NCBI GenBank assembly: GCA_033030425.1
Contig: JAUFSD010000020.1
Coordinates: 1,302,001 to 1,366,000 of the forward strand
From: Verpa conica
Lineage: Eukaryota; Ascomycota; Pezizomycetes; Pezizales; Morchellaceae
Direction of reading: 5' to 3'
Length of the DNA stretch: 64,000 nt
Part shown: positions 1-64,000 of the stretch, piece by piece
How positions within the stretch are numbered: the first letter of the stretch is position 1
Layout: each line of letters opens with the position of its first letter
Notes under the pieces: model-generated
The model's database searches: none
The model's input: only the letters and a program-made list of their open reading frames with translations
What the model was told of the DNA's origin: nothing
Position numbers and translations under genes: made by a program

Positions 1-2058
1 CTATGAAGAAAGGAATTAACCTACAGCAAAAACCTTGGTTACAATCACCATCTCTATTTGGGGTCATATGGTATTCTTGATAGTTGGACATCTTGCGTAA
101 AGAACCTCGCGACAGGTTGTAAAGTAAGAAGGGTCAGGTAAAGGAGTGAGGGGTAGTTCGATACTTCCGGTGAGCCTTCACCGTAAATAGACACTATATG
201 CAACTAGCTATCAAATAGAAACCGTCAATTATAACTTAGCGTGCTCTTTTATCAAAGACTTGTCCAATCAGTGCCCTACTCTAGTTGCTTAGTAAATATA
301 CCCCTAGCTGCAGCTAAAGTATCAATACATATGTTTTAGTTGGGTGGGTAAGCGAGAGACACTGCGGTGCTAACTCGGTGTCTCACACCCAGGTACTCGG
401 ATCAGGGCTAAAGCATTGGGCCATGGAAAAGGAAATGTAACGGCGAGATAGGTTCGTGGAGCTATACAGTTCGGTAATTTCCAGAATTGCGACTTACAAG
501 ACAGTGTATTTGTTGAATAATCTTGATCTGGGCTTGAAAAACTGTATTCTGTATTTGATGGTCTCTAATATAACACGGCGGGGTAGCAGCGTAATATCAG
601 TACTCAGATTCATGGCACCCTGGGATGTCGCAATACTTTAGCCCTGACCCGAGTACTTATAGTCGAATTACTTTTTTCGACAGTGAGAATACCAGCGTTT
701 AGTATACTATATAATGGAGTAAATTAATTCCTGTCTAGGGACTGAACTCCAAAGATTTACTTTTGTGCTGGTACAATAAGACATTGGATTTAGTTTTTAT
801 CTCAAACGCAGCAGGTCCCTATTATAAGAGCGCTCCTGGGGTAGAGTCTTCATCCCTATAGAAATTATCCTTATGGCGCATGTATATCCTATGATAAACC
901 GGCATGGGACCAACTCAGCATATTCTTATAGTGGTGTCACGTGAGGCTTGGCAGACCTTGGTGGTCGATAAATACGTTTTGCATCAACAAACGACCTTCC
1001 TTTTATGAATCCGTCACCGGCTGAGTCGTAGTGACTGCTTCTAGGTGGCAGGGGGAGTTATTCTTATTAGAGTGGAAGTGTTTTGTTGTTGGGTATAGGT
1101 TTATCGCAATACCCAAGCCACCAGAAACCCTGTTCCTACCTGCTTAATAGTTGTATTATAATAATATAAGTGTCTCAAAATATATTTATCGCTAGGTGCT
1201 CAGTATTGTAGCATCTGGAATTATCTTAGCTCGGCGACAGTGTAATATCAATTGTACTTAAAGTGAACGTACACCGGAGGTGCTCTCCCGGGAGTATAGA
1301 TCCATCTTGAATTATATTTAATATACACCATATAATAGGCAAAAAGAAGGGGTTTTGGTGAAGCAGTGTATCCTGCTGTGTTAAGTTATTGTTTTTGGCT
1401 ATTAAGAACCCACTATTTCTTTGCTTTAGTTTTTTATCCGGAGTTCGTTGAATCCTGGATATAGGTATCTCTCTCGCCAACCTCTTTCAGATATAGATAT
1501 TCCCCTTTTATACTAAGGCGCTCTAGCATAGAAGCCGCGTCACAGAGCTCATTATATATTCCACCCAGTGAACTTGGAGCGCCTAGAAATACTTGGTATT
1601 ACTGAGTTGAAAGGTTAAATATATCTCTTGGCTCCTCCAACAACCCTGCGCTCTCCTCCTAGACATTAACTCTTATACCGATGAGCGTAACTCTAAATTA
1701 ATATATTTGTATCCTGAATCTAATATCTATCCCAATGACTTCCGACTACTATTGACACTTGAAGAGCTTTCTGGGTTCTGAAAAACAATAGACTCAGTGT
1801 ACACTAAAGATAGATATAACTAAAGAACAAACTTGATTGATACCTAAGAAAAAACGCAGGGGAAACCTGCTTATATAGTTACAAATACGCTAACATAGAA
1901 AATATCCCGTATTCCCAATACAAAGTAAAAGCCCATCCGTTACCATACTATTCTCCCGATGCTCGGGTAGAATTTCCTTCCGTCGGTTATACTATTTCTC
2001 CGCCTGGTTACCCTGCCGGACCATCCGGGATTCTATTCCTCCGGTGTTGCCACACCCT
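1..2058. other. Intergenic, no gene recognised
   Basis: Short open frames are present but none shows a recognisable motif, a plausible splice structure or coding character. AT-rich, repeat-poor sequence runs up to the duplicated GTATT that flanks the first solo LTR. Confidence 0.5.
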
Positions 2059-2063
2059 GTATT

Positions 2064-3297
2064 TGTGACGATCTAACCATTGTCATGACTAATCTCAAGT
2101 ACCTCTCCTTATAGAGACACCTAAGGATCTCCCTTGAGGGATAGAACTAGCTATCCTATTCCGGTCAATAGATACTAAGGAAAGTCATTACTATGATAGC
2201 CCGATCCCTAAGCGAGCTGGCGAGCTCCTAGGACGGAGCGAAGCTCACCGTCGTCGGTATGCGACAGAGACCAGAGTAATGCGTCTTTAGCTTACAGCTA
2301 CGGGAGATACTAGTGCAATGAGACTGAAGCAGTTGCCTCCTTGAACAGAATTAAGCTCCTGTTCCTCTAGGAGGAATAACAACGGCTTCGCCGTGAGCTA
2401 TGAGACGAGAGCAAAGCTATGCTTAGTAGTTAGGGCCGCCAGCAAAATTAGTAATTAACCTGGCGGCGTCACGAATCGAACCATACGGGGCTACGCCTTG
2501 TGCTTCGCCCTAAGGTCCTTATGGATCAAGATTACTTCTCCGCCACGCTCCCAGGTTGGACTAGGAACGTGGGAAGGGAATCTAAGCAACGGCAGGAATC
2601 ACCAGTGGGTTACCCTATCTAAGGGACTCGGGGTTTTCTAACACCCGCAAGGCGCCCCACTGTGCCACCCGCCGTTTGCAGAGGGGGCCCCCCTGAGTTG
2701 CTGATTCCCTAACAAAAAAACAAGTTTTGGACCCCAAAAATAACCCCAAAACCGTCAGGAAAATTCGTCCAACTGAACCAAACTCGGAGGGTATATGAGA
2801 GACAGTGCTGCGAATCCATAGGTGCAATCGGATTCGAAATCGGACCATTATAGCAAAAGTTACAGAGCTTTTAGTAACCAACGCCTTTTAGTCGCTAGTT
2901 TATCGACCCGCTAGTTCTTAGGGGCGCTCTAGACTCAGTTGATTTCCAAGCACGGAGGAACTGTTCCCCGCTTCTTGGCAGCCTGCTCGCAATCAAAATT
3001 CATAGCTTAAACCCGTCCTTCCCCCAGGACAACCAATTTCTTGCTAGTCAACGAACAACTGTTGTTCAGAGACCCTCATACTCTTCGCTAAAGACGTTTG
3101 TCTTCCTCTGGGAAGAAGAGCCTTTTAAAGTCTTTAGTTTGCAACCCTTAAATCCTTATACCTGTTTAGCCTAGGGACTGTCGACCTTCCGTGTTGACGA
3201 GCGGTTCTAAGCCTCGCTGCTGAAGCTTCTTGTCAGAGAGGAAGGTTGTTGGTTTTTTTGGGTACGGCAGTACTCCCCTGGGAGTGCCCCCGTTACA
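2064..3297 (-). mobile_element. Solo LTR, copy 1 (1.23 kb)
   Basis: On the minus strand the element begins TGTAACGGGGGCACTCCC and ends GATCGTCACA, the TG...CA ends of a long terminal repeat. It is flanked by a perfect 5-bp duplication GTATT (2059-2063 and 3298-3302). The same sequence lies in opposite orientation at 36369-37624 with its own duplication. No gag or pol frame lies inside or beside it, so it is a solo LTR left after recombination between the two LTRs of a retrotransposon. The 88-codon open frame within it is conserved in both copies simply because the LTR is; it resembles no known protein. Copia versus Gypsy origin cannot be decided from the LTR alone. Confidence 0.9.
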
Positions 3298-3563
3298 GTA
3301 TTTGCCACACTTAACTTCACAGAGTGTCACTCATTCCAACAGGTTCAACTTCATTCCCAACCTCCCTCCACAAACGCTGAGATAGCTATTACCCTTAAAG
3401 CAAGGATAAAATTGTCTGTTGGTAGGCTCTGTGTATTTATGAAATAACCGCCATCTGTTGATAATTCGACGGGTGGGTTAGGGTTTCGCGGCGGCGTTTA
3501 ATGTTTTGTGCCAGGCAACCACTCAACGGACCCCTCCTTCCGTTAGCCTCCCCATACACCTAG

Positions 3564-4124
3564 ATGTCGCAAATACTCCGTAGGATCCGACAACTCGTAT
3601 CTATATACCGCTCGAGAATTACCTCTCATGGCCCTTCTCTCCCGCAAAAGATACCGGTACTGTTGCTGGCCGAAGGGAAAAAACACCCTCGTGGCCGCCC
3701 TATTCCCCTTCATGATTACTGGCCGCAGAAGATTCCGTCACCGTTGCTAGTTAAACAGAAACAGCCACTGACCTCCAGTAATCGTCCGCACTACTTGGAG
3801 TGGATAATGAAACAAACTGGTCTACAAACAGACCTACCTCAGCGTACAAAGCCCCTTCATAGTTACTGGCCGCAGAAGATCCCATCACCGTTGCTATTTG
3901 AAGGGAAACAACCAAGAGTTTCCAGTAATCATCCTCACTACTTGGAGTGGGTAATGAAACAAACTGCTCTACAGCCAGACTCGATTCCGCCCAGAACATC
4001 TACAGACAAACCGCGGCCCCAGCTTTACGATTACTATCAAAAGATTGGCATTTCCTTCGTGATTCTAGTAGGAATGACTAGGTACGTTTCTATTACGGGA
4101 ACTGTTGAGTGGATGAAGTACTAG
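3564..4124 (+). CDS. Hypothetical protein with 48-residue internal repeats
   Basis: An open frame of 186 codons starts at an ATG. It contains two near-identical 48-residue units (144-bp period, beginning near 3717 and 3861) built around PQKIPSPLL, then SSN-PHYLEW and MKQT, preceded by a partial third unit near 3640. The C-terminus has a short hydrophobic stretch (IGISFVILVGM) that could be a membrane segment. No family is recognised. Conservation of the unit at protein level suggests a real coding sequence. It could be the 5' exon of a longer gene running through 4258-4656 into the downstream RING gene, since all share the strand and gaps are short, but no phase-consistent junction was proved. 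Confidence 0.4.
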   Translation: MSQILRRIRQLVSIYRSRITSHGPSLPQKIPVLLLAEGKKHPRGRPIPLHDYWPQKIPSPLLVKQKQPLTSSNRPHYLEWIMKQTGLQTDLPQRTKPLHSYWPQKIPSPLLFEGKQPRVSSNHPHYLEWVMKQTALQPDSIPPRTSTDKPRPQLYDYYQKIGISFVILVGMTRYVSITGTVEWMKY

Positions 4125-4257
4125 TTTAATTTTACTCCGAGAGTTAGTTCATTCTACATTGGGTCCCATCATAGCAAAACGCCCCAGAGGTCTTACAGTG
4201 GTATGAAGGGATCTGACCTACCCCTCACATGCTTCTACGCCGATTAGTACTCTAATA

Positions 4258-4656
4258 TTGTTTGACTATATAGGCGAGAGCGACCATCAGAAGCTACAGG
4301 TCATACATATCTATCGGAAGCTACAGGTGCTACATATCCATCAAAAGCCACAGGTCCAATATATCGAAGTGGTGGTGCCATTACCTCCAGTAAATAATAC
4401 TCCTAGCCACAGAAGGAATGTGATAGACCTATTGTGGCCCGATATCTCCCGTACCCTCCGGTCACCATCACGGCCACTCACTATTGAGATGCAACGCTTC
4501 ACCTCCGCTGTATTACTACCAACTACTGTAGCGTTGATATTGATTTATAAAAGACCTTCCTCGAACTTCAATACCCTATATCTACTTATAGCATTGGTAT
4601 CGTGCTTTGTGACAGAAAATACGTACAATAACGTAGGCACCATTCTCTTATGTTGA
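4258..4656 (+). other. Possible coding segment with short repeats and hydrophobic stretches
   Basis: The open stretch begins without an ATG and encodes three copies of a KLQV-HI-like unit of about 12 residues, followed by two hydrophobic stretches (ALILIY; YLLIALVSCFV). It lies between the 48-residue-repeat frame and the RING gene on the same strand. It may be an internal exon of a membrane-anchored RING protein, or non-coding. It shows no recognisable domain. Confidence 0.2.
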
Positions 4657-4754
4657 GGTATCTATATTTCCTAGATAGTCTCCTTTTTGAGATCACTCAC
4701 TGAAAGTTAAAGGTGTCCTATCTTTTCATAATTCCATATCGCGCAGTATCGTAC

Positions 4755-5318
4755 ATGTTTCTCAAGATACGTTCCTGGGTGCCTGAGGCACCCTATCAGC
4801 ACCCGCAACTAGCTGCCACGCATGACCTCAGTCAAGCAGCAGAGGATTCATCAGTATTCCTCACTCTTTTCAGCAGGACGAGCCTTGGTGAGGACCGCAT
4901 ATTCGGTGCAGAACATCAAGAACTACTCAAGAACGCACTTGTCGGGGTTCTAGAGATTCAGCGAGAGTTACGGCTCCGGGATGCGTTAGCAGATCGAGGT
5001 GAAGACCCTTGGGCATGGCCGGAGGGGGTCAGCGGGTTGACTGTTAATGCGGAGTGTATCATCTGCTGTAGTGAGATCGTAGATACGGTGCTGTTGCCAT
5101 GTGGGCATTTGATATTGTGCGCGGTATGGTTATCAATTCTTCTAAGCTTGGATTGTATTGCTGATTGGGGTATCTAGAGCTGTTGCGATACTATGGAGGT
5201 CCGTGCGGGCAATATGTACGGCGACCGATATATGAAATGTCCATTATGTCGGGGTGTCGTACAAAATACAGTGAGTATTCTGCTAGAGTACGTCCCCCTA
5301 TTCCTAGGGCTATGCTGA
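4755..5318 (+). CDS. RING-finger (C3HC4) protein, two exons
   Basis: Likely an E3 ubiquitin ligase-type protein. Exons 4755-5123 and 5178-5318 join in phase 0 around a 54-bp intron (GTATGG...ATCTAG), giving 169 residues. The ring is split by the intron: CIIC, then LPCGH and LILC before it; the SCC pair and CPLCR after it. Together these give the C3HC4 spacing. ATG 4755 is used because the longer frame opens with GTG. The protein is clearly paralogous to the minus-strand RING gene at 15829-16677: same C-terminal ring, same intron position and phase, and the same helical lead-in (QRELRLRD versus QCDLQIRD). Substrate and partners are unknown. Confidence 0.65.
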
Positions 5319-6189
5319 AATTTGTGGATGGTGCAGTTGAAGGTATTTCGAGGCTAAGCGGTAAATAGGCTTTGGATTAGAATCATTTGTACTCTCTGTC
5401 ATGTGCCGCGGTCAATTTAGTGAGAGATATCTTCATGCTTTGTACCAGAGATATTTGAATTCACGCAGTATACCCTATTTTACACTTGGAAAGATTGGAA
5501 AGCCGCGCTATAGGAGTTATTAAGACTCCGGCGCTTCCTTCTATCGATATCCTAAGCGGCAAGATGGAATCTATCACACCAAGAGAGCCTGAGGCAGGCC
5601 ACCTCATTGTTATTCAGTAATTACGCATATCTGGCGGGAGATATACCTGCGAAAATTAGTTCTAGTCCCTGCTCAGATATATCTCGGGGGTGCATCATGT
5701 TCTATCACTCGCTCTTGCCACCCGAAATCATGTTGGGATATGGCTACCTAATTAGGTATAGCGTCTGTATCAAGCAGGTATTTCTGGGGGAAGTCTCTTT
5801 GGTTAGTCGGCCTATGAAAGGCTCGAGATAGTGATTATCCTAGAGTCTGGGGTATCAAGGGATTGGCCTAGGGATATATATATATAGGATGCATAGAAGC
5901 GCTTCTCTAGATATCTCTCCTAGTCTACTAAGCTACTAAAGACTCATTTTATCTACTTCATTACAAGCGTGCCATGCATCTGGGATTCACCTGCGAGGGT
6001 AAATGCTATCTGTTTGGTGCTCTAAGTTCTACTTGGTACCCGGGACCTATTGTTCTTTATATAATCGAACCATGTTCATCATAAAAGTAAAGTCAAGTAG
6101 CGAGACTCGTTATGTATCTAACGGTAATAAATAACCCTCTTTACCGCCTAGAAAACGCTCCCCGCAGCAACCCATAGCTACCAATAAAC
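5319..6189. other. Intergenic, no gene recognised
   Basis: The space between the RING gene and the 3' end of the ankyrin gene. Open frames are short and lack motifs; a simple ATAT run lies near 5876-5886. Confidence 0.5.
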
Positions 6190-7806
6190 TCAGCGGCAAT
6201 TCAACGCTCCTTTCTGACCCCTACCATGCTTCTTCTGGAATCCCTCCTTGTAGAGTAGCTTCAGAATCCCCGGTACACTAGGGAACGCTATCAGCGCTAA
6301 CTGGCCAGGTGTATCTCCAGTATTATCACGAGCCCCCGGATCAGCACCAAACGATAAAAGACACTCAACCACTGAGGGTGGAGAGAACCCGCTCGCTGCC
6401 CAATGCAAAGCTGTTCTGCCAAGGGGGTCCCGTACATGGATATCAATACCTCGCTCGAGAAACTGCCTTAACACAAGCTCTTGGTCAGGGTTTTGCAACC
6501 CAGTTTTGATTAATGTATGTAGTGCTGAGATCCCGTAGCTCCGGTGGTTGATGTCAATTCCGTACTCGAGTAGTATGTCGAGTATAAGCTTTGTCTTAGA
6601 CATCGCATAGTGCAATACTGACACATCGTTTTTGTCGCGGATATTGGGGTTTGCCCCAGCCTGGAGGATAGCTTTGACTAAAGACACGCTTCCATGCCTT
6701 ACTGCCTCGAACAAAACGCTCTCCCCCTCTTTCTGTTGCATGTCTACTTCCGCCCCATACTGAAGTAGGAGTTCTGTAATGGCAACGTTGTTACATTTGA
6801 TCGCACGTGAAAGTGCTGTCCCGGAATCGCCGGCACTAGAATTAATGCCTGCTCCACACTCCAGGATCATTTTAACAAGTGTAGTGTTTCCTCCAATGAC
6901 CGCTTCAGTTAGTACCGTCTCGTGATAGGAGCTGATATTTACATCAGCGCCGCGTTTAAGAAGTAGTTGTGCTATGTCCATATGATTATGGGTGATGGCC
7001 GCTAAGAGCGCAGTTCGGCCAAGAGAATCTTGAGCGTTGATATTGGCGCTCCTCAGAGGTCGTTTTCCTCCTTCGGTCATGCCTGCTGGTGGGTCTGCTA
7101 TAGCAAACTGGCCCAAAGCTTTTTCGTCTGGACTTGTTGTAGCTGAAATACTCGCTGTAAGCATTTCCATTATCGCTAGCCGTCCGTAGTTGGCTGCGGA
7201 GTGTAGCGCCGTATAACTGAAGTTTCCGGAATGAGTATTGATGTCAAAATACTCCTCATCCAGCAGATATTCGACCAGCCCTAAGCTTCCACCTTTTATA
7301 GCCCTATCAAGCAGTCCATTGCACGAAGCACCAGTTATATGGATATTTGCCCCGCGGGCTATCAAAAGCCTAGCCGCCGCCTCGTTTCCAGCACTAGCAG
7401 CGAGAAGCAGCGGCGTATCCCCCCGACTACAGTATCCGTCGTCGAAAAGTCCCATAGAATCAATGTCCGCGCCCAGATCAAGGAACAGGGTGATGATCTC
7501 CTCCCAGCCCAACTCGGCTGCAACATGCAACGCAGTCTTCTCGTCGTCGTTTGGGGCATCGAGACTGGCGCCCTTATCGACCGCTAACCGGAGGAGCCGC
7601 TCTTGCCGCCTCGGTAGTGCCCAGTGGAGAACCTGCCCTGCATCCTCTGATATGAAGTCTTCGAATACTGGCTTCAGGAGCGTGTATAGCTGCCGGTTAG
7701 ACTCGTGGAGCGATTTCAGGTCAAGTAACTCAAGATATCCGGCGATGTCGTAGATGAGCTCGTTGGGGAGGTTGGGCAGTGATAGTTCTTGTGTGGGGCT
7801 TGCCAT
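6190..7806 (-). CDS. F-box / ankyrin-repeat protein
   Basis: An uninterrupted 538-codon frame. Residues about 10-50 (LPNLPNELIYDIAGYL...) match the fungal F-box-like motif that docks on Skp1 in SCF ubiquitin ligases. From about residue 85 to 520 there are roughly ten ankyrin repeats, recognisable by repeated G-TALH-A-A and LLL-GAD/AN signatures such as DDEKTALHVAAELGW, GRTALLAAITHN and GRTALHWAASGF. The combination suggests a substrate adaptor for ubiquitination. F-box/ankyrin genes are often expanded in filamentous fungi. A LINE is inserted with its 5' end about 75-90 bp upstream of the start codon and in divergent orientation, so the native promoter is separated from its former upstream DNA by 5.1 kb. 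Confidence 0.85.
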   Translation of the reverse strand: MASPTQELSLPNLPNELIYDIAGYLELLDLKSLHESNRQLYTLLKPVFEDFISEDAGQVLHWALPRRQERLLRLAVDKGASLDAPNDDEKTALHVAAELGWEEIITLFLDLGADIDSMGLFDDGYCSRGDTPLLLAASAGNEAAARLLIARGANIHITGASCNGLLDRAIKGGSLGLVEYLLDEEYFDINTHSGNFSYTALHSAANYGRLAIMEMLTASISATTSPDEKALGQFAIADPPAGMTEGGKRPLRSANINAQDSLGRTALLAAITHNHMDIAQLLLKRGADVNISSYHETVLTEAVIGGNTTLVKMILECGAGINSSAGDSGTALSRAIKCNNVAITELLLQYGAEVDMQQKEGESVLFEAVRHGSVSLVKAILQAGANPNIRDKNDVSVLHYAMSKTKLILDILLEYGIDINHRSYGISALHTLIKTGLQNPDQELVLRQFLERGIDIHVRDPLGRTALHWAASGFSPPSVVECLLSFGADPGARDNTGDTPGQLALIAFPSVPGILKLLYKEGFQKKHGRGQKGALNCR

Positions 7807-7998
7807 GTCTGCTAAGGAGGGGAGAGCTGTTTGTTCCTTTAGAGAGTGTGCTCCATCATGAGATTAAAACCACCATAGGTGAGTCATGCATCCTCATCCT
7901 CCATCCCCTCTATTTTCTCAGTTTTTGAAATTCAACACCAACATTTTGCGTGGCAACCACTTTTCCCCACCAAACTCACAAAAATCCCAGGCTTCAGA

Positions 7999-9495
7999 AT
8001 GCCAAGCCTTGACCCCTCCCTCTCTGAAATCTATGACAACCTGCAAACTGGTCTTATAGACCATGAAATAGGCATGCCAAACTCTTCCCTCATTTCTTCC
8101 ACCGTCGCCAGCGCCATGAATGACGACAACACTTCCCCCATGGAAAAGCTGCTCCTCACCCTTCTCTGTTCTACCTTCAAGGTTGCGGCCCAGGCTAAAC
8201 ATGCCGCCCTCGAACTCTCCCATCAACTCGATTCTATCACGGCCGTCGTCGATGACATTCAGACAAAGACTCGGTACGCCTCCAACCATCCCCCCACTGC
8301 CGTCTACGACCGCTTCGAGAGACTCGAGGCCATCGTCAAAAGTGTTAAAAACTCAGTCTCCTCCCCTCCTGCAACCTTCCCCCATCAGAGAACCCAGCCA
8401 GCCACTCCCGCCGGTCCCGCTTATCAGAGCCCACCTGCCAAATCCTCCACCACGCCGGTCACTGTCACCGAAAAGGTGTCCTATGTTGACGCAGCCAAGT
8501 CGGCTGCCAACACCACCACCCCAAAGGCCACCAAGAAGACCACCAACCCTCGCCCCAAGCAACCGAAAGTCACGGAGGATAAGCCCAAGACATTGCCCAC
8601 TGCCCAGCGAAGGTTCTTCTCGTCCAGACAGACCCCCTCTCCCCTCAAAGACTCCGAATCCCTCGTCCAACGTCTCCCTGCTCTTTTAGGCCAGTTCCTC
8701 GCTAAAGGAGGACAAGTCGCCCCCGTCACCTCTCTCACAGTCTCCATCAATCAACGTGGAGCTGTCTCAGTTACCGCCCCCCCTACGGTCCCAGCCTCCA
8801 CATACGCCCCCTTCTTCGAAGGGCTTACAGCCATTCTCAACCAAACGGTCAACGACTCCGCCAACCCGTTTCAGTTGTTTAAACAAGCTCCCACCACCTG
8901 CGATGTAGCCATCAGAGGCATCCCCCTAAGCGAATTCCCCGATCTTGACCATCTTAAAAAGTCCTTCCCTGAAGCAGTTAAACTCGCAACAGGGATCACT
9001 CCTCTCGATACCCGCTTCCTCACTGCCGACGACACCACTCGCAACACCCAGAAGTTCTCAACAGTTGTTGTCACTGTCACAGCTGAAGAAGCAGCCATCA
9101 TTGGCACCACCATTAGACTGTTTTCGCGCCCCCGCCACTGCTCCGTCATGTGGTCAGCCTCCAAAGCCACTCTCTGCCGCAATTGCTACAAATTCGGCCA
9201 CCCAACCAAAGGGTGTAAACAGAAAGAGCCTACTTGCCCCATTTGCTCCCTAGGTCACCCCAGGGACAAACACCAGTGCGCCGTTACCACGTGCCCTGGC
9301 CACGTCCGTCCAAAACCCAACTGCTGCGTCGCCTCTCCCTCCAAATGCGTCAACTGCGGAGGTAACCACACAGCAAACTTCTCGAAATGCCCTCATCGCA
9401 TTTCCATCATTAGCAAACTCAGAGACGGACCTACCCAGGAGGCCCAACCCTCTTCAGACGCCACCGAAGAAGTGGCGATGAACGACACCAATTAA
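7999..9495 (+). CDS. LINE ORF1, gag-like nucleic-acid-binding protein
   Basis: Encodes 498 residues from ATG 7999. The frame is open upstream but has no other ATG, and an upstream GTG would lie in the target-site duplication. The N-terminus has a possible helical segment; the middle is rich in Pro, Thr and Lys. The C-terminal part carries three zinc knuckles: CRNCYKFGHPTKGC (CX2CX4HX4C), CPICSLGHPRDKHQC and CVNCGGNHTANFSKC (both CX2CX3HX6C), the array typical of ORF1 in Tad1/I-type LINEs. The expected role is to coat LINE RNA in the ribonucleoprotein particle. Its TAA stop is directly abutted by the ATG of ORF2. Confidence 0.9.
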   Translation: MPSLDPSLSEIYDNLQTGLIDHEIGMPNSSLISSTVASAMNDDNTSPMEKLLLTLLCSTFKVAAQAKHAALELSHQLDSITAVVDDIQTKTRYASNHPPTAVYDRFERLEAIVKSVKNSVSSPPATFPHQRTQPATPAGPAYQSPPAKSSTTPVTVTEKVSYVDAAKSAANTTTPKATKKTTNPRPKQPKVTEDKPKTLPTAQRRFFSSRQTPSPLKDSESLVQRLPALLGQFLAKGGQVAPVTSLTVSINQRGAVSVTAPPTVPASTYAPFFEGLTAILNQTVNDSANPFQLFKQAPTTCDVAIRGIPLSEFPDLDHLKKSFPEAVKLATGITPLDTRFLTADDTTRNTQKFSTVVVTVTAEEAAIIGTTIRLFSRPRHCSVMWSASKATLCRNCYKFGHPTKGCKQKEPTCPICSLGHPRDKHQCAVTTCPGHVRPKPNCCVASPSKCVNCGGNHTANFSKCPHRISIISKLRDGPTQEAQPSSDATEEVAMNDTN

Positions 9496-12400
9496 ATGTT
9501 TAGTACGACCACTAAACATTCTCCTTTTTTTAACATCATTCAACACAACTGCGCCGGGAGCAATAATGTGTTTCTTTCTCTATTCTCAAATCCAGTAGTT
9601 CACTCGGCACAGGTTGTAGCTGTGCAAGAACCCCCGTTATTTAATCGCTCTCCTTTAGTTGCACCCAATTTCGCTCTCTTTAAACCCACACCCACACTTC
9701 AGTCAGATAAGGTGTCGGTGTGCTTTTATGTTAATCTGTCCTTTTTGGATAAGAATTCCGTTACCCAGACCCCCTCACACCGAGGGGACATTGCGTTCAT
9801 TACACTGCATTTTACCACCTCAAATCGCACATTTTTATCCTTAACACTTGTTAATGTTTATAACAGACAAGTGTCCGATTCTGTTAGATCCGTTCCTCCT
9901 TATTTGGTCTTTCAGGCCTCGTCTGTCCCTACCGTCGTTGTTGGAGACTTTAATGTTCACTCTCCCGCCGCGGATCCCCTACGAAAGTTCTCCACAACAG
10001 AACTAAATCTTTCCACTCCCTATTTTAGGCTAGCCAACCAACTTGGCTTTTCGCTCATTAACACACCTGGCAAATACACCAGAATCTCCCCTGACCCGAG
10101 AAAACGACACAGCGTTATCGATTTCACCTGGGCAAATCACTCCGCAACCCAATTGATTCAAAAGTGGCTTATCCCACCAGTCCCCTCAGGCTCAGACCAC
10201 AGAGTCATACTCTGTCAGCTGGCCCCTCCAGACTCCGACTTCACTCCCTACAACACCCCTAACTGGGCTCTCGCTAACTGGGATCTTATTGCTCCCCAGT
10301 TAAGCGAGTTACAATTATCCTCTGACTCCTCCGACCTAGACATCTGGTTCGACGAGTCCTTTAAACAACTTCATAACGTCCTTCTTTTACACACCCCCAC
10401 AAAGAGAGTCTCATCATGGTCGAAACCATGGTGGAACCCTAACCTTTCCCAATTAAGATCTATTTATCACAGCGTTCACAAGTCCTACCGCAAAGGACTC
10501 TCCCCTCCATTCGAGCTTAAAGCGGCCAAAAACGCCTACTTTAACGCTATCAAAAAGGCCAAACGCGACCACTGGAACACGTTTGTGTCCAACGCCTCCC
10601 CCTCCGATATGTGGCGGCTTAAGAAAATGGCCACCAGATCCGAGGACCGAATTCCGTCCATTCCCAATTCCCCCACACCCCAAATTCTAAATGAAAATTT
10701 AGTAAATGCATTCTTTCCCCCGAGACCAGATACTGGTTCTCCCCCTCCCCTACGGTTTCATAGCGTTCCCGTTATCACCCCTGAAGAAATTCAGCACGTT
10801 CTCTCCAAAACATCCAACCTGTCGGCACCAGGACCCGACTCCATTCCTTACTCAATATGGAAAGGTGTCCACAGGCTCAACCCTACACTCATTCCTAGAA
10901 TACTTACCCCTCTTTTAAAAAGCGGTTATCACCCACTTTCATTAAAAAAGGCAAACGGTGTTGTCCTAGCCAAACCAGGCAAAGATGATTACACAGCCAC
11001 CTCCTCCTATCGAATAATTGTGCTTCTCCAAACATTTTCAAAAATTCTGGAGAAAGTCGTCACCCTTAGACTGGCAAAGATTGCGAAGGCCACCGGCCTA
11101 GTTCATCCACACCAGTGCGGCTCTGTCGCAGGCCTCTCCACCTCAGACGCCACCACTGTCTTTTACAACGAAATCAGAGCTATGCAGTTAGCTAAGCTCA
11201 AAGTCTCCACCCTCTTTTTAGATATCAAAGGCGGCTTTGACAATGTGGTCAAACACACCCTAGCCTCCATTCTTACTTCCCAAAGCGTCCCCCCCTATAT
11301 GGTCAATTGGATTCTGTCCTTTTTGTCCGATCGCTGGGTCACCTTGCTCTACAAAGGCTCTCCCAAGCTAGCTGTTCCCGTTCAAGTTGGGGTCCCCCAA
11401 GGATCCCCCATCTCTCCTTTATTATTTGTTATTTACGTTAGCGTTTTACATCACCTGGAACCATCACCAGGTATTACTTTATCATATGTTGATGATTTTG
11501 CCATCACGGTTGCCTCACCCACAGTTGAGGAAAACATTCTCTTACTTCAAGAAAATTACTATCGTCTCAAAAACGACGCAGCTCCCCGCAACGTGTCCTT
11601 CTCAGTCGCTAAAACTGAGCTGATGCACTGGCGCACCCCCAGAGACAAGTCCCCAGTCTCACATCTCTCCGTGTGTATCGATGGACACACCTTCCATCCA
11701 AAACCAATAGTCCGGTGGGTCGGCTACTGGTTCTCACCCTCTTTTAACCCTAACGATCATTTTGTAAGAAGACTGGCGTCCGCCCAGGCCTCCTTCGGCA
11801 TTTTTCATAGATTCTCCTCTCCCGGGAAAGGTCTCTCCTCAGGAAACTGCAGGAAACTTGCTACTCTCGCTATTCGCCCCATGCTTACCTATGGAGCCAC
11901 TCTTTTTACCCCCACCTCAGCCCTAAAAGAAATGGAGGTCTTCTGGAACTCCGTCCTCAGGTGGGCCCTAGGTTGCTTTAGGTCGACCAATCTACACGCT
12001 CTATGGGCGGAGGCATCTGCCCCCCCGTTGATACTTTACCTTCATTATCTTAAGATCAAACACGCCATCCGAGTTGCTACTGCCCACCCCCTTAACAACC
12101 CAGTCACGGCCCGGTTTGACTCGTCGTTCCCAACCATCTCACCCGAACGGAGCTATTCACACTCCGAACTTCTCAAAGGCCTCCCTAACCCCCCCAAAAA
12201 GTGGAATTCGGTCGCCAAAGCAGGCGTGAATCACCTGCCAATCGAATTTTTAGGTTCCCTAGTCCGTCCGTTACTAGGCTCCAATCTCAGCCATAAAAGC
12301 TTTTCAGTTATGGTTAAGCAACAGCTCCTAAAGAATTGGGAGATTCTCTACCCCCCACCCAATTATTACAAATATGGTTGTTCTCTTACAACTCCATACT

Positions 12401-12765
12401 TTATGTCTCTTCACAAGTTTCAATCCTCCCGTCTCCATCAAATGCGGGTGGAAAAGAGTTATCTAAACGCCCATAAGTCATGGATAAATCTCCACACTCC
12501 CGACACCTGTCCCAGGTGTCTTTCCTCCCCCGAAACAACAGAGCATGTACTTCTGCACTGCCCCAGCCTCGCTGTGTCCAGAAATTCTCTCCTACCCAAC
12601 ATTAGATCCCTTGACGAAATTTGGAGCTCTGAAGCCCTTTCGCTACTCGTCGGGACCTTCGTTGTTCAAAACAAAATAAATTTTCCCAAAAAAGCGCTTC
12701 CGTCACCAGCGCCATCCTCCCTCACTACGTCTTCTCTCACCTCCATTACCTACTCCGAATCATAA
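9496..12765 (+). CDS. LINE ORF2, AP-endonuclease/reverse transcriptase
   Basis: Encodes 1089 residues. The N-terminal exo-endo-phosphatase endonuclease (about residues 10-240) shows IQHNCAGSNN, AVQEPP, VVGDFNVHSP and GSDHRVI; it nicks the target for primed reverse transcription. The reverse transcriptase (about 440-760) shows FSKILEKV, LFLDIKGGFDNV (catalytic Asp near 577), GVPQGSPISPLLF and SYVDD near 663. A CCHC-type finger (CPRC...H...C) follows near 1005. I see no RNase H domain, which many Tad1/I-clade elements have. SYRIIVLLQ replaces the SYRPI-type consensus of fungal LINEs, a possible point mutation. Translation probably depends on reinitiation at the TAAATG junction with ORF1. Confidence 0.93.
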   Translation: MFSTTTKHSPFFNIIQHNCAGSNNVFLSLFSNPVVHSAQVVAVQEPPLFNRSPLVAPNFALFKPTPTLQSDKVSVCFYVNLSFLDKNSVTQTPSHRGDIAFITLHFTTSNRTFLSLTLVNVYNRQVSDSVRSVPPYLVFQASSVPTVVVGDFNVHSPAADPLRKFSTTELNLSTPYFRLANQLGFSLINTPGKYTRISPDPRKRHSVIDFTWANHSATQLIQKWLIPPVPSGSDHRVILCQLAPPDSDFTPYNTPNWALANWDLIAPQLSELQLSSDSSDLDIWFDESFKQLHNVLLLHTPTKRVSSWSKPWWNPNLSQLRSIYHSVHKSYRKGLSPPFELKAAKNAYFNAIKKAKRDHWNTFVSNASPSDMWRLKKMATRSEDRIPSIPNSPTPQILNENLVNAFFPPRPDTGSPPPLRFHSVPVITPEEIQHVLSKTSNLSAPGPDSIPYSIWKGVHRLNPTLIPRILTPLLKSGYHPLSLKKANGVVLAKPGKDDYTATSSYRIIVLLQTFSKILEKVVTLRLAKIAKATGLVHPHQCGSVAGLSTSDATTVFYNEIRAMQLAKLKVSTLFLDIKGGFDNVVKHTLASILTSQSVPPYMVNWILSFLSDRWVTLLYKGSPKLAVPVQVGVPQGSPISPLLFVIYVSVLHHLEPSPGITLSYVDDFAITVASPTVEENILLLQENYYRLKNDAAPRNVSFSVAKTELMHWRTPRDKSPVSHLSVCIDGHTFHPKPIVRWVGYWFSPSFNPNDHFVRRLASAQASFGIFHRFSSPGKGLSSGNCRKLATLAIRPMLTYGATLFTPTSALKEMEVFWNSVLRWALGCFRSTNLHALWAEASAPPLILYLHYLKIKHAIRVATAHPLNNPVTARFDSSFPTISPERSYSHSELLKGLPNPPKKWNSVAKAGVNHLPIEFLGSLVRPLLGSNLSHKSFSVMVKQQLLKNWEILYPPPNYYKYGCSLTTPYFMSLHKFQSSRLHQMRVEKSYLNAHKSWINLHTPDTCPRCLSSPETTEHVLLHCPSLAVSRNSLLPNIRSLDEIWSSEALSLLVGTFVVQNKINFPKKALPSPAPSSLTTSSLTSITYSES

Positions 12766-13051
12766 GGAGCTATCAAGTCTATCAAGTCCGTGTATAACGG
12801 CACCAAGACAATAAGTCAGAAGGAAGGAAGTTATATTTGAATAGTACATTGGTTTTGTTAAAATGTTTCTTACTATTTCCTGTGTTAAAGGTATTTTTAT
12901 TTGGAATTTTGAAGGGGGTCGCGTTTTATTTTTAGGAAGGGGAAGGGTTCTTTTTAGGTCATAGTTTATACTGCATACCAGATTTTGTACCCAGAATAAT
13001 AAAATCACTTGATATAAAAAAAAAAAAAAAAAAAAAAGAGTCATGCATCCT

Positions 13052-13580
13052 GGGAAGTGACAGGTCAGATCAGTGAGTCACGTGATCCGCTGATCTATTG
13101 GCAGCAGTATGCAGCGGACCCTGATAGATAGCACTTTAAAATGGAATGAATGAGTTAATCATGATACATTAGAGGGGGGCTTGGTACCTTTAACCAATTT
13201 AAAGGAACCTTAAAGTGAATTGAGAAAATAGTACTTTCTTTTGTTATTGGCCTTTACTACCTTTTTATCAGAAACGGAAAATGCATTGCAACTCATGAGT
13301 TCAAGGTGAGATATCCCTATCAGGAGCTATTCTCACGAGAGACCTCTCCCACAAAGTAGACTCGGTGCAAGACCCCGAACTAACTATCCCGACCTCAAAT
13401 GCCCGCCGGCCCAGCGTACTTTGACTCGAGCTTAGTGATGTCCACCATATATACCACGACAAGTTACAAAGGAAACTTTCAACAACTAGTCTTAGGGAAT
13501 AGAGAAAGCGAATAGCATTTGAACTTCAGAAAAGAGCGTGAGATAGAAAACCCGAACCTCGGATAGGGTAGAAGAAACTC
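13052..13580. other. Intergenic, former upstream DNA of the ankyrin gene
   Basis: No gene is recognised. This DNA lay next to the ankyrin promoter before the LINE inserted, since the 14-bp duplication at 13038 marks the original junction. Confidence 0.5.
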
Positions 13581-14721
13581 CTAGCTAGAGTTATTATCAA
13601 CATTCCAATTGTTAAATGCAAGACAGAAACTATGAAATCTCTTCGGCGACATCGCTTCTAACACTTGGCCCTTACCCACCAGGCCCCCAAAACCCATACC
13701 GTTAGAATGACCAAAGAGTGGATTCATTACATATTGACAAAAATAACAAATGGCATCAGCATGCTCCGGCAGTAAGGGCTCATAGTCTGCACGGGCTAAG
13801 ATGACATTCCCAACCCCAATCTGCCACTCCTGGGGTGAGGATCCCCAATTCTCATCATCCGGGTTGACACTGAGATGTAAGGATTTAGCTGCTAAATTCA
13901 TCAAATCTATGATGCCCAACGACGGCCCGCCATGCGGATCTTCGTAGGGCTCACATCTTATGACCCTGATTGGTAGACCGATGAGGCTCGATATGCCGGT
14001 AATTGGCGCCTGGAAGACTGGATGGGTTGCCGGTACTTTGATGGGTTCGAAGGCTCTTCGGTTCTTGTGCATCGGGGTACCAACACAGTTGAGTCTCACC
14101 ACTGAGATACCATCATTGATTCTAGTAACTATTCGATCCAAGTTCACGGGCGGGGCTTAGTAGTTGTGGGGTTTAGACTCAGCCTCATATCACTAATATT
14201 GAACTTCGGATATGAGCAAAAGAGGTCCACGGCATCCCGAAAGTCCACCATGTCCTATCCATGTTTGATCCTGCAAACTGGGAGATACTAATGTTTAGAA
14301 CACCGTAGGGGAGACTAAGGCGTAGTCCACTATATATGGCCTCGATATGATTGTTCAGATATCGGTTCCGTAAGTCGTTTCCGGAGATCCTGATACGCTC
14401 ATTATTGTGTGTGCGTAAATGCTCGCTCTCATCTATGTGCTCATGTGCCGGCATCTCTAGAGAGCCTGAGCGCCACAGAGTAGATACCCAAATGAACCTA
14501 GGGGTGAATTCTCGATCAGGGGAGAGGAGTCCACGCCCATATGACTCTTCAGGTGGTGTCGAAATGTTCTGAAATTCACTGCAAAGTTTCTTGTGAACTG
14601 GCCAGTAGGATTTCTGGCAGCTTCGGGAGCAATAGGCGCTGGAAGAAAATGTCTTGCATAGCTGTGTTGTAGCTTTACCGCACATGGTACACGACTTCGT
14701 TGCTTCCTGCGAAGACTGCAT
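13581..14721 (-). CDS. MYND zinc-finger protein, two exons
   Basis: Exons 14205-14721 and 13581-14155 join in phase around a 49-bp intron (GTTCAA...CTAAG), giving 363 residues. Residues about 11-47 form a MYND finger: CTMCG, LCKTF, AYCSRSCQ, YWPVHKKLC, spaced as in MYND domains, which usually mediate protein-protein contacts in transcriptional regulators. The rest, with the exon 2 segment around AFEPIKVPATHP and a C-terminal domain including CYFCQYVMNPLFG, resembles the long uncharacterised C-terminal regions of fungal MYND proteins; no catalytic domain such as SET is seen. The GTTCAA donor is weak, so the exact junction is less sure than the gene. Confidence 0.7.
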
Positions 14722-15828
14722 CGGTGTAGGGAGGGTATTCCGGTAGTATGAAATGTGTTGAGAGGAATGATATCAATGTCTCTAACAGATATAATTAGCT
14801 ATCACTGCATCTCAGCGGATACAGGTATAACTTACCCGGGGGGACTTTCCTTTTACCCAGAAAATAACCTTTTCGGTTGGTATCTGTACAGGGCCCATAA
14901 TAGAGTGGAGACCTTTTATGCGGGGGAGGGGGAGGTTGATTACATAATTCTACATATGGCAGGCCTGAAGTTTCCTTGAGTAATGGTATAGAATACCCAC
15001 CTCAGACCTAGATTAAATAACGATGTAATGTAGATACACTCAGTGGAGAGATGAGCACTGCTTGGCTATGGAATATTGGAAGGGTAATGTACACCAACCC
15101 AAAAACAATAGGATATTCCGGTTGGTGAAATTGACAAGTATACAAGAGCAGACTATAAAATCCATTTCCGCTAACTCTGTAAGACAAATTGAGTTTATCG
15201 GTGAATTATAACCCTAACCCACCCGACACAAAAAATACATCAATAGAGCAACTACCCACACTGTCATGGAGAATTCAAAACGGATGTAGAAAGTTTTACG
15301 AGCGCTGTATTAGGTAGGAAAGTCTTCAGCTGGGCGTAATGCCGTAACTCTACACTAGTCATGGGTGCTCACTCGGCACTCCAGTACATATCACGCAACA
15401 CACCAATTCCAAATGTGCCAACCAAATAGAAATAACATTAATAGAGGATTGCACTCACTAAAGGAGGAGAGGTGAATATTCCCGGGAATTCAGAAGATGG
15501 TATAAAGGAATTCACAACGGATTAACGGGACGCTCGATGTTTGTCCTCTTAGGCGGGTGGGGGAGGTGCCTTGCTAATCTGCCTCTGGATTTGGTGGGCC
15601 CTGGTAAGTGAAAAGAGAACGTACATTTCCCCTACACCCGTGTGCCAGGTTCTATGGGCACACGCTCCTTCTTTGCTACACTGCGATTGCCTGGTATAAT
15701 TAAATATCACTAAAGTAACCCCGATGAACCTTCTCCTCCGCCAATAGTAAAAGTATGTTGTCTTTAATGCCGGAGGTGTTGATCAAGGACCACTGGCCCA
15801 CCACAAACTACTGTACGGATGCATCCAA
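14722..15828. other. Intergenic, no gene recognised
   Basis: Contains an ACCCTAACCCACCC motif at about 15211-15224, seen in inverted form at about 3470, but no coding sequence I can support. Confidence 0.45.
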
Positions 15829-16677
15829 TTACAGCCCTGGGCACAGGCACCGGACCCAAGCCCCACCCAAACATATCAACTCCGGAAAACCTTCATCTAC
15901 AAACGTCAGCCCAGCTTCAAAAATGACCAGCGTTCCAGAACCCACCCTATCCGATACTACCGTCCTACAAATCGGGCACTTTGCTGTCATCCTCCACAAC
16001 ACATTTTTCTCTGTAATCCGCATCGCGTCACAACACGTCTATAAATTAGCTCTGCTTCACCTTTTAGGTACTTGGAATCAGCAGCATACCATGCACAGCG
16101 CTAGATGCATACAAGGTGCTAGAACAACATCTGCAATGTGGTCATAGCACACAACACACTCTGAACTAACCTTCGTATCGACTATCTGTACCGGCTGCAT
16201 CACTCTCTTACCATCCCGTATCTGCAAATCGCACTGAATGGTCAATAAATTCCCAATTGCTGTATCGATAACCTGATGCTGGGTCTCCCTATCGTCTGGG
16301 GTGGTCGGTACAAGACTATTGAATAGCTCAAGGAGGACCGTAACATCACCGGCGAGCTTGGAAAGGTTCGGTGGAGCCGGCACGGGGGATATTGGTGTAT
16401 TCCATAGCCAGTTCTGCATGCGTTGGGAGGTGGGGGATAGAGTTCCTTCGGTGGGTAGTCGGTGGCTGCGCTGGGCTGTTCGCTCTACGGGGGAGTTGGG
16501 CACGGCAAGGGGTGGTTGGGTTCTACCTCGAGGTTGTCTGAGCCATGAAAAGATGCCCCAGTAGCGCCACATGGCCTGGGGGCGTATAGTTGGATATGAA
16601 GGAGGGTGGGTCATGGTACTTCTTGTGGAATGAGAAGCCCACCTTATAGTAGAGGTGAGCAGACTAAGTATTATCAT
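15829..16677 (-). CDS. RING-finger (C3HC4) protein, paralogue of the 4.8-kb gene
   Basis: Exons 16090-16677 and 15829-16038 join in phase 0 across a 51-bp intron (GTATGC...TTATAG), giving 265 residues. The ring is CVVC, APCMH, LALC before the intron and TCC, CPICR after it, a complete C3HC4 set. The middle has an Asp/Glu/Gln-rich helical region (LLELFNSLV...QCDLQIRDG). Shared intron position and phase with the RING gene at 4755-5318 shows descent from one ancestor. The first ATG gives a hydrophobic start (MIILSLL); the later ATG at MTHPPSYP is an alternative. The C-terminus beyond the ring may be mis-modelled if there is another intron. Confidence 0.6.
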
Positions 16678-17599
16678 CTTAGCGGTGAATGGGTGGGCAC
16701 CTACATACGGCTAATCAACACTATCATCATTAGAGATAGATAGTACAAAAGGTAGAAGCACTGCTCAGCGCTCAGCCGGCAGAGAAGGGTACTCAGTCTC
16801 AACCATAGTCCTGGTGGCTGTATGCCGTATCCGGGCTGTGGGACCACCATGAGGCAATACTTGAGCCTGTGGGGAGGCGGTAGTATGAGGCGAGAGAATT
16901 CAAACATTTGATGTTGATTAATTGTAGTGTCCCCCGCTCTCTGCACCAAAGCTGTGTACCCGGGTGTCTGATGACAGGTGGCTGTGGTGGCACCGATTTA
17001 ATGTAGGAAATGCAGGCACAAGCCACATTCCTCACAGCGAATACATTACCAACCCTAACCCTGTATAAAGTGGGTTGCCTGACAACCACATGTATATATG
17101 TAGGGGTTTATGTTACTGATCGCAGTACTAAATGATATCAGCAGAGCCTAGGTAGAGAGGTCTTTGTGATCCTGCCCAGACAAAAACATGGGCCCTAAGA
17201 CTACATGTAGACATATGGTATTTGGGAGTACCCCGCGATAAGTAATAGCTACTCGAAAGCCTGTAAGTAACTATTAACTATATTTTATCCTAACGTAACC
17301 CAACCAGCACCCAACTTCTGAAAGCATCTTTGTGATATTAAAGTCACAGGTGATCAATCCTAACCGGAACACCCTTAGTACAGCCCCCGTGTTATCGGCG
17401 GCGGTTGTACAATGTATGAAATGTGCTAGGTACCTTGTGTAAAATCACTAAAAATTCTGGGAATTACGGGGACAATTATGGTAAAATGACTTTACCCGCC
17501 TTAGGAATTCTGTTAAACAGGCCTCATGCATATTTCAAACTATACCGTTCAAGCTTCCAATTACATCAGATCCCTAGAATGTGAAATGTGGTTTTAACT

Positions 17600-17778
17600 G
17601 CTGAATTGATTGCATAAGAGAGATAGAGAGATAGAACGATATATGCTCTAGAAAAAGAAACCCTAAGCCTTCATATGGGTTTCCTACCCTAGATCCTCAA
17701 ACATATCAAATAGAGATACACGTGACTCATAGATGAAACAGAGCATCGACTATCCTTATTAGGAAGCATCTACAACAT
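17600..17778 (+). repeat. Dispersed repeat X, copy 1
   Basis: About 180 bp similar, in the same orientation, to 45055-45234. The most conserved core runs from TAGATCCTCAAACATATC to GAAGCATCTACAACA. I see no terminal inverted repeats or clear target duplication, so the class is unknown. Confidence 0.6.
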
Positions 17779-18354
17779 GAACCATTCTACAGGTACCCAA
17801 ACACCAACAAGAGCACGAGACTGGCACTGGCATTTCTGAAGCATGGGTCCCCGGCTCGGCGTATCGGTATCTGAGCCAATCCCCCATACACCAAGCTGCT
17901 TACACGCGTGGTGAAAATTATCGCTTGCCTGTAAAAATACAACTTTTATCTAGATCCGGTAAATTACACCTTATCACTCGGTGCATCTTCCGCTTCCAGC
18001 GTGGTAAGTCCGTGTAAACGTATACTGGATCGGTCGCTCTAAGGAGATTCTGTGAGAAGGAGTAAGAAGGCGGTGATGAGAGTAGCCTCTCTTCCGGAAC
18101 GGAGCAATAAACAAATATTCGGAGTTTGGATGATGATGATGATTTAATTAATCCATAAATACATGAAGATGAAGAGGACAAGTGTTGGTAGCGGAGCGTT
18201 ATCGTGATCACTTGCTAAGCACTATGTAAAAATGCATCATTCATTGACAAAATAAAATGCTGACGGTAGGCTGTAGGGCAAATGCATGTTACCCTATGAC
18301 ACCCGCACACGGGTGGGGTTCAAGTTCGTTTTCGATCTGATAATACCATCGGGT

Positions 18355-18495
18355 GCCTCGTCTGTGCAGTATAGAGTCTAGGCTTGGCCCCAGGACTTAT
18401 TGATCGCCTCCCCTCTTCGGAGGTCGGGCGTTCAGATCCCCGCTCGTGACGGAAAGGTAAGCCTCGCTAAGATGCTGCGTGAACCCTTTTGCTGT
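18355..18495 (+). repeat. tRNA-like SINE candidate, copy 1
   Basis: Similar to 54976-55085 over the segment from CTCGTCT to the shared tail CTAAGATGCTG. Near its centre are a small stem (CCTCC...CGGAGG) like a long variable arm, followed by GGGCGTTCAGATCCCCGC, which resembles a T-arm and polymerase III B box (GTTCRANNC, one mismatch). This suggests a tRNA-derived SINE, but the A box is unconvincing and no target duplication was found. Confidence 0.35.
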
Positions 18496-21400
18496 AGGAA
18501 ATTATAAATATCTTTTTACTGACTTGGAGGGTTTTTTTTAATCTAAGTTTATTCATTAGACGCTACATTGAAGTATTGAACAATTTCAGGGGTGGGAATG
18601 TAAATATGCATAGATCGCTCCACTGACCCGTAACGTAATCTCGTGGATGGATCACATGCACAACGCTCCCATCCATAATTAGGTGTACTATTCATAATCT
18701 TGGGAAATTTAAAGAGAATTATCAAATATCTGTCGACTATACCACCTATTTCTTGGTTCCTTGCATAGGTTTCTATGTTTTATTACCCCTATCACACATC
18801 CGAGGCATAGAAAATACATGTATTCAATCTACCTCTCACTCAGCCAGTCATTGGGAACCTCGGTAGAACCACATTTACCAAAACAACCAAAACATTAGAT
18901 CCATACGGCAGTACTATCTCACGGTCAATGATCCGGATGGACTCAACACCTACAAACTTGACAGCTTTACCGTGCTAAATGAACTAGCAAAGGAAAACAA
19001 CCATCTGTATAGGAATTGGTGCGACAGATATCGACTCTGCTGGGTGACTGGTGAGATTTAAATTCCTTCGGTTAAACGAGTATCTGGAAACAGAGAGCAC
19101 ACGAGGGGTAAAGCATCCATCCCAAAATGCACCAGTAGCCAGAGCCGCTTTCCCTTCATAAAAGACCCGTGCGTTCCCATGGTGGGGTGAAATGGGGCTC
19201 TGCGGGTTATCCCGTGCGGCTCTGCTCGCTTATGCAGGTACTAGGTGCCGCTGACATCATCTCTACGTATCGCTAAGACGCAAAAGACCTGGGATTCCGG
19301 GAATACGTGGGTAAAGACGTGCTAATTACATTAAATTAATAGCAGTAGATATTGGATATTTTAATTTTGCATATTCTTAAATTAGAAGTCTATTATTTAT
19401 GACGGGTGGGTTGTGCACGAGGCAGTGGAGGTACGCTCATGCAGGGTGCCACACGTCAATGTGAACGTAGAGGATGTTGTATAATTCCAGAATTGTTTAT
19501 AAGTAAAGACCCCTGGGTAAAAGGGAGCATCTCCATTACAGCATTACTGTAGAACTAATTCTCATACAGGCTGTATTTGGTCAGCTCAGATATCGTAAAG
19601 AGGGCATAATGAAAGGCTCCCTTCAGTCCAGTAGAGTAGGTAAAAATGCGATAACGTCCACAGAGTACATACCTTCCAGATATCCAATACTGGCTCTACC
19701 CGGAGAGAAATGAATTAGTGCTTATTGATAGGTAATCTTTAAAGGAGGGAGCTTTTTACTATTCTTTATTCATAATCATTTTTCCTTCGCTTACAGCTCA
19801 TCGTCCTCAGTCGCTGAATGTGACTCTCTCGCTTCCATGATTGACATACTAGAAGGATACGACGGATATAGGAGTATTCCTTGAGCGGGGGTTAGCGTCT
19901 ATCTGGGAAAAATGCGACATTCTTGAGGATAGCCCATACAACATGGTCGGTTGTTTCCCACATATTTACCGATAAAAATCAAGCATTTGGCGATTCTATA
20001 CTCATTATAGAAAAAATATTTATGAGATCTTAAGGTACTTTATGTTAATTAATCAGGGAAACGCCCGGATTACATGTAGCATCAATACCCTTTAAAGATA
20101 CACAGGTATGTCTAAAGCTCTCATAACTATATGACCATATTGGAATCTGTCAATCGTAGTGTTTATACGTAGCCAGTGTATTTGGGGTTACTTAAATGTT
20201 CTTTATATACATAAGAGGAGGTTGGGGGGTTCCCAAAGTCTCGCATTACATCAATACCGAGTGATATTAATATCTGAGTGATCTTTATGGCTTAGTATTA
20301 ACAGCAGGAAAGCCTATTTGTGGATATATCAATTTCCCATAGCTCTACCATTTCTCGACGCTTGAGCTGAAGAGTATATAGTCCTCGTCGGTTTATATTT
20401 CATAAATTGAAAAGTATTTTCTTTAATTTCCTGCGAGTTCAGTACCGTCTCGGGGGTGAGCTGAAAGGTTGGATGTCCAGATGCTTTGTTGAGGTGTCAG
20501 ATGATGTAATCGCTAATCATGGCTTATCACCGTACCTGAGGCTCTGCGGGTAAATCCGTGCTACAGAAATATAACCTTGGCGGCACCGATGCTCTATCAA
20601 GAGGTTGTTGTAATACCAGGAGTTAATTTAATATGGCTTCCAGTGTACATAATGGGCCTAACCGCACCCGATATGCTCGGCCAGTGGGGGCTGAGGGGGG
20701 AATGCGACCTAGTTTTTACCATAAGCACCAAATCTGACTTTGTTTTCTCGTATTAATAATTCGATTGAACCCTAACCCATAGATGAGAATTGTTTAACGC
20801 ATATACACCTGTGGCCCTGGCCAGTAATTTACCCTCAGTCGACTATCTTTACAAGTTTCCTTATGCCTTCCTATATGTAAATCCCTCGCCTGATACTCTA
20901 CTTGACAATACCACCATTTAGTGCACTTCTTACAAATTCCTTACTCACAGAACTCTCCTCGACCTCTACAGTCCACTACATTACAGACTTTCTTCTTTAT
21001 CTTCTCTTCGCTCTGCTTTAATCACTTCTTCACTACGGGTGATTACTAAATGCTTTTTGGTCGTAGTTGATAAGTACCTGAATTCCCAATACTTATGCCG
21101 GTAAAGTTACCATGACCCCCGGTCCCTGAACCCGGGATGTGGGGGGGGGTATATTTCTGGCAGCAGGGCAGGTCGTGCGAGCCCTCGGCAGGAGGTGGAT
21201 GGCGATAGGGATTAGCAAGATGAGCGTAGTGGAGATAGCTAATGGAAAACGTACAACTTCCATAGGTACTAATTGAAGGCGGCCAGGGCAAGCGAGTAGC
21301 TGGAGCTTTTGAATCTGCGGAATATCTGGGGTCTATTTTTTATACTGCTACTAAGAATATAGCACCTTCTCTTTGTGAGGTTTAGTTGCGATGGAATTCC

Positions 21401-21805
21401 CCGAGCTACTCCTTGTCTATATGTATTGTAGGGGACAAAAACACCCGGTCACCTACGGTAACAAAACGTTTGAGATGAGCATCACTACACAACAAAAATA
21501 GATAAGAAACAGAAGGTTCAACTTGAGAAAGAATGCATTGATAGTCTATACACTATTTACTTGTATTAATCTATGTATTTTTGTGGAGGAAGTTATCATA
21601 TCCAGACGAGGCTCTCGGTTGCTATGAGAGTGGCCGGGTGCTTTTGTCCCCCTACAATATATTTATGCTGGGTCACGTTATTTAGCCCGGTCAAGAGTAA
21701 AATTCTATATCCTATCTATCAATATATCATCTACCACCCTTAAACAACCACTCATCCTACATTCGACCAGCTTGATAGGACAACAGTCTTGGGGTATACA
21801 GTAAT

Positions 21806-23175
21806 TTAAAGTACAGACAGTATCACCGCCGTCACCGCCGCAAGGGCTACTCCTTCCATCCTCACACCAATTCTGCTCGATACCCCCTGATACACCTCCT
21901 CAGGGAGCCCCCTTGCTACGACTCCACTCCCCACCTCATGATTCACAAATGCCGGTAGCCACTCATGCAGCGCATTCATAAACAGCTCATGCGCCTCACT
22001 CCCCGTCGTATTCCAGGTAGTACCGGAATCAGGAACATGCAATCCACCCTTCACAAGAATTCCAAGGAAGGTATCTCCACCTGGGGTTTCTCCGCTCTTT
22101 GGGATTATCTTAGTCTTGGCCCGTGTCGGTGCTACTTCTTCAATGCTGTCCAACGTGACCATACGCCACGGGTCAAATTCCCCATCTACCCAAAGGATAC
22201 TACTAGGGTTCATTAACCATCCGCCATATCTTTCGACCAGTGGAGTGAAGTTCGGGCCATCTTGAACGGTGGGACCAAAACTGGTTATGCAGTCTCTCAG
22301 GGCTTGATCACTAAACCAAAGTGCGTGGGGGAGTAAATCTTGCGGGCGTGACTTTTTTACTGTAGGTATAGTGCCTGGTCTGTTAGCTGAGCGTATAGAG
22401 AAACGGGTGGTGCCACATACCAAGTTCCAGGCAGAGCTGCCAGCTCCAGGAAACACTACTTATCTGTGCCATGTAATAGTCTCGGTCTACGCCTCCGCAG
22501 TGAGGATCATTTACTGTACTGTTCGGACTCGGTATCGACACCCTCGAATCATGCTGCAGTCTGAACTCCCACCACTCCATAAGCGTAGCTGCATATAGCT
22601 GGACTGCCGTATTAGCTGAGTGTTCCGCAAAGACCCCAAGAGATCCTAGGATATTTTGTGGTGGGTTCGCATTCTGCTGTAATGCTTCACAGAATCTCCC
22701 GAGAATACCATTAATCCCATAACTCTGATCGATTAGCGAGCTCCTCCTCCTCCTACCGATAACCTACGAGATGGAGATTTACCTGAAAATCATTCAAAAA
22801 CAAATCTAGCGCTACTCAAAGAGCACCCATCACTTCTTCGGGAGATACTGCCTCTTCGTCATCACGGTAGCCGAAGAGCCGGTATACGTCAGACCCCTTA
22901 GGACCTGTAATATTCCTTACCAGACTGTCTAGGGCTGACAGGTCTCCTCTATGGTACGCATCGTCAACGTATAGTGCGATAGCCCAAACATCCGCTGAAC
23001 AGTTCGCGTATCTATAGTTGTCCATGAAGTCCTCAATGACATGATAATATGCCGGGTTTTCCACCCTTAGCTGGACAATAGCGCTAGGTACCACCGCCGC
23101 ATGGAAGATCTCTGGGTTCCGGGAGCGTGCCCAGGCTGAACGAGCGCCGGGGTAGGATCCACCTTAAAGTTATGG
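21806..23175 (-). pseudogene. Decayed S28-family serine peptidase gene
   Basis: Peptidase S28 signatures appear in order on the minus strand: the nucleophile motif GSYPGARSAW near 23165, SAIVQLRVENPAYYHVIEDF near 23080, a Cys/Trp-rich segment SWSWQLCLEL near 22430, and SILWVDGEFDPWR near 22180 with the catalytic Asp. A hydrophobic C-terminus (GVALAAVTAVILSVL) could be a GPI signal. Several short introns can be placed in phase, for example GTATGT near 22420. However, the N-terminal third (signal peptide and domain before the nucleophile) is absent: an in-frame TAA directly precedes GGSYPG, and a TATA-like CTATAAATAC lies just upstream. A further in-frame stop follows VMGAL. An intron could hide the first stop, so decay is likely, not certain. 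Confidence 0.55.
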
Positions 23176-24766
23176 GCTACTGCTTGGGCGAGATAGCGGG
23201 GGAGGGGGAAGGTAGTATTTATAGGGCTGGGGGCGTCCTATCAGTGATAGTAACCTTTGAGGCTGCAGTAATCATTACGTGTCAAAGTGAAATATGACTG
23301 CATATATTTGCTTGTTGGAGGATTGTGCTCGGGAGTCGCAAGGGAACTATCGTTGACTGTTAACAGATCAGATTGTACTCTTAGAATGAGGGGGATTTTT
23401 TTCTACATTGGGATTCTTTCCTGAGGGTGTCACACCCTAAATAGCGGATATAGAGGGACTTAAGACTATCGCCAGTGGTTCAGCTTCTTTACTCTTGGTT
23501 ATATGCTGTAAGTTGCGGCAGTGGCTAAGTCACCAGTCACATGTGGGAAGGCGTCCGCGTTAGGTGCCCTGGGATCAACAAACTATCAAGCACCTCTATT
23601 TACCGCATAGTTGAAAGTTGGTATACGAGTGATAATCAGTAACTTGAAATCTCGCACATTGCTTTTACAGAATTATTCAAGCCAACCGCCAACACCTGCC
23701 CCCCGGTGTTGATCTAGCCACCAGCGCCTAAGCTTCACCTGCCTTATAATGGTATACTTTGCCACACTGGTATATCCTTATGATAAAAAATGCTGCCCCC
23801 TTGTGTAACCGCTAACCATGTCTTTAGCTAGAGTGACAGTCCAGTCAGAGGGTTTTCTGACTTAGTTTCCCCTAGCCCATCCCCTAACCCAGGAAACAAG
23901 TCAGGCCCTCGTTGGTAGGAGGCCAAGGATTAATACCCGCCGCCTGAGTCTATCCTGCTGACATAGCTATGATTTCCGCCCCCACGGGGGAGGGGGGATG
24001 GCACGATAAGGATAGAACACTTAAACTTGTAAGCAATACCAAGAATGTGCCAAGATATTTGATTCGGAGATTTTTATGGCCCCTTACGCCCAAATATTAG
24101 CCATTCTCAGATGTTCAGCCAAGTCCTATATGATGAACTAAGGAAAAATGCTACAGATACTAAGGGTACTCTTATAGAGTGATACCCTTATCTCCCATAC
24201 AAAGTGCCCACGAACTCCTTAGTGTATACTTGTAAAGCGTGTATACTGTACCGAGAGATTACCGGCTATATCTGGAGGATGTGTACTTCACGTACACTCT
24301 GTGAAGGGCTGCTGTCTTAGCTGAGGAAGCCTACTCAGAACCAGGTAGTCTTGAAAACTTACACCTGGGTTGGGAATTCGGATAAGTGATTGCGATTCTC
24401 TATCCATGTTGATTACGATCTGTGTGGTTGTGAGATACACTCATCAAAATTGAACAGCAATAATCGAATGTAAAAAAGAATAACCCTAACGCCTTTAGAT
24501 GCACCGCCTTGCTTCCCTATCGATCCATATTAACACTTGAAAAGCCTGGAGTGCTCGATACATATTCCGATTCTGCATTGTAGGGGGAATTGAAAGGCCA
24601 ATGTTCAGGCAACCAGCATTCAGGCAACCAACTCTCCATAGAGGCCCTACCTAGAGAGTGGTATCTCAACAGCTTATCCACTCTCCTGGTTAATACCCCC
24701 GACACAGATCAATACCCTTTGCCACAGATAATACGTGTATACGTGGCATAATAGAATTTCGTATAC
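23176..24766. other. Intergenic, no gene recognised
   Basis: No coding region supported. No S28 N-terminal domain is found here, which is the main reason for calling the upstream peptidase truncated. Confidence 0.45.
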
Positions 24767-24868
24767 ATGAACTTCCTCCATCGTCTCTACCACCGCCCTC
24801 TCACTTACACTTCACTCCACCACACCTTATTTTTTGCCCAAGGTCTCAAAACAGCCCCTATATCCAAG

Positions 24869-25850
24869 ATGGCGCGCAAGAAGAAGAAGTCACGCAGTCC
24901 TCGTGACACAAAAGCCGCAAGCCACCCACCTCTCTCTACATTCTTTTATTTATTCCCAGATTTCACCCGTAACACTAGCATCACCCCCGAAGTTGACTTC
25001 CGTCGCCTACAACAAAGCCACGACTGGCTAACCCCGGTATATAATATCTTCCGCCGTGCCTTTCTTCTCGCACTCGCGGTAGAGACCAAATCCCCAGTCC
25101 ATGAATTTTTCGCCTCCAGAACTGCTTTTCTCGAGTATGATAGTACCGCCTCGCCACATGTCGAGTTTAGGCGCCTTCAGAACCAGTTAGGGAGACTACC
25201 CAGTGACGCTGAGTACAAAGAAGACTGCAAGTTGTTCTTGAATGCCTTCAACCGTGAGTTCAATGGCCCACTAGACTCTTTTTACCGAGAATTCAGGGAC
25301 TTTGAGTACAACCCGCGCGCCCCACCAATGGCCGAATTCCGGCGACTCATGGGGCACAAAGGATGGCAGCCAAGGCCTCCGGGAAACCAGGATGCAAAGT
25401 CACGAAAGTATAATGATGCGAGAAACCGCTTCTTCGGGGTATTTAGGAATGAGTTTACGCGGCACTTTGGAGGAGATGAGGATGTCCGGACGTGGCAGGG
25501 ACTCTGTGTTACACTGGGAGTGCTACCAATCCCGGAGAGTAAAGATAGTTGCAGCAAGGTTTGAACTATCCCTCTCGAGGTGGTAGGAGAGTTCTGACGG
25601 GGTTTTATAGGTGCTGAGGCCGCTCATGGTGAATATATATGACTTGGTGCATCATAAGAGGACTGGAGAGGGGTTTGACTTCTTCAAGACGCTAGAGGAT
25701 TTAAGCGAGTATTCGATCGAGAATAATTTAATCTACCCGCTGAAGAGGGCGAAGGAGGGACCGTTCAGGTTTTTGCTACGGAAAATTCTCGTGGGGGATA
25801 GTAAGAGGAAGCAGCCGGCTCGGCAGGTAGCTAGGGCGACAGCAGTCTAG
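24869..25850 (+). CDS. Conserved fungal hypothetical protein with three FRRL repeats
   Basis: Exons 24869-25558 and 25611-25850 join in phase 0 over a 52-bp intron, giving 309 residues from MARKKKK. An in-frame ATG at 24767 would add 34 residues. After a basic N-terminus there are three units of about 50 residues, each with an aromatic/acidic stretch then EFRRL or DFRRL and a GW-like turn (VDFRRLQQSHDW, VEFRRLQNQLGR, AEFRRLMGHKGW). The last is followed by the C-terminal block VNIYDLV...PLKRAKE. This layout matches a widespread uncharacterised ascomycete family as I remember it; function unknown. The basic start suggests nuclear or nucleic-acid association, which is inference. Confidence 0.75.
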
Positions 25851-26329
25851 ATTTAGGTATTGACCTTCCAATGAGAGAATACCAGGCATGAATAGCACCT
25901 AGGATGAAAGTGGAGGTGTTGGGGCGAGTGTATTGGGACACTTATGGAATAGGTGGTCCCACATGAATAATTAGTGAGTGGCTTGAATAGATAAAGTTCA
26001 AAGAGCTGTAACTTAGTTAATTATAAACCTAACAAAGTGGAAGATATACAAGAGCGAAACCTTCCTTTTATACTGTAAAAATGTTTCGATCCTCAAGGTA
26101 TTACAGCCAATATCCAAACTACTACAAAGACATAAGAAACGTTGTACAAACGGCTTATTCAAACAGTAGAATCGTCTAATTGGCAATTATTTGTGTGATG
26201 TGTTCCCCGCCCCGTTAGGCTTTTATGTCTCTCACGCAATACTTCATCGGCTCCCTTTACCAAAAACATTTTTAGTTCCCCCTAGAGATACGACTAAGTG
26301 TTCTACCCTAACATAAGTTGTATGAATAG

Positions 26330-26481
26330 CAGAGGTTTAAATGGGCCGGCCCATTAACTAATTCAGGCCGGCCCAGCCACCTTTTATGTGGCCCGGGCCA
26401 GCGATCACCATACTAAATCAATTATTGGGCCAGGCCGGGCCACCCTATGTTTGAGCCCGGGCCGGCCCATTTAAACCTCTG
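26330..26481. mobile_element. hAT-type MITE (GGCCGGCC family), copy 1
   Basis: 152 bp with perfect 23-bp terminal inverted repeats starting CAGAGGTTTAAATGGGCC and a perfect 8-bp target duplication ATGAATAG (26322-26329, 26482-26489). An 8-bp duplication with CAG-type ends is typical of hAT elements. The interior is GC-rich with several GGCCGGCC and GGCCCGGG palindromes. Non-coding. Confidence 0.92.
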
Positions 26482-27245
26482 ATGAATAGTGAAGCTCTGG
26501 TAAACTTATGCTAAACTTGAACATATCTTGGGCTTAAACGCAGAGACTCAGGGTTATAAGGTTTCCACAACTCTGTAGGCCGTTCGATAGCCCAGTCCGA
26601 TGAATTTCCTCTAGACGCTTTCTTTAGCTGAAGCCCAGCTTTTTTAGATGTCGGTAGAAAACAATCAGAGCCGTCATCGAACTTTGAAATTACATTCCGC
26701 AGTGTCTCTCTCCAACCGAGCTGATAAAACCCTAGCTCAGCCGGAGCCATATACCACGGCTATCACTATTATGAGCTCAGTTAACCATTATTGAGCATCT
26801 ACATTGACCGGCTACCAAGTGATATTAGACATCTCCCAGGGTTTATTACCTGCACAATGAATCCCAAACGATATTGGGTGGCATGTATGGTACGGACATG
26901 GAGTCAGTATACCCTTAGACCCAAGGCGTAGGGAAATGCACCCCCACTACTTGGTAAGCACTGTGGTAGTTTCATGAACGCTGAGTCCCAATGGAGTCTC
27001 CAAACAAAAAGGCGAAGTACTCACCAACATCCTCAATAACCCAAGTAATCTTAACTATCCTACTCTATTAATAACCTTATTTCCGCTATACCTCAGCCTT
27101 ACCTCCTTATAACTCTTCTCTGTTTCCTACAGTTATATTTGTTGCAAGGTCAGTCTAATGTAGGTATACTTCACTTTTTACTGTGAGGACTCCGTTGTGG
27201 CTCCCACCTGAAGTGGCGGACTGTTGAGGCTCTATGGGCCGCATA

Positions 27246-27686
27246 CCGTAGTAATTGGAATAAGCGGTCGGTCACACAGACAGTCAAAATAGACTTTGGG
27301 CGTTCTAAATCAAAAAGCCTTAAAATCAAAGACATTGGCTGGCCACTTTCAGCCGCCAGGGAGTTAAAGGGGGGAAATACAGCTCAGTGATCAGCAAAAA
27401 AAAAGGGAAAATCTTTCTAAGTACCAACAGTCCCTGGTGGAGGCAGACTTTTACTTTTGGATTTTGGATTTTTTTTTTGCCATCAGTAGTGCAATATTGA
27501 TACTCTTTGATATCTCATTTAGGACATTGAATACTACCTTTTCTTTTTTTACCCATGTCACATATCCTATTTTCTACCCTGTTTCACCCCCCCATTAGGA
27601 CCGCCAATACCGGCACAAAGCCCTCAGAACCCCCGAAGTCTATATAGACCGCGTGTGTGACCGACCGCTTATCACAATTACTACGG
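27246..27686. mobile_element. TA-flanked MITE with long inverted repeats
   Basis: 441 bp with imperfect terminal inverted repeats of about 60 bp. Both ends read inward CCGTAGTAATTG, then AAGCGGTCGGTCACAC, then AGACTT. Each end is bordered by TA, as expected for Tc1/mariner-type insertion. Non-coding; no autonomous partner is visible in the window. Confidence 0.7.
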
Positions 27687-28192
27687 TAATGCAGGCGGTC
27701 GGCATCTGCCGCCATTACTGGAATGTCACCAGAAAGGTTTTGATGAGTCGATATGGGGATTTTTGGGTGAAATTCCTCAATCCCGCAACCTGAGGAGAAG
27801 AGGGCCCTCTCTATCACTCTCCACTTTTATCTTCTTTCTCTAAGGTTTTTTAGTATTTTTCCAATGTTTAGTCACCCATGACAAATCAGCGTCACCCCTT
27901 AAGACAACATAATGTTATCTCTGCTTTAGAAGGATAATGATACAAACGCATGCTAAGATTAAAACCCTAATATTTTCCCTGGTAGGTCTCATATGATTGG
28001 GGTGGGTTAGGGTCCACATCTCCCGGGGCAATGAATCATAATAATAGAAATTTGTCTACCAACGACTCCACATCGCTTATAATTGAAAGAATAATGCACG
28101 ATATGAGAAGTGTCATAGATTGGAGAGAAAGAGAAATCTGGCGAGTAAGGTGATAAATGGATTCAAGAGACTGTATGAAAACTATCATGGAG

Positions 28193-28337
28193 CAGAGATT
28201 GACTTGGGCCGGCCCATTTAATAATATGGGCCAGTCAAACTCTCTTTTAGGTGGCCCGGGCTTGTCTTTGCCATAGTAATATGTTATCTGGTCCGGTCCG
28301 GGCCAGAGCAACTCTTTGCAGCCCAAGTCAACCTCTG
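28193..28337. mobile_element. hAT-type MITE (GGCCGGCC family), copy 2
   Basis: 145 bp with ends CAGAGATTGACTTGGGC and its near-complement, and flanking octamers TCATGGAG (28185-28192) and TCACGGAG (28338-28345) that match at 7 of 8 bases. Same end sequence and GC-rich interior as 26330-26481, but more diverged, so an older insertion. Confidence 0.85.
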
Positions 28338-29302
28338 TCACGGAGTGGCTGCTAGGTCTCTGGGAAGATTGCTTTGGTGAGTCTGTAAAATGATATATTA
28401 TCATGGGTGGATAAAGCTATTACCCTCTACTGATTTATATAGAGGTTCTATGATAATTACGTTGTATGATCAGTAGGTTACCCATTTGAAACTAAAGCGA
28501 AAGCTTCGAGAAGAACACAGGAAGCAGGAGAGACAGGTAGATTTCATAGTAAATTTGTAGTCAGTTATTCTATATATAGCATACGTATCTCTTTATGACT
28601 ATTTGGGTAGTGTTGGAGCACGGTCGACAGCAGTCGATTCATATGACAACGTAGGCATGTCAGGTATATGAGGTTGTGCTAACGCTCTCCCCCGGACGTA
28701 TTATTGAACCATCATTCTATTGCTTACACTCACACTTTTACATATTCTATTATTAATAGTAATGATACTTATGAACTTATTAAATAGTTGAAGTGAGGAT
28801 GCCACTAGAACTCGTCGTGAGATAGCCCTAAGACAGCTAGGGCACCTACATAAACAGTAGATTCTCTGGTTAGACTATGTATTGACTGTACTAATAATAC
28901 CTAGAGGGTCGGCCACGGTTGCGGCCCCCAGGTGTTATTAACGCCGAATTAAGGTTAACCAAACAACCAAACAAATCATAGTAGCAATAGAAAATAATGA
29001 AGAGAACTTTTAACAAAATAGTGATTAAAGAGACTGGCATAGCCTAGAGGTACGGCTTAACAGCTGTTCCCATCTCAAAAAACTACCCCACTAGCACCCC
29101 CACATATTTCTTCTTTCTAGCTCCGTCTAACGGACCGCTCTACGAATCATTTTCTACTGGAATTTATATATTTCATTAGAATGCTCACGTAAAGCCACTT
29201 TCAGGGTGGAGGATCGATACCTACAATTGGAATTGAGCATCAAACTAACTCACTAATTCGCCTCCCCCGGAGACAACTAGCAATTTCACATTGAGTATAA
29301 CC

Positions 29303-30145
29303 TCAATGCATACTTCTAATAGAGGCGCCCTCATCTAAGCCTTGTGGTAGGCCCCGGAGTGTGCTGATAAGGCGTAGTTTACTTGATGACAAGCGATACT
29401 CCTGCTCCCTAGTAAGAAACCACCTTTCCTCAACCTCAGTTGTGCGAGTAGTTTTAAATGAAGAGTAGCTTGGTGATAGATTGAGACCGTGCTCTGTGGT
29501 CCTAGCTGTAAATGAGAGTGTAACCTCCCAAGGCAACATCGAAAGTAATGGGAGTGTTGTATAGAGATATGTTTCAGGCTCCTCCTCAACCTGTAGTGTT
29601 TGTTGCTCTCTGCCAATCGCCTTGACTCCAACCTTCCGGGTGATTTTCTGTAACAAAGTATGTGCCCCTACTTCGGCATCCATATTTTCCGCTACCATGT
29701 TGGCCACGCCTAAAACTACTGCCCTTTTTGTAATGCTTACACTATCAAATTTCTCACACAGTTGATCAATCTCCTCATCGGTAATGGGTTTCCAGGCAAA
29801 CCCGCAAGTTTCTGAGGAACGGCAGAACTCCACCCGCTGGTACTTCTCGGGGCGGGAACCGGAGGTGCGGTCGCCGGGGCTACTCGTGATGCCATTGAAC
29901 CCTCGTTTTCCTAATATCGAGCGTATTTCAACTTTTGGGTGTTGGCGGTTGGGTATTTTTCGGGCGAATGAGGTAATCCTTGTATGATTGCCAGGACTCT
30001 TCACAGACGAGATTAAGTTTAGGGAGTGCTTCGTCCTTTTTTTAATACGCCTGATTTCACGGAACCGGCGGGGCATTTTAAAGAGCTCTTCCGCCGTGAT
30101 ATATGACTTGTGAACCCCAGTAGGGGCCCTCCCGTGGAGGTTCAT
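29303..30145 (-). CDS. Hypothetical protein, basic N-terminus
   Basis: An uninterrupted 280-codon frame from ATG. The first 100 residues are strongly basic (for example RRFREIRRIKKRTKH), suggesting nuclear or nucleic-acid binding. A middle segment (DEEIDQLCEKFDSVSITKRAVVLGV) looks helical. No family recognised. The length of the frame in AT-rich DNA argues that it is genuine. Confidence 0.5.
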   Translation of the reverse strand: MNLHGRAPTGVHKSYITAEELFKMPRRFREIRRIKKRTKHSLNLISSVKSPGNHTRITSFARKIPNRQHPKVEIRSILGKRGFNGITSSPGDRTSGSRPEKYQRVEFCRSSETCGFAWKPITDEEIDQLCEKFDSVSITKRAVVLGVANMVAENMDAEVGAHTLLQKITRKVGVKAIGREQQTLQVEEEPETYLYTTLPLLSMLPWEVTLSFTARTTEHGLNLSPSYSSFKTTRTTEVEERWFLTREQEYRLSSSKLRLISTLRGLPQGLDEGASIRSMH

Positions 30146-30745
30146 GTTCTCGATTTTCCTAAGCGCAATGCGTTCGTCTAGTGCAATGAAGGACTACAGG
30201 TACAATTAGCTAGAAGACAACTGTTTTATCAGAGTGGTGCGTACCGGGCGGTTATTACGAGCATCTCTGCTCTGTTTGAGTTTGATCGATAGGTATGTTT
30301 GGGCTTTGGAGAGGAACATGGCCCTTAGATTGAAGGAGAATATTTCTGAAGGTTAATATCTGCAGTCACAAGATATTGTGAGTGCTGGAGAAGAGGGAGT
30401 TTCTTGATTGAAATTCTGATATTAAGTAGGTGCTTATGGGGACTTGCGCAACCCAGAGAAACACCAAGTGACGAGGTGATTCTAGGAAGCAGCGTAAGGG
30501 GAAGATGAAGATGATTATCTGATGATAGGCTGAAGTACCCGTGGTGGTTAGGGTGTTGTGGGTGATGATTAGAGATGGTGATGGGTGAGTTTGAGAAAAC
30601 AAGGACGATACTTTAGGTCAGAGGGTGGATACCTTATACATATATGTATGGGGGCTTCCCTTCTTCGTAAAATACATACATACATGAAAGTGTGCAGGGT
30701 TAGGGTTGCAACCGCGACTTATTAAATGAATGAACTAATCATAGG
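30146..30745. other. Intergenic, no gene recognised
   Basis: Ends at the TA target of the large Tc1/mariner element. GGGTTAGGGTT lies near 30697. Confidence 0.45.
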
Positions 30746-31104
30746 TACAGTCAGTACGCAGAAATGTTCGTGATCGGCTGACTAAGCATACCCCATCAAA
30801 AAAGTGAATAGCGAAGAAATACATTTTAATTTACTATAAAACAACCAGACAAGATAGAGAGCTGCAATAAGAATAGAGAGAGGTAGAATGAAATAGAGAA
30901 GCAAGTACACATATTTTAAAGTAAAAAAAAATTACAAAAAAAACCCGAAAATGTTACGCAATATCTAGCTACAGTTCGTTGCCATATGTCACCGTAACTG
31001 CCCGTGGCAACCGCCCCCCGAGGCCTCGACCGCGCAACCACGTACCCCTCGTACCCCCCCAATTATGGCCATAGACAAGCGGTTTTTTGTGGGAGTAATA
31101 TATA

Positions 31105-32303
31105 CTATCTAATAAATAAATCCATACTATCTAATATTTTGTATACCAGCCCTTTGCCTTTATAACAGCCTCAATCCTCCTAGGAATACTTTCTACCAGT
31201 CTATCAAACAGAGTGTCAGGTATTAATTCCCAGCAGTGAATAAGAGCTTCTTCCATGATAGGCTTTAATACATCTGGTGATTGAGTATTATCTGCCAGGT
31301 GAGAATAGTGTAGATGGTAGAGCTTTTTGAGGTGTACCCAAACATGCTCAATGGGGTTGAGATCTGGAGAATAGGCAGGCCAGTCCTCCAACAACTCCAC
31401 CCCATTATCCACCAACCAGTCTATTGAATGGTCTGCTGTATGGACTCTGGCATTGTCCTGCATGAAAATAGGCCTTATATCCTTCTGGCGCAATTCCTCC
31501 ACAAAATCCACCAAGTTAAACTCTAAAGTCTCCACATATGACCTAGCATTTACATTCCCTTTTATCCCCACCCTTGCTCCATCACAAGGACCCTTCAATC
31601 CCCCAGCAAAGCATGCCCACATCATCTTTGTTATCCTGCTCGTCTTATTCATGCCTTTAACACACTCTGGAAGCCATTTTTCCTTTGCAGTTCTAAAGAC
31701 CCATTGGACTAAAGGATCTGCATATTTTTCAACACTGCACTCATCACTCCATATCACTCTCCTCCACTTCTCCACCCCCCATTTCCGGTGCTTAATACAT
31801 CATTTAAGTCTTCTTTGAGCCAGAGAAGGTGATAGTTTGGGTCTTTCTGCTTTAATGTGTTTGTGGACACCATGCTCTCCAAGTCTTCTCCTAATTGTTG
31901 TAGTAGACAACTGAACAGCAAAATTTAAGCGAAGATTATTGTAGGATATATCGCGGTTGTGTCTAGTAGCATTCACTAGATTGCGCTCATTCTTTTCAGA
32001 GGTCTTTTTAGGTCTCCCAAGTCTTGGGGATGCGATTGTGGTGCCTGTTTTAAGGAAGCGCTGCCAGGCAGTTGAGAGAGTTGATATTGGTACACCAAGT
32101 CTCTTAGAAATCTCGGCAAAAGTGAGGCCTGCTTCATGCATTCCTATAGCCCTGCCTAGGGTGAACTCTGGCCATTCTCGGCGTTCAGTTTTGCGGCTTT
32201 GCTTAGGGGTGGTGTGGGGTGGGGCCATGGTTGCACGGGTGGGGTAGCGGGGTGATCGTGGTTGCGTTGCATTTTTACGTTCACATTTGGTACCTGACTA
32301 TAG
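31105..32303 (-). mobile_element. Tc1/mariner element B, inserted in element A
   Basis: A second, distinct Tc1-type transposase gene lies between the last codons of element A's transposase and A's 3' end. Putative ends are next to TA dinucleotides (31103-31104, 32304-32305). Deleting the segment with one TA rejoins A's reading frame. The terminal inverted repeats are weak (both read inward CTAT), so the ends are provisional. Confidence 0.55.
31131..32228 (-). pseudogene. Tc1-type transposase of element B, one nonsense codon
   Basis: A single frame of about 365 codons broken only by TGA at 31800-31802. N-terminal part: paired-like helix-turn-helix (GLTFAEISKRLGVPISTLS) and GRPKKTSE linker, which bind the terminal repeats. 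C-terminal part: DDE catalytic core with WSDECSVE, FMQDNARVH and SPDLNPIEHVW, spacing about DD34-35E, ending KAKGWYTKY. The TGA sits where element A has Trp (LEW), so it is most simply a Trp codon lost to one substitution. Otherwise intact, so inactivation is recent. Confidence 0.85.
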
Positions 32304-33054
32304 TACCGTGTATACCACCCCTTTGCCGCAATGACTGCTGCAATCCTATCTGGCATTGACCTCCATAGCTTCTCAAAAAACTCGTCTGGAATTGTCTCCC
32401 ATACCTGGGGCAACACCTGTGCTAGTCTCTGCTTTACAGCTTCTTTTCCACCTGGAGTCTTGCCAATATTTGGGTACTGTTGATGGAGGCGTCTTTTGAG
32501 CTCAACCCAAACATGTTCAATAGGATTAAGATCAGGAGAGTATAGAGAGTGAACTTCTACTGGAATTCTATGGCGCTGGAACCAAGCAGTAACATTATGA
32601 GCTTTGTGAATAGGAGCATTATCTTGTTAGAAGAAACAATCTCCATTAAACTCAACACATTTGCGCCATACTGCAGGAAGGTAATGCGATAAAAGCCGCA
32701 CATAACGCGCCAAAGTGCAATTTTGAAAAATCGGGACTAGAGGGCCTTTTGTGCTACCGTGGAAGCATCCCCATACCATCAATTGAATGCCTTTATCCTT
32801 TGATTTAGGGTGGACACATTTGGCTAGCCATTTTTCTGGTAGTTTGCGGAATACCCATACTTGGCGGGGTTTTTGCCTTTTTCCACGCTGCACTCATCAC
32901 TCCAAACAACACATTTAAACTCCTCCACACCCCAATTCTTCCGTTCTATTACCCATTCTAGTCGTTGCTTTGCATGTTCTAGTTTAAGCAAGAGTCGGCG
33001 CTTGGCTAGCCACTTTTTGATTTTTGCTTCGCGTAACACCCGATCCACAGTAGC

Positions 33055-33413
33055 TGTCAAGAACACCCATTTCCTAGTCTGCCTTATCTATCTCCTTGTT
33101 TCATGTATCGTTTCATATCTCGTAGGATTCTGGTTACCATTGGTCATGTAAGAAGTACGCCTTGCAGGACGAGACGTCTATAGTTTCATATAGAAGGAGG
33201 TCACTCCTTCAGTTTCATATTGTCTCATTGTTGATCTCAGCGTCCCTCCAGAAAAGGTATAAAAGGGACGCATCTCTGTCAGTTAGTTAGTTCTTCACGC
33301 AACAACTTGCATTGTTACCATACCTACCTTGTCCCTGAGTTCCTAGTTTTTCGATACTAGCCTTGCCTCGTGATTATCACCTGCTGTTCCCCAATAGGTG
33401 ATCGGTTTTTACA
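33055..33413 (+). mobile_element. Solo LTR, 359 bp, inserted in element A transposase
   Basis: TGTCAAG...TTTTTACA ends with a perfect 5-bp duplication GTAGC (33050-33054, 33414-33418). Contains TATAAAAG at 33258, the kind of promoter expected inside an LTR, which sets the orientation. No sequence relation to the 1.25-kb solo LTR family. It interrupts the element A transposase between its DNA-binding and catalytic parts. Confidence 0.9.
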
Positions 33414-33955
33414 GTAGCTAAGGAAACACCCTACGCATATTTATCTCTAAACTCGGTACGAGTCATTGTACGGTTTGATTTAGCTGCACGTACAATCTGT
33501 CGGCGCTGCTGGTGATTCAGCAAAGGAGTACGGCCCGATCGTGGAATATTGTCGATAGAAACTCGTGCACATGCGCGTACCAGGAAGCTTTTTACGGTAG
33601 ACCATGGACGACAGACTAGGTTGGCAACTGTGGTAACACACCAATATATGCGGAAGAATGCAAGGATCGTTCCTTTTTCGCAATCATCTATTTGTTTTCG
33701 GGAGGTTTTGGTTTTGTACTTCGGGACTTTAGCTTTTGGTTTTGTACGGGGGCGCGTATAGACCAGTTCGCAGTTTCAATCCTGCAGTGGGTTGCAACCA
33801 CCTATACCTAAAAACTTATTGGCAAATAAAATAAAATAAATTCATACTAGTTTAAGAGCAGAGAAGATTAAAATATTAATTATGAATCCAAAATTGCTAT
33901 GTAGTATACAAAGTAGTAAATATTACTTCTGCTATTACTATGTATTTCTCAATGT

Positions 33956-34143
33956 GGCAGCTGTGAACTCTGCCGTTGCCATGTGTTTCTCAAAACGGTA
34001 ACTGTGAACTTTGCCATTGTCATGTTTATCCCAGTGTAGCAACTGTGAACACTGCCGTTGCTATGTGTTTCCGAAAATGGTAACTGTGAACTTTGCCGTT
34101 ACCATGCTTATCCCAATATGGCAACTGTGGACTTTATTCTCAC
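33956..34143 (+). repeat. Left subterminal repeat array (five 41-bp units)
   Basis: Units start at 33956, 33997, 34038, 34079 and 34120, an exact 41-bp period, each containing a version of GGTAACTGTGAACTTTGCC. The core GTAACTGTGAAC recurs as its reverse complement in the right-end array. Arrays like this near transposon ends usually serve as transposase-binding sites; that role is inferred here. Confidence 0.85.
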
Positions 34144-34180
34144 TGTATTCTTTTAAGTTTTCTTAATAGTACAAAAATAT

Positions 34181-35988
34181 TTATTCCTCAAATTCGCTAG
34201 CAGTATTATATGCAGATCCAGATCCAGATTCTCCACCTTCATCTACAATTTCGTCATTATTTTCCTCCATATTTTGTAATCCACTTTCTCTAATATGTTG
34301 AGCATCTATGCTAATAGGATAATCTTTTTCAAGAGGAGAAGATATTAAATGAACTCGAGGGTTTCGATTTCCTTTAATATATACATGATTTCTGACATTT
34401 AATCTAAGCGTACAATACATAAGGAAATGTGACTTCTCACCATTGAGTTCTCGTTTTTCATAGGTAACTGGTAGTTCAAAACCACCTTTTAGCAGCAAAT
34501 GTTTACACCATGACATAGTTTGAGCTGGTAGAAATATATCATGATCTAATAACATTTATATTAGCATGTCTTTGTATTTAAATTAGAGCAAAATTTGGAT
34601 ATTTTACCATAATTCCCTACCATATCTTCTAAGCAAGAAATCCCTTCTCTTGATGGAATATAGGCATAGTCAGATATATTATCTGGTGGATAAAAATAAT
34701 TATAATAAGGTATTCCAGTAGGTAAACTAGGCCGATTCTTTTGAGCTCGAATTTTGTGTGAATTCCAATTTTCTACAAAGCTATGAAGCTTTTCACGAAT
34801 TATAGGCATGTAGATAAATAACAGAGCAATTTTATCTTCATTTGAGCCATCAAAAAGATTTGAATTTTGTAGCTCAACAAAATATCTCTAAAAAAATTAA
34901 TTTAGTTAATTAATATATTGATATATAGGAGATCAAACATACCTTCCATTCAATTTCTTTTCCTTTAGACAACTGTGCCCACCATGACTCTATTCGGACA
35001 TTTTTTGTGGAAGCACCATACATAAATGTACTCGAGAGATGGATATTTGGGGTTTGTGTTTTATGTAAATGCCAGTGACCATCTGCAATTAACATAGTCT
35101 CAGTACCTCTATCAGCTCGTAAATATTGAGGAAATCGATTGTGCTCTTGAATAGCTTTTAAGTATTGGCTTAAAACGCTAACTCCAGTTCTAGCAGAAAC
35201 TCCACAATAAAACCATACTATCATACGAGAATAAGCATCAATTGCCGCATATATTTCTATCCCAAAAAACTCGAGCTTCATATGACCATCAATTGACCAA
35301 CACCAATTAGGACCTGGACATGTGAATTGTGCATGTTTCCGATTAACATCTTTTGTTCTAGATTCCACACCTTGAGGATCTACAATCAATAAAGCTTTTC
35401 GTATTCTCTCCCTACAAACAATATTAGTTATTTAAATTTATATAGGAAATGTTAAATTCCATACGTTGAAGCTACAACTCCTAGGCTTTTCAGATGAACC
35501 CAAACAGCTCGGTGGCCAGAGAGAACAATATCACCCTTTAATAACTCTCGTTCCAAAATAATCCTCAAGTTTTCATCTGCATGAGTTAAATCCCTACTCA
35601 ATGTACGTCGAACCATACCCATTGACTGACGGATCCTAATCATTTTTCGCATCTCTATTTGGAATCCGTTTTTCTGCAGAACCTAATACATTAGCTAACA
35701 TTTAAAAATATATTAATATAAACCTACTCGAAGTATTTGTTCATCATTCAAATTTTGTTTCCAAAATAGATAGCTTAACTGGATCCGTAGAGTAGGAGAA
35801 TCTTCTGAAGGTAATATTTGTTTCCGAAAGCTCCAAATATTGAGCCGGGTAGAAAGTGATCTTTCAGAGCAAACAAATCGATTATCAGCAAGCTTTTGTA
35901 CTACTTGTTTTAGAGAAAGGTTTTGTTCAATATATAGTTGATATATAAAATCTTTATACTGTTCAAAGGGTAAAGCTGATCGAGGCAT
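34181..35988 (-). CDS. Integrase-fold (DDE) transposase with Clr5-like N-terminus, five exons
   Basis: Exons 35728-35988, 35465-35682, 34943-35411, 34608-34887 and 34181-34545 join in phase through introns of 45, 53, 55 and 62 bp, giving 530 residues. The N-terminus (PFEQYKDFIYQLYIEQNLSL...) resembles the fungal Clr5-type helix-turn-helix. Residues about 190-320 are an rve/integrase core: WSIDGH (Asp201), AIDAYSRMIVWF, RADRGTE (Asp260) and RIESWW (Glu301), a D-58-D-40-E set of catalytic residues. The C-terminus is acidic. It should cut and join the element's own ends. No stop or frameshift was found, so it is potentially functional. It starts about 100 bp from the internal 40-bp array, divergent to the unknown gene. 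Confidence 0.88.
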
Positions 35989-36229
35989 AGTATAGCTGGT
36001 AATAATGAGTTTAGAAAGTAAAATGAGTTTAAAAAATTGTAGAGAATTTTGGGAAAGTCTATACATTATATAACAAGTTTTCGAATAATATAAAAAGTAT
36101 AGAAATGATATAAAAGGCATACTAATAACATGAAAAGTGTAAAAGCAGTACAGGGGGTTTAGAAATGACATAGGGGGCGTACAAGAAGTACAGGGGGTTT
36201 AGAAATGACATAGGGAGCGTATAAGGAGT

Positions 36230-37911
36230 TAGTGTTTGTCTTGGAGCGATTCGGGACGGTTCCTAAAATTCTGAACCCACCCCACCGTGGGTTTGGGGGC
36301 AGATTTTGACTAAAAAAACCGCCCGGCCGGGGCGATTCCCTGGTCGGGGATGGTTTGGGGCGGTTCCCTGTAACGGGGGCACTCCCAGGGGAGTACTGCC
36401 GTACCAAAAAAAACCAACAACCTCCCTTTCTGACGAGAAGCTTCAGCAGCGAGGCTTAGAACCGCTCGTCAACACGGAAGGTCGACAGTCCCTAGGCAAA
36501 ACAGGAATAAGGATTTAATGGATAGATAACTAAAGACTTTAAAAGGCTCTGCTTCCCAGGGGAAGACAAACGTCTTTAGCAAAGAGTATGAGGGTCTCTG
36601 AACAACGGTTGTTCGTTGACTAGCAAGAATGATTGTCCTGGGGGGAAGGACGGGTTTAAGCTATGATTTTGATTGCGAGCAGGCTGCCAAGAAGCGGGGG
36701 AACAATTCCTCCGCGCTTGGAAATCAACTGAGTCTAGAGCGCCCCTAAGAACTAGCGGGGTCGATAGACTAGCGACTAAAAAGCGTTGGTTACTAAAAGC
36801 TCTGTAACTATTGCTAAAATGGTCCGATTTCAAATCCGATTGCACCTATGGATTCGCAGCACTGTCCCCCATATACCCTCCGAGTTTGGTTTGGTTGGAC
36901 GAATTTTCCTGACGGTTTTGGGGTTATTTTTGGGGTCCAAAACTTGTCTTTTTGTTAGGGAATCAGCAACTCAGGGGGGCCCCCTCTGCAAACGGCGGGT
37001 GGCACAGTGGGGTGCCTCGGGGGTGTTAGAAAACACAGAGTCCCCTAGGTAGGGTAACCCACTGGTGATTCCTGCCGTTGCTTAGATTCCTTTCCCACGT
37101 TCCTAGTCCAACCTGGGGTCGTGGCGGAGAGGTAATCTTGATCCATAAGGACCTTAGGGCGACGCACAAGGCATAGCCCCATATGGTTCGATTCGTGACG
37201 CCGCCAGGTTAATTATTAATTTTGCTGGCGGCCCTAACAACTAAGCATAGCTTTGCTCTCGTTTCATGACTCTCGGCCTTCCGTAAGGATGGCCTTCAGC
37301 GAAGCTGTTATTATTCCTCCTAGAGGAACAGGAGCTTAACTCTGTTCAGGGAGGTAACTGCTTCAGTCTCATTGCACTAGTATTTCCCGTAGCTAAGAGC
37401 TACAGACGCATTACTCTGGTCTCTGTCGCATACCGACGACGGTGAGCTTCGCTCCGTCCTAGGGGCTCGCCAGCTCGCTTAGGGATCGGGCTATCATAGT
37501 AATGGCTTTCCTTAGTATCTATTGACCGGAATGGGATAGCTAGTCCTATGCCTCAAGGGAGATCCTTAGGTGTCTCTATGGAGAGGTACTTGAGACTAGT
37601 TATGACGATGGTTAGATCGTCACATTCCCCACTGGGGAGAGTTCTATTTCTGCACCACTATGTATATACCGTCATTCATACACCATTCATACGCCTTCCA
37701 TACGCCTTTCATGGTGCTTTGGAACTCAATTGCAGTCCCCAAAGGCTGTATATATCAATTTTTCTCTAATTGGGGCCCCGAGATGCACGGTCCTCCCCCC
37801 GTCCTTTGCTCAAAATCCAGAATTGCTCCGCCTTGTGGAGCGGTTTAGGGCGGTTTTTTGGTGCGGTTCTCCGAGGCATTTGGAGGACCGAGTCCCCCGT
37901 GACAAACACTA
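36230..37911. mobile_element. hAT-like MITE inside the tandem array, split by a solo LTR
   Basis: Inverted ends TAGTGTTTGTC (36230-36240) and GACAAACACTA (37901-37911), with flanking octamers TAAGGAGT (36222-36229) and CAAGGAGT (37912-37919) that match at 7 of 8. Without the LTR and one TTCCC copy it is about 421 bp. The octamers are themselves part of the 40-bp repeat unit, so the duplication is slightly less certain than usual, but continuity of the array across the element supports it. Confidence 0.7.
36369..37624 (+). mobile_element. Solo LTR, copy 2 (1.26 kb)
   Basis: TGTAACGGGGG...GATCGTCACA with perfect 5-bp duplication TTCCC (36364-36368, 37625-37629). Same family as 2064-3297 but inverted relative to it, with roughly 90 percent or higher identity by eye. 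It lies inside the hAT-like MITE, and is the innermost and so youngest layer of the nest. Confidence 0.92.
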
Positions 37912-38503
37912 CAAGGAGTACAGGAGGTTTAGAAATGACATAGGGGGCGTACAAGAAGTACAGGAGGTTTAGAAATGACATAGGAGGCGTACAAGAAGTA
38001 CAGGGGGTTTAGAAATGACATAGGGGGCGTACAAGAAGTACAGGAGGTTTAGAAATGACATAGGAGGCGTACAAGAAGTACAGGGGGTTTAGAAATGATA
38101 TAGGGGGTGTACAAGGAGTATAGGAGGTTTAGAAATGACATAGGAGGCGTACAAGAAGTACAGGGGATTTAGAAATGACATAGAGGGCGTACAAACAATA
38201 TAAGAAATTTACTCATGACATAGAAAGCCTATATTTGATACAAATGACATAGAGGGCGTAAAAATGACATAGAGAGCGCAAAAATGACATAGAGGGCGTA
38301 CAAATATTAATAAAAATGTAATAAACCTGTTTTTATAATGACGTCAATAAAAAATATCTAGATTATAATATTCTTTTTAAAGATCTGATATAATAGAATA
38401 TATACTTATTCAAATCCCCTTTCTGTTTCTCTTACATATTCTCTCTCTAGTACTTCTACAATCACTAATTACTGCCTTCTCGAGTTAAAAAACTATTTAA
38501 ATT

Positions 38504-40108
38504 ATGCCTTCAACAGAAAAGCCTGCTGGCCGATGGTGTTCTCAAAGTTTAAGTGGAAAAGAACATGAAAATAGTATCAATCTCCGATATGAATGTTCTG
38601 GGAAACTTGTTCCGGATTCTCTCAAAATCGTATCAAAACGAGTTCTAGCAACAAACGTATCTCAACCCTTTATATCCTCTGAGCTTCCAAAGCGGAAGCG
38701 TGTTAAGAGGTCAAAAGACAAGGCTACTTTAGCTCCTCCACTCATTGATTTAATATCTAGTTCAAATTCTAGTGAAGAATATGAACCTTTTGTACGTCAG
38801 AGTCATTCTACAGATACAAATTCTCATACATCTTTATTTAAAACAGGTCAGTCCACCACTCGTTTAATTATCGAAGCTACTAGGCAGAAATCAATTAAAA
38901 ATAGTCAAATAGAAGCCACAAATAAAAGAGTTGGGAGCAGATTTGGTCTTTCAGATATACCATCAGCTATGGCAAAAAGCACTACTCGCTCCGGATATGA
39001 TAGTCAAAAGATATCAGACAGCCGAAAACTTTCCATATGGTTTAACTCAACTCCTAAAAGTTGGCCAAAAACCGGAATACCTTACTGGAGTAGCTTTTTA
39101 CAAGTTGGTAAGAATTCTCTTGAAGTATATATAACTATAATTTAACTATTATTAGGGGTTTCTACAAAGCAGTTCTCCAATCTCAATGAGGAAATCAATG
39201 GATCTTTGAAAAAATATATTAAAAATAAACTTTTTGACAAATCCACAGCTTGGATTGAGTGGTGCCGTCGTAGAGAGAATATTGACAATGACTCTTTACG
39301 TCATACTAACTATTATTTAGCAACTGGATTTCATGCCAAAGAAGGTCCTCACTATATTGAAGCCAAAGATGAAGGACCTGGCACGATTGGTCAACTTTTA
39401 AGTAGTTTTCCAGCCGGTGCTGGTGCTGGTGCTGGGAGGATTTTCATAATTGTAGAAGAGTTCTATGATAATTCTGATGAAGAAATACCTATATCTAGTA
39501 AGAACGCCCCAAAAATCATATACAGACATAATTAAATGAATATTGCTAACTAAATTAATTAGCCCTATTAAAACCAACTATATCCAATATAAAAATTAAA
39601 AAAGAAGTTATTAAGCAGGAAGATATTAAGCAGGAAACGGAAGCTACTCAGAAAAAGCCAAGTTATTTACATCAAGAGAGGGTAAAAAACGCTAGCAGTA
39701 AATCAGATTCCGAATCTGAATCAGTTGAAGATAGTTTAAGCTCTGACACTGATAACATACTTGAGAATACAGTAATTATTTCTAAGTAAAATTTTTGGTC
39801 AATATAGCTAATTTGCTTAAAGCTTCAAGAGAACCACAATTTTCTAGCGGATTTTGAGCTTCCTTCACATATACCTCCAAAAGAAGAAACATTTATTCCT
39901 GCTGGTAGTAATTTAGGAAATAATTTCGAATCACAGAGTACTAATTAAATCAACTATTTTAAGAAATTTTGCTAATTACGATTTAGATATAATTGATGAT
40001 GATAAAAACCCACCAGCTAGACGTACAAGATCTCAAAAAAGACCCAAAATAAGTATATTTACCCTATACCTAAACTCATATGTTATGAATAAATTATACC
40101 TAACTTAG
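38504..40108 (+). CDS. Unknown transposon-encoded protein, five exons
   Basis: Model: 38504-39107, 39156-39497, 39563-39771, 39823-39937, 39987-40108, all phases consistent, 463 residues; the first two introns are the most certain. Residues 1-200 are Ser/Lys-rich with a basic cluster KRKRVKRSK (nuclear signal-like). A folded-looking middle segment (YIKNKLFDKSTAWIEWCRRREN ... HYIEAKDEGPGTIG) precedes a GAGAGAG tract. An acidic tail carries IKKE, IKQE and IKQE, each fitting the SUMO-acceptor pattern hydrophobic-K-x-E, and the C-terminus is basic (ARRTRSQKRPK). No family is recognised. It diverges from the transposase across the 40-bp array, and may be a transposition accessory or regulator. That is inference from position only. 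Confidence 0.6.
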
Positions 40109-40756
40109 TTTTATATAGTTACATACTAGTATTCTCCGGTTTCTAGATGTTAACTTCTTATATATATACTATTATAATATTTTGCTCCTATTAAAATCTC
40201 TTTGGAGTTTCTATTGTTTATGTTTTGTTTAATATTAAATTTATTCCAGTTAATATTCTGAGAGCTAGGGTTACTACTAGGGTTGCCTAGGGTTAGGGCG
40301 GCAGCTACCGAGTGATTGCTCATGATCTAAATTTCCGAAAATAAATTTTATAACTATGAATTTAAATATAAAAGTACTAGGTGGAGCTATATAACTATTC
40401 TCTATATACAGTCCTTTTATCTATATATATAAACTATTTTTGAAGTAGTTTAACTATTAAAGCTGTTTGAGTTACGAAAATTCGAGTGAGAATTGGTGAT
40501 TTGCGTACTATTTATTTTTTTAATTTATGAATAAGTGCTTTAAAAACTTGAATAATTCAGCTATGGTAGTTAACGCTATATAGAGTATAATAGTCAATTT
40601 ATTGAATGTATTCAGATTAACCTAAGTATATAAAATGTATACTAAAGAAATATAATGTGTACTTAAGAAATATAATGTGTACTTAAGAAAAATATAAATA
40701 ATAATAGAATTATCATGCTATGATAATATAAGAAATCACATTACTCAAACAATTTC

Positions 40757-42194
40757 CTACTCCGATTTTTTACCTTTCTTCCCACTTTTCTTCTCCACAG
40801 CTTCTTCAATAATGTTTAGATCCAAAATAATGGGTTGAGTGGAAGCCACTTCACAGTTACATGGCTGATATTTTTTTCCTTCTGATAGCCAATCTTCAGT
40901 GGCAAAATTCATAGCTTCTGCAAGGTTCCAGCCGCTATTAATACCAGAATGATATGCTCCAGGCCATACAATTATCATTTCTCCTTTTGTTTGAGTGAAT
41001 TGATAGCAAGCATAGCCTGATTTCTTCCAAGCTTCAGGTGTAAGAGGAGGAGAGCTTAAAACAAAGCCTTGGTGACGTAAAGCTTGTGGACATGTAGTAA
41101 TCTCAAGCTCCTCAATAGTAGCTATTAAATAGAATTAATATAAATATAACCTATTTTTTAGTATAGAGAAACTAACCTTTAGATTCTGTCACAAACATCT
41201 GCATGCAATGCCCAGGAATAATATGCCAAATTTTAGGAGCACCATCAATAAGGGTGTTTGCAGAATGGCAATGATAGTCTTCTACATGCCAGGCAAAAGC
41301 AGTACCAGGAGTACCAAAATAAACGTAAGGTGTAGTGATTCCTGGTATAGAATCTAAACCAGGTGTAAGGAGAAGGTTCCAGTCGTTATTAAAGAGATGA
41401 GTCCATGTTCTATCCATATTAACCATTGAAACTATACTTTGTTAGATATTAAACATTTTTATAAAATGAATAGGGATATACCATCTGTATCTACCCCATA
41501 AGGTCTTACTTTAGACTGCTGGTTTTTCGATTTCACAACTTCTTTATTCACTTTTTCCCAAAATGAATCCATAGTACCAATTAATTGATAGTCTTCCTTT
41601 TTGATAATCTGATTATGCCAACGTGACATTTTGACATATGCAGGCAATGAAGCCACTGTATAAGCCTTCCCTCCATCGTTAATACTGCTTGTAAGTTCTT
41701 CAAAAACTTGATTTCTGACAAGAATATCAATTTTGGATAAGGGTTTAGAAACAGGAGTTTTAAACCATTCTTTCCCAGTTTCGATAGGTGGAAGACATAG
41801 CTTTAAACCTCCATAATGCCTGCCTAATTGAGAGAGCATTTGCAGTAGAAGAGGAAACTCTTGGATGCCTTTGGAAGTGGGTGTAATAGTAGGAGGATAA
41901 AGAGTATTTGTATGCTTTACAATAGCATATGTGTCAGGGATTAGATGGAAACGTAAAGGTTTAGGGACTTCAGCAACTGAATTGGCTTCATTTGGTTGAG
42001 GTAGAATAATTGGTGTTTTTGCTATTCCATAATTATTTAATTATTCAACTATATAGAATTTTATACATACCAATTTCAAGTACTCTATTTTTTCTAGTCC
42101 ACTGGCGCTTATATTCTCTTTTAGGATTAATACTATCCTTGCTTACTTTTTTATTAGTAGCAATGGTGTTGATTGTATGGTTGATAAAAGACAT
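40757..42194 (-). CDS. KDM4-like JmjN/JmjC histone demethylase-type protein, four exons
   Basis: Exons 42071-42194, 41482-42021, 41177-41431, 40757-41121 join in phase through introns of 49, 50 and 55 bp, giving 427 residues. A JmjN-like segment (about 60-105, ending LKLCLPP) precedes a JmjC domain (about 214-400). By comparison with KDM4A from memory: iron ligands His270, Glu272, His364 (WHVED; AYHSG); 2-oxoglutarate contacts Tyr216, Asn280, Lys288; zinc ligands Cys317, His323, Cys394, Cys396 (CPQALRH; CNC). All are present, so the enzyme could be active on methylated histone H3 lysines such as K9 or K36. No PHD or Tudor reader domains; the C-terminus is Lys-rich. It lies wholly inside the transposon, transcribed inward from the right end. 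A role in countering silencing of the element is inference. Confidence 0.88.
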
Positions 42195-42267
42195 TTTATA
42201 TGAACTTGTAAGCAATTAGTATTTTGGTTTTGTGAATTATGGTTGCGCTGCCTCACTTACTTTGATG

Positions 42268-42465
42268 AAAGTTCACAGTTACTGTATTTGGAAGGTGCTC
42301 TGAAGAGTAGCAACAGGAAAGTAACAGCAAAAGTTCACAGTTACCGAGTTGGGAAGGTGCTCTGAAGAGTAGCAACAGGAAAGCAACAGCAAAAGTTCAC
42401 AGTTACCGAGTTGGGAAGGTCTTTCTGAAGGAAGGCAACAAAAGTTCACAGTTACCGGTTTGAAA
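42268..42465 (-). repeat. Right subterminal repeat array (four units)
   Basis: AAAGTTCACAGTTAC, the reverse complement of the left-array core, starts at about 42268, 42330, 42391 and 42440; the longer unit (about 61 bp) also contains GAAGAGTAGCAACAGGAAAG. Arrays at the two ends point in opposite directions, as transposase-recognition arrays do. Confidence 0.82.
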
Positions 42466-42890
42466 GAGTAACAGCAAAGGAATAGCAGAGCAGAAGGAAT
42501 AAATCTTCTGTGCCAAGCACACTGAATCTCGGCGCAAGCCTTGGCGCTGCCTCGGCATCCTCAAGTGAAATAAGTACCTTTTGTATAATTAGTATTACTT
42601 ATTTTCTCTGTCTTATTTTATCTTATCTATTACAGCTGTTGAAATTCTATATATTATTGACTTAGTTGTGGGACCCAGCTGTGGGTACCCGGCTGTGAGC
42701 CATTGAGTTGCGACCGAAGAACCGAAACTGCGAACTGGTCTATACGCGCCCCCGTAGTTTTGCCATTTTGTGTAGGTGTTCTGGGTTCTCGATGGTTCAG
42801 GGGCTTGCGCTGCTGCTGGAAGCGAACCCACAACTTTTGATGGGGTATGCTTAGTCAGCCAATCACGAACATTTCTGCGTACTGACTGTA

Positions 42891-44487
42891 CATGTAGCCG
42901 GAAATTATCAGTATACAAGTCAATCATGTAAATTATGGGTATTTGATTTAGAATAACTGACGAGGGGTAACTTAGTCGATAATTAGGGAAGAAGATCCTT
43001 GATGATATAGACTGGAAGGTGGCGGTATATGACTGCCCTGGGATATCATCAGAAGCAGTCACATGATTATTTGCTCATTATGTATGGTCACTGTGGGGAG
43101 ATCCCAGCGGTGATACAAACTTGATTTAACTAGAATATGTCTACAGAAATCCGAGTAATATCGTTGAGCTTAAGAAATCTACCAGGAGATAGAGACAAGT
43201 AAACAACTATTAAGACTAAGGATTCCCATAGGTAAGGCAGGGAACGAAGGGTGTATGTAGCTTAACTGTCTAATCTTCAGTATTACTACATATCTTGAAA
43301 TAAACAATATTGATAAAGCCAGGGTTACGCTAAATCGGTTGAGTGCCAACGAAATTTCCGTGTGGTTTTCTCAACGACACTAAGTGGCATAAATTCAAAG
43401 CTATACTGTCTAATTAACTCAAGAATATACACCATTAGGGTTTTTAAATTCATGTCACTGAATGGGGTGGCGAAAGTGGGCATTTCTACTACTCAAACTT
43501 ATATGGTTAGGGTTATATATCTATACTGTTATAAGATGGGAGGCTTCTGGCTTTCTGGTTCTATGATATTTATTAGTGCCCTTTATTCTGCCGGATTATA
43601 TTGTGTGAATGGCTGCAGTGGCTGTGTTATAGTACTACCGAGGGGTTACTTATGGACCTCAGAAGGCCCGGAGGTGTGGGCTGCACAATTATTTGTTGCT
43701 TTCTGTGTAGGTAATGGCCAATATATACTCTTACCTTATATATTCCAAGGTGATTCCACCCACGGCTTAATTCTTTGGGATCCCTAGCTTACATAGTCTT
43801 GGTCAGTAGTGTCACGTGAAGACTACATAAAGTTTTAGTCATACACTAGCTCATGATCCTCCATAAGAGGATCATGTCCTTGGATGGAGGATCAGCAATA
43901 TACATTACTTCATTTTTTCATCTTTTGATTGAAGATATCAGGAAGTTAGCCTTCCAGCCGGCGAATGTGTCTTAGGGACAGTGACCAGGTGCGACAGATA
44001 GTGTTGAAATAGCTTTTTGGTACTAGCTCCTGTATCAAGCGTCATAAGTAATATTTACGCCGATGTATATTGGTAGCGCAACGACCCGTGGAACTGCAAA
44101 ACCTAGCCCTGCGCTATAGCCATATCCCGATGTGGCGCTGAGGCGCCGAGGCGCAGGTGGCTCGCCTACAAGCCTTGGCACGCTAGTCATTAGACATCTC
44201 TCGTGGAGACCAGACGAGATATCATCATACATTACACTCAATTTTCTCGTCTTTTGAAGAAAGAAGTGCCTCTAGTGCCAAGAGAGTTGAGATTGATATT
44301 GTAAAAGCCTGGGTAACCTGTTATGAACACGTCACAGTTTCAACCCCCTCATTACATGATACCCCCAGAGCTAGTTTAACTAGAACAGAATCCTTACGGC
44401 ATAAAAGCAATTGATTGAATACTTACTGAGTATCTTCTGCGAGTTACAAATATCCTCCTACCAGCGCAGCTCTAGACTAAATCTAAC
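42891..44487. other. Intergenic with repeat family Y
   Basis: A plus-strand 141-codon frame at 43362-43787 is open and hydrophobic but has no motif or convincing gene context. From about 43840 lies a copy of repeat Y. Confidence 0.4.
43840..44290. repeat. Repeat Y, copy 1
   Basis: Contains GATGTGGCGCTGAGG and AGGTGGCTC, and a TACATTACACTCAATTTTC segment shared in diverged form with 54281-54975 and 59335-59605. A perfect 10-bp stem-loop, CATGATCCTC...GAGGATCATG, lies at 43852-43876. Boundaries are approximate and the class is unknown. Confidence 0.45.
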
Positions 44488-44969
44488 ATGACCCGTGGTG
44501 TACCTCTCAAAACTAAGAAACTTGCCCAAGAAGACGCCGGGTTTAAGTGCTGGCTGTGCGGTTTAGAGGACAATGGTGTTCCCTTGCAGGTTTCTCATGT
44601 TATACCCCAGTCTAAGTCAGGGCAACATACAGTAATCCCCCTTGTTGACTAAAATCTGGATTGACACACAATTCTGACATAAAGAAGTTCAAAATCTACT
44701 GTGATATGAACCTAATCAGTAATAAGGATATCAACTCCATTGATAACCTTCTTTATCTCTGCAAGAACTGCGACAGCTACTTCGACGAGAAGGTCCCGGC
44801 GTGGATCGTTTTACCTACAGAACTAGAGGAGATCCTTTCTACCGAAGAGAAATTCCAAGAAGACCGAAAGGTTGCCGCCAAAAAGGGTACTGCAATGGGC
44901 CGCATACCCCTCACTGGAACCAAGCGATCTCGAGATATAAGATACCAAATTCGTGAGAATTCTGTGTAG
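44488..44969 (+). CDS. HNH-like protein, two exons
   Basis: Exons 44488-44631 and 44685-44969 join in phase 0 around a 53-bp intron (GTAATC...ATAAAG), giving 142 residues. The first exon has FKCWLCG and VSHVIPQ, the second has DINSIDNLLYLCKNCDSYFDEK. This order (CxxC, His in a hydrophobic strand, then Asn-Leu-x-x-Leu-Cys) resembles fungal HNH-nuclease-like proteins, but the usual final His is replaced by Cys (CKNC), so catalysis is doubtful and a zinc-binding role is possible. Repeat X follows at 45055. The frame at 45275-45673 may be its displaced continuation. Confidence 0.5.
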
Positions 44970-45054
44970 ACAGCTACGCTAAAACACCCTCCGTTTCGTC
45001 GGTGGGCTGGCAGCCCAATCTTGGCCATCGCTCATAGCTCAGTGTTGTTTAGAC

Positions 45055-45234
45055 CGCTGAATTGTTTGTCTAAGAGAGTTGGAGAGATATGACGATATAT
45101 CCTCCAGCAAGAGAAAACCCTAAACCCCAATATGGGCTGCCTGCCCTAGATCCTCAAACATATCAAATAGAGATACACGTGACTCATAGATGAAACAGAA
45201 CATCGGATATCCTAATTAGGAAGCATCTACAACA
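45055..45234 (+). repeat. Dispersed repeat X, copy 2
   Basis: Partner of 17600-17778. It separates the HNH-like gene from the next frame and could have been inserted into one transcription unit. No clear target duplication. Confidence 0.6.
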
Positions 45235-45274
45235 CTCAGCAATTATCGGCAGGCATATACGCCTCTCGGAAGAA

Positions 45275-45673
45275 ATGTGTGGTATCCCCGATCAGGTCGC
45301 AGAAACGCTTCACCGGCTACTTTTTCTTTATGGAACCCCTGAACCAAAGGTCGTATTGCAGCCTGGGTCTCCTCTGGAGAGTGGCAAACGGAAACGCTTA
45401 AATACCGATGACGAGGACGACACTACTCTGGCTAACGCTCAAATAGTCAGAACCGGACATAGTCATGATACAAGAGCCACCCGATCCGTTCCCCGAAATA
45501 AGAAGCGCGTAGCCTTTGATAAGCGTGGAGCAGGTATAGATTCAGAGACATACTCAGAGGGGGTCTCAGACACTAAAAGACCAGCTACCAAAGGAAGGAG
45601 ATCAGGCTATGAAGGTTATGAATCTAGGGTTACACGATCTACAGAACTACCTCCGACTCAAAAAAACGAGTAA
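45275..45673 (+). CDS. Hypothetical charged protein
   Basis: 132 codons from ATG, rich in Arg, Lys, Thr and acidic residues, with GKRKRLNTDDEDD and PRNKKRVAFDKRG. It looks like a disordered nuclear-type tail. It may be the C-terminal exon of the HNH-like gene interrupted by repeat X, or a separate small gene. Confidence 0.35.
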   Translation: MCGIPDQVAETLHRLLFLYGTPEPKVVLQPGSPLESGKRKRLNTDDEDDTTLANAQIVRTGHSHDTRATRSVPRNKKRVAFDKRGAGIDSETYSEGVSDTKRPATKGRRSGYEGYESRVTRSTELPPTQKNE

Positions 45674-46512
45674 ATCCACTGGTGGAGTAAATAACTAGTG
45701 AGTACCTGTTGCAACAAGTGGTTGCCACGATTTGTCTTATTTTATTTCTAGCGGCCCAGGGTTCCAGTGGAACCTCTTGGCATACTATATGTATTTGTTC
45801 CATAAAGGAGGGCTTTGCGCTGGTAATTTCTGTTTTATTAGGATAAGGATTGAAATTGTTACAGCTCTTTGAACTTTGGTACTCTCTTGAGATTGGGAAA
45901 GCCTTCTCCGTAGATTTGGATAGCGAGAGATGGTATGGGGCTATCACGGTCTTTTCCCTGTATTTCGTGATTTTCACGATTCACCCGGGTGTGCCCATTG
46001 GAAGGCCTGGGGATATTCCTGGATCGGCTGGGAAATTTATGGTATATGAGTACGTTCCTGGGTCGAATAAAACAAAGAAAACTACAAGACCCACTGTAGG
46101 AGTGATAATAGGTAACAATTGGATCCGGAAGTATCTTCACTTGCTAACCTACTTATACATCTATGGTGACTAACCTACAAAACTAGTCTCTTACCTCTAG
46201 TTACGGAGGCTCATAGACTAATGTGAAAGTGCGCCATTCAGGACTCGGAGACTTTATTGGTATTTGACGTTCTCAACACATTGTGGGAGGGAGAGAAGAG
46301 CTAAGGGCAAGGTATATATAAGATAAATGTCTTGCCGGGACTAGCCCCAGATATAACGCCTCCGGGCATGTAAACTAGAACAACTTTCCAAGACAAGAAA
46401 GAGTGCCCCCACAACATTCTATGAGTGGGAACTGGCCACAAAACACTTTCCGCTAACTCCTGCTTTCGCAATATTTCTACTGGATACCGTCACCCACGAT
46501 TATATTCGCTAG
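45674..46512. other. Intergenic with one unsupported frame
   Basis: A 107-codon plus-strand frame (45850-46173) contains a hydrophobic segment ending HPG, faintly like the last membrane segment of RTA1-type proteins, but without the rest of that family. I do not call a gene. Confidence 0.35.
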
Positions 46513-47530
46513 CTAGACTGGAACCCAAAACACAAATTTTTCATCCAATCCCCCAAACATATCTGCATGCTCCCCCTTAATAAAAAAGCACCGGTAAATA
46601 CCTTCGGAGGTTTTTGCACCAACCGAGATCATTTCCGTTCCTTGCCGGTATGACTGGAAGGCATAAAAGTGTAGTAGTTCGGCCCATGGACTGGAATAAT
46701 TGTAGCTACCTAGGTCGGTTGATACCCTATGTGTTGTTTGTTTGTTTTCTGCAATCATAACTTTTACTGTGCCGGGCTCGAGTGATGTAAAAGCTTTGAA
46801 AGCAAATTTTGGGCTCCAATCTGCTTGGTCCAAAAGAGAGCGGCCTACCATCTCACGTCGCGGGTTACCGGCCGAGCAAACATAGAAGGTAGAAGCATTT
46901 ACCTGGCTCAGTTAGTACACATAAAATCTAAGGCTGTATAGAAACACTCACTGGCATAGGTAGTGCACTCGCTAAGGTAGTTTCAATAGGTGTTGCCACT
47001 AAAGCCGCACTCGCTGCTTCACGCTCCCGGGCGGCCTCTAATATTTGGCGCTCATAGCGTTCGGTTATTTGAGACAAGCGCAGTTCATGATATTCAGATT
47101 GTGTATTGAGTAACATTTGCTGTTGGTAAAGCAGTGGTGATATATATGCATTGCGAACCTATAATACTTACTCCATTAAGTAAGGTGCGACAATTCCCGT
47201 CGGAGGTAGGGACATACTGTGCTGATCAAATTGTTGAAGACAGTACCCGTAGGCAGTGATCGTGCTAAGCCAGCATTGAATTCTGAGTGAATTAGCTACT
47301 CTAACACAGGGTGGCAATATTTATAGTACATGCGTACCGTGGAAAATTGCTTCAAGAGTCTCCTTCGTGAGATATTGATCAGGCAAGCATTGAGCTGGTA
47401 GGGCGGGCAGAGGTGAGACCTGATTATATTTGTCAAGCTGTGATAAAGATTTATCCGGTAGACTTATCGTATAATATCTTACCTGTTCATTGACAGAACG
47501 ACTACGGCTGCGAACTCCCTTGGCTATCAT
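46513..47530 (-). CDS. Hypothetical multi-exon protein
   Basis: Coding segments on the minus strand: about 47483-47530 (MIAKGVRSRSRSVNEQ), 47340-47420 (VSPLPALPAQCLPDQYL...), 47165-47260 (WLSTITAYGYCLQQFD...), 46974-47122 (a coiled-coil-like SEYHELRLSQITERYERQILEAAREREAA, shown in parts: SEYHELRLSQ, ERYERQILEA), and 46513-46900 (VNASTFYVCSAGNPRREM...). Good donors GTAAGA, GTAAGT and GTGAGT separate them, and the last junction is phase-consistent. One junction (near 47170) could not be made to fit, so either an exon border is misplaced or the gene carries a lesion. No family recognised. Confidence 0.4.
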
Positions 47531-48341
47531 TGGAGAGATATTGATTGTGATGCCAAGAAGTGGGGCAACCCTAACCCATCCCTCCTCGCCGGAGCCTCAC
47601 TACAGGTTGAAAAGAGTTATAATGCGGTGCTTGGGGCACAGGTGGCTCATACTGAAGCTTTGGAACATTATTAGGTGCTCCACGAGAGAAGGGATCATAA
47701 ATTATTTTGAATTATCTCAACTTTAGAGAAAAGTACTTGGAAGTGTTATAACAGAAAGTCTACCAGCCATATCCTGAGGCTGAGAACGCCTAGGTTACTC
47801 CCTATCTTAGTTTAGCAGGTCACCTGACGAGTTGATGATCAGATTAGATAACGCTCTCAGCGCCGCATCAGGGCCGCCCTAATCTGTGCGGGGGACAAAA
47901 GCGCTCGGGTTCAACTTGCAGGTATAGTATTATTGCTAGCTACCGAGTTAAACTGAGCACTGGGGAATCCTAGCCTTTTCGTATAATGATATCGCATCGC
48001 ATAGCAATAACCCTCCGACATTACCCCACATACAATCAGGCACTCCCACCCAATACACTACAGCCATCATTCATAGGGCCCGTAAGTCCTGTAGAGTATC
48101 CTCAAGGCGGACATGTTGCAACCCGCAGAGATCACCAGATAACCTTATCGGTATCGCGTCGCTCCATTTACCCCTTTTGGGCCTGTAACCGAAAGGGTGG
48201 ATGCCTGACATTCTCGGTGACTCCTCTCTTTATAAGAGGGAGAGGAATAACAAAAACCAGTCTTTCAACCCTCACCTACAATAATTTTTCGTCCCCCCAA
48301 CATACCCATAGAGAAAGAGATAAGGCCTCCATTTACGCAGA
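47531..48341. other. Divergent intergenic space upstream of the Dicer gene
   Basis: Holds the presumed promoters of the minus-strand hypothetical gene and the Dicer-like gene. ACCCTAACCC lies near 47567. No other feature recognised. Confidence 0.45.
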
Positions 48342-51300
48342 ATGAATCCCCCACCAAAATCCATTCCAGCCGGACCCGAGAGGACTCGTTCGCGAGGCTA
48401 CCAGATGGAAATGCTCAATGAGAGCTTGAAAAGGAATATTATCGTTACTGTACGCGACACGCATTATATGTGTAGTCAAAGTAATATAAGCTGACCGGGT
48501 ATGTGTGCTCCGTTGTGTAGATGGATACGGGCTCCGGAAAGACGCATATGTATAAACCACCGGATATCCGCTTTAGGCCTGATTCCAGGATACTCCGCTG
48601 ACTATGTGATATTAGTGCCATACTCCGGATCCGTTCTTACTTGGAAACCGGGGAAGGAAAAGTATTGATATACTCCACCTTTGTTATACTCGCTTATATT
48701 AATTGACAGTAGATATGCTGGCTCTTAGTCCCCAGTGTACCACTAGGAACCCAGCAATTTGAAGTCCTCAAAGAATCTTTACCACCGGTTAATATCCAGT
48801 TCTTGAGCGGGAGCGATAATGTAGATAAGTGGAAGACACAGGATATATGGGATCGAGTTTTGAAGTTGCGAGAGAAGACAGCGACGGTTGTGATTAGCAC
48901 GCATCAGGTTTGTCACCACCCAGGGTTGGAAATGATGAGGACCAGGATTGACGTGATGAGTAGATTCTGCTGGATGCATTGACCCATGGGTTTTTGGGTA
49001 TTGATAGGATCGGAGTGCTGATATATGATGAAGGTTCGCCGACTTTATTGTTCTAACACTTGAGTTCCTGAATAAAAAAGAGTGCCTAGTCAGGTATATT
49101 ACACGTACTGACTGAAAAGCTACACGCAGCGCACCACTGTGTCGGCAACCACCCCGCAAACCGCATCATGAAAGACTTCTACCACCCAAATTTTCACCGT
49201 GATGTTCCCTCTATCCTCGGGCTCACGGCCAGCCCCATCGTCAAGTCTAAGCCAAATCAGCTTAGGTAGGTACCCCTACCAAGGCAAATGATCTGTTGCT
49301 AACTCATCTATAGGGTTATTGAGTCCAATCTAAACGCTATATCTAGAACACCGATCTTGAATCGTGATGAGCTAATGCAGTACGTTCATCCACCGGTATT
49401 GAAGAATGTCCTATATGAGGCTGCACCATCCATTAAAAAGGTGGTTGAGATGAAGGTGGAGGATGAAAAGCCTTGGGAGGGGACTGGCGAGAAAAGGGGG
49501 CTTAGTCCCACGGGTGATGGGCCGGCGATTGCGAGGTTGAAGCTGTCGAGGACGGGGAGCGTTGACTTCAAGTAAAACCCCTAACCCTAAAATTCATTTT
49601 CTTCGTTTATTTTGATATTCATTTCTGCCTCTCTCTCTTATTTTCTGTCCTTTTTGTGTGGCTTATCTAACTTCCATCCCATAGGACAAAGTCCCGGCAA
49701 ACCCCCCCGTGGTGCACACCAGCACTCAGGTCCCTGCTGCAGGCTTATTCCAATATGAACATCATGGAGGACCCTAAAGTCCTACAACTCCTTGCCACGG
49801 AGCCCCCTGACCTTACCCGAATCCAGCAGACAATCGAGCATAAGAAAACACGGTCGCAACACCAAATGCGAGGTATTGTAAATAAGGCTGGCCACGTCCT
49901 TACAGAATATGGTATCTGGGGAACGGAATGGTATATCACAATGATTGTAAAGAGGGCACTCGAGGCCATGGAAGAGGACTCTGAGTCAGATGTATTGGCG
50001 GGGTGGGATGAAGAGGAGAAGCGTTATTTCGGGGGTGTGTTGAGAAATGTCGAGGTGGGGGTAGGGTTTGGGGATGTAAGGTGGGGAATTACGGATAAGG
50101 TGAAGAAGCTGATCGCGTTATTGGTGATAGAGTTTAATAGCGAGGGTGGGGGAAGGGAGTTTTCAGGTCTGGTGTTTGTGGAACAGAGGGTTGGTGTGTC
50201 CGTTTTGGCGGAGATCTTGAGGGAACATCCCGAGACAAAGGATATATTTGAAGTTGGAACTTTAGTGGGGACATCGGACAATTCAGCAAAGACAGGAAGG
50301 TTGGTGTTTGAATTAGTCGGCTTAAGAGAGCAGAAAGAGACAATCGATGGTTTTAGGAAGAAGGCAAAGAATATTGTTATCTCAACGAGTGTGGTGGAGG
50401 AGGGTTTGGATATACCGGCCTGTCACTTGGTGGTTTGCTTTTCGCTTCCACAGAACGTCAAGAGCTTCATCCAGCGGCGAGGACGGGCGAGAAGAGAGAG
50501 GAGTACGTATTATCTGATGTTTGAAGAAGGCTCAGATACGAGGGCGAAGATCGGAGCGTTAGAGCACTTGGAGAGGGAGATGATAAAGGAATATATGGAT
50601 GAGACCAGAGAGCTTGAGCACAGGTTGGATATTGATGAAGGCGAAGTGGATGAAGATGGGGTAATAAGTGATGCGGAAAATAGGAAGTTTCTTGTTAAGA
50701 GCACCAAGTATGTTTTTCTATTCTCATCTCATACTCATCTCACGCAATATTAATATTATATATAGTGCTTTGTTGACGCTTGATTCAGCTGTATCCCACC
50801 TTCACCACTTCTGCGATACCCTCCCGTATACGGAATACACAGACCTCCGTCCCATATTCACCGTAGAAGTCTCATTGCCTGATCGAGGGTTATTTTTTCA
50901 AACAGACAAGAAACACTATCGAGCGGAAGTCCTGTTGCCAAACTCTGTACCACAAGCTCTGCGGCATGCAACGAGTAAATTTTCATGGGAAAAGAAGCGC
51001 TGGGCGAGGCGGGATGCTGCGTTTGAAGCGTACCTCGCGTTGTATAAATATGAGGACCCACTTATTAATGACCACCTGCTACCGCTTTCTTCAGCAACTA
51101 CCGTTACGAATATACCATATACGAGACCAGCTACCTCTCTTATGGTGAAAACGGTGGATCCATGGGAGGGTACGAGTTGGACAGAATCGACTGTAATATA
51201 TGCTACACCGATTATACTACACATGCCGAACGCGGAACCGGTCGAGATGAATATACTAACTACCATGCAATGCCCTCATATTGACAAGATTCCAATCTAT

Positions 51301-53409
51301 TGGACCAAATCCGAGATAGGGGAGGTTACTATCGGTGAATCATGCTGTCTCGGGGTAAATTGGAGTATTATTGAAAGAGCGAAAATAATTACGTACGAAC
51401 TGTTATATACAGTACATACATCAAGGATGGGAGATGGTGTAATGAACCTTCCATACTTGTTCTTTTGGAAAGATGTTGGGACTCCAGCCTGGGGTGTAGA
51501 AAGTGATAAGAATAATAATGCATACGATGCATATAAGAAGGGCCACTTTTCACCAAAAGAGGTAGGGATCATCAGAGAAGCTAAGCAGGCGCACTCCCGC
51601 TACATATTTTCTCGGTGGAGGAACGATATATCACTATTGGGAGACGTGGATATCACCACGAAGTACAGTGGTAGACCGATCGACCTGGATCAGCCCATCA
51701 TGGAAGTCTATAAGTTTCCCAATCGCCGTGACTTCCTTCATCAGTTAGCGAATGAGTCTGAGCTGGAGACTATTCTTCTCCTTCCTCAATACTGCACTAT
51801 TGACAAAGTCCCATGGCACTACTCTCAGTTTGCCTTATTCGTCCCAGGGATAATTCACAGGATTAGTACAACCTTAATTGCTTCGAATATTCAAAATACC
51901 CTACTTTTATCGGTGGGTTTCAAGTCAACCTCCAAGGTTCTCACCGCACTATCTACCTCGTCAGCAAGGGAGCTGCATGACTACCAGCGGTTGGAGTTTC
52001 TCGGGGATTCAGTGTTGAAATTGTTAGCATCAGTCAATCTACTCGATGAGCACCCGTCATGGCATGAAGGAATGCTTTCTACCCGGAAGGCAGAGGTAAT
52101 ATCCAACACAGCTCTGGCTAAAGCAGCACAGGAGAAAGAATTGGCGAGATGGATCATTTCTGAAGAATTCACGGGGGCTAGGTGGGGCCTGCACTACGAT
52201 ACCTCAGGGCATGATGGCTACAAGAAACAATTGGAACCTAAGCGTTTACTACATTCCGGAAATAGTCTATCGAAAAAGGTGCTGGCAGATGTTGTGGAGG
52301 CGCTTATTGGCGCGGCGTATGATGAAGGGGGATATGAACAGGCCCTTAAGTGCATCGTGGCGTTTGATCTTGATTTAGTCTGGAAACCGTTACGGACAAG
52401 AGCGAGCTCCCTGCATGAAAGAGCGGGAAACTGCCCACGAGTTGATATATCATACCTCCGCGGTTTACAGGAGCTCCTCGGGTACGAATTCAAGAACCAG
52501 GCCGTTCTTCTGGAAGCGATAACTCACCCTTCCTCTGAACTCCGTTCACCGTCCTATCAACGTCTGGAATTTCTTGGCGATGCACTACTCGATATGTTGG
52601 CGGTTGATGAGTTGTTTTTTGACCCAAAGCACCTCCTGCCGGCTGATATGCATCTGTATAAATGCTCTGTCGCTAATGGCAATCTTTTGGCGTTTTTATC
52701 TATGGGTTGCTCAGCAAGAGAAAATATACCAAAGGTTGAGGAGTTAGGACGGGACAACTTTCATGTCATCACTCAGGAGCGGAAAACCAATATATGGGAC
52801 TATGTTCATCTCTCACACCCAGAGATGATCAAAGCAAAAAGAAGATTTATCGACTACAACGAACGTTCCGGTACCCGTATTCAGACTCTCCTAGACACAG
52901 GAACACACTACCCTTGGGTCGAAATCTCACCGCTAGAAGCAGACATAACAGGTAAATGTAAGCTTTTTGCAGACATGGTTGAGGCTATTTTTGGAGCAGT
53001 GTTTGTGGATTCCGCGGGAGACTTTGGGGCTATCAAGACATTGGCGGAGAGATTTGGCATTGTAGGAATTTTGAGGAGATTCGTGAAGGATGAGGTCAAT
53101 GTCTTGCATCCTTTCAATAGATTGGCTGAAAGTGCGGCCAGGTTAGGTAGAGGACCGGTCTCATATCATGATAGTTTCGAGAACGGCTTGTATGCACATA
53201 CGGCGTCGACTGAAGGGGGGGAGCTGGCTACCGCCAAGTCGACTTGCAAGGTGCACTCAAAGTTGTTGGCCGCTGAGATGGCTTTAGAGGTTTTGACACG
53301 GGCGGCGAATGATGAGGAGGATTTAAGGACACAAAAAAGCCCGGCGACTGAGACGTTTAGACCTGACTACGATGGTGACGTTTGTATGGGTGTTGACCCT
53401 GCATCTTGA
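48342..53409 (+). CDS. Dicer-like ribonuclease, nine exons, 1502 residues
   Basis: Exons: 48342-48449, 48521-48549, 48616-48661, 48713-48907, 48964-49033, 49130-49265, 49314-49571, 49685-50707, 50766-53409; all junctions keep phase. Domain order: helicase motif I MDTGSGKT (about residue 37), DEAH (148-151), helicase C-terminal part with QRRGRAR (about 544), Dicer dimerisation domain (about 630-720), RNase IIIa (RLEFLGDS near 1030; DVVEALIGAAY near 1130), RNase IIIb (RLEFLGDA near 1221; DMVEAIFGAVF near 1359), and a C-terminal dsRNA-binding-like region (about 1400-1475). Catalytic acidic residues are present in both RNase III domains. No canonical PAZ domain is evident, as in many fungal Dicers. 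It cuts double-stranded RNA into small RNAs for silencing; it is closest in layout to DCL2-type genes, but a symbol is not assigned. Confidence 0.9.
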
Positions 53410-54280
53410 AACCTTTTTTAGGAAATTAGCTGTAGACCTCCGGGTGGGTGGTGTATCTCTCCGAACACCTTTGCCACTGCAGTGAGAATTCCAATATTTT
53501 ACACCAGCTACATACATTTGAGATCTTAGAGCATAACTATTACTTGAATATTGCATTAGGCCACTCGCGAGTTCAGAGGGGAACATTGTACTATCTACTT
53601 ATCCCAATCGGTTTCCAAGCGGCTAGGGTGCTGGGACCAGCACCATAGGAGCTGACACATCAAGGTATATTTTGGTGTATTCGAGACGGGTATTAAGTGC
53701 TAAGGCAGAGGAGGAAGTTTTGCCTCCTTCCTAACCTGCTTCTTCATTATCTGTGGTGTAGAATTGAGAGGCACGATGCTTGACGCCACATGATAGCGAG
53801 ATTGTGTGCCCACCCTAGATAATCTGATAAGGATAAGTGCGGCTCCGCGGCAATGCACAGACGGGAACACCCCGGTGTCAAATCTGGCCGCGAACCGCGA
53901 ATCCGCTGAAGAGCAGCGATTAATTACTCCCATGAGCGCGATTCTTAACCTTCTCTTCCCCGATAGACACTCGGCCATACCATATCCCCAAAGTTCTCGC
54001 GAGCATGAGTTGGAAGTAGCACAATGCATCTCTTGAGGTTGACCTAGAACCTCACTGATAACGCTATATTTTTTACAAAGTGGCCTTAGCTTCAAACAGA
54101 AGAAATAAATAGACACTCTTCATATTTAACCTAGATGAGGAAATGAAGAGGCCTCGCTGCCGGGCGCCGGTGGTGCCGTAGCTAGCCGTGCAGCTCGTCC
54201 TAAACCAGTCAAGCGACCGAGTGCGCTCATCTACTCAAGTCTGTTTTTGACAGTATATTTTTACCGGGACCCTCGTGTCA
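53410..54280. other. Intergenic, no gene recognised
   Basis: Downstream of the Dicer gene. Open frames on either strand lack motifs. Confidence 0.45.
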
Positions 54281-54975
54281 GATCATGCTCACCCTTGGCA
54301 TTGAAGGCACTTCTTCTTTGGAAGAGGAGAGAATTGAATGTAACATATGATGATTCTCTTCTCTCATCACCATGAGAGAAGATACATACAGTCCCTAGAC
54401 AGATATGTTCGTGATGGGGTTTCAGGTGAAACAGCGCACGGCTCCTGAAGGAAGGCCTAAAATCGGCCTCACTCAGAAAATTTACTGTAAAACAAGTATA
54501 TATATAAAAAATACAGTACTTGAGATGTGGATAGCTGAGATCAAACATATTATTTAGAAATTTTTTTCAGGGTTTGATCTTATCTGGTTCTTTTTTAAAA
54601 TAATTTTGAACTGTGCTTAAAACTGCCAGTTTTTCCGCCGAGCCTAATTTCCACACTACTTAAAGGGCCAAAACACCATCTAAAGTGCCATTTAGTAAGC
54701 TTTAAAAATTCAACAAAAGCTAAATACATACCTTAAAAAATTATTAAGGGTATAATTAAGTATTTTGAATAGTGGAGATTAAGTAAGAGTTTAAAGAGGA
54801 TTTTTATCATTTTTTTTGATTTTATAATAAATGTTTTAGTACATGAAAAGAATAATGTCGTCACCTGAGACCGCATCACGAACATATCTGTCTAGGGACT
54901 GTATATGTAACTATTAGCGTGCCAAGTCTCCCAAACGAGCCACTTGCGCCTCAGCGCCACATCATGGCATGACAC
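54281..54975. repeat. Repeat Y, copy 2, interrupted by a Tc1-type MITE
   Basis: Left part (54281-54388) shares TTCTTTGGAAGAGGAGAG and ATTGAATGTAA with the inverted copy at 59335-59605. The right part (54904-54975) shares GCGCCACATCATGGCATGACA with it. A perfect stem-loop, CTTCTCTCAT...ATGAGAGAAG, at 54358-54381 sits next to the MITE insertion point. Boundaries approximate. Confidence 0.5.
54389..54901. mobile_element. Tc1/mariner-type MITE, 513 bp
   Basis: Terminal inverted repeats of about 41 bp begin CAGTCCCTAGACAGATATG and continue TTCGTGATG; TA flanks both ends (54387-54388, 54902-54903). No transposase. The shared stretch ATGTTCGTGAT with the ends of element A suggests a related transposase could mobilise it. 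Confidence 0.9.
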
Positions 54976-55085
54976 CTCGTCTATGCAGTAGAGTCTAGGC
55001 TTGTCGCCAGGAATTATTGATCGTCTCCTACTAGTGTAGGGCCGGCCCCTCACTAAGATGCTGGGTGAGTCCTTTTGCAGAGTTA
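54976..55085 (+). repeat. tRNA-like SINE candidate, copy 2
   Basis: Matches 18355-18495 from CTCGTCT through TAGAGTCTAGGCTTG and ATTATTGATCG, and again at CTAAGATGCTG; the T-arm-like middle is degraded here. It adjoins repeat Y directly. Confidence 0.35.
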
Positions 55086-57430
55086 TACGCTCTTATTCTC
55101 TCCTGGACTTTCTCCTCTATTCTTGCTTTAAGGGTAGGGTGCGCTGATAATTTTACGCGTGGGCTGTTTAGTCTCCCTCTATTGTGATCTGAAACAATCA
55201 TGATTCAGCTGGAATAACCACCTATAGAACTAATTTTCAGATCTATAATCCGCATAGAGTTGGTACAATTCAAAGCCGACAGATGTTCGGGCGCGACTTC
55301 CAAAGTGCGACCAGTCGTCTGTTCGTCTTTGATATAAAGTTAAGATATTTTCTTAAGAAAGCACAAAATAGTCTTAATATAACCAGCGAGTAATGGCATA
55401 GAAATCATGGATCTCCGAGAGATAAAGATACAGCCATGATAGTCATTAATCTAGGGGAGCTGGAATCAAGTTTCTAGCTGTTTGGCGGGGTCTATAGCTT
55501 CTCTACAACTTAGTAAGAATTGACGGATAATGAGATCCACCCCACAAGAACCCCTAGCTAGAGTCCGCATTATAATGGGTAATTCTAACCCGCATCCATA
55601 TCAGTTTACATCATCGCGTACACTTCTCAGACTACTATAATATTTTATATATAATAGAATTATTCCCCCGTTGGGGTTACTGAATCATCCCTCACAAACT
55701 ACATCACGGAATCTGCAGGAGTCTGGCCCTCGCTCGAGTAGCCACTCAAATATGAGCATAACTATTACCACCACCTCCTAGGATGTCTTCTTTATAATAT
55801 ACAGCATCGTGACCCTACTATGCAAGTCAAAAGTCAATATCACCAGTAGAGTGGTTACATTGCTGCTAAAAACGTGTGTCGCCCGTTAAAATGATCGAGT
55901 GTTATTGGTGTCTTACATGATCACCGGTATGACCGCCTCGCTGAGAGCGGACATGGTAATATTCATAATAACAAATGGGACGGAGAAGATTTCATAACGC
56001 ACAATTCATTGGTCAACATGTGTTCTGGTGGTCCGGCAATCGCACGACTGCCTTTTGGGGATTCATACTTCAGCAATAGAGGTTTGATACTGTGTATCGC
56101 AATCACGACAGCCCAAAAGTCTTATCAATTCAGCCCTTACTAGGATCTAAGCCATACAGGGCGCTTAGTCAGGTTATTTATACACTGCCTAATCCTTACC
56201 ACCACCGAAATCCCGCTACCTTGCCCCCTTCTATATCACACTTTCTACCCTGATACTAACTATAGCAAAACCATGATTACTTTCCTACCCCCTATGATTT
56301 AGTTCTCAAAATTACCCTCACTGAGTATTTCTATCCTCGTCGGCTCCCGAGCGAAAAGTCCATGTACTTACGATTGATTCATTCATTCCCGAGCGAAACC
56401 CATATAGGGTTAGGGCTAACACTCCACGCATCAGTACTACACACCAACGCTGATAGTACGTATATAGTAATCTGATAAATACATGCAGTAGAGACGAATA
56501 GTCTCATTTTTTGGCCTATAATATATATGTACCCTATAGTGGATAGCATCATTGGCCGAATTCGCTTTCCGTCATGAATAGGACACCACTTTATTATATT
56601 TTCAAATTAGCTAATGTCTCTTATATAAAACCTATACAAACACAGTATTTAGATTTCCTGTCATGGAAAAGGAGTAGGTTATCTAGACGCAAACCTAGAA
56701 GAGCTCAAGTAAATTTTATTTTAATAAGGTAAAAATACGCTAATCAAAAAAATCACACAGCCCCACTGAACAGATTCTGAACTTGAGTACTGGAGAATAG
56801 CACATAAATGCCTAGTATCTCATAGAGACCCCTCTTATTTATGCCAACTAATTGCCTACGTAGTTTACCTATTAGATAATGAAACCCACTATATGGAATA
56901 GTTACCCATATGTCCAGTAATCACATTCGTTCACTATATTCTCCTCAAAACCTCAGCGACCGCCGTCACAGGAGTCAGTGGTTGGTGAATAGTGAATAGT
57001 GGTTGGAGGCAAGCACACGGGAGACGCGTTGTTATACTGGTCTGTGGACGCGACTTGCACGGTTCTCGGCGCTGGGTCCCAAGCAGCCGCGGCTACTATT
57101 TCCGCACACAGAAAGGAGGACCTTCGGGCGTCCTGGCGGTAAATCAGCCATGTGGTATGAATAAATGGCAGTCCCCAGTTGAAAGAGAGATACGCAGGGT
57201 AGCCCTACAAGAGTTGAGATTAGCCAATTATAATTCTAGGACGACTACTGAGTTTTTTAAGCGAGATGTAGGCCTGTATGATTATTGTAGGGACAAACAT
57301 CTCTGCTGCAAGGGCGCTAGCCGAGCATCGGTATGGCTAAACACCCACCATCTCAAACCACCTGTCCGCCGAGCCTCCTTTGCTCATCCAGACAATCGCT
57401 GAAGACATAGCCCACCATATACTTCTAGGT
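55086..57430. other. Intergenic, no gene recognised
   Basis: AT-rich sequence. A plus-strand 136-codon frame at 56992-57402 is open but lacks a family resemblance and is left uncalled. Confidence 0.4.
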
Positions 57431-58193
57431 TGGGGTAAGGTTCTTTGTTCCGTGTACCTTGATCCTGTTCTGGCGGGGCGCACGCTTCAGCTACGGATAC
57501 CACCGTCTCGGGCCTTAGTAGCACCCAACAGCTCTATTACCTAGGTGCGTATGTAAAAATCGAAGTGATCCCACATAAACCTACCCTAATCCCAAGATCT
57601 GCCTATCATTATACCTCTATCCCAGACCTCACCAGCATCTTAGCCATGGAAGGCCGTGGTGACAACTGGTTCGCTATGCATATCAAGAATAATTCGGGTT
57701 CCGCGGCCCTTGTTTAGGAAGCGCTCTGCGTACGTGGGAAGTTCTACTCATGGCAACAAAGCGGCTAATATAACAGGTAACGATGCCACAGAACCTAGAT
57801 TCTCAACGGGGGCTTAAGGTGGATTTGTACCTGTGACAAAGGTACAGGGCCATTGGGGTTGGATGGATATATGTGGTTAAATATTGGTAACGAACCATTT
57901 GTAAGATTTCCTGGGACTGCCCAGGCGGAAGTGAGATTATTATTTGTTTCATGAATCCCGAACTGGTGGTGCCAGGTTATACCTTCAAATACGGCAGTAC
58001 TAGGAGTACAACGAGGGCACTTGGAGAGGCTGATATAGTTATAAAGTACGCAAGCTCTCTTCTAACCTCACTTATGATTTATTATTATTATTATTCTCTG
58101 CTAACCTCTCCTATCTGTGGTACACTTACTATGAATGTTAGGGGAAAGTTTTACTTGCTAGGGGTTAGGTTCAATAATGAGGAGGTGAATTAA
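57431..58193 (+). other. Possible spliced or broken gene, coding-like segments
   Basis: Three plus-strand segments look coding but I could not join them: about 57469-57717 (including QQLYYLGAYVKIEVIPHK and GRGDNWFAMHIKNNSG), about 57830-57950 (GPLGLDGYMWLNIGNEP or, in another frame, GFVPVTKVQGHWGW), and 57951-58193 (ending RGKFYLLGVRFNNEEVN). Composition suggests a small beta-rich protein. Either introns were missed or it is a decayed gene. Confidence 0.25.
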
Positions 58194-59334
58194 ACTGGGT
58201 ACTGGCCAGTGGATTAGGTTAGAAATTAGTTATGGATCACCGATGCATTAGCCATAATTGTCTACCATATCACCCGTTACACAAGCGTCTTCCCAGATTA
58301 TGGGACAGCCGACACTAGCCTTATTCTTTCTGTGCACTGCTGAATACACAGAGTTCAAGGACATGCTAACCCCCTAACGTGACCCTAACCATCCACCGTG
58401 TTTTTGTTTTTTGTTGGGTGAACCCACAACCACCAAATATAGCCAAAGACATAGTGAAACCCCTGTCTAAGACCTTCTCTACCCCCTAGTCTAGTAGGCA
58501 AGGAGCTAGGGTAATCTCGAGCGCGGCGGCCCTCGATAGTCGACTCCACCCTCCGGACCAGCAAAAGTCAGCGGGGAAAGGTGGGGGGTTGGTATAAGAT
58601 GATTTTTGCACTGCTATGAGTGTAGAGACAGTACTATTAGGGAGGTTTTTATAGTGGTGTATAGTATAGTAGTGTATTATGTATCATAATAATAAATGCG
58701 CTAGTCAGAAAATCTAATAATGACTACAATATATAAACTTCTTATCCTTAAAGAATCTCTAATACCTCTAAAAAATAAAATATAGTAATAGACATATATG
58801 CAAATAGTCTCTACATAGCATATGATAAATATAAGGGTATACTATTTATCACCTTTTAACTTGCTTTAGTCAATTATACAACCTAGGCGCGCTATAATAC
58901 TATAAACCTACTTATGATTAATTCATTCATTCAATCCTATAAACTTGTAGGTTCAGGAGGGAGAAAGCGAGTGCTTTTCCATGTCTAGATCTATATCCAC
59001 TTAGCCTGCCCCCTACAAATATACTGCTATACACCATCATGAAAGCTCCCTCAGCAATACTACCTATCTCTATATCTACAATGATATAAAAGATATTTTA
59101 TAGCACTTTCCTAATTTCTCCCCGGGATTTTTACAGGCCTGGTAAGTGGAGCCGACCGTGGAGCGCCGCCATGACCCAGAAGCTTACCCTACCTACAAGA
59201 ATATGGGGTGAAGAGGGTACTAGCCAGAGGTTTCGCTGTGCCTTTGGCAATATTTGGGGTTGGGCATTGCGGAGGCTATTTGGCTCAAATGCCAGCTGGC
59301 ATCGGAAACGCTTTCTCGCTTAAAAGTATATCTT

Positions 59335-59605
59335 TGCTAGGTGCCATGTCATGATGTGGCGCTGAGGTGTAGGTGGCTCATATGTGGGGCTTGGCGCTGC
59401 AGGCTGTTCCGTGTTGTTTTGACTAATGATCTACCAATCGAAGATATCATGATGATCTGGTTGTGACCTGGTGGTCACGGAGCTATTTATCTACATCACT
59501 AGCATCATCAGCTAGCGCTGTGCCACAGCGCTGTAGCAGTTACATATCTTTTCTCATGAGACAATCAAAATTACATTCAATTCTCTCCTCTTCCAAAGAA
59601 GATCA
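59335..59605. repeat. Repeat Y, copy 3 (inverted relative to copy 2)
   Basis: Begins AGGTGCCATGTCATGATGTGGCGCTGAGG and ends TTCAATTCTCTCC, TCTTCCAAAGAAGA. Both blocks are the reverse complements of blocks in 54281-54975, in reversed order, so this is one element in the opposite orientation without the MITE insertion. Confidence 0.5.
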
Positions 59606-60104
59606 GGTGTAATACCCGCCTCGGTCCTTAAGATTCGATGAGGGAATTATGATCAATGCCCTATTGTAGCATGCTGACTCAAAGAATGTGATGATCATAA
59701 TGATCAAAGAAAGAGAGGCTCTAGCTCATATGTGTGCCAACGTGAGCGTCCCGTGACACCAAGGCTCCCATCTTTGTTGATTAGTCATCGATGACGTAGA
59801 TTAGAAGGGGATCTGGACTAACTCGGAAGAGGAACATACAAGAGAAGTAGAAAGACTACTTCTCCTCGAGTTGCTCCTCGAATGAAATAACTTGGTTAAA
59901 AGAATCATAACAAGACTTTATCTCTTCTATAGCCGGGCGCAATTCCAGGTTGCTCCACCAATCCTACTGTAGTCCGTGTAATAATGCTATTAGAAAGTAA
60001 CTACCTATCGCCGTGGATTGTAAGGATATTCGCTCTATATAACTTGAGCCTCAGTACCAAGTTGTAAATCTCCTATTCCTGCCTATCAAGAACCTTAAAT
60101 GGAA

Positions 60105-60290
60105 CCTGCTAGAATAACACAGCAATGCGTCTTGGCAATCTGAATTACAACGTAAAGACCAAATGGATTCCTCTGAACCTCTTATAATGCTTAGGGCTAG
60201 AGATACTCAGGTCATATGCACCTATATGCGGACCTAGTCGATTCTCAAAACGCCATGAAATTATGAGTATAGTACCATGTAGCCCTGATT
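60105..60290 (+). repeat. Diverged repeat Z, copy 1
   Basis: Shares GTCTTGGC and ATATGCGGACC...GTCGATTCT-AAAACG with 63295-63470 in the same orientation and similar spacing (about 110 bp apart). Heavily diverged; class unknown. Confidence 0.4.
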
Positions 60291-61189
60291 ATTATCGTAC
60301 TAGGGGGCTATTTGTTTCCTTTTGCAGGACATACACCTACCTCGCTATATTTTAGCTTCATCCCCACCCAATATTTTGTGGTCTTATGACCGCCTAGTGC
60401 TTTTCAGTCTGCCCCTTATTCCCAGCAGTTATTAATTAATTTTTACGCTTAGGAAATACCAGAGTTCTAGAGGGCGGGCGTATACTAGTTTTTTTTTTCG
60501 TTGTTACGGGAGTCCTAGCGTAGGAACGCACATAGTGGGTACTGAAACATGGGACAGGCGTTATTCAGCGAGATGCCAATTGTATTTGCTCTTTATATTT
60601 TTATTTTCTTACTTCTTGCTACCTAATGGACGGCTGTACTGACCGGTATAGTAGAATATTTATAGGAGGATATAATTTCGACAGAAACTGCGTATTTCAA
60701 AAGCTAGATAATTATATCACGTGACAATAAAATTATCGTTCTCAACCCTAACCCTCTGGGTTAGCGGGTCTCCCGTCTCCCTCTTCTCCTTCCTTTCCTC
60801 CTGTATAATACATAATCGGTAAATTATTTGATCAATCAGATGGTAATATTGCTTATGAACTGACTGTTGGGACTAGTATAGCTTTGATCACATCTCAATT
60901 CAGTAAGGCAGGCCGTGGCAAAAATCTATACCTTTCATTTGAATTGATGAATAGAACGTAAATTGCCTGTTTCATTCTATTGAATCACCTAGCGTTCTAT
61001 TTAATATCTAATTTCAATGTCGCTGTAAAAGATATCTAAACCGGTTATCCTCACGGCGTTTAGTCCTATTTAAAGGTGGATGTAACATATATAACATAGG
61101 TAGTTCTCTGTAGCGAGCTAAATGAAGACTATGATTCCCAATATACAAAATAGTTTGCTTCGATCAGTTTGTCAAAAACCTCCTTTCGC

Positions 61190-62435
61190 CTATATCAAGT
61201 AATAGCCAGCCTTGTTTGCTCGCTCGCGAGGCACCTCCGTCGTGTACATGACTCCCTGTAAATACGTAACCCCCCTTTGTGGTCCGGCTGTTTCGTAGGA
61301 ACGCTGGGAGGTTCGCGGGTAGAAATTATCTATACTGGTGATGCGAGAATTCGTAATGTCGGAGGTAAACGGTCCCAAGTCATTCTGCTTGTAATACTGC
61401 CGCCATTTATTTTCAACTACGGATTCTGCCTCACGTAGCATGAGGACCAGGGCAATAGATGTTCTCTTGAACCCTTCATCGTTAAAGGAGCGATACCTGA
61501 CCATCTGCAAGTGCGTTCCATTGATAGGGACTTCTTCTGCATTTATAGCGCCTGGTATGACGGCCGAGTATTTGGGTACTATCTGTAGTAGTTTAGAATA
61601 TAAAAATAAAGGAAGCATAATTAAGGCTTACCATTATTGAACCAAATGGGGTTATAGTTTCGTTTGTTTCATAAAAGAACTTTGTCTTGAACTGGCTGCT
61701 GATAGCATTATACTGGCATGTCTCTTTCATGAGCATCTCGGAATTCATCTCCAGATGCTTTAATAGTTTTTTATTGGTAATAACGAAAACTGAAGCGATA
61801 TTGGCAAGGAACTTGCCCATAGCAACACCATTTCCCCCTTGGTGGGGAGTTCCGTAGTAAAGTATTCCATATGTTGAGAGGTGAATTGACTTGTGCTCCT
61901 TCAGGTGGCTTTCACTAGCTGTATTTGCATGTATCAATGCCTAAAGGCTGTTAGCCTCTGATAGCCGGGAATGAGGGAGTTACGTACGATCTTACAAATG
62001 ATTCCCCCTAAGCTATGCGCGACAAAGATGATGGGTCTCCTATCAGTCTACCATTTCCTATTAGAAGAAATAATAACTAATATCCTTTCAGTCACCTTTC
62101 AGTCAACCTTTCCAATAACTTACCTTCGTAAAATCCCTATATGAGCTTAAGTCACTCACTAATGCTATACCATGGTCGTGTAGATGTTGCTGGGACACGA
62201 AGCCATGGGTCCTAGCATCATAGCCAAATGTGAAAATGCGAGCGTTTGGAATCTTGTTCGGTAATAGGTGTTTGAGCCAGTTAACCCCATTGTCAGCAGT
62301 CCAAGTATTTTCACGGTGGCCATTGAGTCCATGCACTGCTACAATACTACAGACATATTTAGTGATTGAGCTACCATATAGGTTTATGGAGAAAGCTGAT
62401 ATAGTTGCAGTAGGATCTAGGTCTACCCTTGCCAC
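61190..62435 (-). CDS. SERAC1-like alpha/beta-hydrolase domain protein
   Basis: Exons (5' to 3') about 62124-62435, 61988-62047, 61632-61940, 61190-61582, all in phase. The first may continue from an upstream exon, since no ATG precedes the domain here. Motifs: IVAVHGLNGHRENTW (oxyanion region), ARIFTFGYDA, IIFVAHSLGG (nucleophile Ser), STYGILYYGTPHQGG and VPKYSAVIPGA. This is the hydrolase domain found at the N-terminus of many fungal NLR-like proteins and in SERAC1-type proteins. Here the frame ends shortly after VPRERAN, where NLRs normally continue toward a nucleotide-binding domain, so it is either a stand-alone version or a truncated NLR gene. Confidence 0.75.
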
Positions 62436-64000
62436 CGTTTCTTCTTGGTTATAGTGTAAAAGAATAGGATAGTTGCTGTATCTTGGTCAGGGCTTCTAGG
62501 AATACTTACTCTACAATTGGGTCGACTCCAGGCGATAGTTCTTTTAGACCAAACGCTGCATGGTCGACTTCAGAGTCATCATGTATCAGTGTCCCCTGGG
62601 CCTGAGGCATTATTAATAAGCGAATATATGGGGAAAAGAAGAAATACCTTGTTGCTTGTGGGTGTGTTCTTCCGGAGGATTCGTCTTAACATTATCACGA
62701 TTTAGGGGTCTTTTGTACTGTAGCGCTCGGCCGGACGGTTATAAATGTTGGAGATATTGAGCTTCCCGAGGTGGATATACCCGTTGCGCTGAGGTGCTTT
62801 TAACTAAAACTAGCGTATGGTAAAATACAGGTATAGCGAATATGGGTAGAAAGGTTTATCTATATTATTACTTACCGACCGTTTGTTGAACTTTCCTGGG
62901 TATCATTCTGCTGGGGGCTTCTGCGTAGAATCGTCCATGGGGTCAGCGCTCGATCATTATAGGCACTAAGCCTAGGTGGGAAGGTGGGGATGAAACTGTC
63001 CACTCCATCATAGATGCATATTGTGGCTTTCTCGGGGCAGGTAAGAAGTACCAGGCAATGCAAGTTTTGGACAGGGAGCTTGTACTCACAGTAGGGAACC
63101 TGAATATGCAAGTGTCGAATGCAAGGATTTTTGTTGGAGGCTATACCTCATGCAGGTGGAGGGCCTCTATCAATTGGTGAGAGTAAGACTTGCATTTTAG
63201 GGTTCTTTATCCCCACTACTCGTAAACCGCTGACGTTTTTAGAATGGACCGGGTCCGCATCTAGGTGCATATGATTGTTAGCCCAGTAGATACCGCCCAA
63301 ATAACACAACAGTGTGTCTTGGCGACTGTTCAGGAAGAATCTAAAAAAAATATATTGGCTCTACACTGGGGTAAGGGGAATTTTGTATGTTTAGGTAGGT
63401 CATCTGCACTCATATGCGGACCCGGTCGATTCTAAAAACGTCAGCGGTTTACGAGTATGGGTATTCGGGTGACTTGCATTGTCCGGTACATCTCGCCCGC
63501 ATAGTGCAGGTTACATATCTGGCTCTATCCATAGGAAGATGTACAACACACTCGCAGAAAGCTCGTAGCCTACCGCATATAATGTTCGGCTAGCGCCTGT
63601 CGCGTGTCATATAGGTCACGTGGTGCCAAGGATCGTGCGCACAATCATATTCACCTAGTAAAAGAACAAAATAGTGGCCATAGGCAGGGTTTGAGATGAC
63701 ACGGTACGAGGCGTACTGAGTTAATGGATCAGAAACGTAAATTTTACACCCATAAGTATACCTGAGTGGTTCATTCTAGTTCTTCTAGCAGCGGATATAG
63801 GATAAGAGTTCGACAACTGTAGCCAACTGAAGTGTAGATTACAGGATCTGGCATGGGGTTGTCTAGAGTCTAGGTTTCCTCCGCTTCGTTTTTTCGTATC
63901 GCCGATCAGCGGAGATTCTTGGTCAAGCCGATCAAACTGTTCGCTGTTGACAGCTACTAGGGGCTAGGAGTATGCAAATGATATCGGTTTCACATTATTG
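62436..64000. other. Region upstream of the hydrolase gene
   Basis: Minus-strand coding-like segments at about 62516-62607 (TLIHDDSEVDHAAFGLKELS) and 62872-63111 may be 5' exons of the hydrolase gene, but I could not make the last junction phase-consistent. Repeat Z copy 2 lies at 63295-63470. Nothing else recognised to the window end. Confidence 0.35.
63295..63470 (+). repeat. Diverged repeat Z, copy 2
   Basis: Same-orientation partner of 60105-60290, see there. Confidence 0.4.

Follow-up and report, generated by a model that had tools for sequence, protein, structure and literature searches.

An IS3EU-like DNA transposon, lying at 33745..42756 of the window (the whole 64,000-nucleotide stretch of Verpa conica DNA analyzed here), contains a KDM4-like JmjC gene between its ends. 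We consider it fairly probable (about 0.6) that this gene is resident cargo and that its product, a candidate histone demethylase, counters silencing by the host. The presence of the gene in both full-length copies of the element suggests a genomic parasite equipped to resist such silencing. The silencing of transposons by host histone methylation is well studied. Our searches of open-access literature listings gave no report of a JmjC gene or histone demethylase as transposon cargo, in agreement with the initial annotation, to which a JmjC gene in an IS3EU-like element was not known as a described case.

Structure and classification of the element

The terminal inverted repeats, TACGG... on the left (33745..33777, + strand) and ...CCGTA on the right (42724..42756, - strand), are identical over all 33 bp, and the inverted arms extend to 44 nt at 89% identity. 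A perfect target-site duplication, GTTTTG, flanks the element on both sides (33739..33744 and 42757..42762). Both features had been claimed in the initial annotation and are borne out. Allowing up to 3 mismatches, a search for the terminal 20 bp finds 14 sites in the 45.8-Mb genome (7 per strand), compared with 3 sites for the reversed control pattern. Inside the ends lie tandem repeats containing AACTGTGAACT (33940..34133, + strand; inverted with respect to the right end) and their inverse, repeats of AAAGTTCACAGTTAC (42268..42485, - strand). These subterminal repeats are possible transposase binding sites.

A second full-length copy, on contig C25, occupies an unrelated site with its own 6-bp duplication (CATATA) and has the same three open genes; these two are the full-length copies found in the genome. 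A chance inverted repeat is ruled out by the second copy and the separate duplications. The copies differ by 39 substitutions outside repeats and by 56 overall. RIP was considered as a source of these changes and rejected. Among the 56 substitutions, C-to-T/G-to-A changes number 18 in the direction from this copy to the C25 copy and 30 in reverse, with no clear bias; the ratio (CpA+TpG)/(ApC+GpT) is 1.18 to 1.38 in the element's three genes, so the RIP target is not depleted.

After removal of GT..AG introns, the three spliced proteins (530, 390, and 427 amino acids) contain no stop but the final one. The transposase gene (34181..35988, - strand; 5 exons, 530 amino acids) encodes rva_4 (Pfam, 1.6e-32) and an N-terminal Clr5 domain (6.8e-12), with a catalytic triad read from motifs as D201, D260, and E301; the integrase zinc-binding family (HHCC) is absent from its Pfam matches. 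An intact transposase of integrase fold, as annotated earlier, is thus present. The second gene, "mid" (38504..39789, + strand; 3 exons, 390 amino acids), has a provisional 3' exon structure. Its product gave nothing above cutoff in Pfam, and the structure model of its core (pLDDT 44) is too poor for use. Homologues of this gene adjoin the transposase in three sister elements. The JmjC gene (40757..42194, - strand; 4 exons, 427 amino acids) lies nearest the right end. Protein searching with the transposase retrieved relatives in many named fungi. Searches of viral contigs returned no relative of either the transposase or the JmjC protein.

Repeats are nested between the transposase and second genes. 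A MITE-like insert, identified by reading, occupies 36232..37909 between TA dinucleotides, with ends GTGTTTGTC...GACAAACAC, and is bordered by a 40-bp minisatellite on its left (36139..36229) and right (37910..38194). The insert is common to both copies, except for a 1.26-kb solo-LTR-like repeat inside it (36369..37624; TGT...ACA, 5-bp duplication TTCCC), which is present in this copy and absent from that on C25; the initial annotation had passed over this repeat. An Rfam search of the nested repeat returned no match.

The perfect 33-bp ends, TACGG..CCGTA, fit the fungal IS3EU pattern of TAYGG..CCRTA with terminal inverted repeats of >30 bp. Duplications were read in this copy, the C25 copy, C2, two C19 sites, and C5, and not at C1 or C8. 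At elements with related ends, 6-bp duplications were found on C2 (CATATG) and at C19:344682 (GCATAT), and 5 of 6 positions match at C19:1351118; the C5 sister element has CATACC. The IS3EU/GingerRoot description (PMC10045372) gives TA..TA ends, usually 6-bp duplications, and a DDD/E transposase, and the present element shares its ends, duplication size, and DDE transposase with this superfamily. Ends, duplication, and transposase domains agree with the earlier IS3EU-like label. The element fits an IS3EU-like, apparently autonomous DNA transposon that moves by cut and paste.

The JmjC protein and its lineage

The 427-residue protein contains a JmjC domain (Pfam, 2.1e-24), and among solved structures it is matched best by Rph1 and KDM4 (phmmer, 5.5e-29 to Rph1). 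In a four-sequence alignment, H270, E272, and H364, Y216, N280, and K288, and C317, H323, C394, and C396 are all invariant; as in KDM4A, we take these three groups to be Fe, cofactor, and zinc ligands, respectively. The initial annotation described a complete JmjN/JmjC gene. The JmjC domain and the open frame stand, while Pfam does not detect JmjN, either in the full-length sequence at E values up to 0.1 or in the 121-amino-acid N-terminal piece at values up to 10. The phmmer alignment to KDM4D covers residues 89 to 399 and begins within the JmjN stretch. The element protein shares with KDM4/Rph1 demethylases a JmjC core with its Fe, cofactor, and zinc residues, but differs from them in its length of 427 amino acids, in the JmjN region that Pfam does not detect, and in having no further domains; in particular, Pfam found no targeting domain. 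The element points to a short, divergent JmjC family.

An initial protein search with the JmjC sequence gave one match, and an alignment-based search raised the number to 12, including two close ones. P0049 and P0051 come from metagenomic contigs of 908 and 3,506 bp. The two close metagenomic relatives show 71% identity over 91 amino acids and 55% over 119, and they retain the N-terminal and catalytic stretches. Because candidates were limited to 0.55 to 1.75 of the query length, long fungal KDM4 proteins lay outside the search, and the 12 matches include no named fungal protein.

In the host genome, the top-scoring match to the JmjC protein has 37% identity over 163 amino acids, and the match of highest identity reaches 40% over 86. 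A phylogeny against host KDM4/Gis1 had been proposed. In our tree, the element protein joins the metagenomic protein with 71% identity and not the host Rph1-like gene, from which it is separated on a long branch (2.56). It falls on the KDM4/Rph1 side, which as a whole is split from KDM5-type rows with support of 99/96; 9 of the 15 inner branches have values below 80. P0048, P0051, and the host JmjC loci C2:3199391, C1:2647235, and C2:735228 were not among its rows. Of the alignment columns, 45% are occupied in P0049, and both P0050 and the host gene at C2:2711 sit on long branches. The GC content of the JmjC gene (35%) resembles that of the element's other genes (33 to 35%), with surroundings at 45%. 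Recent capture of a host gene is ruled out by the low host identity, the tree placement, and the element-like GC content. These comparisons put the element's JmjC gene and the host Rph1-like gene in separate lineages.

Mobility of the JmjC gene and alternative explanations

Both full-length copies (2 of 2) carry the JmjC gene inside their ends. The C25 copy keeps all three genes open at an unrelated site with its own duplication, so the gene travels with the element, in line with the initial annotation of a transposon carrying it. That annotation also named two contrary outcomes, all other copies lacking the gene or a lone captured host fragment, and the C25 copy, which has the gene, rules them out. 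The several independent three-gene copies for which it had asked were not seen: a second copy carries all three genes, but the two are nearly identical and thus represent one capture that moved rather than several. Codon differences between the copies are 7 synonymous and 4 nonsynonymous in the JmjC gene; the corresponding numbers are 1 and 4 for the transposase gene and 1 and 5 for the second gene. The chance of at least 7 synonymous changes among the 11 differences on which the JmjC test rests is 0.006 to 0.037 at synonymous fractions of 0.24 to 0.33. None of the three sister elements whose ends were located, and which have a related transposase and second gene, contains a JmjC match (0/3); thus, JmjC is not needed for transposition.

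The gene may instead have been caught once between the ends and carried along with no benefit to the element. The small number of copies, their 39 differences outside repeats, and sister elements that manage with no JmjC are consistent with such a passenger. We regard it as unlikely, since the gene is intact in both copies with synonymous changes in excess, catalytic residues are kept on a long branch, relatives at 55 to 71% identity preserve both the N-terminal and the catalytic stretch, and the GC content matches that of the element. A demethylase could also act at the target, making chromatin accessible to integration or excision, for instance by partnering with the transposase. H3 methylation does shape access to DNA, and the two genes share one element; yet no sequence sign links JmjC to the transposase, and sisters with ends and a related transposase do without it, making this role quite improbable. 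We give equally little weight to a different JmjC activity (a protein hydroxylase or a non-histone demethylase) or to a catalytically dead binding protein. JmjC proteins other than demethylases exist, and the branch length and missing JmjN match would suit such a protein, but the residues for Fe, 2-oxoglutarate, and zinc are conserved and, among solved sequences, histone demethylases come closest.

Under the preferred anti-silencing explanation, the JmjC protein would be made upon transcription of the element. It may then demethylate H3K9 (or H3K36) in chromatin over the element, which would oppose heterochromatin and also DNA methylation, which can be dependent on heterochromatin. The substrate pathway is plausible because the host genome contains a Pre-SET locus, presumably of the H3K9 methyltransferase type, and three DNA methyltransferase loci. 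If the enzyme works, the element would allow one to ask directly whether a genomic parasite combats heterochromatin by means of its own eraser.

Comparison with known transposon-encoded epigenetic regulators

The same genome also contains TET-like genes near IS3EU-type transposases. At two alike loci, C15 and C24, the distance between these genes is 5.2 and 6.4 kb; outer ends were looked for at both and not found. A genome-wide profile search with PF20515 (TET/JBP) listed no match inside the present element. We note that the cargo open reading frame of the C5 sister element (C5:1169271-1169970) looked TET-like by motif. Its exon reached a Pfam E value of only 0.086, the joined reading (with a guessed splice point) had no Pfam match, and the structure model (pLDDT 33) is too poor for use; we do not claim it as a TET gene.

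VANDAL proteins are not known to be enzymes of the JmjC type, and SET proteins add histone methyl groups rather than remove them. Plant VANDAL anti-silencing proteins and the SET genes of HarbingerS and MuDR, as introduced in PMC12730594, are likewise transposon encoded and act on epigenetic state. Closer to the present element are the fungal IS3EU transposons carrying TET/JBP described in that paper, with ends of TAYGG..CCRTA, terminal inverted repeats of >30 bp, and 6-bp duplications. Their cargo is a 2-oxoglutarate/Fe(II) dioxygenase of DNA 5mC, thought to undo silencing and placed between the transposase and an alpha-kinase gene. Ends, repeat length, duplication size, and dioxygenase-type cargo are alike in our element, whose cargo is instead a JmjC histone-demethylase homologue located beyond the second gene; Pfam found no alpha-kinase among its three proteins. 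Neither JmjC nor jumonji occurs in the main text of PMC12730594.

The JmjC cargo would thus be a histone-level counterpart of the TET/JBP dioxygenases on other fungal IS3EU elements. More tentatively, at somewhat less than even odds, a mobile family of JmjC demethylases may serve fungal IS3EU elements as anti-silencing genes in parallel with TET/JBP, in a two-level attack on histone and DNA methylation. IS3EU elements with dioxygenase cargo were known; what appears to be new, judging by homology, is a histone-demethylase homologue of the JmjC type in that place. If the enzyme works, an eraser-bearing element stands beside relatives that use DNA dioxygenases.

Structure of the element and of a second copy

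The element (window positions 33745-42756, the window being C20:1302001-1366000) is bounded by ends identical over 33 bp and flanked on both sides by GTTTTG, in agreement with the perfect 33-bp terminal inverted repeats and perfect 6-bp duplication of the initial annotation. Within these ends lie a transposase gene (34181-35988, minus strand; Pfam Clr5 and rva_4), the JmjC gene (40757-42194, minus strand; Pfam JmjC), and, between the two, a second gene (38504-39789, plus strand). Their exons were joined manually across GT..AG introns of 45-65 bp. The JmjC gene had been described as a complete JmjN/JmjC gene; Pfam recovered the JmjC domain but detected no JmjN in the protein. Columns invariant in a four-sequence alignment include H270, E272, H364, Y216, N280, K288, C317, H323, C394, and C396, the counterparts of the KDM4A residues that hold Fe, cofactor, and zinc. 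The tail of the second gene (39563-39789) encodes IKKE, IKQE, and IKQE motifs, with IKSE in two sister families; these are possible SUMO sites. A hydrophobic IFIIVEE / IYIIVKFE stretch adjoins the IKKE/IKQE motifs.

A DNA search of the genome (45.8 Mb, 25 contigs), with the best 40 of 334 candidates scored, retrieved at least one further full copy, at C25:342818-350669 (7,852 bp); its ends are perfect and its target-site duplication is CATATA. All three genes, whose co-occurrence in other copies had been proposed as a check, are present in this copy and open at 530, 390, and 427 aa, as in the window copy. The element has a defined structure, its genes move jointly, and its coding capacity is intact. 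A protein search (8/8 candidates scored) found close JmjC copies in the window element and on C25 only. With repeats excluded, the two copies differ by 39 substitutions (∼0.6% of roughly 6.8 kb). Synonymous and nonsynonymous codon differences number 7 and 4 in the JmjC gene, 1 and 4 in the transposase gene, and 1 and 5 in the second gene. At neutral synonymous fractions of 0.24-0.33, the probability of at least 7 synonymous differences of 11 is 0.006-0.037; this excess suggests constraint on the JmjC gene, in a small sample of 11 differences.

Similar but distinct ends bound C2:3309742-3323946, C19:344682-348145, and C19:1351118-1353966, within which no match to the element's three proteins was found; these look like non-autonomous elements with nested repeats. 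C13:1500477 matches the element end exactly, and a blastn comparison of the element with 10 kb of sequence there gave no partner end.

Sister elements and origin of the JmjC gene

The transposase matches at 61 places in the genome, or ∼19 loci when grouped by eye, 2 of which (the window element and C25) include the JmjC gene. Second-gene homologues occur at three other loci, each adjoining a transposase gene, and the divergent arrangement of the two is the same at all three. These sister elements lie at C1:3778524-3784923 and C8:1613273-1620954 (ends from pattern positions; left ends with 1-2 mismatches) and at C5:1168219-1174153 (duplication CATACC). Neither the genome protein search nor the JmjC profile search listed a JmjC match within these sister elements, so the transposase and second gene look like a core to which the JmjC gene was added. 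The second proteins share 37-39% identity over the core, with KEGPH and I-x-I-I-V invariant. For the transposase, the best relative belongs to Morchella importuna (58% identity over 66% of the query); this relative and the Tuber indicum family noted below point to a Pezizomycete host. In the C5 sister element (locus C5:1168924-1172196), a two-exon ORF on the plus strand, to the left of the transposase gene, carries the motif HFYIADYG...VVWEPGKYHGTT; it looks TET-like by eye, a resemblance that Pfam does not support.

Besides the two element copies, the JmjC profile matched six loci: C18:1056843, which is KDM5-like; C5:743367; C2:2711626; C2:3199391; C1:2647235; and C2:735228. The third of these (C2:2709994-2713515) is a divergent JmjC gene in which Pfam detects no JmjN and whose product has, like the element's JmjC protein, a P-I-I-L motif in its tail; a DNA methyltransferase match lies 7.8 kb away. 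It is also the top-scoring host match of the element's protein (37% over 163 aa), the highest host identity being 40% over 86 aa (C5:743367). In the phylogeny suggested by the initial annotation, the element's protein joined P0049, a metagenomic fragment (71% over 91 aa), at 100/99, while host C5:743367 grouped with yeast Rph1 at 94/93. KDM5-type rows split off at 99/96; the element branch has a length of 2.56, and the tree gives it no firm place among KDM4-like proteins. P0049 retains the last Fe histidine and last two cysteines, and another metagenomic fragment, P0051, has 55% identity to residues 36-154. GC content is 35% in the JmjC gene, 33% in the transposase gene, and 35% in the second gene, whereas the remainder of the window has 45%. 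Taken together, the divergence from host genes, the grouping with P0049, the relatives, and the GC content speak for a JmjC gene that has long resided on this element or a similar one, apart from the host's own genes.

Nested and neighboring repeats

The repeat nested at 36369-37624 (ends TGT...ACA; 5-bp duplication TTCCC) has at least 44 other near-full-length genome copies at 94-97% identity and looks like a solo LTR. Its TpA/ApT of 1.30 and (CpA+TpG)/(ApC+GpT) of 0.97 are shifted RIP-ward relative to the element genes. To the eye, a stretch near 37110-37208 resembles a tRNA; ARAGORN, run with bacterial settings, did not call one. A MITE-like insert (36232-37909, GTGTTTGTC...GACAAACAC) lies in a minisatellite. 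By reading, 7879-12765 (two long ORFs) looks like a Tad1-like non-LTR retrotransposon, an ORF at 31800-32228, ∼1.5 kb left of the element, resembles the start of a Tc1/mariner-type transposase, and two long ORFs at 49755-53409, ∼7 kb from the element, look like a Dicer-like gene.

Possible role and the TET parallel

The host has enzyme types that silence repeats, as its genome holds one Pre-SET locus (C24:513075) and three DNA methyltransferase loci (C2:1568111, C8:1156569, and C2:2719800). The JmjC protein could lessen silencing by erasing methyl marks from H3K9 or H3K36 on the element. Since DNA methylation depends on H3K9 methylation in some ascomycetes (Neurospora), such a demethylase would act upstream of the step reversed by TET proteins. 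Alternatively, the JmjC gene may be a passenger, or its product may act at the target site or on another substrate. No description of a transposon-encoded JmjC demethylase was found by title or abstract among the matches listed, in mainly open-access literature.

Five loci in the genome match PF20515 (Tet-like). At two of them, C15:1341768 and C24:644587, IS3EU-type transposases lie 5.2 and 6.4 kb away. Similarity between these regions is 95-99% in the parts compared; thus, transposase and TET-like gene may share one element, whose outer ends were not found at either locus. Ends like those of the MITE-like insert border the aligned stretch of these loci. According to PMC12730594, TET/JBP genes sit on IS3EU and other fungal transposons and are argued to counter methylation-based silencing; the one ascomycete TET-carrying IS3EU family that it names is from Tuber indicum. 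The TET/JBP IS3EU elements resemble the present element in the kind of ends and the duplication length, but they carry TET/JBP genes, whereas the Verpa conica element carries a histone-demethylase homologue.
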